This document shows, one piece after another, positions 1-64,000 of a stretch of DNA of 64,000 nucleotides. Below the pieces are notes generated by a model, which did not search any database, had not been told where the DNA came from, and saw only the letters and a list, made by a program, of their open reading frames with translations. Source of the DNA: Argopecten irradians (lineage: Eukaryota > Mollusca > Bivalvia > Pectinida > Pectinidae); the NCBI RefSeq assembly GCF_041381155.1, contig NC_091135.1, positions 7,369,620-7,433,619 of the forward strand, read 5' to 3'. The translations under genes were made by a program, and so were the position numbers. Every line of letters starts with the position of its first letter. Positions within the stretch are counted from its first letter, which is position 1.

Positions 1-3000
1 TTTTAAATAATCTAGTAAATTCCAATAGATGTTGTATCGCGGACAAATAATGATCTCTTTCATGAGCTTTTTTTTCAAACTTCGGGAAGATAGCTGATTA
101 CACCTATAAGAATTTTCTGAGTATATTAAATGTTGTAAAATTAAAATCCTTCCTTTTCGTTTGTGCAGTTGTTGATTCTCAATAAGGTAATATATTTTTT
201 TTTTAATTTTGTTGTTTTGTTTTGTTTTTTTTTTTTTGTTTTTGTTTTTACTTTTTTTTTTTTTTTTTATTTTGTTTATGTTTTTGTTTTTTTGTTGAGC
301 TTTGTTTAAGTAGTTTGAAACTTTCCTAACCCGTTTATTGCGGTAGGAAAATGGAAATAATACGTTCTGTCTGGCGAAATAAATCAGTAATTTTCCAGCC
401 GTTGAACATTTTTTTTATTCCTTCCTGGATCAGCATATGTTGCGTCCATGTTTGATTCATTAAACAAATATGCTGTTGGGTCGTCGCGCTTTTCCCCCCT
501 TTACCCCCACCCCTCGAACGTTCAGTGCTAGCTCAGAACCAGCGGTTGATATGAGACGTCAGATAAGTAGCGCATAGTCGCATCCTATCGGATAGTGTAG
601 GTAAGAAATTGCAGCTTGTCCCTGGATAAGAGTGGGTTTGGTTTAATATGAGAAATAACATCATAACAATAAGTAGACAAACAGCTCTACAACAATATTA
701 TTATCAGGATTATGATTAAAGTTGATTGTAGTTAATTTTTATATTGTTTTATGGAGAGTCATATACTTGGACGCGTGAAAAATTTAGTTCATACTAAACG
801 GACTTTCTTTTTTTTTCTAGTGTATAATGTGTTGATGAAGTGTATTCAACGCAATTGACTTTTTTCATTTGTGGTTGGGTACTAATGCTTGTGTACAACT
901 TTGTCGATAGTATATCTATTGGTCTTGGCAATGTCGTGTTTACAAATTTATTAATAGACAAAACTTGAGCGCTGTCGAGGTTAGTCGTAAATTTTACGCT
1001 ATACTGATTTGTTTATGTTATTATTAGCCGTCAGTATAATGTGAAATCAACTTTCTTTCTGCGTAGCATAATTTATTTTCCAACGAATTTCGCTGACTAT
1101 CTTCGTATATTCGCAGTAAGTTTATACTACGCGATGAATTGAATACTCTTTCACATTTCTTGCCTTAACTTAAATATCAATGGTGAACTGGTAATTGGAT
1201 TTTAAATCCGCGTGATAATTAATATCCTACGACGGAGGATCATGTATTTTTAAGAACTGATAAATCGGGGATAGTTTGTAGGTTGCCCGAAATAAATAAA
1301 TTTTTGTCGTAATGGGTCTGACCTAATTTAAGTATTTTGCATCGAACATTTTAGGTTTCACTTCCTTCTCTTACTATTCTTATAAGTCGTAGAGTAAGTG
1401 ATGTTTATGTTAGCGATAAGGTTGTAAACAAGAGTATATTTACCTTGTCGGTATCTACCTCGCAATAGATTCGTAAAGCGTCTGTGTCAGGTACCGCGAA
1501 TCTAGTTCGTGAACCGGCTGGTAAACGATATAGATCCCAAAGCGCGTTCGTCTGCGCATGTGGTAGATCTTCTGTATGAGGTGGGAGGTTGACATGTAGA
1601 CAGGGACTTAGTTACTTTGTACGAGCTGCCTTTTTATAGAAAACTCCATGTCTTCCCTTTCATACAAGGGGGGCCTCAGGTTATGGTGCTGCCATGTTTG
1701 ATGGAAACAGCCAGGAAAAAGGTTGGTTCCGGATGAGTCTAATATAGGTACGAGAAAGCTTACTGACTTAGATATTCGGACTGTTTAAGTATCCCTAGCT
1801 GATGTATGCGAAAAGGACCCTGAAGTTGTTGATCTTTGTTTCGGATTCCTCGCGCACATTTGACCTATGAAAAGGCGGTATACTTATATTGTTTATATAC
1901 TTAAGTGCTGGTCACAATTATACTTCTACAACTCATAGTTTTTAAATAAATTCGGCTACATACTCATTTGTTCGATGTCACTATTAGATTAGGACTTACA
2001 TGGGGATCGTATGGGATTGTTACCACGGAGAATTGATATCAGGCAATTCAGGTGATTATCGAAGTGGCGTGTTTCCGTTTGTGATTCTCTCATTAAAGTG
2101 TCGGGGTGGGGGGTGGAATTCCGATATCTGATAGATTGCTGCGCTACATTACCGTTTCACAACTTTCCGGATGCATCATGAGTAGTCAATTTAAATCGTG
2201 ATCGTATAGGTTATTTAAATGGGATAAATTGAACACATCTTTTAAGTTTGTACAATCAAACAAGGGTATGTTTATTTCAGGGGTGTGGTTGTAAATGCAC
2301 GAGTAGTGGATACTCTTACAACAAGACGTTTACTATATGGTAAAAGTCCTTGTAACTGGTAGGCTCATTTTGGCGATATACACCTATTCCAGGAATAGAG
2401 CGATCAATGGCGTCTCTGAACAAGTGTAGCTCCTGTACTTGTCCAGACTCACTTTGCAGAAGGGTCAACATCATTGGTACTCTATTTCAATTTCGAAACA
2501 TGTTGAAAGTTCGTCTTCAAACGCTCCACGTTGTATATATAGGTATGTTGAAGAATACCAGGAGTTAATTATTTGAGCTGTCGAGGGTTTTGCTCTTCTA
2601 TGTCGCAGGGTAAGTGATCTGTGCTGAATTTGTTCAAGTGAAGTCGGCTATGTGACTTGTGTTTTGTAGACCACATCCATAGGTGTACAGAGATATCTGA
2701 GGATATGGGTTTTTTTAGATACAATCCTTTTTCTTAATATCTTCTTATCTCCTAATGAATCTAGTTTTTGGAGCTATATTTTATTTAGATTAGTCTGTTG
2801 ATGAGGTTGAGGTTGGTGGCTGATGTTATTGATGATTAATGATGATGGTGATGGATGATGATTGTGGATTATTTGATAAGGAGACATTATATTTAGATTG
2901 GATGATTGATATGGTGAGTCATTATTTTTACTTCTTTTTGCTAGATTGAATTATGATAGAGAAATGTATGCTTGATAAATAGGAATGGTTTATTTTATTA

Positions 3001-4330
3001 TTCCGTCCTCGTCTCTCTTATATATCGAAACGTACAATTTCTTTACTGTCAGAGAAGTGAGCCCTTTTATAAATCAGGTAGTATGTAATTCTGTGCCTAT
3101 AGTTAGACGCGTGTAAGCAATGTCTCTCGGTCAGATACGTGCCGTGTTAGGCGATGCATTGATTATTATGTTTCCAGTCCTTTTCCCTTTGTGTGTTGCT
3201 CATTGATAGTGATGAGCGGAGTTGATATTAAAATTGTCCTACTCATCTTGGACCAGGTGTTGTAATGTGTCATGGCGGCGCTCTGTTGTCTCTCTGGTCT
3301 CTGCTTGTCGCTAGCATTACAAGTTCGCATATCCCTTTGGAACCTACCGATCTGTGTTCTGTGGGACTTAAGTACCTTCTTCACTCTTGTTCGTATGATT
3401 TGCGAATGGCCTGTCTGGTCCTTCTAATGAAGGTGGGGAAATCTAAGTCAATTGGTTGGTCCAAATATAATAAGATGTTTTTTTATAAAAGATGAAGGAT
3501 CTTCTTTTATGTCTGGATTTGTTTAACATGTCTACGAGGTAGATCATAACATTATCACTTCTCCCCAGCGTCAATGCATGAGGTTTATAGGTTAATATAC
3601 GCCAGATACCTTTTTACTTACTGATAATGGTGCTCCAATTCAGTGTCGAAGTGAGCAGGTAAAGATTTTTGTACAAGTATATCAGAGAAAAAAAAAAAAA
3701 TGACCAGTTTCCGTGTATGCATGATCTAAGATAAATCCAGAATTCGAGATGTGTTTATCGTGTTATGGCCAGAAAAGCCTTCCCGTGGTTTTGTACTTGT
3801 AGGGTCTACGTGGTGTGAAGAGGCTCTGTGACATAAGCTCGTGCTGTGTGGGTGGTGGACTGGAAATATGCGTTGTCTTGTGTGGACTTCGTTGAATGGT
3901 TCAGAACTCGCTCGCGGTCCGCCCCATTCACATTGTGGTATCTCGCAACTAAATATTGTTGCCAAATGCCTTGGTGTCCCTTGCTCGTTTTGAGTAATGG
4001 GTACTTTTGTCATCTTGAAATGCTCAAATCGCTCTAGAAGTGAGATGTAGTTTGTTTACCGTTTTTGAGGTGAAGCTTGTTTTGCCTAAAAAAACTCTCA
4101 TTTTATGCTCCCTCCACAGATGATTATGTTTAGTTCAATTCGTGTTTTTTTTAACGTGCGTGCGTTGACTTTGGCGTCGGATTTGGTTATGGGTGTTCAG
4201 AGCGTTAGTCAGTTACTATGCGTTATCGGTACTTGAATCATCAACGATTCTTTTTGTGTTATTTGTTTATAACGTGGTTTAATCAATTATATTCTTGACA
4301 ATGACGTGGATTAGTCTGAGTGAATTGTCC
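1..4330. other. Gene-free, G+T-biased stretch
   Basis: I see no convincing exon here. The + strand carries clearly more T than A and more G than C line after line. It includes T-rich runs near 190-300, a GATG/GATT-rich stretch near 2805-2880, and it ends at a C run followed by an A run near 4356-4380. Such asymmetry is seen in transcribed non-coding DNA, so this could be intron or UTR of a gene read on the + strand, but nothing proves that. Short open frames here look like chance. Confidence 0.4.
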
Positions 4331-4380
4331 CTTTAAAGGGCTATATATGGCTTGACCCCCCCCCCCCCCATAAAAAAAAA

Positions 4381-5208
4381 ATCTGTCAAATTGTCGACAT
4401 TTTGTACATTTATTCAATTTGTTGGATTTGATATATTCAGTACATCCTTAATTTAATGCATATTTTGGATGTTTGCCATGGCAACTACAACTGTAAAATT
4501 AAAAAACACTCATTGTTGTTGAATCAGATAAATAAATCAATAAATAATCGTGTTGAAAATTTCATGGATTTGGGTGCAAAAAAAAGCCCAAAGCATTCAC
4601 ATTTCTACCGTATAACCGGTTAATTTGGCTTGACACAATGCTCGTAATTTGGACTACAAATGAGAAAAGTAAATTTTAGCAGTTTACCATTTTGCAATGT
4701 GTCTATAAGAGTGTATATGATTAGTTGATTCTTAAGTCTATTTTTTTTCGTCGGTCAAATTCCCACGAATACAGCAATACTCTTGAAAATGTTATACGAT
4801 ATTAGTATATTGATTGAGGCAACTGACACGTATCTGATGGAGTGAAGCGAAGGGAAGTAAGTGTGGTAGATTTACCCGAAGTTTGTCTAAAGAACTAAAC
4901 ACATTTACTATCATTGTGTATTATCACTTGTGTATTACTAGTCGATACACTAGAGCAAAAGCGATATATTCAAATTACCAAATTCATTACTAAGAGATTC
5001 GTTGACAAATCACTTCTTTTTGTTGCAATGTTGTATTATGCACTTCATTCCGAATTATACACATATTAAGCAAATATAATTATGATGTACTTAGGACACG
5101 ATAGTAATGTACATTTGCAGTTCTGAACACCGTATCAAGTGTTTTGATACCCAAGTGTAAATCCGTAAAATTCGTAATGTGGTTCGAACATCAATAAATC
5201 ATACTTAC
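4381..5208. other. AT-rich non-coding stretch below the last Ig exon
   Basis: This stretch should be intron or downstream sequence of the minus-strand Ig gene, because the exon at 5209-5469 ends in a good splice donor. I could not find the next exon, which should begin in phase 1. A membrane or tail exon may lie further down or outside the window. Confidence 0.3.
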
Positions 5209-5469
5209 AGTTAACATTAACTGAAACTGCTGCTGTTCCGGTACCGTAGATGTTCGAGACGATACATGTATACTGTCCCGCTTCGGATCTGTCCAGCGTC
5301 TCTAGTGACAAAACCGATCTGGAAGTAATCATGATTCCGCTTTTTTCCCAGACGAATGAACATCCGGGTGTGCAATCAGCGACACATGTGATGTTTGGTA
5401 ATCGCTCACCCTCAAACTTTGTGTAAGAAGTGTCGGTAGGAATAAGTGACAAACGGCTGCCTGGTCCTT
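5209..5469 (-). CDS. Ig-domain exon (third exon found) of a secreted or membrane Ig-superfamily protein
   Basis: This 261-nt exon encodes one immunoglobulin domain. The first Cys lies in NITCVADC, an extra Cys pair context in TPGCSF is followed by the core Trp (VWEKSG), and the second core Cys lies in the typical DRSEAGQYTCIVSN signature. It starts after an acceptor ending ttacag and stops at donor GTAAGTAT. Both edges are phase 1, the usual phase of Ig-domain exons. Joined to the exon at 6803-7174 it reads through a Lys into GPGSRLSLIP, an inter-domain linker style that I associate with bivalve multi-Ig adhesion or immune receptors. The Ig fold is certain in practice; the exact receptor family and ligand are unknown. 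The protein should be outside the cell or on its surface. Confidence 0.85.
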
Positions 5470-6802
5470 CTGTAATAACCCAAGAAGATTAGGATATATA
5501 TTGCATACACAAATCTACAAAATACGTGCAGTACTATATGCGGAGAACTATACTTACAAATCTAGTTAAAAATACATGTAAACAATAGGTCGTTGGAGAG
5601 ATTAATACTTTACATTCACCTTAACTGATCGCTGACCTTTCTACAATAAAAATCTATCATCAATTCTTCAGTTATTGTTTTGATTACTGTAAACCACTTT
5701 CGTGATATATCAATTTTCGGGTTATTTCTCAAGACAGAAAATTCTACTGTTTCTCGAATGATTGCCAGTAAGAGCCCCTGCACGTGAAGTTATGTATTCG
5801 CGAATATTTTAATTTCATATGTTACACTCATTTCTGTTGGTTAGATCTTTGAAGTTATTTTTTCATAGACCGAAAGTTTGTACGTCAAGTATTATGACGT
5901 CATATCTACAAAACGGTTTCGCTGAAAATTTTAAAAGCGAAACAGTCATTGGCCAAACTGAATTAGTGGATAAGATATCACTGCGCCACAACTCAATTTG
6001 TTTTATTGTAAAATTAGTAAACTCTTATACCTAATTAGTACCTGAGTGAGTCATATGAATTAAATTATAAGCAGTATTTTCAATATATTTTGGGGCTACG
6101 AGGTCATAGACTAAAAACGGTAGGACATTCTTCATAGACGCGAAATATTATTGAAAATAAGACTTAAATATCTTGAAGATAATGAAGAGGCAAAATATTT
6201 TATACGCGAAAAGACAGTAGTTTACTTTATATAACTTGTTCAATTTAACTAATATTCAATCTTAAATAATGTCTTTACCAAACAACTCGACTTGACGCGT
6301 GTTAACATTATAACGATCGCTTAAGCGCTACACTAGTACATATTATATAAATCTCCTGAGTTTGCACCCGCGCAGAGACAGTTATAAATGATAGGAGCTG
6401 TGTGATCTAATACATTAGCGGGAACCTTCTCAAGGCTTCACACTCGAGACAAAGAACTGTTCTAGTATTGGAGCGCTTCTGTATAAATAACTATATATAC
6501 TATATATACACTGTATAGCTGTACATGTGTAATATCCCGATCGGTAACGCATAAATTCAAGTTTTATTGATTATTTGAACTATAGACTATTAGCGATCCA
6601 CTGCTTGATTCATAATATGGGCACAGATTCATTCTTATTCTCACCCACTAACCAAGTGTTTACATTGATCTACGTTGGTATCAAATTACATATCAGCAGC
6701 GAGTTATGTTATACAATTAACATTACGTTACTGTACAGAATGTTTCTGGGTTTTGGTCTTGACTTTAAAACTGTTGTATTAAGGAGATAGTTTTATACTC
6801 AC

Positions 6803-7174
6803 TTGCTACTGGAAGAATGTATAGTGCAGATGACCGATTATCTGATCCTTGAAGGTAACGAGTACAGAGCCATGAAGAGTTGCGATCCTGGTCCGATGGT
6901 GTTATCACCAACTCGAAACTTCTGCCAAGATCAGTGTTATCCAAAGGCTGACACGTACATAATTCTGAGGAGCATGGCGTCGTGTTTGCTGCTGTGCCGT
7001 TTCTAAAATGACACTCCGATACATTTGACAAGTTGGACACTAAAACAGTCCCCACATGTTGTTCAGGGCTTCTGTAAAATGAGACCCAATTGGCTTCTTC
7101 TGGCACGTCACATATCAAGTTGAACTTGTCTCCAGGAACACCGTACTCCAGTGATCCGCTCAGTGATATCGCTC
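6803..7174 (-). CDS. Ig-like domain exon (second exon) of the same Ig-superfamily protein
   Basis: This 372-nt exon runs from acceptor tatatttcag to donor GTGAGTAT, both phase 1. It begins AISLSGSLEYG and has the first core Cys in FNLICDV, a Trp in ANWVSFY and a late Cys in SSWLCTRY. These are V-type Ig hallmarks. There are several extra Cys residues in the middle (ECHF, TPCSSELCTC) and about six N-glycosylation sequons (NLS, NVS, NGT, NTT, NSS, NRS), which points to an extracellular domain. It is N-terminal in the protein, because the signal-peptide exon at 11596 joins it in frame and the Ig exon at 5209 follows. The lineage-specific extra cysteines leave the family unclear. Confidence 0.8.
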
Positions 7175-8919
7175 CTGAAATATAGACGGTTAATTGATCG
7201 TAGATAAACTGAATATACCCAAAGTATGCATAAGTGTCGATGTCAGGATAATGTGACTTGATAAACTTGATACATGGTTATGAAGTTTCCTGGTGATAAC
7301 TCTTTTAGTTGGATATAACTTAGGTAAGCTGTACAAGCATAGAAATTAGAAACCAGAGGTTAAATGTACAATTTCCTGTTTCAAAAATAGTTACTAAGTT
7401 AAAACATTGCCGCGTAATTATAAAACAAAAACACTAAAATAATCCAATTCACATACATGTACACATACTAGGCTAAATGTAAACGGTAACATTTACCCTC
7501 TTGGTTATTATTTTTGTTTAATGGTTTGTTAATATCCATCAGTTCCTATTTGTAAATAAATTTCAATGACTTAAAAAAAAACATAAAAGATGTAAAATAT
7601 GTTATATAAGGATAGATGCAGGAGAGTTTTACTTTGCTTCAAGTTTTAATATGTTAGAAATAATGCTTGTTTTACAAACCCCCACCTTACAAAAACATTT
7701 CGGTTAATACCAGCGTGTCCTTCAGTTTGTGGGGGATTTCCATTCGCTTGACAATTCATTTTAAAGCTCAATTACGTTATTCATATCCGCATGTAAGTGA
7801 TCTTTAAAAAGGATTTAATACGTCCTTGTAGGTTATATGTAGCATCCATAAATCTGAAGTATCTTATAAATCTTTTTTGTAGTGGAGAAATATCAATTTC
7901 AACAGGACATAATGTGGAGAGTGGTAGCAAGTCATCACTACTGAGTCTTTTGGGAAATCTCTAACAGAAAAGGGTCATTAAATAGTGAAGAGTAAAGGTA
8001 TTTATAATGCAATATCATCTGACCGTGCTATAAATTATATATTATATGGTTCTTTATGATGTTCACCGATTCTCTAGCTCTTTCTTGTACATTAAAAAGC
8101 AGTTTAAATATTGTTTAACTATATGAAAATACCTGATATCGAATACCAAGAGACTGTATAGTTGGTTATATTAGCAGGGCATTTTTTCTGCAAGTTTGAT
8201 TAAAATCGAGAAAAAATAGGCGGTTTTATAATTTGCCGCAATTTGTTTTAATTAAGTAAATGTATGTAATTAAAATATTTCATTTTTTTAGATTTCGCGG
8301 AACAGATATCCGTAACCATAGCAATGCTCCATGAAATTCCGAAAATAGCCAAATGGATGAGAAGACGTTCGATGTGTAAATTAATGTATTTAAGGTAGCT
8401 TTATAGTATTTTGGGATAATTTCTGTTTTCCTGCATTCGTTTTCAAGACGTTTATACCGGATTTACTCTATGTGATGTATAATCATCATAAAGAAGCCGG
8501 GATATATTTCTCTTTTTTTTTTTTTTTTTTGTCCAGCGACGATTTTTATTTGCTTTTTTAAAAATACCGATATATCTAGCGCATACCTTTATATCGTAAC
8601 ACAAAACAATAGCGTGTAGCTAATAAAAATGGTGATTTATAAGTGATCTTACATTTTCAAATAAATTTGTAGTCAATGTTGTAAAATATTTTAATATATC
8701 ATTTTAGGTCTTCGATAAACGAGTTTCAATGACTCTCACTATCGTTATTTACATTTTCCAAAATTACAGTGATTACTTATAATTACAATAGTAGAATAGT
8801 GTTATTATGTTTCCTGGAAAGAATTATAAACTACTTGAAACATGATTTGCTAAAGATTACAGCGTCTTAATATAGAAGAGAAAAACAAATTATACACGAA
8901 AGTGAAATAATACAATTAC

Positions 8920-8932
8920 GGGGCATAGGAAG

Positions 8933-8965
<33 letters not shown>

Positions 8966-9965
8966 AACATGTCTTTTTGCGCCCCCTCCCCCCCCCCCAT
9001 TTTCGCCGAGAAATGTTCTAAAAATGCACATTTTAAAGAAAAGAGGGAGTCCTCCTGCACATTTTTGTACTACATTTTAGAAAATTTTAGAAAAATTTTC
9101 GCTGCGCGGCGCGTTTCCTAAAATGTTCAAGCACGTAATGTTCAAATCTTTAATAATGGAAATTCAATACACATGAACTAGACTAAAAATGTCCACCAAG
9201 GGATTATATTATTTCAAAAAATGTTTCTTAAAAGATTAATTTGTTTATATGTCTTACAGTACTTAGCAAGACGATAAATTCATTATTATTTTGAATTACA
9301 CAATAATGTGTTGATGGTGTGAATCCGGTATGTCCAGATCGAGCTGGGATGCATAATGGTATGACGACACTCACAATTATCATTTCTAAATGCAGGTAAC
9401 TTTAAATCGAAAAATTACCATGGTAAGAACGCTTTAAAACCAACAAAATACATCGTAAAACTCATCTCAGCCATTCCTAATTGTATTTTTTTTATCGGGG
9501 AGAACCGAGGACCCCCAAAACAACAAAATCTCACGCCTTCAGTGCTCGCAAATTCATCAAAATACATCGTAAAACTCATCTCAGCCATTCTAAATCGTAA
9601 TTTTTTTCCTTGGGGAGACCCCTGGACCCACCAATCACCAAAATCTTGCGCCTTCGGCGCTCGCAAATGCAACAAAATGCATCGTAAAACTCATCCCGGT
9701 CATTCTAAATCGTAATATTTTTACAGGGACCCCGAACTCCCCAAACTCGCACGCTAATTTGCGTATTCATTTATTTCCAGTTTATGACGCCACTGTCTAT
9801 AGATGTGTACAAGGATTATATAATGTAATGATATATGAAAAACGAATATCAAGTATATATCCTGTGGGTGTGGTGGTCGCGAAGGAGGGGGGGGGGGGGG
9901 GTGTTACGAAATATTGAGGACCTTTGCCCCCCCCCCATTACGTTTCATCTTCCTACGCCACTGAT
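8920..9965. repeat. Unclassified dispersed repeat bounded by G and C homopolymers
   Basis: A 'GGCATAGGAAGCGGGG' edge near 8921 runs into a 30-base G run at 8934-8963, followed by a C-rich run near 8980-8998. At the other edge a G run (about 9887-9901) is followed by a C run (about 9926-9937) and then the inverted edge motif, cttcctacgcc, near 9950. The two edges are roughly inverted copies, so this looks like one mobile unit of about 1 kb. Between them lie the tandem units described separately. No protein is recognisable. Confidence 0.5.
9442..9735. repeat. Tandem repeat, about 2.5 units of ~115 bp
   Basis: The phrase 'atacatcgtaaaactcat' recurs near 9447, 9562 and 9678. Each copy is followed by a pyrimidine-poor stretch, an ACCCCC-type run and 'cgcctTCGGcgctcgcaaa'. 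The units are diverged. They form the core of the 8.9-10 kb repeat, and open frames across them are not genes. Confidence 0.7.
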
Positions 9966-10854
9966 TCGTCAATACACTCGAACTATTTTAAACGTACACG
10001 TACAAGTTACACTAAATATACGTTAACAACCAATATTTAAATTTAATAGTTTAATAATTTTGCGAAAGCAAATTTTACATAAGTCGGTAAATATGGAAAC
10101 TATAAAACTTAGAGAGACGGAGAAAAATATGTTGAATATTTTTTTTATGCAAAAAAAAAATACAGCAACTCACAAACCATACAACTTTAAACAAACCGGA
10201 TGTGTTGTTTCATAATCTATTTTCTCTCGCACTCGTGATACACCACCCTATCCCAACAATAAAGCTAGATAATGTACAGGCACTCGTGTAGAATTTCAAA
10301 AAGAAACGTGCCTACAAATGAACACGCATTAAAATTTGCACCTTTCCATTAATTTAATTGTTTGAGGAAATTGAAGGAGAATTAGTAAAAGAAAAAAAAA
10401 TAAAGAGTCAACACATTTCCGTATTTCTAACATGATCAATGGTAAAAAGTCATACTAAAAATAAATAGTTTCAAGGTTGAAGGAACACGTTAAGCAGAAC
10501 CAAATATTTGTATGTGTAAATAATAAAAATCATCAGATTAGTCATAAGTATGTGGTTCTTGATGTTTTAAGATCAGGCTTGATTTTGTACCATATAATAA
10601 CGAAACTGGGTCATTGCAATTGCTTCGCGTTCGAAACATATCAAACACATGATGTGTATGTATACAGTCTGTATACAGGTTTTAATTTTTTTCTGAAGAA
10701 ATATCAATACAAATAAATTAAGATATCAAACATGTCTCTATATAAAATGATGCTCTGATATCTTACGGTATGTAAGGGTATGTATGAATTTGCAAATCAG
10801 ATCACTCTCATTTCTGAATACCCTATATCCTACACATACCCAACTTGTATAAAT

Positions 10855-11215
10855 CGTGTTATTTTAACAGCTATGATCGTTTAAGTACGATGTTTTGGGA
10901 AGCTGTGGTATAAGTGTTGTGTCTCGTTGATATACATGTACATATGTAGTATAACTATTTCTTATTTTATAGGACTCTCTCAAAAAAAACATGTCATCAA
11001 AGACAATGAAGAGCATACCACATCCAGTCAAATTCTACTATACCGAGCAAACCAGTCGCCCCACTCGCTTTATGCTGAACGATAAAGCAGAAGCAAAAAC
11101 TATCATTTCTATGGACTTTGGTGTGTCTCGGCCACGAGACGGACACAGAGGCTATCCTCTCAGTGGCGAGAACTCAACTCAACACCAAAAAGTGAGACGA
11201 TTGGAAGAAGATATC
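10855..11215 (-). repeat. Decayed long SINE copy
   Basis: Pieces match other copies of the long SINE in this window: 'taacagctatgatcgtttaagtac' at the tail side, 'accagtcgccccactc' and 'ctttggtgtgtctcggcca' toward the head. The copy reads head to tail on the minus strand. A 77-residue open frame lying inside it is derived from the repeat and is not a gene. Confidence 0.65.
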
Positions 11216-11595
11216 AAAATATGAAGAGAAAAAGACAATATCCCAATACAATAGTTATCTTTTACGATCATGCGATGGAGGAGCATACACTATTCTCATG
11301 ATTTTCTTGCAGGACCGTTTCAAAAGAATATAACCATTTTGTCTTTTATTTATTCTTTTGAGAAACTGAGAAAATAAAAATGATGAAATAGTTATATTCA
11401 TTGATGTTATTATTATGGATTGGTGAATTTAGGAAAATAAGACTACACATATTAATCACCAAGAAACGGATCTAAATCGCTATATGCCGATATTCAACTT
11501 CAGTCAGAAATGGATGTACTCTCTCTTAGTCCTTAAGTATACGATAATGGCTGTTGAAGAACTTTTTAAAGGAAATAATATCTTAAATGACTTAC

Positions 11596-11683
11596 CTGCT
11601 GACGATATAAGTAGTAGTAATAGCCCACACATTGATATCCAGGTTCTCCTAAATGTACCAATGCAATGCTTGTCTCCATCCAT
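11596..11683 (-). CDS. Signal-peptide first exon of the Ig-superfamily protein
   Basis: A minus-strand frame ends in ISMCGLLLLLISSAG at a strong donor (GTAAGTCA) in phase 1. The Leu-rich core followed by small residues is a textbook signal peptide. The phase-1 G joins the phase-1 start of the exon at 6803-7174 to give a Gly and then AISLSGS, the normal start of a first Ig domain. Two starts are possible: the Met at 11683 (MDGDKHCIGTFRRTW, with RR before the core) or the Met at 11632 (MCGLLLLL). I list the longer one. The frame stays open upstream to about 11810, where an acceptor-like ttacattcag sits, so an additional upstream exon cannot be excluded. Confidence 0.6.
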
Positions 11684-11819
11684 CGTTACATCGTCCACCC
11701 CAGTTGTGTGTTCTTCCGGGTGTGGTGGGTATTCCACGTAACCCTCACACCATAATGCCTTCACTATGTCCCATAACCGTCTTTTCACTTCCTTGTTAGG
11801 TGCTGAATGTAAATACCTC

Positions 11820-13240
11820 TTGCAGTTTAAAGGAATGTTGTATTAATGTGTAGCCACCCATCCGTGTCAACTCGTTCTTAACGTTTTAAAATGTGTCACC
11901 CACACGAGCTATGTACCCAATTATTTTTATTGTGTTTAACCTACTTTGTATGGGACGTTAAGAATGTCAATCAAATAATAATCGCTTAAAATTATAAACA
12001 TTCATATATCAACACATTACGCCAGTCATCTTTACAGGCAAAAAAAGATTTGGTGATTTTATGGTTATATGCATTCCAATCTTTCAAATATAAAGACGTA
12101 AAAATAGGATAATAACAGCTTTGTTATCCATTTTGAATATACCACTATACTCCATTGCTTGGTAGTCGTTACTCTTTCGATATTGTCACTGAAGGCTGAG
12201 ATGTTTACAGTACTTTTTCTTGTTCATATTGAACTTTGTATAACCACTATTCTTGTTATAATCTATTTTATACCTTTATAAACAGTACATATATTTTATT
12301 TTATTTCGTTTGATTTATCTAAAGCCAATCTGATAATAGGAGGTTGTTCAAGTGGTTTTATAGGTTATTGTACAGTAATTTTCTATTTTCCACTTTAAAG
12401 TACTATCCCTATAAAAGCATACTGCTATTTAAAGACACCCATCAAACACCGCATCCCATTATATTACATCGACAGCAGACGAACCAGTCGTCCCACTTCT
12501 ATCTGCAACTTAACTCAAAATCAACAAATTGAGAATTCAACGACAAATATGCATATCCCATGGATGAGTAGGAATAAATCATTTTTAACGTTCTTGGCAA
12601 TACAGAAAATGCAGAAGGACCATTCTGAAGGACACTTATTCGTTTGGATTCTTGGTTGTCAACCGTTCGATTTTTTTTTATTGTATATTCCTACCAGTTG
12701 GGTAAGCATATGGATCATTCAGCAACTATTAACACATTGAATACACGATAGCAAATGTAAGTTGTCATTTCACTATTTGTTTCATTAGTTACTTGGTATA
12801 CGGTTCAATTAATACTTAAGGAGGTACTTAAATGTATTTCTTTTTGTAAACATACGACAATATACTGTAATTCCTTTATATTTACATTCAATCCCTATAT
12901 GGCAATATCTTTGCACGCTGTTCATATTATAAACATATGTTATACATTTCATTTTAGCTCCATTTCAACTAGATCATTAACAATATGAATTAAAGTCTTT
13001 ATAACTTACACAAAATGTCACTTTGTCGTCAGTACAATTGCATAACATTTAAACTCCAACGACAAAATGATTGTTTATCTAACGTTATGCTAATCAGACA
13101 TCAGTAAGGACATGTGACTTCTTTATCCGAGTATCATTTCATGATTTTTGTACATACAGTTTGTACATTTTTGTACTTGCACTTGTCCCATTACGTATTA
13201 GTTTAGTACTAACTTGGTACATTATAAGTACGTACACTAG
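11820..13240. other. Intergenic, with a SINE fragment
   Basis: This lies between the 5' end of the minus-strand Ig gene and the promoter of the plus-strand Cys-rich gene, so the two genes are divergent. It is AT-rich, and the only element seen is a SINE fragment at about 12395-12510. Paired 'tttgtacat' motifs near 13145-13180 are simple sequence. Confidence 0.4.
12395..12510 (-). repeat. SINE fragment
   Basis: The pieces 'gcatactgc', 'acaccgcatcccattatattac' and 'gaaccagtcgtcccact' keep the order found in better copies of the long SINE (for example near 55175-55400). Only the middle part survives. Confidence 0.6.
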
Positions 13241-13250
13241 TAATTATTTC

Positions 13251-13259
13251 TATATAAAG
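13251..13259 (+). promoter_or_regulatory. TATA box of the Cys-rich secreted gene
   Basis: TATATAAAG lies about 135 bp upstream of the ATG at 13389. That leaves room for a start site near 13280 and a leader of about 105 nt, which carries one short upstream ATG at 13352 in another frame. Spacing and sequence fit a regulated TATA promoter. Confidence 0.5.
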
Positions 13260-13388
13260 TTGTACGTAAGCAATTCGTCCTTCTCTGGCTGAGGTTCTTA
13301 CCTGCAGAATAACGCTTAGGTGGAATCTCAGAAAAACTTAGCACATTGAAGATGGACTGGGATACGGACGTCGTGCTCAGTGCAGTGG

Positions 13389-13590
13389 ATGTCATTTTGT
13401 ATCAGTCTTATTTTGGCGATTCTGCTTATGCGTTGCACCCAGCATAAAGAGTGCTATTACAATGTGAGAGGTAATGATCTCTGGCCAGTCGATTTCATTG
13501 AACGTTGTTTTGTTGTCTGTCAGACATTACGTAACGTTTCAAAAGTGACATGCTATGCTAAACCTCCAACGTTTTTGAAGAAGATAAATG
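13389..13590 (+). CDS. First exon of a small Cys-rich secreted protein
   Basis: From the ATG at 13389 the frame encodes a hydrophobic signal peptide (MSFCISLILAILLMRC). A short Cys-rich domain follows, with Cys in ECYYN, ERCFVVCQ and VTCYAK and a sequon in RNVSK. It ends ...FLKKING at donor GTAAGA in phase 1. Unspliced, the frame stops at 13625 after another 11 residues. The Cys pattern loosely recalls single von Willebrand C domains (C-Y-x..G....C...C.....V.C), but this is only a resemblance. A TATA box sits upstream. The following exon was not found. Its product would be exported; the role is unknown. Confidence 0.5.
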
Positions 13591-13974
13591 GTAAGACAGT
13601 AGGTATGTCTATTGTTTCAGTGTGACTAGGTGAATTCTGCTGCTCGATGTCTCTGGCTGTTTATATCGCTCAGTTAAAGAGTACTGTTGGATAGCAAGAG
13701 TTCTACTAATATAAGAAGATACAACATAAGCCTGACGAAGTCTAATCATGCGCAACTCATCGGATATGTATAGGCCGTTAGCGTTCTTATATTATTAGAA
13801 TCCCTCTAGATGAGTATGCACTATTTGTTCCTATCTTCCATCCTAGAGCCATTTAACGAATTCAACACAATATTGCAGGTATTACTTTAGCTCTAATATG
13901 ACAATTCTTTTGAATTTTCACCTGCCGGCATTATGGTACTTACATGTAACTGGAGGCTGAGGTATATTTGTGTA

Positions 13975-14105
13975 TTGTCTCTTTGACTTGTGAACTCTTG
14001 TCCTTTTTATAGTGCTATCTCAGTAAGACATGCTAAAGATTCTAAACTCCATCCCGTTACATTATACCGGCAACGGGCCCCACTCCCTTTATACATAACG
14101 TTAAA
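13975..14105 (-). repeat. SINE fragment
   Basis: 'Cttgtcctttttatagtgctatctca', 'agacatgct' and 'cccgttacattataccggcaacggg' match the middle of the long SINE. It lies just before another piece of the same family (14290-14462) in shuffled order. Confidence 0.7.
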
Positions 14106-14289
14106 ATTTCAGAGTCCGGTTTTTTTTATGAAAATTAGTGTATACATATGTAGCGATAATTTGGGATGCAGGGTATTATGAAAAGATATTTTTCCATGGA
14201 AAGGAAATAGAGATCACTTACGAGGAAATGTGTATGTTTCCAGATAAAAGTGAGAGGTTTTGAGGTACACATCAGATATCGTAGCTGTT

Positions 14290-14462
14290 TGGTTGGGTTT
14301 GGTTTATTAAATTAACATGCTATTAACAGCTATGGTCATGTAAGTACGGTCTCCCATGTATGCGGTGTGTAGCGTGTATGAAGCGTGCGATGCGTTGTTT
14401 TGGGAGACTGTGGTATGTTTGTAGTGTCTTCTTCTATATAGTGGAACTCTTACCCTTTTTTA
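14290..14462 (-). repeat. SINE 3' part, cut by a foldback element
   Basis: The minus-strand tail 'ttaatagcatgttaat' side is followed by the block ending 'tagtggaactcttaccctttttat', where the similarity stops abruptly at the foldback element of 14469. The family identity is clear from the phrase 'cggtctcccatgtatgcggtgtgtagcgtgtatgaag', quoted here only in part in other copies. Confidence 0.75.
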
Positions 14463-14468
14463 TGTTTA

Positions 14469-14687
14469 TTTAAGGAATAGATGTTGAGGTTATGAGGGAA
14501 TAATGATAATGGAGCCCGTGTAAATTTTATGTAACCCGGCTTTTATTTTGTTGAGGTTATGAGGGTACATGTATAATGATAATGGAGCACGTGTAAATTA
14601 TGTAACCCCGGGTTACATAAAATTTACACGGGCACCATTATCATTATTCCCTCATAACCTCAACAAAATAAACATCTATTCCTTAAA
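14469..14687. mobile_element. Foldback (palindromic) MITE flanked by TTAA
   Basis: The ends are exact inverted copies: GGAATAGATGTT at the left and AACATCTATTCC at the right, each flanked by TTAA. The left arm, 'gaggttatgaggga...ataatggagc', occurs twice in direct order. The right arm is its inverse, meeting at 'ccccgggttacat'. The whole can fold into a long hairpin. There is no coding capacity. A related piece is at 31157-31225 and a diverged one at about 47500-47600. Confidence 0.75.
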
Positions 14688-15021
14688 TAAATATACTTCA
14701 AGTTCAAAATTCCCGGTACTTCAAATTCAAAATTCAGCGAGATAAAAACAACGAATATTATCAGTCCAAGAGCCTTTGATTTACAAAATATTGTTGAAAT
14801 AAAATTAAAGATACAAAGGTATATCGCTATCAATAGCTTGAAATGGAATTTAGGTTATTTGTGGCCGATTGTCCAATTAATTAATACCTATATAATACTT
14901 ACTGATTATATACGTCTTAATTATATGCTTTTAAAAACATCAAATTTGATCCATCCTTTATCTTAAGAGTTTATTATTCATTGCTGTTCAAATAAAACTA
15001 ACTCCTGTAGTAATACTTTAA

Positions 15022-15364
15022 GATAACCCACCGCTGACAAATAGTATAGTTTCACTATCAAAAATAGTAGCAGACCATTTAGTGTTTTTCTTCAGTTACA
15101 AAAGTTACTTACTTTACACCATTACCAACATTGAGAAGTTTCTAACTTTACTTCAAGTTAAAGATATGAAAAATAATTAATTGCATCCCGAAAAAAATCC
15201 ATGGCACTATATCCTATATGGAATGAAGTACTGATTGCGCCTACACCAGAGGTAAAATAATGGGTTTTTTTTTTAATTTTATTTTTGTGTTACTTAGACA
15301 TATATGCACACGATTAAATACCAAGTGATGAATATCATTTATGCTCGGTCGGTAGTGGAGCATC
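15022..15364. mobile_element. TTAA-flanked MITE, 'AGATGCTCC' family, copy 1
   Basis: It is flanked on both sides by TTAA and is 343 bp long. Its inner sequence 'ccaccgctgacaaa' at the left pairs with 'cggtagtggagcatc' at the right. The body has the family signature 'gcatcccgaaaaaaatcc' and 'cctatatggaatgaagtac'. It is non-coding. Confidence 0.8.
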
Positions 15365-15578
15365 TTAAACCTAATCAAATTGCTATGTAACACATTCATT
15401 AAGTATATTTTCTGGCTTTCAAGTTTTCTGATAAATCTTCAGAATATACACCCATACAGTTGATTCGTGAATTAAAGGGAAAATATCTAACTATTTATTG
15501 GTAAAACTTTATTTGTATAAAAAACGCATCTAAATCATTTAAATACCTTGGCAAAAATCGGTGAACATATATATATAT

Positions 15579-16286
15579 TGTTACATGAACGAATAACAGA
15601 AAGGAGAAACCAGCAGCTAAATTCAAAACACAATTTAATTATATATACAATATTATACAGAGATGGTTTACGATATCTAAAGTAATTGGTGGTGGTACAA
15701 GACTAGTACGATGATTTAAAGTGTTACTTATCTGTATGCGAATGTCCTGGTATAATCCTTGATCCTTCCAGGTTTCAAATTAACAATAATCACAAATCCA
15801 CAAGGAAAATTGAATGTCCACAGATGATTTGTAAAGTTCCAGGCAATATGAATAAATCCACACAAAGTGTTGTAATAATCCACAGATAAAGTCACAATAG
15901 CTCTCCCAATAGAATCTTATATGGCGCTGTACAATTCTTGATATGTCTTATTACAGGTCTCATTACAGTTCTGATTAGCCTTGGGCAGCTGGAGTATATA
16001 TAGCTTAACCCTAATTCAAGAATATTGGAGAACCTTCTACTTCTAGAAATATCTAACTAAAAACAGTAAACAAGTAAACACACATAACTTTCTGGAAATA
16101 GATCATTCTAGATCTCTACTTAAAATCAACATGTTTACAAACACATTTGTTTATACATGATTATATTCTAGGAAGTTCTATAACCTAGATTAATGACATG
16201 ACCTTTATAGGATGTATTGATAAAAAAAGCTATAGGAGTTATCTCCCTTATCTCATAACTACATGTATTTAGTGTCATACATAACA
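15579..16286 (-). repeat. 3' LTR
   Basis: It starts TG and ends CA in either reading, is 708 bp long and is nearly identical to the other LTR. A TATATATA box lies near 15994-16002. Confidence 0.95.
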
Positions 16287-16300
16287 CACCCCTCCTTAAA
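16287..16300 (-). promoter_or_regulatory. Polypurine tract
   Basis: The minus strand reads TTTAAGGAGGGGTG directly before the 3' LTR, which is the expected place for plus-strand priming. Confidence 0.7.
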
Positions 16301-16349
16301 GAAAAGAAAGTTTTCTTGAAAAGGAAACTTTCTTGACATATCAAGTAAT

Positions 16350-17610
16350 ATTTAAATCCTTGATAAAGCATCAGCTAGAATATTGTCTTTCCCTTTGATA
16401 TTTTTGATGTCAAGATTGTATTCTTGCAAAGTCAAACTCCACCTGAGAATTCTTTGGTTTTTGTTTTTCATTTTCCCAATGAATGTCAAAGGGTTGTGGT
16501 CGGTGAAGACCAACACAGGCACAACTGTAGTGCAGAGATACACATCAAATTGGTTCAAGGCCAAAATCAACGCTAAACATTCTTTCTCAATGGTGGAATA
16601 ATTTCTCTGGTGTTTGTCAAACTTTTTCGAGAAATAACAAATTGGATGGTCAATTTGTTCAGTACCTTCTTGCATCAAAACAGCACCAACACCTACATCA
16701 CTGGCGTCAACAAACAGTTTAAACTGTTTATTAAAATCTGGAGCAGTCAGAACTGGTGAGTTTGATAGTATGGCTTTCAATTTCTCAAATGCAGACTTAC
16801 ATTCGTCTGACCAAACAAATTTGACATTTTTCTTTAACAAAGCAGTAAGTGGAGCTGCTATAACAGAGAAATTTTGACAAAATTTTCTGTAGTATCCAGC
16901 CATACCAAGAAATCTCATCAGCTCTCTCTTGCTTCCAGGAGATGGAAAATCTATAATTGATTCTACTTTGGCCTGAACAGGTTTAACCTGCCCCTGTCCT
17001 ACAACATGGCCTAAAAATTCAACAGTTGCATGACAAAATTCACATTTCAATAAGTTTACAGTCAATTTCATGGTAGTGAGTCTTTCGAAGAATTCACGAA
17101 TCCCGCGTAGATGGTCTTCCCACGTGTCGTGGTAGTTGATGACGTCATCGATGTATCCACCACAGCCTTCCAGGTCTGATATCACGCTGTTAAGAAGACG
17201 ACGTTGAAATGTTGCCGGGGCATTCTTCATACAAACGGCATAACTTTGTACTGGTACAAACCTTGTGAGGTTACAAATGCCGACACTTCTTTAGCTCTTT
17301 CTGTTAATGGCACCTGCCAATATCCTTTCAACAGGTCAAACTTGCTTACGTACTTGGCTTTGCCAACTTTGTCAATACACGAGTCAATCCTTGGAATTGG
17401 ATAAGAGTCTGTTTTACTGACAGAGTTTACTTTTCTGAAGTCAGTACAGAACCGGTATGTCTTGTCTGGCTTTGGTACCAGAACACATGGAGAGCTCCAT
17501 TCACTTTTGCTTGGTTCAATAATATCATTGTCCAACATGTATTGAATTTCTTTCTTTAAGTGTTCTTCTTTCAAAGGATTGACACGGTAAGGATGTTGCT
17601 TGACAGGTGG
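16350..17610 (-). other. Reverse transcriptase and RNase H region of the Gypsy element
   Basis: RT begins near HPYRVNPLKEEHL (about 17600), shows SEWSSPCVLVPKPD and FDLLKGYWQVPL, and has the catalytic YIDDV near 17140-17155. RNase H follows, with FVDASDVGVGAVL, STIEKECLA, VFTDHNPL and the terminal ILADALSR near 16360. The order RT then RNase H is normal; only the integrase position differs from common Gypsy elements. Confidence 0.9.
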
Positions 17611-17909
17611 CGCATCGCCTACATCCACGTCATGATAGATAGCATCTGTTTTGCCTGGTGTATCCGGAAACAAATGATTAAACTCAAGTATCAAATCTTT
17701 CAGTTCATTGCGTTCCTTTTCTGATAGATGACACAGTTTCTTGTCCAAGTTCGCGAGCACATCTGAATTCCGTAACTTAACACTACAGTCTAAACCTACA
17801 TCTTGTACACCACCATCTAAGTCTAATTTACAAATATCAGCTGTACTTTCACTTTGTGATGGTACAGAGGCCAAAGTAGCAATAGGTTGAGAGGTCTTGC
17901 TCTCTTCTC

Positions 17910-18940
17910 TATCTACATATTTCTTAAGCATATTAACATGACATAATTGAGTTTTCTTGCGCCTCCCTGGAGTTTGTACAATGTAGTTAACATCATCAAC
18001 CTTTTTCTCAACAATATAAGGTCCAAAATATCTAGCTTGCAAAGGCTGACCCGGTATTGGTAATAGAGCCAAAATTTTGTCACCTGGATCAAAACTTCTT
18101 GCACGGGCATCTTTATCATACCATGTTTTCATTTTGGTTTGAGTAACGGCCAAATTTTCTTTTGCCAGTTCACATGCCCTTGTCAACCTTTGCTTAAAGT
18201 TAGACACATACTCTAAGAGATTCACTTTAGAATCTTCGTCCAAAATTTTGTCTTTCAAAATTTTCAAAGGACCACGTACAGTATGTCCAAACACAAGTTC
18301 AAATGGACTGAAACCAAGAGATTCTTGTACAGATTCTCTAACGCCAAACAACAACATGTGTATACCTTCGTCCCAATCTCTTTTGTTTTCAAAACAATAA
18401 GATCTCATCATATTCTTCAATGTCTGATGAAAACGTTCTAAAGCACCCTGAGACTCTGGATGATAAGCACTAGACTTATACTGCTTGATCTGGAGCTGGT
18501 ACATGACTTGTTGAAAAATACCAGACATGAAATTCGAACCTTGGTCCGATTGGACAGCTTTTGGAAGACCAACCAATGTAAAGAATTTAACCAAAGCCTT
18601 GACTATGTTAGGGGCCTTAATATTTCTTAGTGGAATGGCTTCAGGAAAGCGTGTGGAAGCACACATAATAGTTAAAAGATACTCATTCCCAGACTTAGTT
18701 TTGGGTAGAGGACCTACACAGTCTATAATGACTCTACTAAATGGTTCCTCAAATGCTGGAATGGGGTGCAAAGGTGCAACAGGGATTTTCTGATTAGGTT
18801 TCCCTACCACCTGACAAGTATGACAAGACCTACAAAAATCAGCCACATCCCGTTTCAACTTGGGCCAAAAGAAGTGATCTAAGATCCTGTTATAAGTCTT
18901 GGTCACACCTAAATGCCCTGCCATAGGTACGTCATGAGAC
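17910..18940 (-). other. Integrase region of the Gypsy element (upstream of RT)
   Basis: The HHCC zinc-binding part (HDVPMAGHLG ... CRSCHTC) lies near 18810-18940. The DDE core is seen as VIIDCVGP near 18720, VQSDQGSNF near 18540 and HPESQGALERFHQT near 18435-18475. A GPY-type C-terminal module (RYFGPYIVEKKV) lies near 18000-18040. Its place before the reverse transcriptase in reading order is the notable point. Confidence 0.9.
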
Positions 18941-19599
18941 AAACTCAGAATATCTTGCCTATACCTCGGTGGGACAACTATTTGATTGACAACTTTCCAG
19001 TCTTCCTCGGGAGACACATCAGGGGGGCGCCACTTGCGCATCAACACACCTGACTGACGGAAGTAACAAACCGGGACTTTCTCAGCCTCTTCCTCACTCA
19101 AAGCCCGATTACACAATAAGGAGATTTCAGGATCTTTCTCCTGTTCTACTATAAGCTCCTCTCTAGACAAAGATGATTTACTCATCATGTCAGACAAAGA
19201 AGTACCCTTGTTAGGAACAACTCTATCACTATCAAAGTCTACAGGATTGCTCAAAAGATCACACTTGCTCCCGACATCCTCTATATCATGAGCCAAGAAA
19301 GTGTCACCTAACCCTGGACTATAATGATCCTCAACTACTGCAACATCAGAAACCTTCTTACTCATTGAACGAGTTACAGCACAAGAAGGGAAAATACCAG
19401 GAAATTCCTGTTGAATAGACTCAGCATCATCTGTTTTATCTGGAATACTGGACACTAAGGGATCTACCCTAACTTTCTCTCCAGCCAAGTCATTGCCTAA
19501 AATGAGCGACACGCCCTCTATGGGAAGTTCCGGTCTAACACCAATGGTTGACAGGCCCAGTAACCAAGTCTGACTTTAAATAAACACAATGGAGAGGCA

Positions 19600-19780
19600 C
19601 ATTAACAAAACCTAACTCTACACCTTGAAGCAAAACACTACTACCAGATGAGGTCTCCTCAGACAAAGGCACTACGCCATCTAATATCAAAGAATGAGAA
19701 GCCCCAGTATCTCGCAAAATCTTCACAGGTTTCAAGTTGGTAATATCACTAGTAAGTGAAACAAAACCTTCAGAAATGAA
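19600..19780 (-). other. Aspartic protease region of the Gypsy element
   Basis: The active-site motif ILRDTGASHSLI is visible near 19683-19722, shortly after the zinc knuckle in reading order. This is a retropepsin of the usual Gypsy kind. Confidence 0.75.
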
Positions 19781-19899
19781 GGGAGAGTACTTCTCCAAGA
19801 CGCTATCAGACTCTGAGCTCTTAATCTCAACAGACACTTTAGAATCTTCCACAATATCACTAAGTTTCTGACTAGGCTTTGACATAGCTAACACAGAAG

Positions 19900-21229
19900 G
19901 AACTGACTGTTTACGCCTTTGCTCCTTACGCTGGAGAGAATAACATTCAGACATAGTATGCCCTACTTTCTTGCAGTAATTACAAACAGGACCAGAAGGA
20001 GACCCCACACCTACCCTATCATCTGTTTTAGAAGCAGACTTAGTTTTATCACCTAATTTAGGTTTGTCGTTGGAAGGGCCACTAAAGGTTGGGTTCCTAG
20101 GCTGACCAAATTTACTAGTACCTGTGGTACTGTTTTTGTCTTGAGAACTGTTTTTAACAAATGAGCCTTTGTGGGTGAGAGCGTAATCATCAGCCATTGT
20201 AGCTGCTTCACTAAGTGTTTCAACTTTTCTCTCATCTAAATGAGTTTTTATGTTTATGTGGACACAACGTTTAAACTCCTCTATCAACAATAATTGCCTC
20301 AATTTACCGAAATCCTCATCAATTTCTTTAGAATCACACCACCTATTAAATAATTGTTCCTTTTCTCTGGCAAATTCTACATGAGTTTGTTCATCTCTCT
20401 TTCTCGAGTTTCGAAATTTCTGGCGATAAGCCTCAGGAACTAACTCATAAGCTTTCAAAATAGCTTTCTTGACTACTTGGTAATTTGAAATATCATCAAC
20501 AGATAAAGAAGAATAAATGTCTCTAGCTTTACCAATCAAGACACTCTGAAGAAGCATTGTAAGCTTATCTTCAGGCCATTTCATACTATCAGCTATTTTC
20601 TCAAAATGTAGAAAATACTTGTCAACTTCTTTCTCTTGAAAAGGAGGAACTAACCTAATATTTCTACTGACATCAAAACCTCTGTTTCCTTGTAAACCCC
20701 TAAAAGTTGGATTACTTGAACCGTCTTGAGAAGCTAGCTCTAATTCTTTAATTCTAAGTTCTGTTTCAGCTTGAATTTTCTGCTTCTCTAGTTCTAACAT
20801 CTGATCTCTCTCGATCTCTTTTTCTTTTAATTTTCTTTCCATTTCTTTTTCTCTTAACTCTCTTTCTTTGTCTATTTCTTTTTCTCTTAACTCCTTTTCT
20901 ATTTCTCTTTCTCTCATTTCTTTCTCTATTTGTTTCATTTTCATTTCATTCTCTATTTGTTTCATTTTCATTTCATGTTCAAGTTCCATTTGTCTAATTT
21001 GGATTTCTGAAGTGACTGTTTCCTCTATACTATCTAATGCACTAGAGTCAAATTTGCCATTGTCAACAAAATATCTTATAATTACATTCCTAATTTCAGC
21101 TTTCCTCAAATTAGTTTTGATAGTAAGGCCTAAATGTTTACCCAATAACAGTAAATCCTTCTTACTAACTTGCAAAAGAACTTCCAGGGATGGCGCTTTA
21201 ACAAACTGTTCTACCTGCATAGTAGTCAT
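19900..21229 (-). other. Gag region of the Gypsy element
   Basis: The Met at 21229 begins a Gag-like region. It contains a long highly charged coiled coil (K/E/R/M-rich heptads near 20750-21000), a capsid-like part (VPPFQEKEVDKYFLHFEKIA near 20600) and a CCHC zinc knuckle (CNYCKKVGHTMSEC near 19945-19990). It would package element RNA. Fossil; coordinates are domain-level. Confidence 0.85.
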
Positions 21230-21333
21230 ATTTATCTAGCTGTTGGTTTCAAATGTAAACTCAAAGTTTGTACACAAATTTTGAAAATTTCTTAATTAAT
21301 TTTTCAAAGTTAGATTTCACAAATTGAATATCG

Positions 21334-21351
21334 ATCCCGGACGAGCCCCCA
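21334..21351 (-). promoter_or_regulatory. Primer binding site, tRNA-Pro type
   Basis: On the minus strand this reads TGGGGGCTCGTCCGGGAT, an 18-base match to the proline-tRNA primer site known from murine leukaemia virus. It lies five bases inside the 5' LTR. Confidence 0.85.
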
Positions 21352-21356
21352 ATTTC

Positions 21357-22064
21357 TGTTACATGAACGAATAACAGAAAGGAGAAACCAGCAGCTAAAT
21401 TCAAAACACAATTTAATTATATATACAATATTATACAGAGATGGTTTACGATATCTAAAGTAATTGGTGGTGGTACAAGACTAGTACGATGATTTAAAGT
21501 GTTACTTATCTGTATGCGAATGTCCTGGTACAATCCTTGATCCTTCCAGGTTTCAAATTAACAATAATCACAAATCCACAAGGAAAATTGAATGTCCACA
21601 GATGATTTGTAAAGTTCCAGGCAATATGAATAAATCCACACAAAGTGTTGTAATAATCCACAGATAAAGTCACAATAGCTCTCCCAATAGAATCTTATAT
21701 GGCGCTGTACAATTCTTGATATGTCTTATTACAGGTCTCATTACAGTTCTGATTAGCCTTGGGCAGCTGGAGTATATATAGCTTAACCCTAATTCAAGAA
21801 TATTGGAGAACCTTCTACTTCTAGAAATATGTAACTAAAAACAGTAAACAAGTAAACACACATAACTTTCTGGAAATAGATCATTCTAGATCTCTACTTA
21901 AAATCAACATGTTTACAAACACATTTGTTTATACATGATTATATTCTAGGAAGTTCTATAACCTAGATTAATGACATGACCTTTAAAGGATGTATTGATA
22001 AAAAAAGCTATAGGAGTTATCTCCCTTATCTCATAACTACATGTATTTAGTGTCATACATAACA
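21357..22064 (-). repeat. 5' LTR
   Basis: It is the same length as its partner and should drive transcription toward lower coordinates. The TATA-like box near 21772-21780 lies about 285 nt inside the LTR from its outer end. Confidence 0.95.
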
Positions 22065-23049
22065 ATATATACTATTATTCGCAAAGCACCGTAAGCAGTT
22101 TTCCAAAACATTTGACAATGAAATCATAATAAGCAACGTTTACGGGATTGCTTGCATAATGTTGGAAGATGAGTAAATGCACATACACGTATACTCTAAT
22201 AGAAAGGTTAATGTCATATAGATAACTTAGTGTGACTTTGTGTCTAGTACGCAAGATGACTAAATGGTAGAATTAAGCACAACTTTTAACACAGAAAATG
22301 ACAAAAATCAATTCAAAAATTATATTATCTTTGTTGATTTTTTTTTCTCGTAAAAATCGGTATGTATCGCAAACTTAAAATTTCAGTCGGGTTTTTTTTC
22401 AATGCTACATTTATGTAATAATTTATCTAATGCAAGGATTCGTAATCCTTATTGTAAACCCGATGTAAGTACTATAAAGAATTCTAATTTTTAATCTAAT
22501 TGTGTCAGAGTGTAAAAAAAAACTTGAAAATTTAGATTTTTTAACAGTCATATAGAAGAAAATACATTAAAATGTAAATATTATGATAACACATAAACTC
22601 GTTGTATCCAATAACTAGGCGTGTTTTATAGAGGAGAAAACTCTTTAAAATTTAGGTGTTTTTTTACGGTTTTGAAAGGACCACGACATACGCACCTTTT
22701 CATTATTGAAAAATATTCTAATTCGAGTCTAACAATTAAATGTGAGGAACAACAGTTATTTGTAAGGAAACCTCTGTTTAAACTTTTTTCTCTGGATTTT
22801 CAACTGTTCATTTAACTTATCAGGTTCTGTACGTTAGGCCTGCAGTAAATTGCAATTTGCAAAATAGGCCTATACAATACATTGCAACTATACAATAATG
22901 AACATGTGCAATATAATGTACGAAGGTAACGAACAACGAGTTATCTCTCTTATCGCGTCATCACCAACTAAATTCTCAACAAATTTCATACGATATACTT
23001 CATAAATTCAATTATGCCTAAGTGCTAACACACAAAATCATGTAGACCT
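22065..23049. other. AT-rich intergenic stretch
   Basis: I see nothing supportable between the retrotransposon and the LSM12 promoter region. It is AT-rich sequence with short T runs and one spurious open frame. Confidence 0.4.
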
Positions 23050-23074
23050 AGTTTCTGACATATCCCCCATTTTC

Positions 23075-27176
<4,102 letters not shown>

Positions 27177-30100
27177 AGAGCCTCAGCCAGGATATAAAGG
27201 AGCGGTCAAAACTTCAATACAGCCTCTAAATCATGGATGAAATATGAAAAGCCGTGACAAAGACTTTTTTGTCAAAAGTCATTTCTGAATTTTTCTATTT
27301 AATTTCGAGAACTATTTATTTTTCTAGACGTTTATATTGAAACCAAGTCTCGGCCAAATACAAGTACATACACATAAAACATATGGAGCAAATAGTTATG
27401 AGTTCAAGATTGTCAATAATTCAGATAGATTTTTCTCTCTTTGTCTATCTGTAATGTTTTTAACGGTTGTTTTTTTAGATGAAAATTGGTCGCTCTTGGT
27501 CATATAAACAAAACAAATATGAACATAGTCCACAAAAATTTATAGACTTTGAAAGGGAAACTGTCCTTGAATATCCTTTTCAGTTCAAAAATGAACATTT
27601 AACGTTATGTAATTATGACAAACTCTAAAAAAAATTCTGCTAATGCGTTAAACTTTTCTGCTATTGTGTCGTAGTGTTTACAACGCAACAGACAAAAACC
27701 ATTTAATGATTAATCATTTAAATTTAATTCGAGTAAATATACAGCTCTTTTAATAGGGTGAAGAAAATAGATAGTTTTCTAAGCTTTAAGTTATTTTCAA
27801 TATTTTATACTTTCTTTTTTACCTGTTTTTGAGCTCATGATCATGGAAAAAACTTAATTAACAGACAAATGAGTTCCAAAACTGGAATTGGAAAAATGGG
27901 GGGAAATAGGAACCTGTTCGTAAAGCACCACTGTGTTTCATTTATATCCATTCATACATTTTTGTTTGGGTGAAAATATGAAATCGCCAAATAGATTTAA
28001 TATTGTACAGACCAAATCCTTAGAGAAGAATTTTCTCACAAATAGACAAATAATGGTCAAATAATGTAAAAATGTACTCCTTGAGTTACTGGATTTGTCA
28101 TCATTTGTTTCTTATTAATTGCTACATATTAAAAAGAATGCAGATTTTAAGAACACTCATTTAATTTCTTTTTCTTAATTTCTATACTATGCACATTGTA
28201 AATGTGAGAAATTTTTCCCTTCTGTATAACGGCTAAAGAAAATAGACTCTGTGAAATGTTTGTACTTTTCGTTTTTCAAAGTTGTGTATTTCTGTGTTTC
28301 TGTATGAAATAAGCAATGTCTGTTTAAAACAATTATGTGCTGTTGAAAAAAATATATAAGTGTTAGTACGTTGAGCGTACCAAACAGCACTGTATCTATA
28401 GATTTCAACTTTTGAATTGGTTGATGAAATCACTTGATGATTTTGATTGTCTTCAAAGTTTACCTGTGCATTGTAATTGATTTTAGACGGAAGTTTTAGT
28501 TACATTATCATTTGTTTATTCATAAATATGGAAATTATTACATGAAAATTCTAGAAAGACCTTCTTTGTTTTTGAAACAAATTTTCCTTAAGGGACATTT
28601 CTTTGTCAGAACTTAAGAGTGTTGAAATTTTATACAGAATATGAGAAAGCTAATTTAATACATGTTATAAGACCTATAGGTAACAGATTCATATACAAAT
28701 GGTTGAAGGAAAAGGATGTTCCATAGACATTAAAATGTGAGTTATCATACTTAGAGTTGATTTTTGAATTTTGAGGACTTTCAGTTGACTTTGATGTAAA
28801 ATGTTAATTTTGGCTATGAGAGATATTAAATTTATTTCCCATTTAGCCTTATTGTTTCACATTGAAATTATTTCAGACAGAGGAATGTCCCTTTAAACCA
28901 ATCATGACATTGTGTTTATATGTGTTTAATTTTCTTTCATCCCAAATGTAATTAGACTTCAAAAGAAGAAAAAAGTGATTACATTGAAGTAAGGTATATG
29001 AACATATGAACTCTACTAATATTCATCTGGAAAAGAACGTTTACTTCAATCATGCCCATAATTGTTTTGTTAAGATTAACCATTATCATATAATTTCATG
29101 AAAATGTTATATTTTCCTTTTCAAGTCATAATGTAACTGAAATACAAGATCGATTATGATTTGCTGAACTTGTCGTTTAATAACAATCATGTACTGAAAT
29201 GAAAATTCCTTTCCTTTGCTGCGGTCCAGCTGCTTCTAATTATTCTATCTATCTTATATGATCATTCTGATTCTGTATGTTAAATTGTAATATCAATGAT
29301 CACTGGGATATATTTGAATCTGACAACAATTGAACACTGGCAAATTAAATGGTTAGCATGCAGTCCATACCGTTTACGTTCTGTAAACTAAAAAAAGGTC
29401 TCCAACACTTTGGATTTTTCATAGTGAATTTTATGTAAATGATATTACCATCTGAAAGGTTTAATTTAGATATACTGGTTTTTTATGAAGTATTTTTTAT
29501 TGATAGTGCTAGGAAAATGCTTCTGAATATGGCATAGTCTTAAGGACCTAACTGAAAGACAAAAATTCCTGAATATTTTCTGTAGGAAGGTATTTTGGCA
29601 GAAAATATTATTTTGTACAGTTGAATTTATTTTACTTCATAATTTCAGCCAAAGAAATTAATTTGCTCCTTACCTTAACATTTCCGAATATTTGTTTTTG
29701 TGAATAAAACAAATATGGTGTTTAAAAAAAATCAGAATAGCTAGATATAGCTTACACTTACTAAGTACGAAAACAATTTGTTCCTTTTTGGATGCAGGGA
29801 GATTGAAATATTTGGTATGGTTGTGATGTGTTATAAATCTCCAAGAAATAATTATATTGGAGATCTTCTAGATTGTCAACATTTCATTTGAATTCTGGTG
29901 ACATATTTCAAAGCAAGTGTTTTAGCATATCTCAATACAAACTTTGTTATGTTTTGTTGTGATCTACATAAATCATGCAGAATATCATGTCTTGCACACG
30001 ATACAAAAATATTCTTAAAAACACTTGTAAATTGAATGATTAGGCGCTGGATTTTCATATTGGTATCTGCAACACTAAATTTAAAGTTTTTCCTGCGATC

Positions 30101-31100
30101 ATGCCATTTTGAGGTTTTCCTGTCATGATTGATACAATCCTTTCAACTAAAAAAACCCAATATTAACAATAATTGATGAAAAAAAGTAATTACAGAGAAA
30201 AGGATTTTTTGTCCATTTCTCAAAATATTCTCTTAGACAATTGTTCTTTTTTTGGTATAAAGAGTATAAAGTGAAAGGAACGAAAGCTTTTAGTTCCTTA
30301 GATGAGTTGATCTATTATCATATTTTAAAAAGTCTTCTTCAACACACTGGGTCAAAGAAAGTACAACTGTTATACGTATGAAGGAGTTATTTCCCCTTCT
30401 TTCAAACAGAATGGTATGGGAGTGATGCGATATTAAAGGGGGGGACAATACATTTTTCTTTGAACAAAAATCTACACTTAAAGTGTTACTGTTCATTTAC
30501 TATTATACTATTTATTTGATTAAAAGACATACAGATATACAGAAGTTTAAGCTACAAACAAACAAGACTAAACTGTTTTTAGTGAAAACATTAGCAATTT
30601 TGTTTTTTATATTTTCCTGCGGACATATGTTTACTGAACCCCAAATAGGTCTGAATCAGTAAACAAAGTGAAGATGATGAAATAAAGAAAAACAAATTTC
30701 ACAAAAGGAAGCGTTGTATGTTTTCTTTTTGTTGTCTGTAAAGACCGTATATAACATATTTTGATAGTTTAGCATGCAGTGTCCAGAATTGATTGTAATG
30801 TTTTTAAAGCTGAATTTGTAAAACTATGGGGTCATATTTACAGCAGAATGATAACGTGTGGCGATAGATGTGGAGTAATATACAATCATTGTTTTCTCAC
30901 AGGAGTAGATAACCCTGCACTTCTTCAATAATTAGTCAGTATTTTGACAATGGCAGACATTCCCAACACAATAGAATAAAATTTTTGTAACGTTTCGATA
31001 ATTGACATTTATCTTCATCAGATTACGTTTGATATGTACAATCGCTGCATAAATTGCTGGAGAGTAAGAGATTGTAATTTGTTTTGACGGTCTATAATTA
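27177..31100. other. LSM12 3' flank, probably including a long 3' UTR
   Basis: After the LSM12 stop there is almost 4 kb of AT-rich sequence without recognisable repeats or exons, which is unusual in so repeat-dense a window and would suit a long 3' UTR. I noticed a canonical AATAAA near 29703 and cannot tell which signal is used. Confidence 0.35.
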
Positions 31101-31102
31101 TT

Positions 31103-31153
31103 CGCCGACAGCATAAACGATACTCATCATTTGAACAATAATTGGCGTTTAAT
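31103..31153. mobile_element. Fragment of the 'AGATGCTCC' MITE
   Basis: 'Cgccgacagcataaacgata' and 'catcatttgaacaataattgg' match one terminal part of the full copies at 46682 and 52058. It is cut off at 31154 by the foldback-family piece that follows. Confidence 0.7.
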
Positions 31154-31156
31154 TAA

Positions 31157-31225
31157 GGAATAGATTTTAATTTTGTTGAGGTTATGAGGGAATAATGGAG
31201 CACGTGTAAATTATGTAACCCCGGC
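31157..31225. mobile_element. Half copy of the foldback MITE
   Basis: It starts TTAAGGAATAGAT, continues 'gttgaggttatgagggaat' and 'gagcacgtgtaaattatg', and ends at 'taaccccgg'. This is the left arm of the 14.5-kb element without the inverse arm, and it inserted into or next to the other MITE fragment. Confidence 0.7.
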
Positions 31226-31726
31226 GAAGGCATTTCATATTTTAAACAGATGACAACAACTTTTCGTCTTTTTGCCTCGAAATGACAACTTTTCGCCTGG
31301 AAGAGACGAAAAACGAGAATTGAGATATTTTGTTTTCATCTTTTCCGCACAAATCAATCTCCGTTTATATATACTGAAATAACTTAGACGATGGATGCTG
31401 TTTACAAATCTTGTCAGGACAACTCGTCCTAAACTACGTTCTAGATGCATGATATTAATAAAATAGTAATGTTGTGATTATGTGTAGATGTGAAAGTAGG
31501 CTTTGTATGTGACGAAGAAAATTGGTATCATGGTAACCAAGTTCCTTTAGATGTGGATTTTAAAAGTGCCAATAACTCGTTAGTCCATGGATTTATTTTG
31601 TTCAAATTTAAGTCAACTAATGTACCAAATGACGGTTACCATGAAAACATTCAGTGTAATTGAGGCTTCTGATCAGACAAACTTGAGATATTGTCCTATT
31701 TAGATAAAATAGTTGTACATGTATAA

Positions 31727-32054
31727 GGGTCTCATCATCCTCGATACTCAGGGAGTCCGATCACTTTTAAAAGATCTCTACCCTCCTGAACTATTTCATT
31801 CTAAAATTGTAGGCAACAGAACAGAACAGATAATTTAGTCATTTGATGTATATCAAAAGGGCCGTGTAACGGTACACTATGGTTGACAGTGTTGCTTTGA
31901 AAAAGGGCGTCACTCTCTCTGTAATCTTCAAAGAAATATTTTGTAGGCCTGTGATTTGTTCCCCTGAGCTGCCTTCAGTTTAACTATGAGATAGTCCAGG
32001 GGTGTAGAGATGGTAAGTGATCGGAACCCTTGGAGTATCGAAGATGGGTTCTCA
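31727..32054. mobile_element. Non-autonomous DNA element with ~38-bp inverted ends
   Basis: The left end (ggtctcatcatcctcgatac...) and right end (...gtatcgaagatgggttct) are imperfect inverted copies of each other, about 38 bp long and 328 bp apart outer to outer. No coding sequence lies inside. The superfamily is unclear because no clean target duplication is evident. Confidence 0.65.
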
Positions 32055-32057
32055 ATA

Positions 32058-32171
32058 TACCGAATCACCTGTCTCTTAAAATGAGCTTAAAATGATCTTT
32101 TTGTTGAATGAGCGTATCAATAAACGACAACAAAAAGAAAGGAGCTCATTTTAAGAGACAGATGATTCGGT
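32058..32171. repeat. Perfect-looking hairpin next to the inverted-end element
   Basis: The left arm at 32058-32086 (accgaatcacctgtctctta...) pairs with the right arm at 32143-32171 (...taagagacagatgattcgg), with one mismatch and a loop of about 56 bases. It may be its own tiny MITE or an outer shell of its neighbour. Confidence 0.65.
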
Positions 32172-32174
32172 TAT

Positions 32175-33180
32175 CATGGTTACAAACGAAACATCATGTT
32201 AAATTTATCGTTGGTGAGCATGTAATTAGTCCTATTTCTTTTTAAATTAACGTAGCAATCGGTTGCCATGGTCACCGATGAGGGGAGGCGAGGTATCAGT
32301 TATTGGATTACGGTTGCGGTTTCAACACGTGCAGATGACCACGATCTTGAAATTCAATTTTAAATCATAGCATTTTGACGATATTTTGTTTTAAATACAA
32401 ATACGCTATAATCACTAGCCATGTCGATAGAATAACCTATGGAACATGACAAGAAGCAAGAGAATACAGCTACACGCTATGTGATAGAAATAATGATAGT
32501 TCTCAATTCTTTATTTTCCTTACCTGGACAGTGGTGAGCCTTCATTTCCATCCTATATTCCTTAATGTCCCTTTTCCTTATCGTTATTTCCATGGTAGGT
32601 GTCAAATAACGGCAGAGAAATTGACAAGTTTAAGGGAGAGATACATGTACAAGTATCCTAACACTCCTGGAAAGTTTTAAGGTCGACTTGAAGTTATTAA
32701 AAAATACTGTTTCTATTTTCTAAGAAAATGACTCTTGTTACTACAGCTGTAGTAGTTCCGTGACTGGTTACTGTTTTCCATCAAGAAGAAAAGAACGATC
32801 ACTCATAGGAACTCTTTCTTAAAATTATATATATTAATATTTTATCAACGTTTGAGGTTATAGAAAACAGTAAGAAGTGTTTTATTACGTGCGATAAGAC
32901 TTAGTTCCTGGAAACAGGATATTGCTTCTTAAAAGTTGATAAAAAGATAATTTATGTCAAGAGCACTTAATTCATTTTCTGAGATCTTATTTTTTCTTTT
33001 ACGAATTAAAAGTGGAATATATGTACTAAAACATTTCTTGAATGAAAACCGATCTTTAATCAAATCTATTACAGGATTAAGATGTGTTAGTGTATACAGT
33101 GTATTTAAGGTAATATAGATTGTTAAACCAAGATGACACGATCCAAGAAAAATTGTTTCACATATCCAATACGTTGGTGT
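32175..33180. other. Intergenic, no gene seen
   Basis: The stretch is AT-rich. Its only notable content is RFX-like palindromes at its start, discussed among the findings. Confidence 0.35.
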
Positions 33181-33182
33181 GA

Positions 33183-33372
33183 CTTGATTAGTTTAACGTC
33201 CTATTAACAGCTAGGGTAATTTAAGGACGTGCCAGGTTCAGATAATGAAAACCGGGGTGACCCGAGAAAAGGCATCGACTAGCGATCAGTACCTGGCAAC
33301 TGCCGAAATGGGATTCGAACTAAAGGTGGAAGGCTTGTGGTTATATGTCAGGACACCTTAACTACTGGCTCA
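33183..33372 (-). repeat. tRNA-derived SINE with intact head
   Basis: On the minus strand the head shows an A-box-like TAGTTAAGGTGTC and a B box TAGTTCGAATCC at normal tRNA spacing. It is followed by 'cagttgccaggtactgatc' and ends in the tail 'ctgttaataggacgttaaac'. That tail is the same one carried by the longer SINE copies in this window. It is about 190 bp and would have been transcribed by RNA polymerase III. Confidence 0.8.
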
Positions 33373-34513
33373 AAAATCTAGGTAGTTATAATAATGAAAT
33401 AAACGACGAAATAAAATCGACCCGCATTATTTATGTGAAAGTTATAACTATGCTACAGTATACGCTTATTCACGCTTAGTTGTCTTTATAGGGAATGTAT
33501 TTGTATTGCCCGTCAACCACTGCCACCCCAAGTCGACGTTAATTCCTTATTATTGACTTCATGAATAACATATATACATACGTGTAATTATGTCTCATTC
33601 AAAGTGTCTAATGTGATGTTTGACGATATCTATACCTCCTGTACTCTCCTGCAATGTTTGACGATTTCTGTACCTCATTATCTCAGAGAAAGTATATCTA
33701 TGAGTAAAACAAAACCATATCTTTACAATGGAGGGCATCTAAAAGTTTGAAATAATTCTTATCTTTAAAAACAAAGAAAGATCGCCTGTATTATTTGTTT
33801 TGTTAAATGTAAATTTTACATTTCGCGTTTCCCATACAACAATTATTTTCATATATTGTCATTTGTTCATTTGGACCATTTTAGTGGAAAGCATTTAAAT
33901 AATTGTGTATTACTAGCTGCTAACACTTGGCAAGCTCAAAATGAAACACGACATGAAAGTGAATATACTAAAAGTAATTATATAGAGAAGGGAGGATCTA
34001 CAATCATTGTCACCATTATACTTACACTGCACTACACAAAAACTATAATTACCAGGCCTGATTTTAATTACTTTCATTTCTGTCTTTAAAACGCTGAAAT
34101 GCTTGGTTAAACGTATACAATCACATTATTCTCAAAGCTTTGTATATAATAATACAAAAGTACAAACATATCCCAGTGGAAAGAAAATGTGACATATTTT
34201 GTCGTTTTTAATGTTAATGCAAACCACTTTTTTCACGAGTTACAAGTATTTTTGCGAGAGAGTTCGATTGAAAGTGAATTCAATGTTTCGTAAATTATTG
34301 TATAAAATGTTCATATGAATGTACGATTTGTCACAAAGAACACTTAATCGCAAATATGTTCGAAAAAATGATGACGCGAAATATTGTATACGCGCAATAA
34401 AGTGTTTTACAGGTACAAAAATCAAGAACTCATACATGATGGGGTACAGATTGTATGTTCCATTATGAGGTCTAATCTACGTAATATTGCCATTGACGGC
34501 AGAGAGTTGTTAA

Positions 34514-34792
34514 AGATGCTACACAGCTGAAAATGGAATTTTTATCTCAATAAAAAAAACAGGAGCAGAAGCTTCTTATTTTGCTTCAAGATACAAATAT
34601 TATTAATAATTAATTGCGTCCCGCAGAGATAGCCCTACGTCCTATATGGAATGAAGTACTGATTTTGTATTCACCAAAAGCAAATTAATTATTTAATATT
34701 ATATTTTGTGTTAATTAAGACGTATTTATGCATACTTAAACACCAATTATTGTTCAAATGACGAGTATGGTCTATACTAAACCAGAGGTTCA
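34514..34792. mobile_element. Old 'AGATGCTCC' MITE, right end lost
   Basis: TTAA precedes AGATGCTACAC. The body retains 'aattgcgtcccgcagag', 'cctatatggaatgaagtac' and 'caccaattattgttcaaatg'. The right inverted end has decayed beyond recognition, and part of the body is deleted relative to the full copies. Confidence 0.7.
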
Positions 34793-35176
34793 CAACAACG
34801 CTACATGTGCTGATCAACTCTTGTTTTGTCAAATTACCAAGGGACCGACAAAAACTCATAGATGGGATCTTATCACCATTCGGTATTGATACAAACAATA
34901 AAATAACTGCATCCTATTGTTGCACGGTTGTCCAAGAAAAACTAAATATTCGAAAAGATACCGTTAAGCCGGTCATTTTTGCGGGGATATTTTCGCGATT
35001 TCGTGAGTCATTGCTATGATCGCGAATATTTGATATCCTGAAATCCAAATTGCGAAAATACAAAATAGCGAAGAATCTAAAAAAAAACTTTTTTAGACCC
35101 GCATAAATAATTGACTAAACGGTAACTCACACTTGTGGCAAAATGAAGAGCAGCGTGGAATTTTGCTTGAAAGAAA

Positions 35177-35182
35177 TTTATT
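35177..35182 (-). terminator. Candidate polyadenylation signal of the modular secreted gene
   Basis: AATAAA on the minus strand lies about 250 nt after the stop codon at 35430. It is the first canonical signal I see in that direction. Confidence 0.35.
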
Positions 35183-35429
35183 TTTAAACACACTTTAATC
35201 ACATTATAAGGACAGTCTGTATCGATCAATCGCTATGGATATCATATCACATGAACTTATCTTTATAACATGATACAAGTACGTTAATACAAGTGGCACC
35301 TAATTATATCAGGATGCCAGTTTTTTATATCAATCAGGATGAAATATAATAAAAGAAGGGTTCTGTTGTGGGGGACGGTCGGTGTGCAAGGTCACGTGGT
35401 CGGAAGGTCAAATATCAGATCGGTGCCAA

Positions 35430-35483
35430 TCAATGCTTTTTTGCAAATGATCTCAGAAGGTTGAAAAGGCGTTTCCTATAAAT
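35430..35483 (-). CDS. C-terminal exon of the modular gene
   Basis: After acceptor tttattacag the frame reads IYRKRLFNLLRSFAKKH and stops. This is a basic amphipathic tail unlike the repeated modules. It joins the last Lys module in phase 0. Confidence 0.75.
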   Translation of the reverse strand: MYRKRLFNLLRSFAKKH

Positions 35484-38400
35484 CTGTAATAAATAAAAGA
35501 CACTGTTATCAATAAAATCCTAATATCATCCTTCATTTTGTATTCTATTGAACGCACCGTGTTTTCAATTGCTTGATGAAAGTGAGTATTATATATTATT
35601 TATGCAAACTACTCTTGTCAATAAAAAAAAAGTTGATACGAACACCTTTGGCAATATGATTCTCAGAATAAGCAGAAAGACCTTTTGATGATTTTCCCGA
35701 TTATTGATTGATTTGGACCCCTAAATATCTAAAATGGTCTATCAACACTATGGTGCGTCCAAAATATGTACCTGAACTGTAACATCATTTAATATGCAAT
35801 TTCTATAGCAACACTTACATCATCGTCGGTCCGTTGAGCATCAAATGACTTTTTCTTGAACTACAATATCAAAATATGTACACTTAACAACTCAAATATA
35901 CAGACTGAAGTAGCATGGAAATGTTAAAATTTTAATGTAAATTTTTACCATTATATCTTTTACAAAATTATTATATTTAATATTATGTCATGAACAATAT
36001 TTTCTCTCATATCACATTGTTCGCTTAAACTATTGCGTTTTGCTGATTGTTTTGTGGAAAAAAAGAAACACAAACAAAATCACACACACATACATATATG
36101 TACTTACATATCCTTCTGTTGTTCCATCATATCCATCAGTCGCCCAGTCCTAAAATATGAACATAAATGCTTTGCAATATTTTCATTAAAAACTGATATG
36201 TACGCAGTTAATAGGTTTGAAATGCCTAACGGCATCAACAGAAAGACCCTTTATATATTTTATTTATTTCATTCTGAATGAAATGACACTTTTCATATAC
36301 CATAAACGTCTTAGTGACGGCACTTTGTGTTGTTGTGTATAATGCTTTTGAAAGAAAACATTGTAGTAACCGTTTTATGAAGATCTATTAGCAATTTGAT
36401 CGCTAGGTTTTCGTTTCGGCGAGCTTTCCACACTCCTCTAAATAAATAACATGAAGATTATGATTTTACCGATTTTTGATTTGGACCCATAAATATCTAA
36501 AATGGTCTATTGACACTCTGGTGTGTCCAAAAATATATATCTAAACTGTAACTTCATAAATAAATATGGAATTTCTATCCTTAAAAAAAGAAAAAATACT
36601 ACAAAGAAATGCCAACAACACATACATCGGACCGTTCAGCATCAAATGGCTTTTTCTTGACGTACAAATGTACAATATCAAAATATGTACACTAAACAAC
36701 TCAAATACAACAACAACAAAAAAGGGAAAATAAGCTTTAAAAACAATAAACTACAAATCGGTACAAAGAAGGCTACGTCTCAGCTCCCGAAAATGTCATT
36801 TTTGTTCACCGGTACATTCTTCAAAAATTGCGTTTAAAGTGCTTAATATATTGCGCGTTTTGATGGGTTTTTTCGAAAAAAAAGAGAAATAAGAATACTA
36901 TCAAACAAACAAAAATATACTTACAGGCCAATCTGGTGTTCCATCATATCCATAGGTCGTCGTGTACTAAAGTATAAACAGTGAACGCTACGTAATATTT
37001 TCATTAAAACTGAAATGTCATTACGGCAGTTCATAGGTTTATTTATAAGTGAAATGCCAACCAATATACAATGTATCTGTGCGATATTATTAACAGCCAG
37101 AGCATGTAATTCCAGGTAAAAATCAATGCTGACGTTATAAAACTGATTTCTACAGTATCAAACAAATGATAACACTACTTTGTACATTGTTGCCACATTA
37201 TGACATAATCATACATATACCTGATCTGAAACTGGAATTAGACTTCCATGTAAATGGTCAAAATATTTGATATGTTTTAATGAATCCCCCTTTGAAATTT
37301 GATGGAGTGTAACATCGAAATGAATAATCACTGTAAAATAAATGACATAGAAAATCTTAGGTAGAGGACTTTAGCGATTTTTTATTTTGACCACTAAAAT
37401 ATCTATGGCGAAAAAGAAAGGAAAATAACTACAATGTGATATTAACAATACTTACATCATCGTAGGTCCGTTTAGCTGCAAGTGACTTTTTCTTGCCCTA
37501 CAATATCAACATATGTAAACTTAACTCAAATACAGAAAAGAAACAGGAAAATAAGCTTTCAAGATCATAATTTAGCAACCAGTAAAAGGAGGTTACGTCG
37601 CATCTCCCGAAACATGTCATATTTGTTCAATAGTACATTTTTTTTTAAAAATGAGTTCAAAACTTAAATGTAAATGTTTACCATGATATATAATACAAAA
37701 TGATTATATTTAATATTTTGTCATGAACAATATCTTTTAGATATAGTCATTGTTTATATCCTGATATCAATGCCTGAGTTGCAGTGTGTCCCTAAATGAC
37801 CTTAGTTTTCGATTGGCCGTAAAACTCAAACTAACAAACAAACAAAAATGTCATGAACAATATTTTCATGCATATCACATTGTTTGATTAAAATTTTGAG
37901 TTTTTGCTGATTTTGAATTTGTGGGGAAAAAAAAACAAACACACACGCACATATATATATATATCAATCAATGTTTATATGTATATGCGTTTTGATGTTA
38001 TTTTTTCAAAAAAAAGAAAGAAATAATAACACTGATAATAAAACATCAAACAAACAAAATTATACTTACATATCCATCTGTTGTTCCATCATATCCACCA
38101 AAGGTCGTCGTGTACTAAAATATAAACAGTAAATGCTATATAATATTTTCATTAAAACTGAAATGTCATTACGGCAGTTGATAGGTTTATTTGTAAGTGA
38201 AATGCCAACCAATATACAATATATCTGTGAGATATTATTATCAGCCAGTGCATGTTATCCCAGGTTAAAAAATAAATGCTGATGTTATAAAAACGATTTC
38301 TACAGTATCAAACAAATGATAACACGACTTTGTACATTCTTGCCACATTATGACATAATCGTACATATACCTGATCTGAACATAGAATTAGACTTCCATG

Positions 38401-41400
38401 TAAATGGTCAAAATATTTGATATGTTTTAATGAATCCCCCTTTGAAATTTGATGGAGTGACACATCGAAATGAATAATCACTGTAAAATAAATTACGTAG
38501 AAAATCTTAGGTAGATGATATACCTTATCTGAACCTAAAAAAATTGGATTCCTATGCAAATGGACAAAGGGTTTAAAATTGTTTTATGATTCTTTTTTGT
38601 AATTTTGTTCTTCATAATTGACAAAAGTTGAATTTTTCATCTTTCATCTATTTCATTCTACCAGAATGTTTTTCCTATTACCTTTTTCGTATTACATAAT
38701 ATTATACATAGTATACATATCTAAACTGTTACTTATTCTTAAATAAATACGGAATTTAAATGGCTTATAAAAATGAAAAAAAATACAATGTTTTATTTAC
38801 TACACTTACATCATCGTAGGTCCGTTTAGCGTCAAATGACTTTTTCTTGGCCTACAATATCAACATATGTACACTTTACAACTCAAATAAAAAAAGAGGG
38901 AAAAATAAAACAGGAAAATCAGCTTTAAAGATAATAAAACTACAAATCGGTAAAAGAAGACTACGTGTCAGCTCCCGAAAAATGTCATATTTGCTCACCG
39001 GTACATTCTTCAAAAATTGTGTTTAAAATGGTTAATATATTGCGCGTTTTGATTTTTTTTCTCAGAACAAAAAAAGATATAATAACACTGAAAATAAAAC
39101 ATCAAACAACCAAAATCATACTTACATATCCATCTGTTGTTCCATCATACTCATAGGGTGTCGTGTACTTAAATATAAACAGTAAACGCTATATAATATT
39201 TTCACTAAATCTAAACTGTCATTACGGCAGTTCATAGGCTCGTATGCAAGTGAATTGCCTATCAATATACAATTGATGTGTGTGATTACATCTAAACTGC
39301 AATTTCATTTAATATGCAATTTCTATGGCGAAAAAGGAAATAAAAACTACGATGTAATAATATTATTATAATTAACAACACTTACATCATCGTTGGTCCG
39401 TTTAGCGTCAAATGACTTTTTCTTGGCCTATAATATCAACATATGTACACTTTACAACTCAAATAAAAAAAGGAGGGAAAAATAAAACAAGGAAAATCAG
39501 CTTTAAAGATAATAAACTACAAATCGGTAAAAGAAGACTACGTGTCAGCTCCCAAAAAGTGTCATATTTGCTCACCGGTACATTCTTCAAAAATTATTGC
39601 GCGTTTTGATTTTTTTTTCTCAGAACCAAAAAAGAAATTAATAACACTGATAATAAAACATCAAACAAACAAAATCATACTTACATATCCATCTGTTGTT
39701 CCATCATACTCATAGGGTGTCGTGTACTAAAATATAAACAGTAAACGCTATATAATATTTTCATTAAAACTGAAATGTCATTACGGCAGTTGATAGGTTT
39801 ATTTGTAAGTGAAATGCCAAACAATATACAATATATCTGTGAGATATTATTAACAGCCAGAGCATGTAATCCCAGGTAAAAATAAATGCTGACGTTATAA
39901 AAAAGATTTCTACAGTATCAAACAAATGATAACACTACTTTGTACATTGTTGCCACATTATGACATTATCTTTCGTACATCTGAACCAAGAATTGGATTA
40001 CTATGTAAATGGGCAAAACATTTTAAATGGTTTTATGATCCATTTTTGTAATTTTGTTCTTCATAATTAACAGAAAGACGATTTTTTTTTATCTTTTATC
40101 TATTTCAATTCTAATAGAATGTTTTTCCTATTACCTTTTTCGTATTATGTAATATCATATATAGGATACATATTGTAACTAATTCTTAAATAAATATGGA
40201 ATTTCTATGGCTAATAAAATATATATCAAAAGTGATATTTACAACACTTACATCATCGAAGGTCCGTTTAGCCGCCAATTGATGTTTTTCGACCTGCAAT
40301 ATCGATATATGTAAAATTAGCATAGCAAACACAAGAGAACCATGAAAATGAGCTCAAAGCATGGTAAATTACAAATAGGTTGAATGCTACGTCTCATCTT
40401 CCGAAACACGTTATTTTTGGTGACAGGTATATTCTTAATAATATGTTTTAAAAGAGTAAATAGTAAAATGGACATTTGCCACGATAATTATATAGAACAA
40501 ATGCTTACATTTCCTTAGAGCATTAAATAGTATATTTTTAATATCATCTTATTACATGAATCGTTATTTTGTATATAACACAATTAATCAATTTCCATTA
40601 TTATACGCGGTGGCTTTATTGCCCTAGAGTAGAGATTTACAAATATAACCGCTTAAGTGTTTACATATGTATAAATAAGTTAAATAAATTACAGATAACA
40701 CTGTTCGGAATGATTTATACGTGGATGATATATATATATATATATATATATATAGAACAATTTCACTTAGTTCTTGATGATGGTGTCAACCACCAATTGA
40801 TTTTGATTGGTAATTGTCCTACTGCAAATCTCGATAGTATAATTGCATAAGATACTAGAAGTTTCATGAAAATCACAAATTAATCTTTTTCAAAACACAC
40901 AAATTTATATAAAATTCGAGTTCAGAAAAATAGGTGATGCCTTGAACCAATATCGATGTTTTGCAAGAAGTAATATAAACTTGGGAAAAGCAAAACGAGA
41001 GGAATTGACACTCTGAACGGACTTTTTCTTGTCCTACAGTATGAGAATATGGAAATATAAACCCACATACACGTCAGAAGCATGATTATTAGCATATAAT
41101 GAAGTGACACATTGGCAGAATAAACATCACCGTTAGAAGATTACCATTGAGATATATTTAGAATACCAGATGTCAATTAGAAACTTAGTATTAATCCTGT
41201 CGGAAATTAATGTTAATACCATGTCATAAATACTGACCTTGATCTTAGGCGCTTTTCTTTCTACATGACCGCGTTCCTAAAAACAAAAAGAACAAAAAAT
41301 ATAACCTAACTTTTGTAGGTTGGTTAATTAATTTACCGTCCTATAAAAACAGCGGGGCTCATTCAATGGCTCCTCCTCTTCATGTATACAGTGCTATGGT

Positions 41401-43568
41401 ATACTTAAATATGTCCTTGTTGTGACTGTTTGTAACGAGGAATTCATGCCCTTTTTATAGTGTTATCTCACTGAAGCATGCCACCAGGGACACAGAACAT
41501 GCACGTCCACCTGATAACTCTCTATCGACAAACTAGAAAAATAACCAGTCGTCCCACTTCCATTAATCAGGGCGATATAAATATAAATCTATAAAGCTTA
41601 GAGTAAGAACAAAGGATCCAATAGAGAACTGACGCTCTGAACCAACATCGATGTTTTCCAAGAAGCATAATAAACCAAAACAAGATAGGAAATAACAGGT
41701 TCATAGCTCCGTTTAGCCGTGACGCATTTTTTCTTGTCCTACAGTATGGGCATATGGAAACATAAACACACATATACGTCAGAAGCATGATAATTAGCTT
41801 AAAATAAAGTAACAAATTGACAGAATTAACAACACTGTTGGTTATAAGATAATCACTGGAATATATATTACAAATATCTGAGGTCTATTAGAAACTCTGG
41901 AATATAAATCCTGTCGGCAATTAATGTAAATACATAAAAACTGACCTGTTGCACGCGTCTTTCGATGTGGTTGCGTGCCTCATGGTGCCGTTTATTGTCC
42001 TTCTAAAACATAAACAAAAAATAATACAGAATTTTTGTTGGTTGGTTGATTATGTTAACGTTCTATTTCAACAGCGGGGTTCATTCAATGATGCCCCCAC
42101 CCTTCATGTATACAGTGCTTGTTGTGACTGTTTGTAATGAGGAACTCATGTCCTTTTTATCGTGCTACCTTATTGAAGCATGTCACCATGGACACAAAAC
42201 CAGCACATCCGCCCGATCATACCATATTGAAAAAGAAACAACACAACCAGTCGTCCCACTTCATTTAAGGTTGGTGATAAAGATGGAAATTTGGAGTTAG
42301 AACAAAGGATAATTTAACCTGCGGACAACCAGAAAAGAATAAAACAAACCTATTATAAAATAGTGTATAGAAAAAAAAGAATTTAAAATACGCATATCCA
42401 GCATAATATCGGATACACACACAATTGTATAAATTAATAAAACATGAAGATAACTAAAATTGAAATTACATTTCAAACAATTCTCTGTGATATCGCGTAT
42501 GTATTATTACATAGTGCAATGGTTCGAGACATTACCACAAAATGCGCTATATTGTAAAACAATAATTCAATCTAATGACACAAACTCATCAGTCTATAGC
42601 ACAAATTAAAGCATTTTCTATCTAAGAACGAAATTCGAAACGGTATAAAAACAATGACATATGTTTGCATGCAACAACTTTTCCAAACTGCGTTGAGACA
42701 TATCTTTTAACGCAAAATTAAACAAAAAATATTTTAACTTGTACATATTGAAATAGAATTTCAAATGACGTTAGAAAAATTCAGTTGGTTGAATCGAAAG
42801 GAAAAGAATGAAGAAAGTTTCGCAAATGGAAACAATTTAAACTGTGCGAGAATTTTGACATGTTATTTATTCTTCAGTTATCACTTGTAAACCATCAGGT
42901 TTGATGAATTAAATTGTGAAAATCATTCATATCGACAGACACATTTGTATGATGCCTCATAAGAATTAGATACAACACGGGATTTATACACTGTACAATT
43001 CTTGTTTTTATTCCTTATGTTTAGATGAAAACGCAGAAATCACTTTAAATTACTAATAAAAAATGTTAAATTAAATTGTAGATAACATCTTGGCTTTCTG
43101 ATCTGAACGTATGTACTCATTTCACTGCACTGTAGATGTTATTTTAATGCGTTTTTGCAGTAATGCCAAAAATCATTTTCAGCTCTTATTTGTATTTGTA
43201 ATACTAAAACATATTGATTGTAAGTATTGCTCAAAATGTTGGTAATTGTTCGTGGTGAATAACATATTAAAAACTCTTCTTGATTCATGAGTATGAAAAT
43301 TACGGTACATATGACTTTAAAATCAAAATTAAATCTTAAAAAAACTATTGCAAGTGATTGGTCGCCAGTATAACATCATACCTAAATGTGGTAGTTTTGC
43401 AAATATATTATTTGTTTTTACTCTAAAAGCCCTTTTGCAGATATTAATTTCACAAGTGCGATTTCGCTTGTCCTTAACAGCTACCGACTTTTTAACTACT
43501 GTACTTACCAGACTACGGCCGGCGGCCACCGCAAGAAGACAAAACGCAACAATCAAAGTAAACTTCAT
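35430..43568 (-). CDS. Modular secreted protein of alternating 42-nt basic and Tyr/Asp-rich exons
   Basis: I do not recognise this gene. Exons, 5' to 3': 43568-43509 signal peptide; 42002-41946 and 41276-41238 basic (KDNKRHHEARNHIERRVQQ; ERGHVERKAPKIK); 41738-41697 (DKKKCVTAKRSYEP, lying between them; weak donor). A strictly alternating array follows. Lys type: 40293-40252, 39427-39386, 38851-38810, 37497-37456, 35860-35819 (AKKKSFDAKRTYDD and variants). Tyr type: 39726-39685, 39167-39126, 38114-38070, 36966-36925, 36149-36108 (YTTPYEYDGTTDGY and variants). The last exon, 35483-35430, ends in LRSFAKKH and TGA. All are phase 0 with GT-AG borders, mostly GTAAGT donors, so any exon can be skipped or duplicated in frame. 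The product is about 224 residues, exported and highly charged. Matrix, byssal or adhesive protein, or peptide precursor cut at the conserved KR, are guesses. Confidence 0.8.
36625..36663 (-). pseudogene. Decaying Lys-type exon in the modular array
   Basis: It sits exactly where alternation demands a Lys exon, between Tyr exons at 36925 and 36108. It reads VKKKPFDAERSD, but the base before it is not an AG acceptor (tttgtac instead of ttgtag) and it is shorter, with a shifted possible donor GTATGT. It is probably skipped, which keeps the frame. Confidence 0.6.
37775..37845 (+). repeat. SINE 3' end inside an intron of the modular gene
   Basis: 'Tgtccctaaatgaccttag', 'cgattggccgtaaaactc' and a closing (aaac)n run form the tail of a second SINE type, recalled as common in bivalves. 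It reads head to tail on + and is antisense to the host gene. Confidence 0.6.
40727..40754. repeat. (AT)n microsatellite
   Basis: About 14 uninterrupted TA repeats lie in an intron of the modular gene. An open frame across it is spurious. Confidence 0.9.
40992..41033 (-). pseudogene. Decaying module exon in the upstream duplicated block
   Basis: It is a homologue of the exon at 41697-41738. It keeps a good acceptor (atactgtag) and begins DKKKSVQSVNSS, but the second half is rearranged and no GT donor stands at the expected place. It is likely not used. Confidence 0.5.
41335..41572 (-). repeat. SINE remnant in the duplicated block, copy A
   Basis: 'Gccctttttatagtgttatctcactgaagcatgcc' type sequence and 'ccagtcgtcccactt' mark the long SINE. 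It is the duplicate of the remnant at 42040. Confidence 0.7.
42040..42275 (-). repeat. SINE remnant in the duplicated block, copy B
   Basis: It carries the same markers as copy A ('catgtcctttttatcgtgct', 'ccagtcgtcccacttc') and shares with it the unusual insert 'agcggggttcattcaatg', showing common descent by duplication. Confidence 0.7.
42311..43508 (-). other. Intron 1 of the modular gene
   Basis: It is AT-rich, with no module-like exon recognised and no clear repeat. Further divergent small exons could be hidden here. Confidence 0.4.
43509..43568 (-). CDS. Signal-peptide exon of the modular gene
   Basis: Sixty bases encode MKFTLIVAFCLLAVAAGRSL, a clear signal peptide with likely cleavage after AAG or near it, and end at donor GTAAGTAC in phase 0. 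The start is the ATG at 43568; an upstream in-frame GTG is not a plausible animal start. A TATA box lies about 50 bp upstream. Confidence 0.85.
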
Positions 43569-43615
43569 TATCACCCAAGCGTCCCAGGCGAAGATACCTG
43601 TCTACGCCTTGTCTC

Positions 43616-43626
43616 TTCTTTATATA
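43616..43626 (-). promoter_or_regulatory. TATA box of the modular gene
   Basis: The minus strand reads GTATATAAAGA about 50 bp before the ATG. This gives a very short leader of perhaps 20-25 nt, as in many strongly expressed secretory genes. Confidence 0.65.
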
Positions 43627-43639
43627 CTCCACAAAATAG

Positions 43640-44715
43640 TCCATCTTTAATTGTTATGACGTATTTCAGTCAAATCACCTACATGTATTCGGGGTTTTTT
43701 TGTTCTTCTTTGTACTATTTATTGCGAATTGAAGTATTGTGCTTTGTATATTGAATAACATTGGTATTCACAATAGTTAACTACATAATGAATAAGGCTA
43801 TATTCGCGAAACATTACTTATATCCGTAGAACAAAACCTATTATAGCCGTGAATACGCTCATATTCTCAAATAACATATTGGCTCTCGTTATGTTTAAAA
43901 TGAATAGTAACAATATATATTCGTTTTTAAATTACTGTATAAATTTGTCATTGTCATAAAGGGCTGTTCTGGTTTTCACGTGCACTTCACACGCAACGCA
44001 TCAGAGGAGGCCATGTACTAGATTAGATATAATAAAGCTTATCGTGACGCTACCCAAATTGGTAAACTTTTTGAAGATACTTACTAAAATTTCCTAACGT
44101 GTGCTTGAATCCAATTTTTTTCTTTTAATATTCCACAAAAAGATGCCTTCAGTTTTGATTTCATGGTTTATTTACTAGTCGGCAGTGCATATATTTATAT
44201 ATATAGAGTTTTGAAGCATGTCCAATCCATCCCCGTGTTTCAGCAGGTATGAGTACCCAAAATGGTACAACTTCTAAATTTGATTTAATTAATAAATGTC
44301 TAGAAATGATAAGAAATGTTTGAATTCATTTACGGAAAGATAAAATATTTCTTAGTTTATTTAAGTCACATATCTGTAAAAATTCCATTGAGTATTTGTT
44401 GTCTTTGTTTTAAAATATATGGTGTTTTTAGGATTGTCGCACGACGTCGTTTTCGGATTTTTTTTCACAATTTCATTAATTTCATGTAGAATATGATAAA
44501 TGAAAAATGTCATAGTTATTATTTAGCACCTTAATTTTTGTTCAAGACAATTATTGTTAGTTTAGATTGTAAACTGAAAATTCTGCTTCATAGATATTTA
44601 AAGTGTATCAATTTGGGTAGAGTCACGTTAGTGGGTAAAATGTAATTTATCCTAGCAGTGAAATCGTTTAAAACTACATGTCAATCAGACGTTGTTAATA
44701 GTGTTACTTAGCTTA
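43640..44715. other. Upstream flank of the modular gene
   Basis: I see no exon or classified repeat, only AT-rich sequence with short T runs. Confidence 0.35.
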
Positions 44716-44729
44716 CATTGCAATGTACT

Positions 44730-44890
44730 TTTAAGAACACTCTCTCAAAAATCGTTTTATGTCTATGGGAACTGTGGTATATTACTGGTGCGTTTTCTTG
44801 TAAACGAGGAACTTTTGCCCTTTTTATAGTGGTATTCCAAACACGCACTACAATCGGTCACTTTATACTTACAATGGTCTGGACTTTGAA
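44730..44890 (-). repeat. Decayed SINE copy
   Basis: 'Gggaactgtggtatatt', 'aacgaggaacttttgccctt' and 'cggtcactttatacttac' follow the order of the long SINE. Confidence 0.6.
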
Positions 44891-45112
44891 CGCGAAAAAC
44901 AACATAGGTTAAAGTACAATCTATGGCGATCACTGACCTGTTGAAAATTATAGAAGTATTAAAGGACCTTTACCTTTCCGTAGCAATATTTTAAAGTTTC
45001 TTAAAAACATTGATAACAGAAGAAAATACATATCGATGGCCAAAGATAAGGTTACAACACCAAACATATGCAAGATTTCCTGCGTAATATATGATAACTG
45101 TGGAAAATCAAT

Positions 45113-45200
45113 TCGCTGTTTAGTCGTCTGTCACAGTGATATCCCAATACCGCCCGGTATTTAGGATGACGACGGGAAACATAAGACGACCCGCGTTGTG
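45113..45200. repeat. Dispersed repeat end, partner of 53935-54055
   Basis: It contains 'cgtctgtcacagtgata', 'aggatgacgacggga' and 'aagacgacccgcgtt'. The inverse sequence occurs at 53960-54040. It could be the terminus of a DNA element, but no partner end is near. Confidence 0.5.
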
Positions 45201-45211
45201 AAAATTAACAT

Positions 45212-45358
45212 TTTATTTTTTTAAGTAAATTTTTCAGAAGTGTGGGTGTTTTTCGGGACACAATTAAATATTTTTAATATTTTTTTTCTTGAATTGAAAT
45301 AAGAAGCTCAACTTTTCAATTTTCAATTGTGGTAATGGTGTAAAGTAGGTAACTTTTG
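45212..45358. mobile_element. Fragment of the 'AGATGCTCC' MITE
   Basis: 'Tttttcgggacacaatta', 'agaagctcaacttttca' and 'gtggtaatggtgtaaagtag' match the reversed middle of the full copies. It stops where the SINE at 45360 begins. Confidence 0.65.
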
Positions 45359-45359
45359 T

Positions 45360-45530
45360 ATACGCCCTATTAACAGCCAGGGTCATGTAAAGGACGGCCT
45401 CCCATGTATTCGATGTGTAGCGTGTATGTAGAGCGAGATGCGTGCTTTGGGAGACTGCGGTATGTTCGTGTTGTGTCTTCATGTATAGTGGAACTCTTGC
45501 CCTTTTTATAGTGCTATATCACTGAATTTA
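45360..45530 (-). repeat. Long SINE, 3' half
   Basis: It starts with the shared tail 'cgccctattaacagccaggg' and continues through 'cggcctcccatgtattcgat', 'gggagactgcggtatgttcg' and 'gtggaactcttgccctt'. It is well preserved. Confidence 0.85.
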
Positions 45531-45539
45531 GATTTCACC

Positions 45540-46670
45540 GTTGAAAAGAGATGCCAAACGATATACAACTTATTATCTATTCCAAAACTTACACTTTCAA
45601 TTATAAAAAAGTACCAACATGCAATTGAAATATTATATATATCAAACTACAAACTAATCGTGTGGCCAAAAATACATGGATTACCGTCCGTACATTTGTA
45701 AACAATGTAAAGAGTTATGGGGCGTGTGTGGGAAAACAAAAACTAAAACAATATGGCGGATTCTCAAACTTCACGGGTAATGCACGCGTGTGCTACATAC
45801 ACGTATTAATTGTAGTCGTGGGAGGTAGAAATGGGTTGACTGGCAATCTCCGGAATCGGAATATCTGCATTGTAATAATGGAAACGGTTTTCTATAGTGT
45901 TTATTACAACAAACAGTAGAGCAATATATATATTTCATTTCACAAACCTTCTTTTGAAACGACACATACCTCAATTATACTATACTAATATATTTTGGCA
46001 ATAACTCTTATATCTAGATACTATACATAAGTTTTCAACAAAAACTGCAATTAAAATGAAAGATCTTCACCAGTAAATTGAGCAGCAATTATATATATTT
46101 AAATCGCTTTATTTGTTGATAGGTTTCCTTGCTTACCTTTGTTTTAAGACAATGCTATGACTAATGAGGTACGTTGACCTAATTACTCCTAATTATCTGT
46201 CATCGAACTTACAGCTTCGACGGATAATTTAGGTGGTGTGTTTGTAGTTTTAAAAGTAATTAGTACGTGTAAGTATCTTCAGATCAAACTTTTTATAAAA
46301 GCCTTTGTTAAAATTTGGAAAGCTGACAATAAATTTTGTTCACCTTTCTAGTAAATCCTATGATATGGTTGTTTTCATGCATTGTCAATTTTGTTAGTAT
46401 TATTTTGGACTGAAGAAGGCCCTATAGTGGCTGAATATACATGTATATTCCATAGAAATGGTTTTGATTTTACTTTGATTTTATTTTGGCCTTTTACTTT
46501 GAATTATTAATATACTAGCTTTTACCTCATTATGTCAAGTTTGTCACTGTCACATTAGATACATACGTAGTTTCTGGATTATTACCTCCAGGTATTGCGT
46601 ATAATACAATTACAACATGTAGCTGATAATAATTCTTAAAGTATTCCCATGATAATATTATACTTTTCTT
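45540..46670. other. Intergenic, no secure feature
   Basis: The stretch is AT-rich. A short ATG start (MADSQTSR) before a donor-like GTAATG at 45754-45777 was considered and not accepted. Confidence 0.3.
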
Positions 46671-46681
46671 GGGCACTTTAA

Positions 46682-47037
46682 AGATGCTCCACCGCTGACA
46701 AATGGTTATTTTTCACAATCAAAAACAGGGGCAGACGATTTGTATTTTTCTTCAGTTACAACAATTTTCTTACTTTATACCATTATCACCATTGAAAAGT
46801 TTAGCTTCTTATTTTACTTTAAGTTAAAAATATGAAAAATAGTTAATTGCATCCCGAAAAAAATTCTGTGGCACTCTCTCCTATATGGAATGAAGTACAG
46901 ATTGCGCATGCATCAAAGGTAAAATAAATTATTTGATGTTATCTTTTGTGCTAATTAGACATATATATACATGATTAAACACCAATAACTGTTCAAATGA
47001 TGAGTATCATTTATGCACTGTCGGAGGTGGAGCATCT
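46682..47037. mobile_element. 'AGATGCTCC' MITE, best-preserved copy
   Basis: It is 356 bp between two TTAA sites. The left end is AGATGCTCCACCGCTGACA and the right end is its near-inverse (TGTCGGAGGTGGAGCATCT). TTAA targets point to a piggyBac-like mobilising enzyme. It has no coding sequence. Confidence 0.85.
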
Positions 47038-47499
47038 TTAAGTAAAACCTTTTCTGTCATTTTGAATTTATTAATGCTCTGTTAATAAACACTATGGTAT
47101 GATTGCAACCTTTTTAAGAAAAGACTCAATAATAAAGTCATATGTTGCTGTTTTAATTTGTATTTGTCATACAATGTTGCTTTTTCTAAATCTATTTATA
47201 AATTTATTTGAAAATTAACGTTAAGTGACGGCGTTTTGCATAGTAACACCAAACCAGTTTTTATAACTTATCAATGTCAATCAATACCGGACTCAAACCA
47301 CTGGAATAAGTAATTAAATATTTTGTTGATTTTGTGATGACTGAATCGTCTTCACGAAAGACAAATCATTTGTAAGAAGTTGTCGATGATACATGTGTAT
47401 GTATCTATAAAGGAGGAAATGAAGTGTATTCGTGTAGTATTTTATCACTTAAATTTGTCTTCGTGTTTCAATCTCTATTTTGAAGATTTGTTAATTATG

Positions 47500-47600
47500 A
47501 ATGATTATGGAATAATGAAAATTGAGCACATGTAAATTATGTAATCTCGTCAAAATTAACGTGCTCGATTATCATTATCTCCTCATAAACTTACTAAAAT
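47500..47600. mobile_element. Diverged relative of the foldback MITE
   Basis: 'Ggaataatgaaaattgagcacatgtaaattatgtaa' type sequence is followed by its rough inverse 'acgtgctcgattatcattat' and 'ctcctcataaact'. This is the same architecture as at 14469 but older. Confidence 0.55.
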
Positions 47601-47609
47601 GAAAACACC

Positions 47610-49680
47610 ATTCTTATATTAAGTTTTCTGCATAACCAAAGACTTTTCCGTTTGTAAGAAATTTCTTAATTTTTCATCGAATCCCTTACTTCTCTGCATA
47701 TCGTATTTGGTAACCTCTACCCGACAGCTAGTTTAATCGGAATCAATCATCTGTTATCGAGGCTGAGGTGTTACGATGCAGTGATTCATGCTTAATTTAT
47801 TGCACCCAATATTTGCGTCAGGCCAAGTCATCACCCGCCAAAGTGATTGTTCCATAATAATTCAATTTTGCTTGTTACGAGCATTTTCCTTGGCTTAAAA
47901 AGCCCATAAAGGAAAAATGGCGTCGCCGTTTGTAACGTCGCTTCTGATTCTGATTGAGAAAATGCCAGTACAAATTGTAAATATTTAAACATATCGTTAA
48001 ATCAACGGTTTCGATTACATAGTTTTTTTTAATGTTTATAACTAATACTACTATAATTATTTACATATATATCTAACCAAATGATAATGAGTATTACTCA
48101 ATATATTTTTCAAATATAAACTTTTGTCAATCCAAGCACAAATGTAATAATCAATTGAAATATATTTGAGAAATAGAAACGAATAGCGGTAATATCAGAC
48201 CTTTTTTTATTCAGCAATTAGTGTTTGCAAAACAAATATATAGTCACGATAAAATGTTGAATGATAGTTGACACTTATCATATCAAACCCGGCTGTAGAA
48301 GTTATTAACGTACCTTCCATATATAATATGTCCACCTAAAAAGGTAAACTTTAAAAGTTTATTTCTGCTTGTTATACATCCTGCTCAGTCATAGTATTTT
48401 TCCCATAACCCCAAAAACAACATAAAGTTACAAACGTCCACAAACGGTTATGTCAAGCTATGGTTACATAAAACTAAATGTATAAGGATGACAAAGGTGA
48501 TTTCTGTTACATATCTTGTTTGGTAAGGTCATTTTAAAAGGACAACTTTCCTTATAATGATGCTTTGTAAGTAAGGTGAGTGCGTGTGAGAAGTATACTG
48601 CAAAAGAAATCGATAAGGACACCTGCCCTGCCTCATTTAAATAACAACAGGTAAGTATGAAAATAATGACGTACCAATCGTTTATTTGTTTGTTTGCATT
48701 GTTGGCCGGTAATTATAGGAAATATTCGTATATTTTTACTAAGCTATTATATAATTATCATTATCTTTGACATTTTCGGTTGTAGCATATTATACTAAAC
48801 AAAGCAAAATGCACAAACCTGATGCTTTGAAGTGGCATCGACACTTATTATCGTATGTAAAAGAAAGTGTAAGTAACAAATAATTTGGTGGTAACACGCT
48901 TGTTATCCGTGATATGTGAACGCTAAATTCATCCCTGAAGACACATTTGAAATCTTCTATTTCAAATTGTGGAACAGTTCATTGTACATTCTCAGGGATG
49001 TATGAGTGGATATGAAACTTTATATCACTGTATTGAGTATTCAACATTTCGAGGTACGTTATTAGGTCGTTTGACAATAGAGTTAATTTTGTTTCTCACT
49101 GCGACTGATTACTCTATTGTTCAGTTTGACAGACAAAACTCGTTTACTACTCAACGGCGTGACAACTAAAGCGACCGTTGCAGTAAACGTAAAAAGCTAA
49201 ATGGATATTGGAGAAAGCTTCAAAGAAAAAAATAACACAAACAAATTCTTAAATAAAATATCAGTGATGACTTTTCTCTATACTGGGATGTTGTTTCTAA
49301 CCTTGTCATCCACTCAATAATTATCATTGCAACGTTAACGGCGAAATTACACTCAATAATTTCTATATTCTTGTTCGCATGAAAACTACATAGAAATACT
49401 TTCATTGTTTCATTCCACCTCCTTTGATGACATGCATCAACAATGTAAGAAAATGTCATCGTTATTGATTTACTGCAAGTATGGACAATTTTTTGTAACT
49501 AGTTTATCTGAATGAAATATCCATACATGTTAGACAGAAATACTGCCTCTGCTACCAAACACTCGACATAAACTCGACATATTCCTTAGATTATATTAGT
49601 CTTGATGTGATAATGCTTATAAACTTTTCTAATGCGATTCAATTACATATTTCGATATACATTGTTTTTATCTAGCGCAG
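47610..49680. other. Intergenic, no secure feature
   Basis: Two kilobases of AT-rich sequence without recognised genes or repeats. A short ATG frame at 47918 (MASPFVTSLL...) ends after about 23 codons and lies in sequence that I take to be repetitive. Confidence 0.3.
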
Positions 49681-49689
49681 CTGTTAAAG

Positions 49690-49812
49690 GTATAATCCTT
49701 TCCTCTCAGCACCTTCAGTATGCTGAGCGCTAAGCAGAAACAGCCACTTTTATAGACTATGATGTATTTAGGCCAGGGGACAGAGAACCCAGAGCCTTTC
49801 TCACACGGCCAA
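49690..49812 (-). repeat. Long SINE, head-side fragment
   Basis: 'Tatgctgagcgctaagcag', 'aaacagccacttttatagac' and 'ggccaggggacagagaaccc' match the region that precedes the middle part in fuller copies. Confidence 0.65.
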
Positions 49813-50654
49813 CAAGAAGCTTAATTAAGCTCAATCTCACTCCGGAAACACGATACGGACGGCACACGGTGGATGGCGAAAGGTAGAAGAAAACGAATGA
49901 AGCGTTTACGTCTTCCTGAACCTCTGGGTAAGATAATATTATAATCATGAGTATATACAATTGTTTGAACACAATTAAGACAGCGATCAGATTCGCCATA
50001 ATCTGTCATTATATGCAACGTACATGTAAAATTTGATTCGTAAATGGTTCAAGGGAATTAACTCGTAGTCAGTGACAAGTAACTTATAAATGGTCTAACA
50101 ATGATAGACAATTGTCAGTATCTGTTTTACCTTGTGGGAAACCCTAGCTGAAAGAAGTCAAAAACACAAAAATTTAATGCATATACTACCACACAGTTAG
50201 TAGCCATCATGTCTAAGGAATATTATTGACCTGTATTAATGACATTTCAAATAGTAGATACCAACTGAGAGAAAACAGAATATTTAACCCGCCTCTTTAC
50301 AGAACAGAAACCTATTTTAACAATTCTTCACTATTTAAACTCAAGGAATTTAATACCGTATAATGGGTTTTTTGCGTGCTGCCAATTTTTACTTACTTTT
50401 TCGAATATTTTTTCGGAATGTAAAAATTAAAATCGTAAAATTTTAACGATTTTTCCGTTGGCTATTCTCTTGTTAGTGTACAAAATATCGAGAGTGAGTT
50501 GTATTTATCTCAGTTAAATACTTGTGATTTCACTATGTCGATATTTTAAACCTGTATCGAATTTACCCAAATCCTACTGGGAAACTACAAGAAAATATTC
50601 CGATAGAGATCATAAAAGAAATCAACCAAGCATCGGTTTTGTTTTGTTTATTAT

Positions 50655-50800
50655 ATTTACGTCCCATTAACAGCCAGGGTCATGTAAGGGCGTCCTCTCA
50701 TGTATGCGGCCGTGTGTAGCGTGTATATTCGTGTTGTGTCTTCTTGCATAGTGGAACTCTTGCCCTTTTTATAGTGCTATATCACTGAAGCCGAAATCGG
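50655..50800 (-). repeat. Long SINE, 3' half
   Basis: 'Acgtcccattaacagccagg' tail, 'gtatgcggccgtgtgtagc' and 'gtggaactcttgcccttttt' are clear. A block around the 'gggagactgcgg' motif is missing. Confidence 0.85.
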
Positions 50801-51049
50801 AACATATGCTACCAATAATGGAACGCCAAAAGCTGTCAAGGTACAAAGATAGATTTCCCGGATTGAACGACGTTACTGACGTTGAATTGAACCGTTAAAA
50901 CTGAATTCTCCAAAGAATGCCGGAATTTGGATTTTTCGTATGGTAGTTATACGGAAATATAGTTACGGAGATACATTATCTAAAGTACCAACTCTTTCAC
51001 AATGACTAACCCAGAACGAGGAAGCGAAAGTAACTATCATTTTTCTTGT

Positions 51050-51095
51050 TTGTTAAGTCTAAATGCCCATCGACAGGCAGGGTCATTTAGGGCCA
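51050..51095 (-). repeat. SINE tail fragment
   Basis: Only the tail remains ('aaatgcccatcgacaggcag', 'ggtcatttaggg'). Confidence 0.5.
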
Positions 51096-51654
51096 AAATT
51101 AAATAAAAAACAATGATATAACTTTTTAAACACATTAAGATAAAACAGTGTTTCAATGGGCGTTTAAAGTGTTGTGAATTGTAAAATAGTTTTTCATTTA
51201 CAAAAATATAACAATCATATGAAAAATATAAAGGCGATAAAAAGATAATGACACATGATACTAAGATTCATAGCTTGTGATTTAAGCCTTTTTCTTTTTT
51301 ACATAAAAAATAACATCGAGTCTCACCATATGAAAAAGAGTCAGAGACGTCGAAGTATTTGTCTCTGATGACATTAAAAAACTCGCACAGTGCAATAACA
51401 TGTGCTTTACTGTCTCTTAGCAGATGCGCATAGGTACGATATGTATAACCAGTTCGGAGCCGGGAAAGGACAACGTCCTCTCTGCGATCTATGGGACTAA
51501 ACAAATGAGGTTTACGTTTAAGTTGCATTTAAAAAAAATATTGGTTAAGTCGTTAATAACAAGAATTCCACGGAAGTGAATGTGTCGCCTGCACAGCAGT
51601 AAAACATCACAAAAATAGTTGTTTACAGTTGAAAATATTGTTAATAATTTAGTG

Positions 51655-52475
51655 AGGTTATCACGTCCCGTAACTCTTCCAAATATTGACGGATTTTGAC
51701 CAGTATCAAACCCATCTGAGATCTTATTGATATAAAGCAATATACATAATTTGGTTGAAATTGCATAATAAATACGAAAGTTATTGAACAGTAAGCAAAA
51801 AATTATCTGTTTTGATAATTTTGAAGTCCCGTAACTCTTGTAGATATTAACGGATTTTGACCAGTATCAAACCAATCCAAGATCTCATTGATATAGAGCA
51901 ATAAATCAATTTTGGTTGAAATCGAACAATAAATACTAATGTTATCGAGCGGAAACTATGGATTTATCTGTTTTGACGGTTTTATAGTCCCGTAACTCTC
52001 GCCAATATTGACGGATTTTGACCAGCATCGAACTCATTTGAGATCTTAGTGATTTAAAGATGCTCCACCGCCGACAGAGCATAAATGATATTCTTCATTT
52101 GAACTATAATTAGTGTTTAATCGTGTATACAAATGCCTAATTAACACAAAAAATAATACAAAATAATTTATTTCGCCTTTGGTGCATGCGCAATCAGTAC
52201 TTCATTCCATATAGAATATAGTGCCACGGAATTTTTTCGGGATGCAATTTTTATTTTTCATATTTTTAACATGAATCAAAATTAAAAGCTCAAACCTTTT
52301 TAACGGTGGTAATGGTATAAAGTAAGTAACTTTTGTTAATGAAGAAAAATACTAAATCGTCTCCTCCTGTTTTTCATAGTGAAAAAATACCATTTGTCAG
52401 CGGTGGAGCATCTTAAAAGCATTATACCAAGTTTGGTTGAAATTGGACAATAATCAAATAAAGAATAATTAGGTA
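51655..52475. repeat. Tandem repeat of 161 bp, about three units, interrupted by a MITE
   Basis: 'Gtcccgtaactct' recurs at 51665, 51826 and 51987. Each copy is followed by 'attttgaccag' and later 'tttggttgaaat'. The last unit is split by the MITE at 52058-52412 and resumes after it. Confidence 0.85.
52058..52412. mobile_element. 'AGATGCTCC' MITE nested in the tandem repeat
   Basis: It is 355 bp, flanked by TTAA on both sides, and in the opposite orientation to the copy at 46682. Because neighbouring tandem units show the unoccupied site, both borders can be set exactly. Confidence 0.9.
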
Positions 52476-52629
52476 AAAAAAAAGTGGCTGCGATACAGTA
52501 CAGTATATCAGTTTTAGTCAATTATTACTGGGTTTTGTCACAGTAGCCAGTGAGGTTGTGCATTCAAATATAATTATTTAGTTTTCAAAATCAGCAAATA
52601 CTGTTGCTATGTTGATGCTTTGACCGTCT

Positions 52630-52800
52630 TATTATCAGTGAGCGTTATTAAAGAACATGACAGAATAATCATGTGGAGGAAGGTCGGGGAAATAACACTG
52701 CCCAGCAGTCAGTAACTGGCCAAAGCCCAGCATAGGATTCGAACGCGCGACCCACAGGTAGAGGGATTGTGGCAATCTGAACACGCGGGCCCTGAGTAGA
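52630..52800 (-). repeat. tRNA-headed SINE
   Basis: On the minus strand a B box GCGTTCGAATCC follows 'ctgtgggtcgc'. After it come 'gccagttactgactgctggg' and 'gaccttcctccacatg'. This is the same short type as at 33183, with the tail eroded. Confidence 0.65.
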
Positions 52801-52931
52801 GAGAAATACGAAAACACTTTTAAATGTGGAAACGTTTATTATGCGCGTTAAAACTGATCATAATTCCTGATCGATTACAATCTTAGTTAGTATGATCTGG
52901 TTCACGGGCGTACAAGTTTTATTTTCAAATT

Positions 52932-53126
52932 TCATGATTTTATCAATAACCCATGATTTCTCTTTTTCAGGTGTTTAAAGTTATTAATCTTCTGAAACCT
53001 GGCATGTTCCCTTTTCATTCTTTGCAGTCTCTGCAGACGTGGTGAAGCTTCAATCGATTCCCCCCAGTCTGATGCCATTGATGAAACAGCTAGACAAAGA
53101 CGACCAGTAATAATCTCGATCTGTGT
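52932..53126 (-). CDS. Possible terminal exon of an unknown gene
   Basis: After a good acceptor (tttgttacag) a phase-0 frame of 64 codons reads TQIEIITGRLCLAVSSMASD, then WGESIEASPRLQRLQRM and KREHARFQKINNFKHLKK, and stops. The charged helical character and the clean acceptor make it better than chance. No upstream exon was found at higher coordinates and I recognise no family. It could equally be a chance frame. Confidence 0.25.
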   Translation of the reverse strand, partial: TQIEIITGRLCLAVSSMASDWGESIEASPRLQRLQRMKREHARFQKINNFKHLKKRNHGLLIKS

Positions 53127-53139
53127 CTGTAACAAACAA

Positions 53140-53930
53140 CGATACTATGTTATAATTTGATAAGGATCATGATTTGTTATTCTGATGTTTTACAGTCTAT
53201 GACGATTACATTACATCCCTTACTCAATAGAAAGGCTTTGGAAAGACCGGTGATCCTTAGTAAACTAATGCCACAGAATTTAATGAAAATGAATGTCCAG
53301 CTATGCTTACATTGCGTTTTAGATTGTAAGTAATGTTCAGGAAATCCGTTCGTAGGTATGAAGCTACTAACGGGTATAATTGTATGATTGTATGTATTAG
53401 AATGCACAGCTTTTAATTTGAAGCCGAATGGATGATAGTGTCTGAATATGTAAATCATCGACACTTATAATTCATATTTTATACCACAAAATGTTGGAAG
53501 ATATGTGGTTCTCTTACCGCAGAGAGGGATATTCAAAGTTTTTGCCTGTGTGATTTTTTTTCTATCTCACCGTAGGGTAAACAAGCTTTGCACGTGCGCA
53601 AAATTGTGTGACGCAAGGACAACAGTATCATGACGTCGCGGTAATAGTATCGTCACGACAAAAATGAAATGCATCGACGGCGAATATTAATTGAGGTCAT
53701 GTCATCCTCATTTGCAAATTAGAGACATAAAAGTGGGCACAGGACAAGAGAAAAAGAGACATTACCCTCTTAGGGGTGAGACAGAATATCTCAACCCTCG
53801 GGATAAAATTCTTAAGCTTTTCCGAAATAACATTTAAGATAAAAAAAAATAAAAAAATAAAAAACCATGGAAATGCAAAATGAAATAATTTTACCATTAA
53901 TACTATACATGTACTTAAAATCTTCTGAAC
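53140..53930. other. Intergenic
   Basis: No gene is seen. It holds a CRE-like TGACGTCG near 53632 and an octamer-like ATTTGCAAAT near 53710 within sequence that may itself be repetitive. Confidence 0.3.
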
Positions 53931-53934
53931 AATC

Positions 53935-54055
53935 AAATTAAAATAAATGTAAAATTTCATAACGCGGGTCGTCTTGTGTTTTCCGCCGTCGTCCTAATTA
54001 CCGCGCGTTAGTTGACTATCACTGTTGCAGACGGCAAAACAGCCAAATGAATCTT
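53935..54055. repeat. Dispersed repeat end, partner of 45113-45200
   Basis: 'Aacgcgggtcgtcttgtgtt', 'ccgtcgtcctaattaccg' and 'tatcactgttgcagacgg' are the inverse of the sequence at 45.1 kb. Confidence 0.5.
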
Positions 54056-54954
54056 GACTGTTAACAAGATAAAGCAGGAAATTTGGCATATGTGTGTTGT
54101 TTAAACAGCATTTTAGTCATATTTCGATATATGAAGATCAATCTTATATAAATTTCCTTCCCAGATATATCAAAACAATATAATCTAGAAACACCGTTCT
54201 ACAGAGAACCAAAAAATATAAATACGCACATGGACATACAACCAACTTGAACCAAGTGGTGAATACAAGATAAATATAGATAATGAACATGCATATGATA
54301 ATTACAACATACGAGAAAAGATTTATATGTCGTTATAGTATAAAGTAAGTAATATTAACAAAAGTCAGCTAAACAACGTAGATAACATATTATCAATGTC
54401 TTCGAATCAAAGTTCAATATACGAAATTTTTCAGTTTTTTGTTTTTTTGTTTTGTTTTTTTTGTAATCACAAACAAATACAATGATCGACCATTGTATTA
54501 AGGACCTAGAATAAAGATGAAAGACGTGTATTATGATATTATTCCGTGCAGATGAACGTATTATATGGAACGGTCAAATATCGTCTTTTTAACATACCTG
54601 CCATCTTAAAACTGTCGCTATTGCAAAACCGACAATTACCGAAGCGTTTCGTATATACACCATTTCTGGGCCCGGTTTGTGTTTATCGTGGGCCACATTA
54701 TTTTTTTCCCTATTTTTTCTCGAAACTTCACAGATGATCTCAGTAACAACATTCCCTTGCTATAGTCAACATTTTAACAGAGAACGTGATAATTTTCTTG
54801 TAAATGTTTATGATTACAAAAAACTGAAAAATACGTATATTGGGCCTTTAAACATTCCGTACATATACACATCAACAAAATCATTCACTCTATTGAATTG
54901 AATACGTATGATATCCCAGGGTATGCATGTATCTTTAATAAGGACACTTAAAAC

Positions 54955-55140
54955 TAAAAAAAAAATCGTTGATGGCATCAACAGCGATTGAAGGATTACC
55001 AACTATAATTAAATACAAGACAGTTTCATCGGCAAATGATTTAATTCATTGATATATAAGGAAGTAAAAGGGATCTAAGACGGAACCTTGATGTACACCA
55101 GCCTTATTATTGTTTAAAACTCTTTGATATATTTCAAATA
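54955..55140 (-). mobile_element. LINE reverse-transcriptase fragment
   Basis: The minus strand encodes AGVHQGSVLDPFYFLIYIN, clearly the RT motif normally GVPQGSVLGPLLFLIYIN. This is followed by ADETVLYL (normally ADDTVLY) and VGNPSIAVDAIND. The piece is short, with frame shifts and lost catalytic residues, so it is dead. The style is that of Jockey/CR1/L2-like non-LTR elements; the clade cannot be fixed. Confidence 0.7.
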
Positions 55141-55179
55141 GATAGTTCACACCAAAACGATTATTTCCCAGAGATAATT

Positions 55180-55400
55180 GTTAACAGTCGGGGTCAAGTA
55201 AGGACGGCATGGGAGTGCGTGTTTTGGGAGACTGCTGTATATTCATGTTGTTTCTCGTATAGTGGAACTCCTATCCACGCAGTCAGATAATACCGATAAC
55301 GGGTGAACCAGTTGTCCCACTCTCTTAATGCTAAGCGCTAAGCAGTAGAAACTACCAGTTTTATATAACTATTGCGTGTCTCGGCAAGGATCTTCCTGAC
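55180..55400 (-). repeat. Long SINE, wide coverage
   Basis: It runs from the tail 'gttaacagtcggggtcaag' through 'gggagactgctgtat', 'accagttgtcccactct' and 'gctaagcgctaagcag' to 'gtgtctcggc'. It is useful for ordering the family's parts. Confidence 0.8.
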
Positions 55401-55669
55401 AGGAAATAATAAGATACTAAATTTAGTCGCCTTTTATAACCTAAAAGGGCCGGTATATCAAAGTACTGAAGATCGAGACATATGTTGTAAAAATGATATC
55501 AAATCCTTTAATAAACACCTTTGTATGACAATAATTAAAATGTGACGTTCAAGTATTCGTTTGTAAATCATAAGTTGTGTGCTCATATGATATTAGGTCA
55601 TGCAGCTCCGTGGATGGTCAACCATGTGAGTTTAATGACCTCCGTGAAGTTGATTCCTAGTTCCCAGTT

Positions 55670-55910
55670 CCTTATTCCATTAGTTATTCGATTCCCTGAT
55701 TACTTATTCGATTCCCTGATTACTTATTCGATTTCTAGCTAATAATTAACATTATAAATGGTTCAAAATGCATTACTATGCATCACAATGATCTATTCGA
55801 CCTTTTAATTACTCATAAGTGCCCATTACTTATTCGATTCTCTGATTACTTATTCGATTCCCTGATAACTTATTCGATTTCTAGCTACTAATTAACATTA
55901 GAAATGGTTC
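55670..55910. repeat. 18-bp minisatellite inside a larger direct duplication
   Basis: 'Ttattcgattccctgatt' is repeated three times near 55670-55735 and again near 55825-55880. Each block is followed by 'tagctaataattaacatta' and 'aaatggttcaaaatg'. The larger duplication has a period of about 150 bp. Confidence 0.85.
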
Positions 55911-56780
55911 AAAATGAAAAAGTGCTTATTAAAACATTTATGTGCATTCGATGTATTATATTATTCGAGACTTTTGAATTACAAACTATCGCCAAATCAT
56001 TTTAATATTGTGTAATAATGTTGTACTGAAATACTATGATCAATTCATTTTACTTTTGATACTGTTATTCGTAATTCTTTGATTTATTGTTGTCGGCCTA
56101 ACTCTGTAGTAATTATATCTATCTACCGTATAGTGTCAATTGAGTAGTGTTAAGGAGACCGGTCCAATCAGGTATAACACGTATTTTTATTCGACTCATC
56201 AGCGGTAATTTACTGTTTGGTCATTACAAAAAAAAATTTGTTCAACACCTCGAAAAATTCGACTCAATGAAGTTTGACTTATCAAAATTCTACTGTACTC
56301 ATCAAGCATGCCATGTTCCTATTACGAAGATTTACACACTTCTAATTTAAATTTATATGTGCCATAAACAGACAAACATGTATGGCGACTTAGAAATGTT
56401 AGTTACAACACATACTATAGCTTACATGTATGCATTTGTTGTTGTTGTTGTTTTTCCCCTTATGCATGCTTAAATGGAAATCACGTGTAGACCACACCTT
56501 GGCTCTCTGAATTTATGTTCACATTTCAGTGTAGTGTAAATATAATGATCTTTGGCAGTACTTTTCAATACAGTAACATCGTACAGGCGTCTATATACCT
56601 TTTAAAATACAATTTCAATTATTGTGAAGTGAAATTTAATGTTGTATTTTCATCTGGTGATTGCATGTATTTTAAACCTGGTTTGAAATTCAACCACTGT
56701 GTGTTTATTGTATGCTATGCAGTCAAATAACATTTAGGAACACAAGAAAATGTGCTTAATGTGGAGGTTTGTCGCAAAAT
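55911..56780. other. Intergenic
   Basis: AT-rich sequence with a short (GTT)n run near 56440. No gene or repeat could be supported. Confidence 0.3.
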
Positions 56781-56784
56781 ACTT

Positions 56785-56905
56785 ATGTATCATTCTCCCA
56801 AAACACGCGCTTCATACACACTACACACCGCATACAAGGGAGGCAATTATTATATGGCCATGACCTTTTATAGGACGTATTTAATCAAACAAACAAACAA
56901 ACCAT
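56785..56905 (+). repeat. SINE 3' part with (AAAC)n tail
   Basis: 'Tctcccaaaacacgcgcttc', 'gcatacaagggaggc', 'gaccttttataggacg' and a closing 'caaacaaacaaac' give the + orientation and the true 3' end of the family. Confidence 0.85.
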
Positions 56906-57084
56906 CTATCGTGTGGCGTCGAGATGAGATGAAACGGGCCGGAATTTTTTAAAACGACTTACACACGAATCTACAACCACCCATAACTTACACCCTTTTT
57001 GTGAAACGGTACCCACAACATCATCATCATCATCTTTGTTTTCATTATCGAGTGAATTATTTTGTTTTCTCCCTCTCAAGTATT

Positions 57085-57186
57085 GCGTGTTGCACATACA
57101 CGCAACACACGGCATACACGGGAGGCCGTCCTTACATGACCCTGGCTGTTAATAGGACGTTAATTAATCAAACAAACAAACAAAAA
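57085..57186 (+). repeat. SINE 3' part with (AAAC)n tail
   Basis: 'Acgcaacacacggcatacac', 'ggaggccgtccttacatgac' and 'gctgttaataggacgttaat' then (caaa)n. It lies only 180 bp after another copy in the same orientation. Confidence 0.9.
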
Positions 57187-57344
57187 TGCGTGTTGCAGAT
57201 TCCGAAATGTCGTTTGTTTCATTACCCCATTACTGGTGTCCCCGTTGTCAATATAATATAACCATGTGGGATATCATGTTCTGTATCTCCGTCTCCAATC
57301 ACATGTTTCAGTGGTATAGCACCATAAAGAGAACAATAAAATCA

Positions 57345-57465
57345 CTATTACAAAGAGTCAGAACACGAATACACCACTTTCCCAACATGCGTAGGCATTC
57401 CACACGTGCAATGTACGAGAAGCCGTCCTTAAATGACCCTAACTGTAATTAGAATCAACCAACCA
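57345..57465 (+). repeat. SINE 3' part
   Basis: 'Ttcccaacatgcgtaggc', 'agaagccgtccttaaatgac' and 'aactgtaattagaatcaacc' are a diverged version of the same 3' part. It is the third copy in a row. Confidence 0.7.
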
Positions 57466-57689
57466 TTATCAATGCATGATCGCTGTTTTTTGTTTGGAAC
57501 GTTTATAATGTAACTTTAGTGACTTCTATCATAATAACCATACCTTTATAACCGAAATCAAATCCCCTGTGACTTTGTTGTTTTTAGTACTTCCTTGTTT
57601 CGCCATAGTCGAACGGGAATAAAAAATATTATGAGTACTTGTGCACTACCTTTGTATCGAAAAGGTAAAGAATTAATGAATTACTACCC

Positions 57690-58015
57690 TCCATCCAATA
57701 TACTTGTCCGAGCTCAAAAACTGTTCAATGCATCTCCTTGAAACATTCTGTTTACATGTGTATCGGACAGGTGCCCTAGTTGTGCCTTTTGTTATTACAG
57801 ACTGTTTCGAGATATTTTGTCACCATGGAAACTAAATGAAAAATACCAAGTTGCTGTTTCTTTTTGTCACCTGCTGTCATTTTTCCAGTTTTACAATACT
57901 CACATACATTTAAAGTTATACTATAATACCTCTTACTTGAGCCAGATATATGCATGTATGTGAGTTGTCATACCAATTACGTGACGCGGGGATAATGCCA
58001 CGCTTTGCAGTTCTT
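57690..58015 (+). repeat. Dispersed repeat, partner of 61965-62395
   Basis: Shared phrases include 'ctccttgaaac', 'gtgccctagttgtgccttttg', 'ccatggaaact', 'tttaaagttatact' and 'ggggataatgccacgctttg'. No inverted ends or coding were found. Confidence 0.75.
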
Positions 58016-58404
58016 TGTTTGATTTGCAATGAAACAATGGTTTTGAATACAAATTTCTTGACAAAGAGCAAAGTTCGGATTTGATATCTGAATATCGTCA
58101 CGTCACAATATATGAAATGAAAATGATGTTAGACTTTACCATTGCCGTGTATTGGATACTTATCGCTGGTGCAAATTCCTATTTCTCATAATGATGATAT
58201 TGAAATATCGTTGAGGTTGATTTTCTCTTTTCAGCCTTTTCTTATAAGCATACGATTGTCTTCTCTTATGTGATAGTGTCGTTTCATATATTTCCACATA
58301 GATTTGAATCATCGTTTTCAGCAAAGACAAAAAACAACTGAAATTCATGAAAAGCGATTTGTTCATTGCCGGTATTTGACTAGTTGAATACGATTTTTGT
58401 TCTC

Positions 58405-58645
58405 TTCAGGGAGTGGGACGACTGATTCGCCCGTTGTCAATAAATTGATTGGGTGTGGTTTGTTGTTCGCCGTCTTCGGCGGCATGTTTCATTGATATAA
58501 CATACACAAGGGCAAGAGTTCAACTTTACAAAAAGACACAACATGCACCACCGTCTCACAAACGTTTTACACAAGGCCCGGGATGCCGTCCTTAATTATC
58601 CTGGTTGTTGATAGGACGTAAAGATAATCAACCAAACCTAACATG
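58405..58645 (+). repeat. Long SINE, + orientation
   Basis: 'Gggagtgggacgactgattc', 'gcccgttgtcaataa', 'ggcaagagttcaac' and the tail 'ttgttgataggacgtaaag' are in order. It faces the copy at 58805. Confidence 0.85.
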
Positions 58646-58804
58646 TTTCTTCTTAATCAGTAGTTAATTCACTATATAAAATATAAAAAAAAAAATCACT
58701 ATTACAAGGGGTCACGCCACCAGCATACCGGGTTAAACACATTAAGACGCAATGATCTAGGTGATCTTAGCTAAATAAAAGTACAATAAGCTAAAATGTT
58801 TGTT

Positions 58805-59025
58805 TGATTAATTAACGTCCTATTAACAGCCAAGACTATGTAAGGACAGCCTCCCGTGTGATATGTTATGTGTATGAAGTGCGGGTGTGTGTTTTGGGAG
58901 ACTGCGTTATATTCGCGTTGTGCCTTCTTGTATAGGTGAACTCTGACCCTCTTTATAGTGCTATATCACTAAAGCATACTGCCGATGACAAAAAGCAACA
59001 CACCATTACCGGTCACATTATAATG
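58805..59025 (-). repeat. Long SINE, minus orientation
   Basis: 'Aacgtcctattaacagccaa', 'gggagactgcgttatattcg', 'ctatatcactaaagcatact' and 'ccattaccggtcacattata' are clear. With the copy at 58405 it forms a tail-to-tail inverted pair. Confidence 0.85.
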
Positions 59026-59029
59026 ACTA

Positions 59030-60085
59030 CGTTATATTGTAGTTAGTTCAAGCTCAGCATACACATGATGGATCTATGGCCGTCTATTTCCGATGTCTTC
59101 TGAAGCCAAGGAGTCCGATTCCATGGACGAAAAGATTCTGGACAGAAAAAAAAATCTTAGCTATAAAATATACTACATACAGTTTTTTTCACTTTAACCA
59201 TCCGTTCTAAATATATATATTAATGTCATATAGCTAGGTAAACTTGCGTAAAATTTAATATTTTGGTCATGTAATAGTTTTCCATAACTTGTGACAACAT
59301 GACTGCTGAACTATAAGGACTTTGATAGTCATACAGTGATCAAATTTATCAGGCGTATGTTGAAGTTGATCACAAAACAATTAGAATGACGTCAGAACTG
59401 TTAAGAGCCCTATTGAATGACCGATGTTCAGTTGCTATGGACATTACTGGACTCGATGAACGTGTGGGGAATTTGAAGCATTAAGCAAACATATTTTGCA
59501 ATATTGTTGTGACGACAATGCTATATTCAGCTTATATCAAATATTAGAGACTATGGCAGACAGCGTTAGTGTGATTTGTGTTGTAATATCTAATATGTTT
59601 TGTCACAGGTAAAAAAAATAAGATCTGCATGCCATTATGTTTGCTATGTCAATTGTGGCGCAGGGATTACAAGTAAGATACATCATAGTCTGTAAAAGTT
59701 GATGTTAGATGGATATGTTAGGAAGGAAAAAATAATTAAAAAGAAAAGAAAATAAAGCTGCCTTTTACGATCATGCAATGGAGAGGCAGGTATAATTCTT
59801 CTGAATTTACAACAACTATTATACTTTAACCGACGATAAGAACTTGTTTGAATCTTATTTTATAAAGATGCAAAAACGTGCGGTCGATACTTTTTTAAGT
59901 ACTAGATACAAAGTCTATGGATACCGGCGATGCGTGAAATATAACCTTTATAAAGTCGTACGATAACTGTAAAAATACCTCAAAACAAATTTCAAACTCT
60001 CTTGAGATAATTAAGTATGTTCATTATAGAAACAGAATCCCATAATTTCCATTTATCAAGGACATCAGTACATTGCAACTGCACT
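59030..60085. other. Intergenic
   Basis: No gene or classified repeat was recognised in this AT-rich kilobase. Confidence 0.3.
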
Positions 60086-60089
60086 ACTG

Positions 60090-60216
60090 TGTGTAGTCTC
60101 CCAACACACGCACCTCGCACAACATACACGCAACGCACCGCATACATGGGAGGCCGTCCTTACATGACCATAGCTGTTAATAGGACGTTAATGAATCAAA
60201 CAAGCAAACAAATAAA
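60090..60216 (+). repeat. SINE 3' part with (AAAC)n tail
   Basis: 'Gtctcccaacacacgcacc', 'catgggaggccgtccttac', 'agctgttaataggacgttaa' and a final 'caaacaagcaaacaaa'. It is one of the least eroded tails. Confidence 0.9.
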
Positions 60217-60784
60217 ACACTACTGTGTAGGCATTCATTTATAGAAAATAAGACGTTGGTCACAAAAACCTTACAAAAGACATTTCTTAGAGGATAAAAT
60301 GTCTTTTTTGTTTGGTTTTATACGATTGTATATTGATTTAATATTAAAACGCATATAGACTAATTTAGCATCTTTGTCTTCTGCCACTATTCCATGATCA
60401 TGGAAATCTGCTTTAACTTCCTTTTTTTAAATATTTTATATCGTCTTTGGTAACAGTGTTCCTTTTTCGTTTCATAATGTTTTTATTTTATGCTTGGTGA
60501 GCTAAGTTTGGTTTGTTTTAATTATTTAAAACTTATCATCCTATTAATATCGTCCTTTCTCTGAATTGTTGGCTCTTCCGTCTTACCAAACTTATTACAA
60601 ACTTATCTTCACGTCCTTCATATCATAACAGAATGATGAGAGTGAATCGAACTGTGCTACCTGATGCATTGTGTACTCTATCTCAATAATGTAGTCATTG
60701 AATCTACCATAGTTTCCAGTTATGGAAAACACAATTCGCATGTAGGGAAGCTAATCTCAAACAAATTTATCTGTTTAATTAACA

Positions 60785-61475
60785 AGACAAGAGGCCTATA
60801 TTGCTCACATGGTTTATTTCATCAAAAGTTTTACAATTGGAAGTATATAGCGAAATTGCCCTCTTTAGGCCCATCCCTCAGCCGCACCAATTGTATGATT
60901 TTGAATCCCCCACCCCATAAGGATGCTACAAATGCAATAGGAGGGTGTTATCCAATGCTTAGTTCCATATCGTTTACATAGAAATAACAAAATACTCCCT
61001 TTTGGCCCCGCCCCGCCCCGCAGGCCTTCCCGGAGGTTTCAGCCCCACGTATGTACCATTTTTAATGCTATAAATAAAATATGAAAGCTACCCAAAGCTT
61101 AGTGTCAGAGAAGTCGTATATATGGAAATATCCAAATAGACCTATAATGATCGAAAGATAGAAAATAACCAAATACTTCCTTTTGGCCCCGCCCCGCAGG
61201 TCTTCTCGGGGGTTTCAGCCCCACTTATGTGCCATTTTTAATGCTACAAATAAAATATGAAAGCTACCCAAAGCTTAGTGTCAGAGAAGTCGAATATATG
61301 GAAATATCCAAATAGACCTCCTATAATGATCGAAAGATCGATCCTTCCAGTCAAATTTTGATAAACTCCAACCAGCGTTTATGAAGAAGTCAATTATTGA
61401 TAGACGGACGCCGAACGTCGCGGTATCGCATAAGCTCAACTTGATCTTTTGGACTAGATAGGTGAACAAAAAAAG
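60785..61475. repeat. Dispersed bivalve-type repeat with ~181-bp tandem core
   Basis: It opens 'aagaggcctatattgctcac' and closes with 'agctcaacttgatcttttgg' and 'ggtgaac', a pair of edges I recall from many bivalve sequences. Inside, 'ccttttggccccgccccgc', 'ggtttcagccccac' and 'agctacccaaagctta' occur twice, starting near 60998 and 61179. The GC-rich runs stand out from the AT-rich surroundings. No protein is encoded. Confidence 0.7.
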
Positions 61476-61638
61476 CAAAAACAAACATTAAAAAACACCG
61501 TTGCGTGTCTTTGATCTCTATGAACATCACCTTTCACCCGAACTAAATATTGAATCAGGCTTCCATAAATATTTACCTCTATGTACTTTGCACGTAACAG
61601 CTAGACTCCATAACTTGTTACAAGGCGCCACAGACAAG

Positions 61639-61678
61639 ATGAAAATCATTGTAGCAGTGATAACGTTTATGGTATCGG
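61639..61678 (+). CDS. Possible signal-peptide first exon
   Basis: The ATG at 61639 begins MKIIVAVITFMVSG and reaches a strong donor (GTAAGTTC) in phase 1 after 40 nt. This is the format of first exons of secreted or surface proteins, including Ig-domain ones. No later exon or promoter was found, so it may be chance. Confidence 0.25.
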
Positions 61679-61964
61679 GTAAGTTCGGTTCTTATTTTAT
61701 ATTCTTGCTTCTGGTTTTGTGTTTTCGCCCAAAATGATTGCCTAATATGTTATTTTATATCAAGTCAGAAATCAATGTCAGTTGTAATGAGAACGTTAAG
61801 TACAAACTGATAAATGGGCATCTATTTTATGATGGCCAGAATTCACAACTCCCACCAAACCTTCACATTGGATTTCGATAACTGAAGAAGATTGAAACGC
61901 AGAGAAAACATCCGTGTTTCCATTATCGGACATAGATCATTCTTTGCTGGGCGTTAAGAGCGCT

Positions 61965-62395
61965 CTATGAGTTTATTTGTGTGTATATCAGACAAGTGCC
62001 CTAGTTGTGCCTTTTGCTACTGCGAACCTTTCATTTTTGGATTTTATTTCTGCTACAATGGAAACTTAGTCAAAATACCAAATTACTGTTTCCTTTGGTG
62101 TCCGCACGCCAAAACTATTCAACGCAGCTCCTTGAAACTTTTTGTTTGTATAATACAAGTGCCGTAGTTTTGCTTTTTGCTATTGTAGACATTTCAAGTT
62201 CGGTATTTGTTCTGTTACAATAGGAACTGAGTCAAAAATACCAAATTACTGTTTCCTTTTGTTGTCTGCTGTTATTTTTTTCAGTTTTACATTTAAAGTT
62301 ACACTTAAATAACTCTTACTTTGAGCTTGATATATACATGTATTTAGGTTTTCATACCGACTGCGGGTCGCGGGGGATAATGCAACGCTTTGTGG
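61965..62395 (+). repeat. Dispersed repeat with internal ~165-bp duplication, partner of 57690-58015
   Basis: 'Agtgccctagttgtgcctttt' near 61994 and 'agtgccgtagttttgcttttt' near 62158 start two diverged internal copies. Each copy ends with 'aaataccaaattactgtttcc'. The remainder matches the 57.7-kb copy up to 'gggggataatgcaacgcttt'. Confidence 0.75.
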
Positions 62396-62639
62396 CCCCT
62401 TGTTTTGTGACTCTTGCAGACGGCTATTTTAATGCGCTAAATTTTGCTGTTTATGCCTAGGTTAAACCAAATTTCCCGTTATGTTTGAATTTCTTAAAGG
62501 CTGTTTATGTTTAGGTACAATGTAGGATGGACACAGATTATCTAAGAGTTTATACAACAAAACACTTTGTATTCAATCCTGTGGACGAAAGGCAATTATT
62601 TTCACTAGTATTTGTTCACTAAGTGTACACTATAATTTA

Positions 62640-63260
62640 CCTCCTATTGCAAAATTATCAATTTTGGTAAGTGATTCCAGCCGACATTGGTAGGTAGTTT
62701 TTCTGCAAGGCGATACAGATAATTTTTTTTTAAATCTTGTGCTTGTATATTCCAAGTTAGAGTGTCATCAAAAGACAAACCTAAAGGCTTTTCTTTCTTG
62801 ACATTTTGTAACAGACGATTCCAATTCGTCAGTAGCTCTGTCTTTCCATTCGTTTACTACCAATATGGTCTTTATTTATTACCAACATAGTATCATTACA
62901 CAAGTTTTTAAAATTAATAAAGCCATTATGTAGACATGTTATAATGCTAGTTACGTTTTTGTCTGTTTTTTGCATAGAAGTATCATCTGTATAAATTAAA
63001 AGTTAACTTTGCTTAGAGCAGAGGGCGAGATTATTTACATATAGGAAAAAAAACATTAAGGGCCCAAGAATGGATCCTTGGGGAACTCCAGTTTTGATTT
63101 CAATGGGATTTTCTGACGTCGATATGTGTAGGGAGAGAAGAAGTGAATAGCATTTTCAGAACAGACATATAATTTTATTTTCTGAGGTTATAGATTGTGA
63201 TTAATAATACCAAAAGCTTTACAGATATATAACTCCCTTTTGGTCCTTCTTATCAACCTC
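62640..63260 (-). mobile_element. LINE (non-LTR retrotransposon) reverse-transcriptase relic
   Basis: In reading order the minus strand shows LSKAFGIINHN-like sequence near 63193-63226, TGVPQGSILGPLMF near 63050-63088, and YTDDTS near 62979-62993 in place of the catalytic (F/Y)ADD. A thumb-like LGLSFDDTLTWN lies near 62730-62780. The frames are broken by indels, so it is inactive. The motif spellings suggest the Jockey/CR1/L2 assemblage; no ends or target duplication were identified. Confidence 0.8.
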
Positions 63261-63804
63261 ATCATACCATCGGTTTGTGATAGCAGTAAGGGTAGTTTGA
63301 CAATTTTGCACATAAAGAAATCCTCAACGATGAATGCCAAGACAGATTCATTTTAGTTTTCAGCTTTTATATAACTTGCAAAGACCAGTTTAAAGATCGA
63401 AATAAGTTTTAGTTTTTTTCCTTGGGTCTTTCCGTGGGTAAGATGTTATTAAATGAGGCTACAAATCACCCGTCGCCCCTACTCGCCTGACTTATGTGGC
63501 TTAGCTTGAACGAATCGTGCAACTTTGGATTCAATCAACACATCTCATCGGTAGAATGGAAATCACTCTACATGCGAAAATTGTTAGTTTTTAATTTTAC
63601 TCTCATCATCTGTCTCTATAATCACATGGAAAAAAATGTAAACAACTACATCGGCCATTTTATCGCTTCGAGCTCCCCCAATGCCGTCTAAGCGCCCCCT
63701 AAGTCAGAGGTACGCACCTCCTGCGCATCCCAATTCCGTTAACCTTCTCCACGGTGTATTAGTTTATAAGGTTTGCCTCGGACTTGCTTCAGACATGTAC
63801 TTCG

Positions 63805-64000
63805 ATCCCTAACGTCCCATTAGCAGCCAGGGTCATGTAAGGAGGGCCTCCCTGTGTGTAGTGTGTATGAAGTGCGTGATGAGTGTTTTGGGAGACTGCG
63901 GTATGTTCGTGTTGTGTCTTCTTGTATAGTGGAATTATCGCCCTTTTTACAGTGTTATGTCACTGAAACATGCTGCCGAAGACACAAAGCAACACACCCC
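63805..64000 (-). repeat. Long SINE, cut by the window end
   Basis: 'Aacgtcccattagcagccag', 'gggcctccctgtgtgtagtg', 'gggagactgcggtatgttcg', 'cactgaaacatgctgccgaag' and 'cacaaagcaacacacccc' are close to what I take as the family consensus. Its head lies beyond the window. Confidence 0.9.

Follow-up and report, generated by a model that had tools for sequence, protein, structure and literature searches.

An uncharacterised bay scallop gene assembled largely from small in-frame exons of two repeated classes

Structure of the gene

The window analysed here is a stretch of 64,000 nucleotides from the bay scallop, Argopecten irradians. Between positions 43568 and 35430 of its minus strand (C2:7405049-7413187 in the assembly) lie 14 exons that join into a single frame of 210 residues, with every junction in phase 0. 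The chain of exons was drawn up from the DNA ahead of any database search, and the splice junctions rest on the sequence together with a database model, isoform X4, which is described below. The chain opens with a signal-peptide-like exon and two basic ones, continues with five exons each of a lysine (K) class and a tyrosine (Y) class, and closes with a basic C-terminal exon. The sizes are 60, 57 and 39 nt, nine of 42 nt, one of 45 nt and 54 nt (stop included), 11 of the 14 being 39-45 nt long, and the introns range from 218 to 1506 nt. All ten K and Y exons are in phase 0, with AG in front and GTAAGT behind.

Exon 1 (43509..43568, 60 nt; all positions within the gene refer to the minus strand) encodes MKFTLIVAFCLLAVAAGRSL, which by eye resembles a signal peptide, and the TATA box TATATAA (43620..43626) begins 58 nt 5' of its ATG. 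It is followed by the basic exons 2 (41946..42002, 57 nt, KDNKRHHEARNHIERRVQQ) and 3 (41238..41276, 39 nt, ERGHVERKAPKIK), both of which sit outside the K/Y alternation. The repeated part then runs through K1 (40252..40293, VEKHQLAAKRTFDD), Y1 (39685..39726, YTTPYEYDGTTDGY), K2 (39386..39427, AKKKSFDAKRTNDD), Y2 (39126..39167, again YTTPYEYDGTTDGY, the exon being identical to Y1 at 42 of 42 nucleotides), K3 (38810..38851, AKKKSFDAKRTYDD), Y3 (38070..38114, YTTTFGGYDGTTDGY, the single exon of 45 nt), K4 (37456..37497, GKKKSLAAKRTYDD), Y4 (36925..36966, YTTTYGYDGTPDWP), Y5 (36108..36149, DWATDGYDGTTEGY) and K6 (35819..35860, FKKKSFDAQRTDDD). The C-terminal exon (35430..35483) encodes the basic sequence IYRKRLFNLLRSFAKKH and the stop, and polyadenylation-like signals lie 231 nt (ATTAAA, 35199-35194) and 248 nt (AATAAA, 35177..35182) past the stop. 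Y2 and K3 are predicted from the DNA only and are absent from isoform X4, and the other 12 exons are given by both the sequence and the X4 model.

The original prediction was of a signal-peptide exon with a TATA box, a series of 42-nt phase-0 exons with one of 45 nt, and a basic exon closing the gene, and in these respects it agrees with what is found. It had also described the alternation of K and Y exons as strict, which does not hold. Between Y4 and Y5 stands a K exon that no longer has its acceptor AG, so that Y4 joins Y5 directly. This degraded exon, K5 (about 36626..36667, core VKKKPFDAERSD), has GTATGT as its donor and does not appear in X4.

Support for the gene

Open 42-nt segments lying between AG and GTAAGT are rare by chance. 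The minus strand of the window contains ten, nine of them within the gene, and the plus strand contains none, whereas 30 first-order Markov simulations of a 64-kb strand averaged 0.43 and never exceeded 2. A simple tandem-repeat artefact was also considered and rejected, as Tandem Repeats Finder gives one array in the span of the gene, an intronic AT run at 40728-40754.

The sole database match is a 182-residue Argopecten irradians protein, 'uncharacterized protein isoform X4'. Removing Y2 and K3 from the predicted chain gives X4 letter for letter, and there is no other run of adjacent exons that can be dropped with this result. X4 is thus one Y+K pair (28 residues) shorter than the full chain, with 12 of the 14 exons in the model. 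Alternative isoforms in the NCBI collection usually have transcript support behind them, and the name X4 implies that there are further isoform models of this gene. It is close to certain that this is a real gene, annotated yet uncharacterised, with the anatomy given above. Its architecture, with two classes of micro-exon, is unusual. Since X4 lacks exactly one pair, the exons of which are intact in the DNA, the modelled isoform suggests that the Y2+K3 pair can be skipped in splicing.

The predicted protein

The product is probably a small secreted protein, judging from its sequence. It contains one cysteine in 210 residues, which lies within the signal peptide. The chain past residue 19 has a pI of 9.0, with 13.6% Asp, 13.1% Lys, 13.1% Thr and 9.9% Tyr. 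The two classes of module differ strongly in composition: the five pooled K modules have a pI of 9.66 and 24% Lys, and the five pooled Y modules a pI of 4.05 and 23% Tyr. The net charges are 0, +2, +2, +3 and 0 for the K modules and -3, -3, -2, -2 and -4 for the Y modules. The alternating charge proposed for this protein is therefore present as a tendency and is partial rather than strict, K1 and K6 having a net charge of 0 and Y4 adjoining Y5.

The AlphaFold2 single-sequence model of X4 is of low confidence, with a mean pLDDT of 53.4 and a pTM of 0.21. Over residues 59-137 and 140-157 the pLDDT falls under 50, as in a disordered chain, and the product is predicted to be disordered. One helix is modelled at residues 3-47, across the signal peptide and exons 2-3, and another in the C-terminal exon at residues 163-181.

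Growth and decay of the exon array

Local alignments among the repeat segments within the gene show 74-93% identity. The segments concerned contain both exon and intron, as in 38518-38035 and 37368-36889 (91% identity) and in 39845-39371 and 39286-38795 (89%). The introns were duplicated along with the exons, which shows that the array grew by tandem duplication of genomic DNA. The original prediction had pointed out that one phase-0 exon per repeat would allow the protein to be lengthened by DNA duplication, or trimmed by exon skipping, without loss of frame. The exon structure fits this design and the duplicated introns show the lengthening; the trimming is suggested, by X4.

The segments that hold exons 2 and 3 are also alike (416 of 511 aligned bases identical), and each is followed by a K-like remnant, both remnants lying between exon 2 and K1. 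The first, K0a (41697..41738, DKKKCVTAKRSYEP, nhmmer E 8.8e-7), still has an acceptor AG and a 42-nt frame that is open, and has GTTATT in the place of the donor. In the second, K0b (40992..41033, DKKKSVQSVNSSRF in register, nhmmer E 9.1e-4 over 41051-41019), the acceptor AG is kept, the Lys-Arg is gone and the donor place reads GCTTTT. Neither is in X4. The array is therefore a mixture of intact, weakened and dead exons.

Variable alignment columns were compared between exons and their flanking introns in five groupings, with K5 excluded. The copies share a history and the counts are small, so that the tests are weak and the p values rough: the K exons are less variable than their introns (15/42 vs 44/72 columns, p 0.012), as are K2, 3, 4 and 6 taken by themselves (7/42 vs 30/66, p 0.003), the Y exons show no clear difference (18/42 vs 98/175, p 0.17), and in the smaller Y groupings the counts are 10/42 vs 78/239 (Y1-4, p 0.28) and 10/42 vs 47/333 (Y1, 3 and 4, p 0.11, the exons being more variable). 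One pair, Y1 and Y4, shares 33 of 42 exon bases as against 187 of 200 bases just upstream. Summed over ten pairs each, the Y exons have a pN of 0.172 and a pS of 0.211, and the K exons a pN of 0.188 and a pS of 0.129. These figures hint that the K exons are held and the Y exons are free to vary, from which purifying selection at the amino-acid level would not follow.

Searches for relatives

No significant family was found for the protein in Pfam (best E 1.1), the PDB (best E 0.12) or NCBIfam (a library for prokaryotes, no match), and protein searches, in which shared five-residue words were required so that diverged scallop orthologues could escape, picked out nothing but the gene's own model (1 of 3651 candidates in one search, 1 of 1 in the other). 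The view that these modules belong to no named family therefore stands within these searches.

The gene is apparently single-copy in the bay scallop. In the 846-Mb assembly, DNA from its 5' and 3' ends matched only itself, and a whole-genome search with the Y unit gave five matches, all inside the gene; such a search scores the best candidates only, so that diverged paralogues could escape it. A genome-wide pattern for the K exons, with three mismatches allowed, found the five K exons of the chain and nothing else, and the Y pattern found four of the five Y exons (Y4 was missed) and nothing else, both backward controls giving 0. Comparison of the protein with the genome, at E up to 10, gave eight rows, seven of them in the gene. 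The eighth (E 4.45, C8:4063095-4066406) was rejected as a chance match to a minisatellite of LDCDGTEDNFFVK repeats that is open in several frames on both strands. The 200 kb of flanking DNA gave no tblastn match with an E value of 1 or less, and no exon of either class turned up there (best E 0.31 for K and 3.2 for Y).

Exon 2 and its upstream DNA were also used as a probe, and the result was rejected as a sign of paralogues: of 288 candidates the best 40 were scored, two of which were the probe and the segment with exon 3, and the other 38, elsewhere in the genome, reflect an interspersed repeat. This repeat, of about 150 bp, lies in the segments before exons 2 and 3 (42265-42118 and 41564-41416, minus strand), and parts of it occur at 44798-44835, 45461-45526, 50732-50791, 58478-58543, 63902-63973 and 13992-14033.

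Other features of the region

The minus strand at 16352-21235 carries a Ty3/Gypsy-like retrotransposon in which integrase domains precede the reverse transcriptase and RNase H. Its first, gag-like open reading frame has a SCAN match, and the reverse transcriptase match is split between two open reading frames. We take this order of domains to recall the Gmr1-like group. An immunoglobulin-like domain lies in an open frame at 5135-5488 on the minus strand (I-set E 1.1e-5, above the cut-off) and is likely to belong to a larger gene. Several open reading frames, in both orientations, that resemble Hsp70-type ATPases and are presumably HSPA12-like lie to the left of the window, at a distance of about 26 to 97 kb. 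Tandem arrays occur at 23960-24580, 51665-52033 and 61010-61338, and their periods are close to 146-149, 161 and 176 bp.

Possible functions of the product

A function in shell, byssus or adhesive, as in the original prediction, is plausible. In more general terms, it is a distinct possibility, somewhat short of probable, that the product is a secreted extracellular polyampholyte material, in the shell organic layer, periostracum, juvenile byssus, mucus or similar. The secreted chain would stay disordered and act as an extracellular polyampholyte; it could self-associate through its alternating charge and its Tyr/Lys chemistry, the content of Tyr and Lys favouring oxidative cross-linking, and the number of pairs would set the chain length of the material. 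Duplicating or skipping one K+Y pair would shift the length by 28 residues and keep both frame and alternation, a change of length without loss of frame being possible because every exon is in phase 0. Rather more tentatively, this may be a two-class micro-exon gene evolved in a mollusc, with oppositely charged 14-residue modules on separate phase-0 exons, in which splicing adds or drops whole K+Y pairs to give graded lengths of polyampholyte for a secreted material. The disorder-like pLDDT, the oppositely charged modules and the protein searches that gave only the gene's own model all speak for a material, and lineage-specific sequence is common among secreted materials. Against it, the alternation of charge is partial, the lack of Cys outside the signal peptide is unlike the byssal thread protein Sbp5-2, the in-register Lys-Arg sites fit a processed precursor equally well, and the Y modules are about as variable as the introns. 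Among open reading frames of at least 110 aa in 100 kb on each side, a minority of which could be identified, there was no recognised shell or byssus gene.

The in-register Lys-Arg sites, which did not figure in the original prediction, suggest a cleaved precursor as an alternative. This second explanation is possible rather than probable: the protein would be a multi-peptide precursor, cut by proprotein convertases after the Lys-Arg and possibly after Lys-Lys-Lys, to release acidic peptides, alike and rich in Tyr, about 26-27 residues in length, the Tyr of which could be sulfated in their acidic surroundings, and a short cationic C-terminal peptide. Multi-copy neuropeptide precursors have a signal peptide and repeats bounded by Lys-Arg, and the scallop chain resembles them in having a signal-peptide-like exon and dibasic-bounded repeats. 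Cutting the 210-residue chain in silico at Lys-Arg gives repeats of 28, 28 and 29 residues in register, each starting T[F/N/Y]DDYTT, and leaves LFNLLRSFAKKH at the C-terminus after RKR; the fourth fragment, however, is 51 residues long and out of pattern, and any repeat that holds Lys-Arg would give a regular spacing of this kind. Lys-Arg is present in K1-K4 (four of the five K exons in the chain) and also in K0a despite its decay, and K1 has lost KKK and retained AKRTFDD, but the pair is gone from K5 (ER), K6 (QR) and K0b. Over all eight K copies, decayed ones included, Lys-Arg is found in five and KKK in seven, counts that do not decide between a material and a precursor. A Gly in front of KKK, which would make an amidation-like end, is found in K4 but in no other of the five K modules of the chain, and KKK stands beside Lys-Arg in a way that differs from neuropeptide precursors. 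Neuropeptides also tend to be conserved across genera, whereas the protein searches gave no relative. We slightly favour a material over a precursor cut at Lys-Arg, because the protein searches found no conserved peptide outside the species and because amidation-type ends are rare (one of five K modules).

Two further explanations have less in their favour. It is unlikely that this is a host-defence peptide gene, in which the repeats would serve as a pro-piece and cutting at RKR would free a helical, cationic peptide from the C-terminus. The C-terminal exon does have a charge of about +5.8 over 17 residues, with DDD before it and RKR inside, and its helix in the X4 model (residues 163-181) has pLDDT values of 64, 86 and 74 in blocks of ten residues. 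However, its amphipathicity is unexceptional, the helical moments of 0.64, 0.55 and 0.40 (cuts of 13, 15 and 17 residues) being reached by 5.7%, 12% and 29% of shuffled sequences, a helix is modelled at residues 3-47 as well, and the chain is net basic beyond its signal peptide, so that a pro-piece would not simply neutralise the C-terminal peptide. Least likely of all is a decaying or selectively neutral repeat locus of little function, with its frames mostly inherited through duplication. One K exon without an acceptor and two K-like remnants without donors are in keeping with this, as are Y exons that vary about as much as their flanking introns and a summed pN that is similar to pS or larger. 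Set against this, frame, phase and splice sites are kept in 14 of 14 exons of the chain, 12 of which form the database model, and the K exons other than K5 are less variable than the introns, with p values that are rough on account of shared history.

Comparison with known systems

In architecture, the gene is most like the micro-exon genes (MEGs) of Schistosoma, the parallel being one of architecture, with no sequence similarity shown. These genes consist largely of tiny exons, of 3-36 bp and open to alternative splicing, and encode small secreted proteins that have no relevant homologues, the MEG isoforms studied being disordered (PMC10399815). The scallop gene may be comparable in some of these respects: exon 1 is signal-peptide-like by eye, protein searches gave only the gene's own model, and isoform X4 lacks Y2 and K3, the exons of which are intact in the DNA. 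It differs in having modular exons of 42-45 nt in two repeat classes, and none of its 14 exons is 36 nt or shorter. The bicycle effector genes of aphids also produce secreted proteins from many micro-exons, and differ from the scallop gene in exon phase and type of protein. In tropoelastin, Lys-bearing modules alternate with others on small in-frame cassette exons that are alternatively spliced; the other modules of elastin are hydrophobic, whereas those of the scallop protein are acidic and Tyr-rich, in units of 14-15 residues.

Molluscan DOPA foot proteins of the Dpfp1 type have a Tyr-bearing repeat motif. Tyr-bearing repeats are thus common to both, but the protein search found no homologue. 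For Dreissena Dpfp-1 itself, DOPA content and variants are mentioned in PMC2894042. The scallop byssal protein Sbp5-2 is secreted and has tandem repeat motifs with acidic residues, each motif containing two Cys and the protein 8.4% Cys overall, according to PMC9117251. The present product, by contrast, is free of Cys past the signal peptide. A byssus role may still be entertained because other byssus proteins of C. farreri are reported without annotation (PMC5700196).

If isoforms with differing numbers of pairs are real, then one gene would tune both the length and the charge pattern of a disordered secreted protein, by tandem duplication of an exon pair across generations and by skipping of the same pair in RNA. 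The presence of intact, weakened and dead exons in one locus means that the birth and death of micro-exons may be read directly, and the polyampholyte sequence that the gene provides is well defined and could be used in materials tests.
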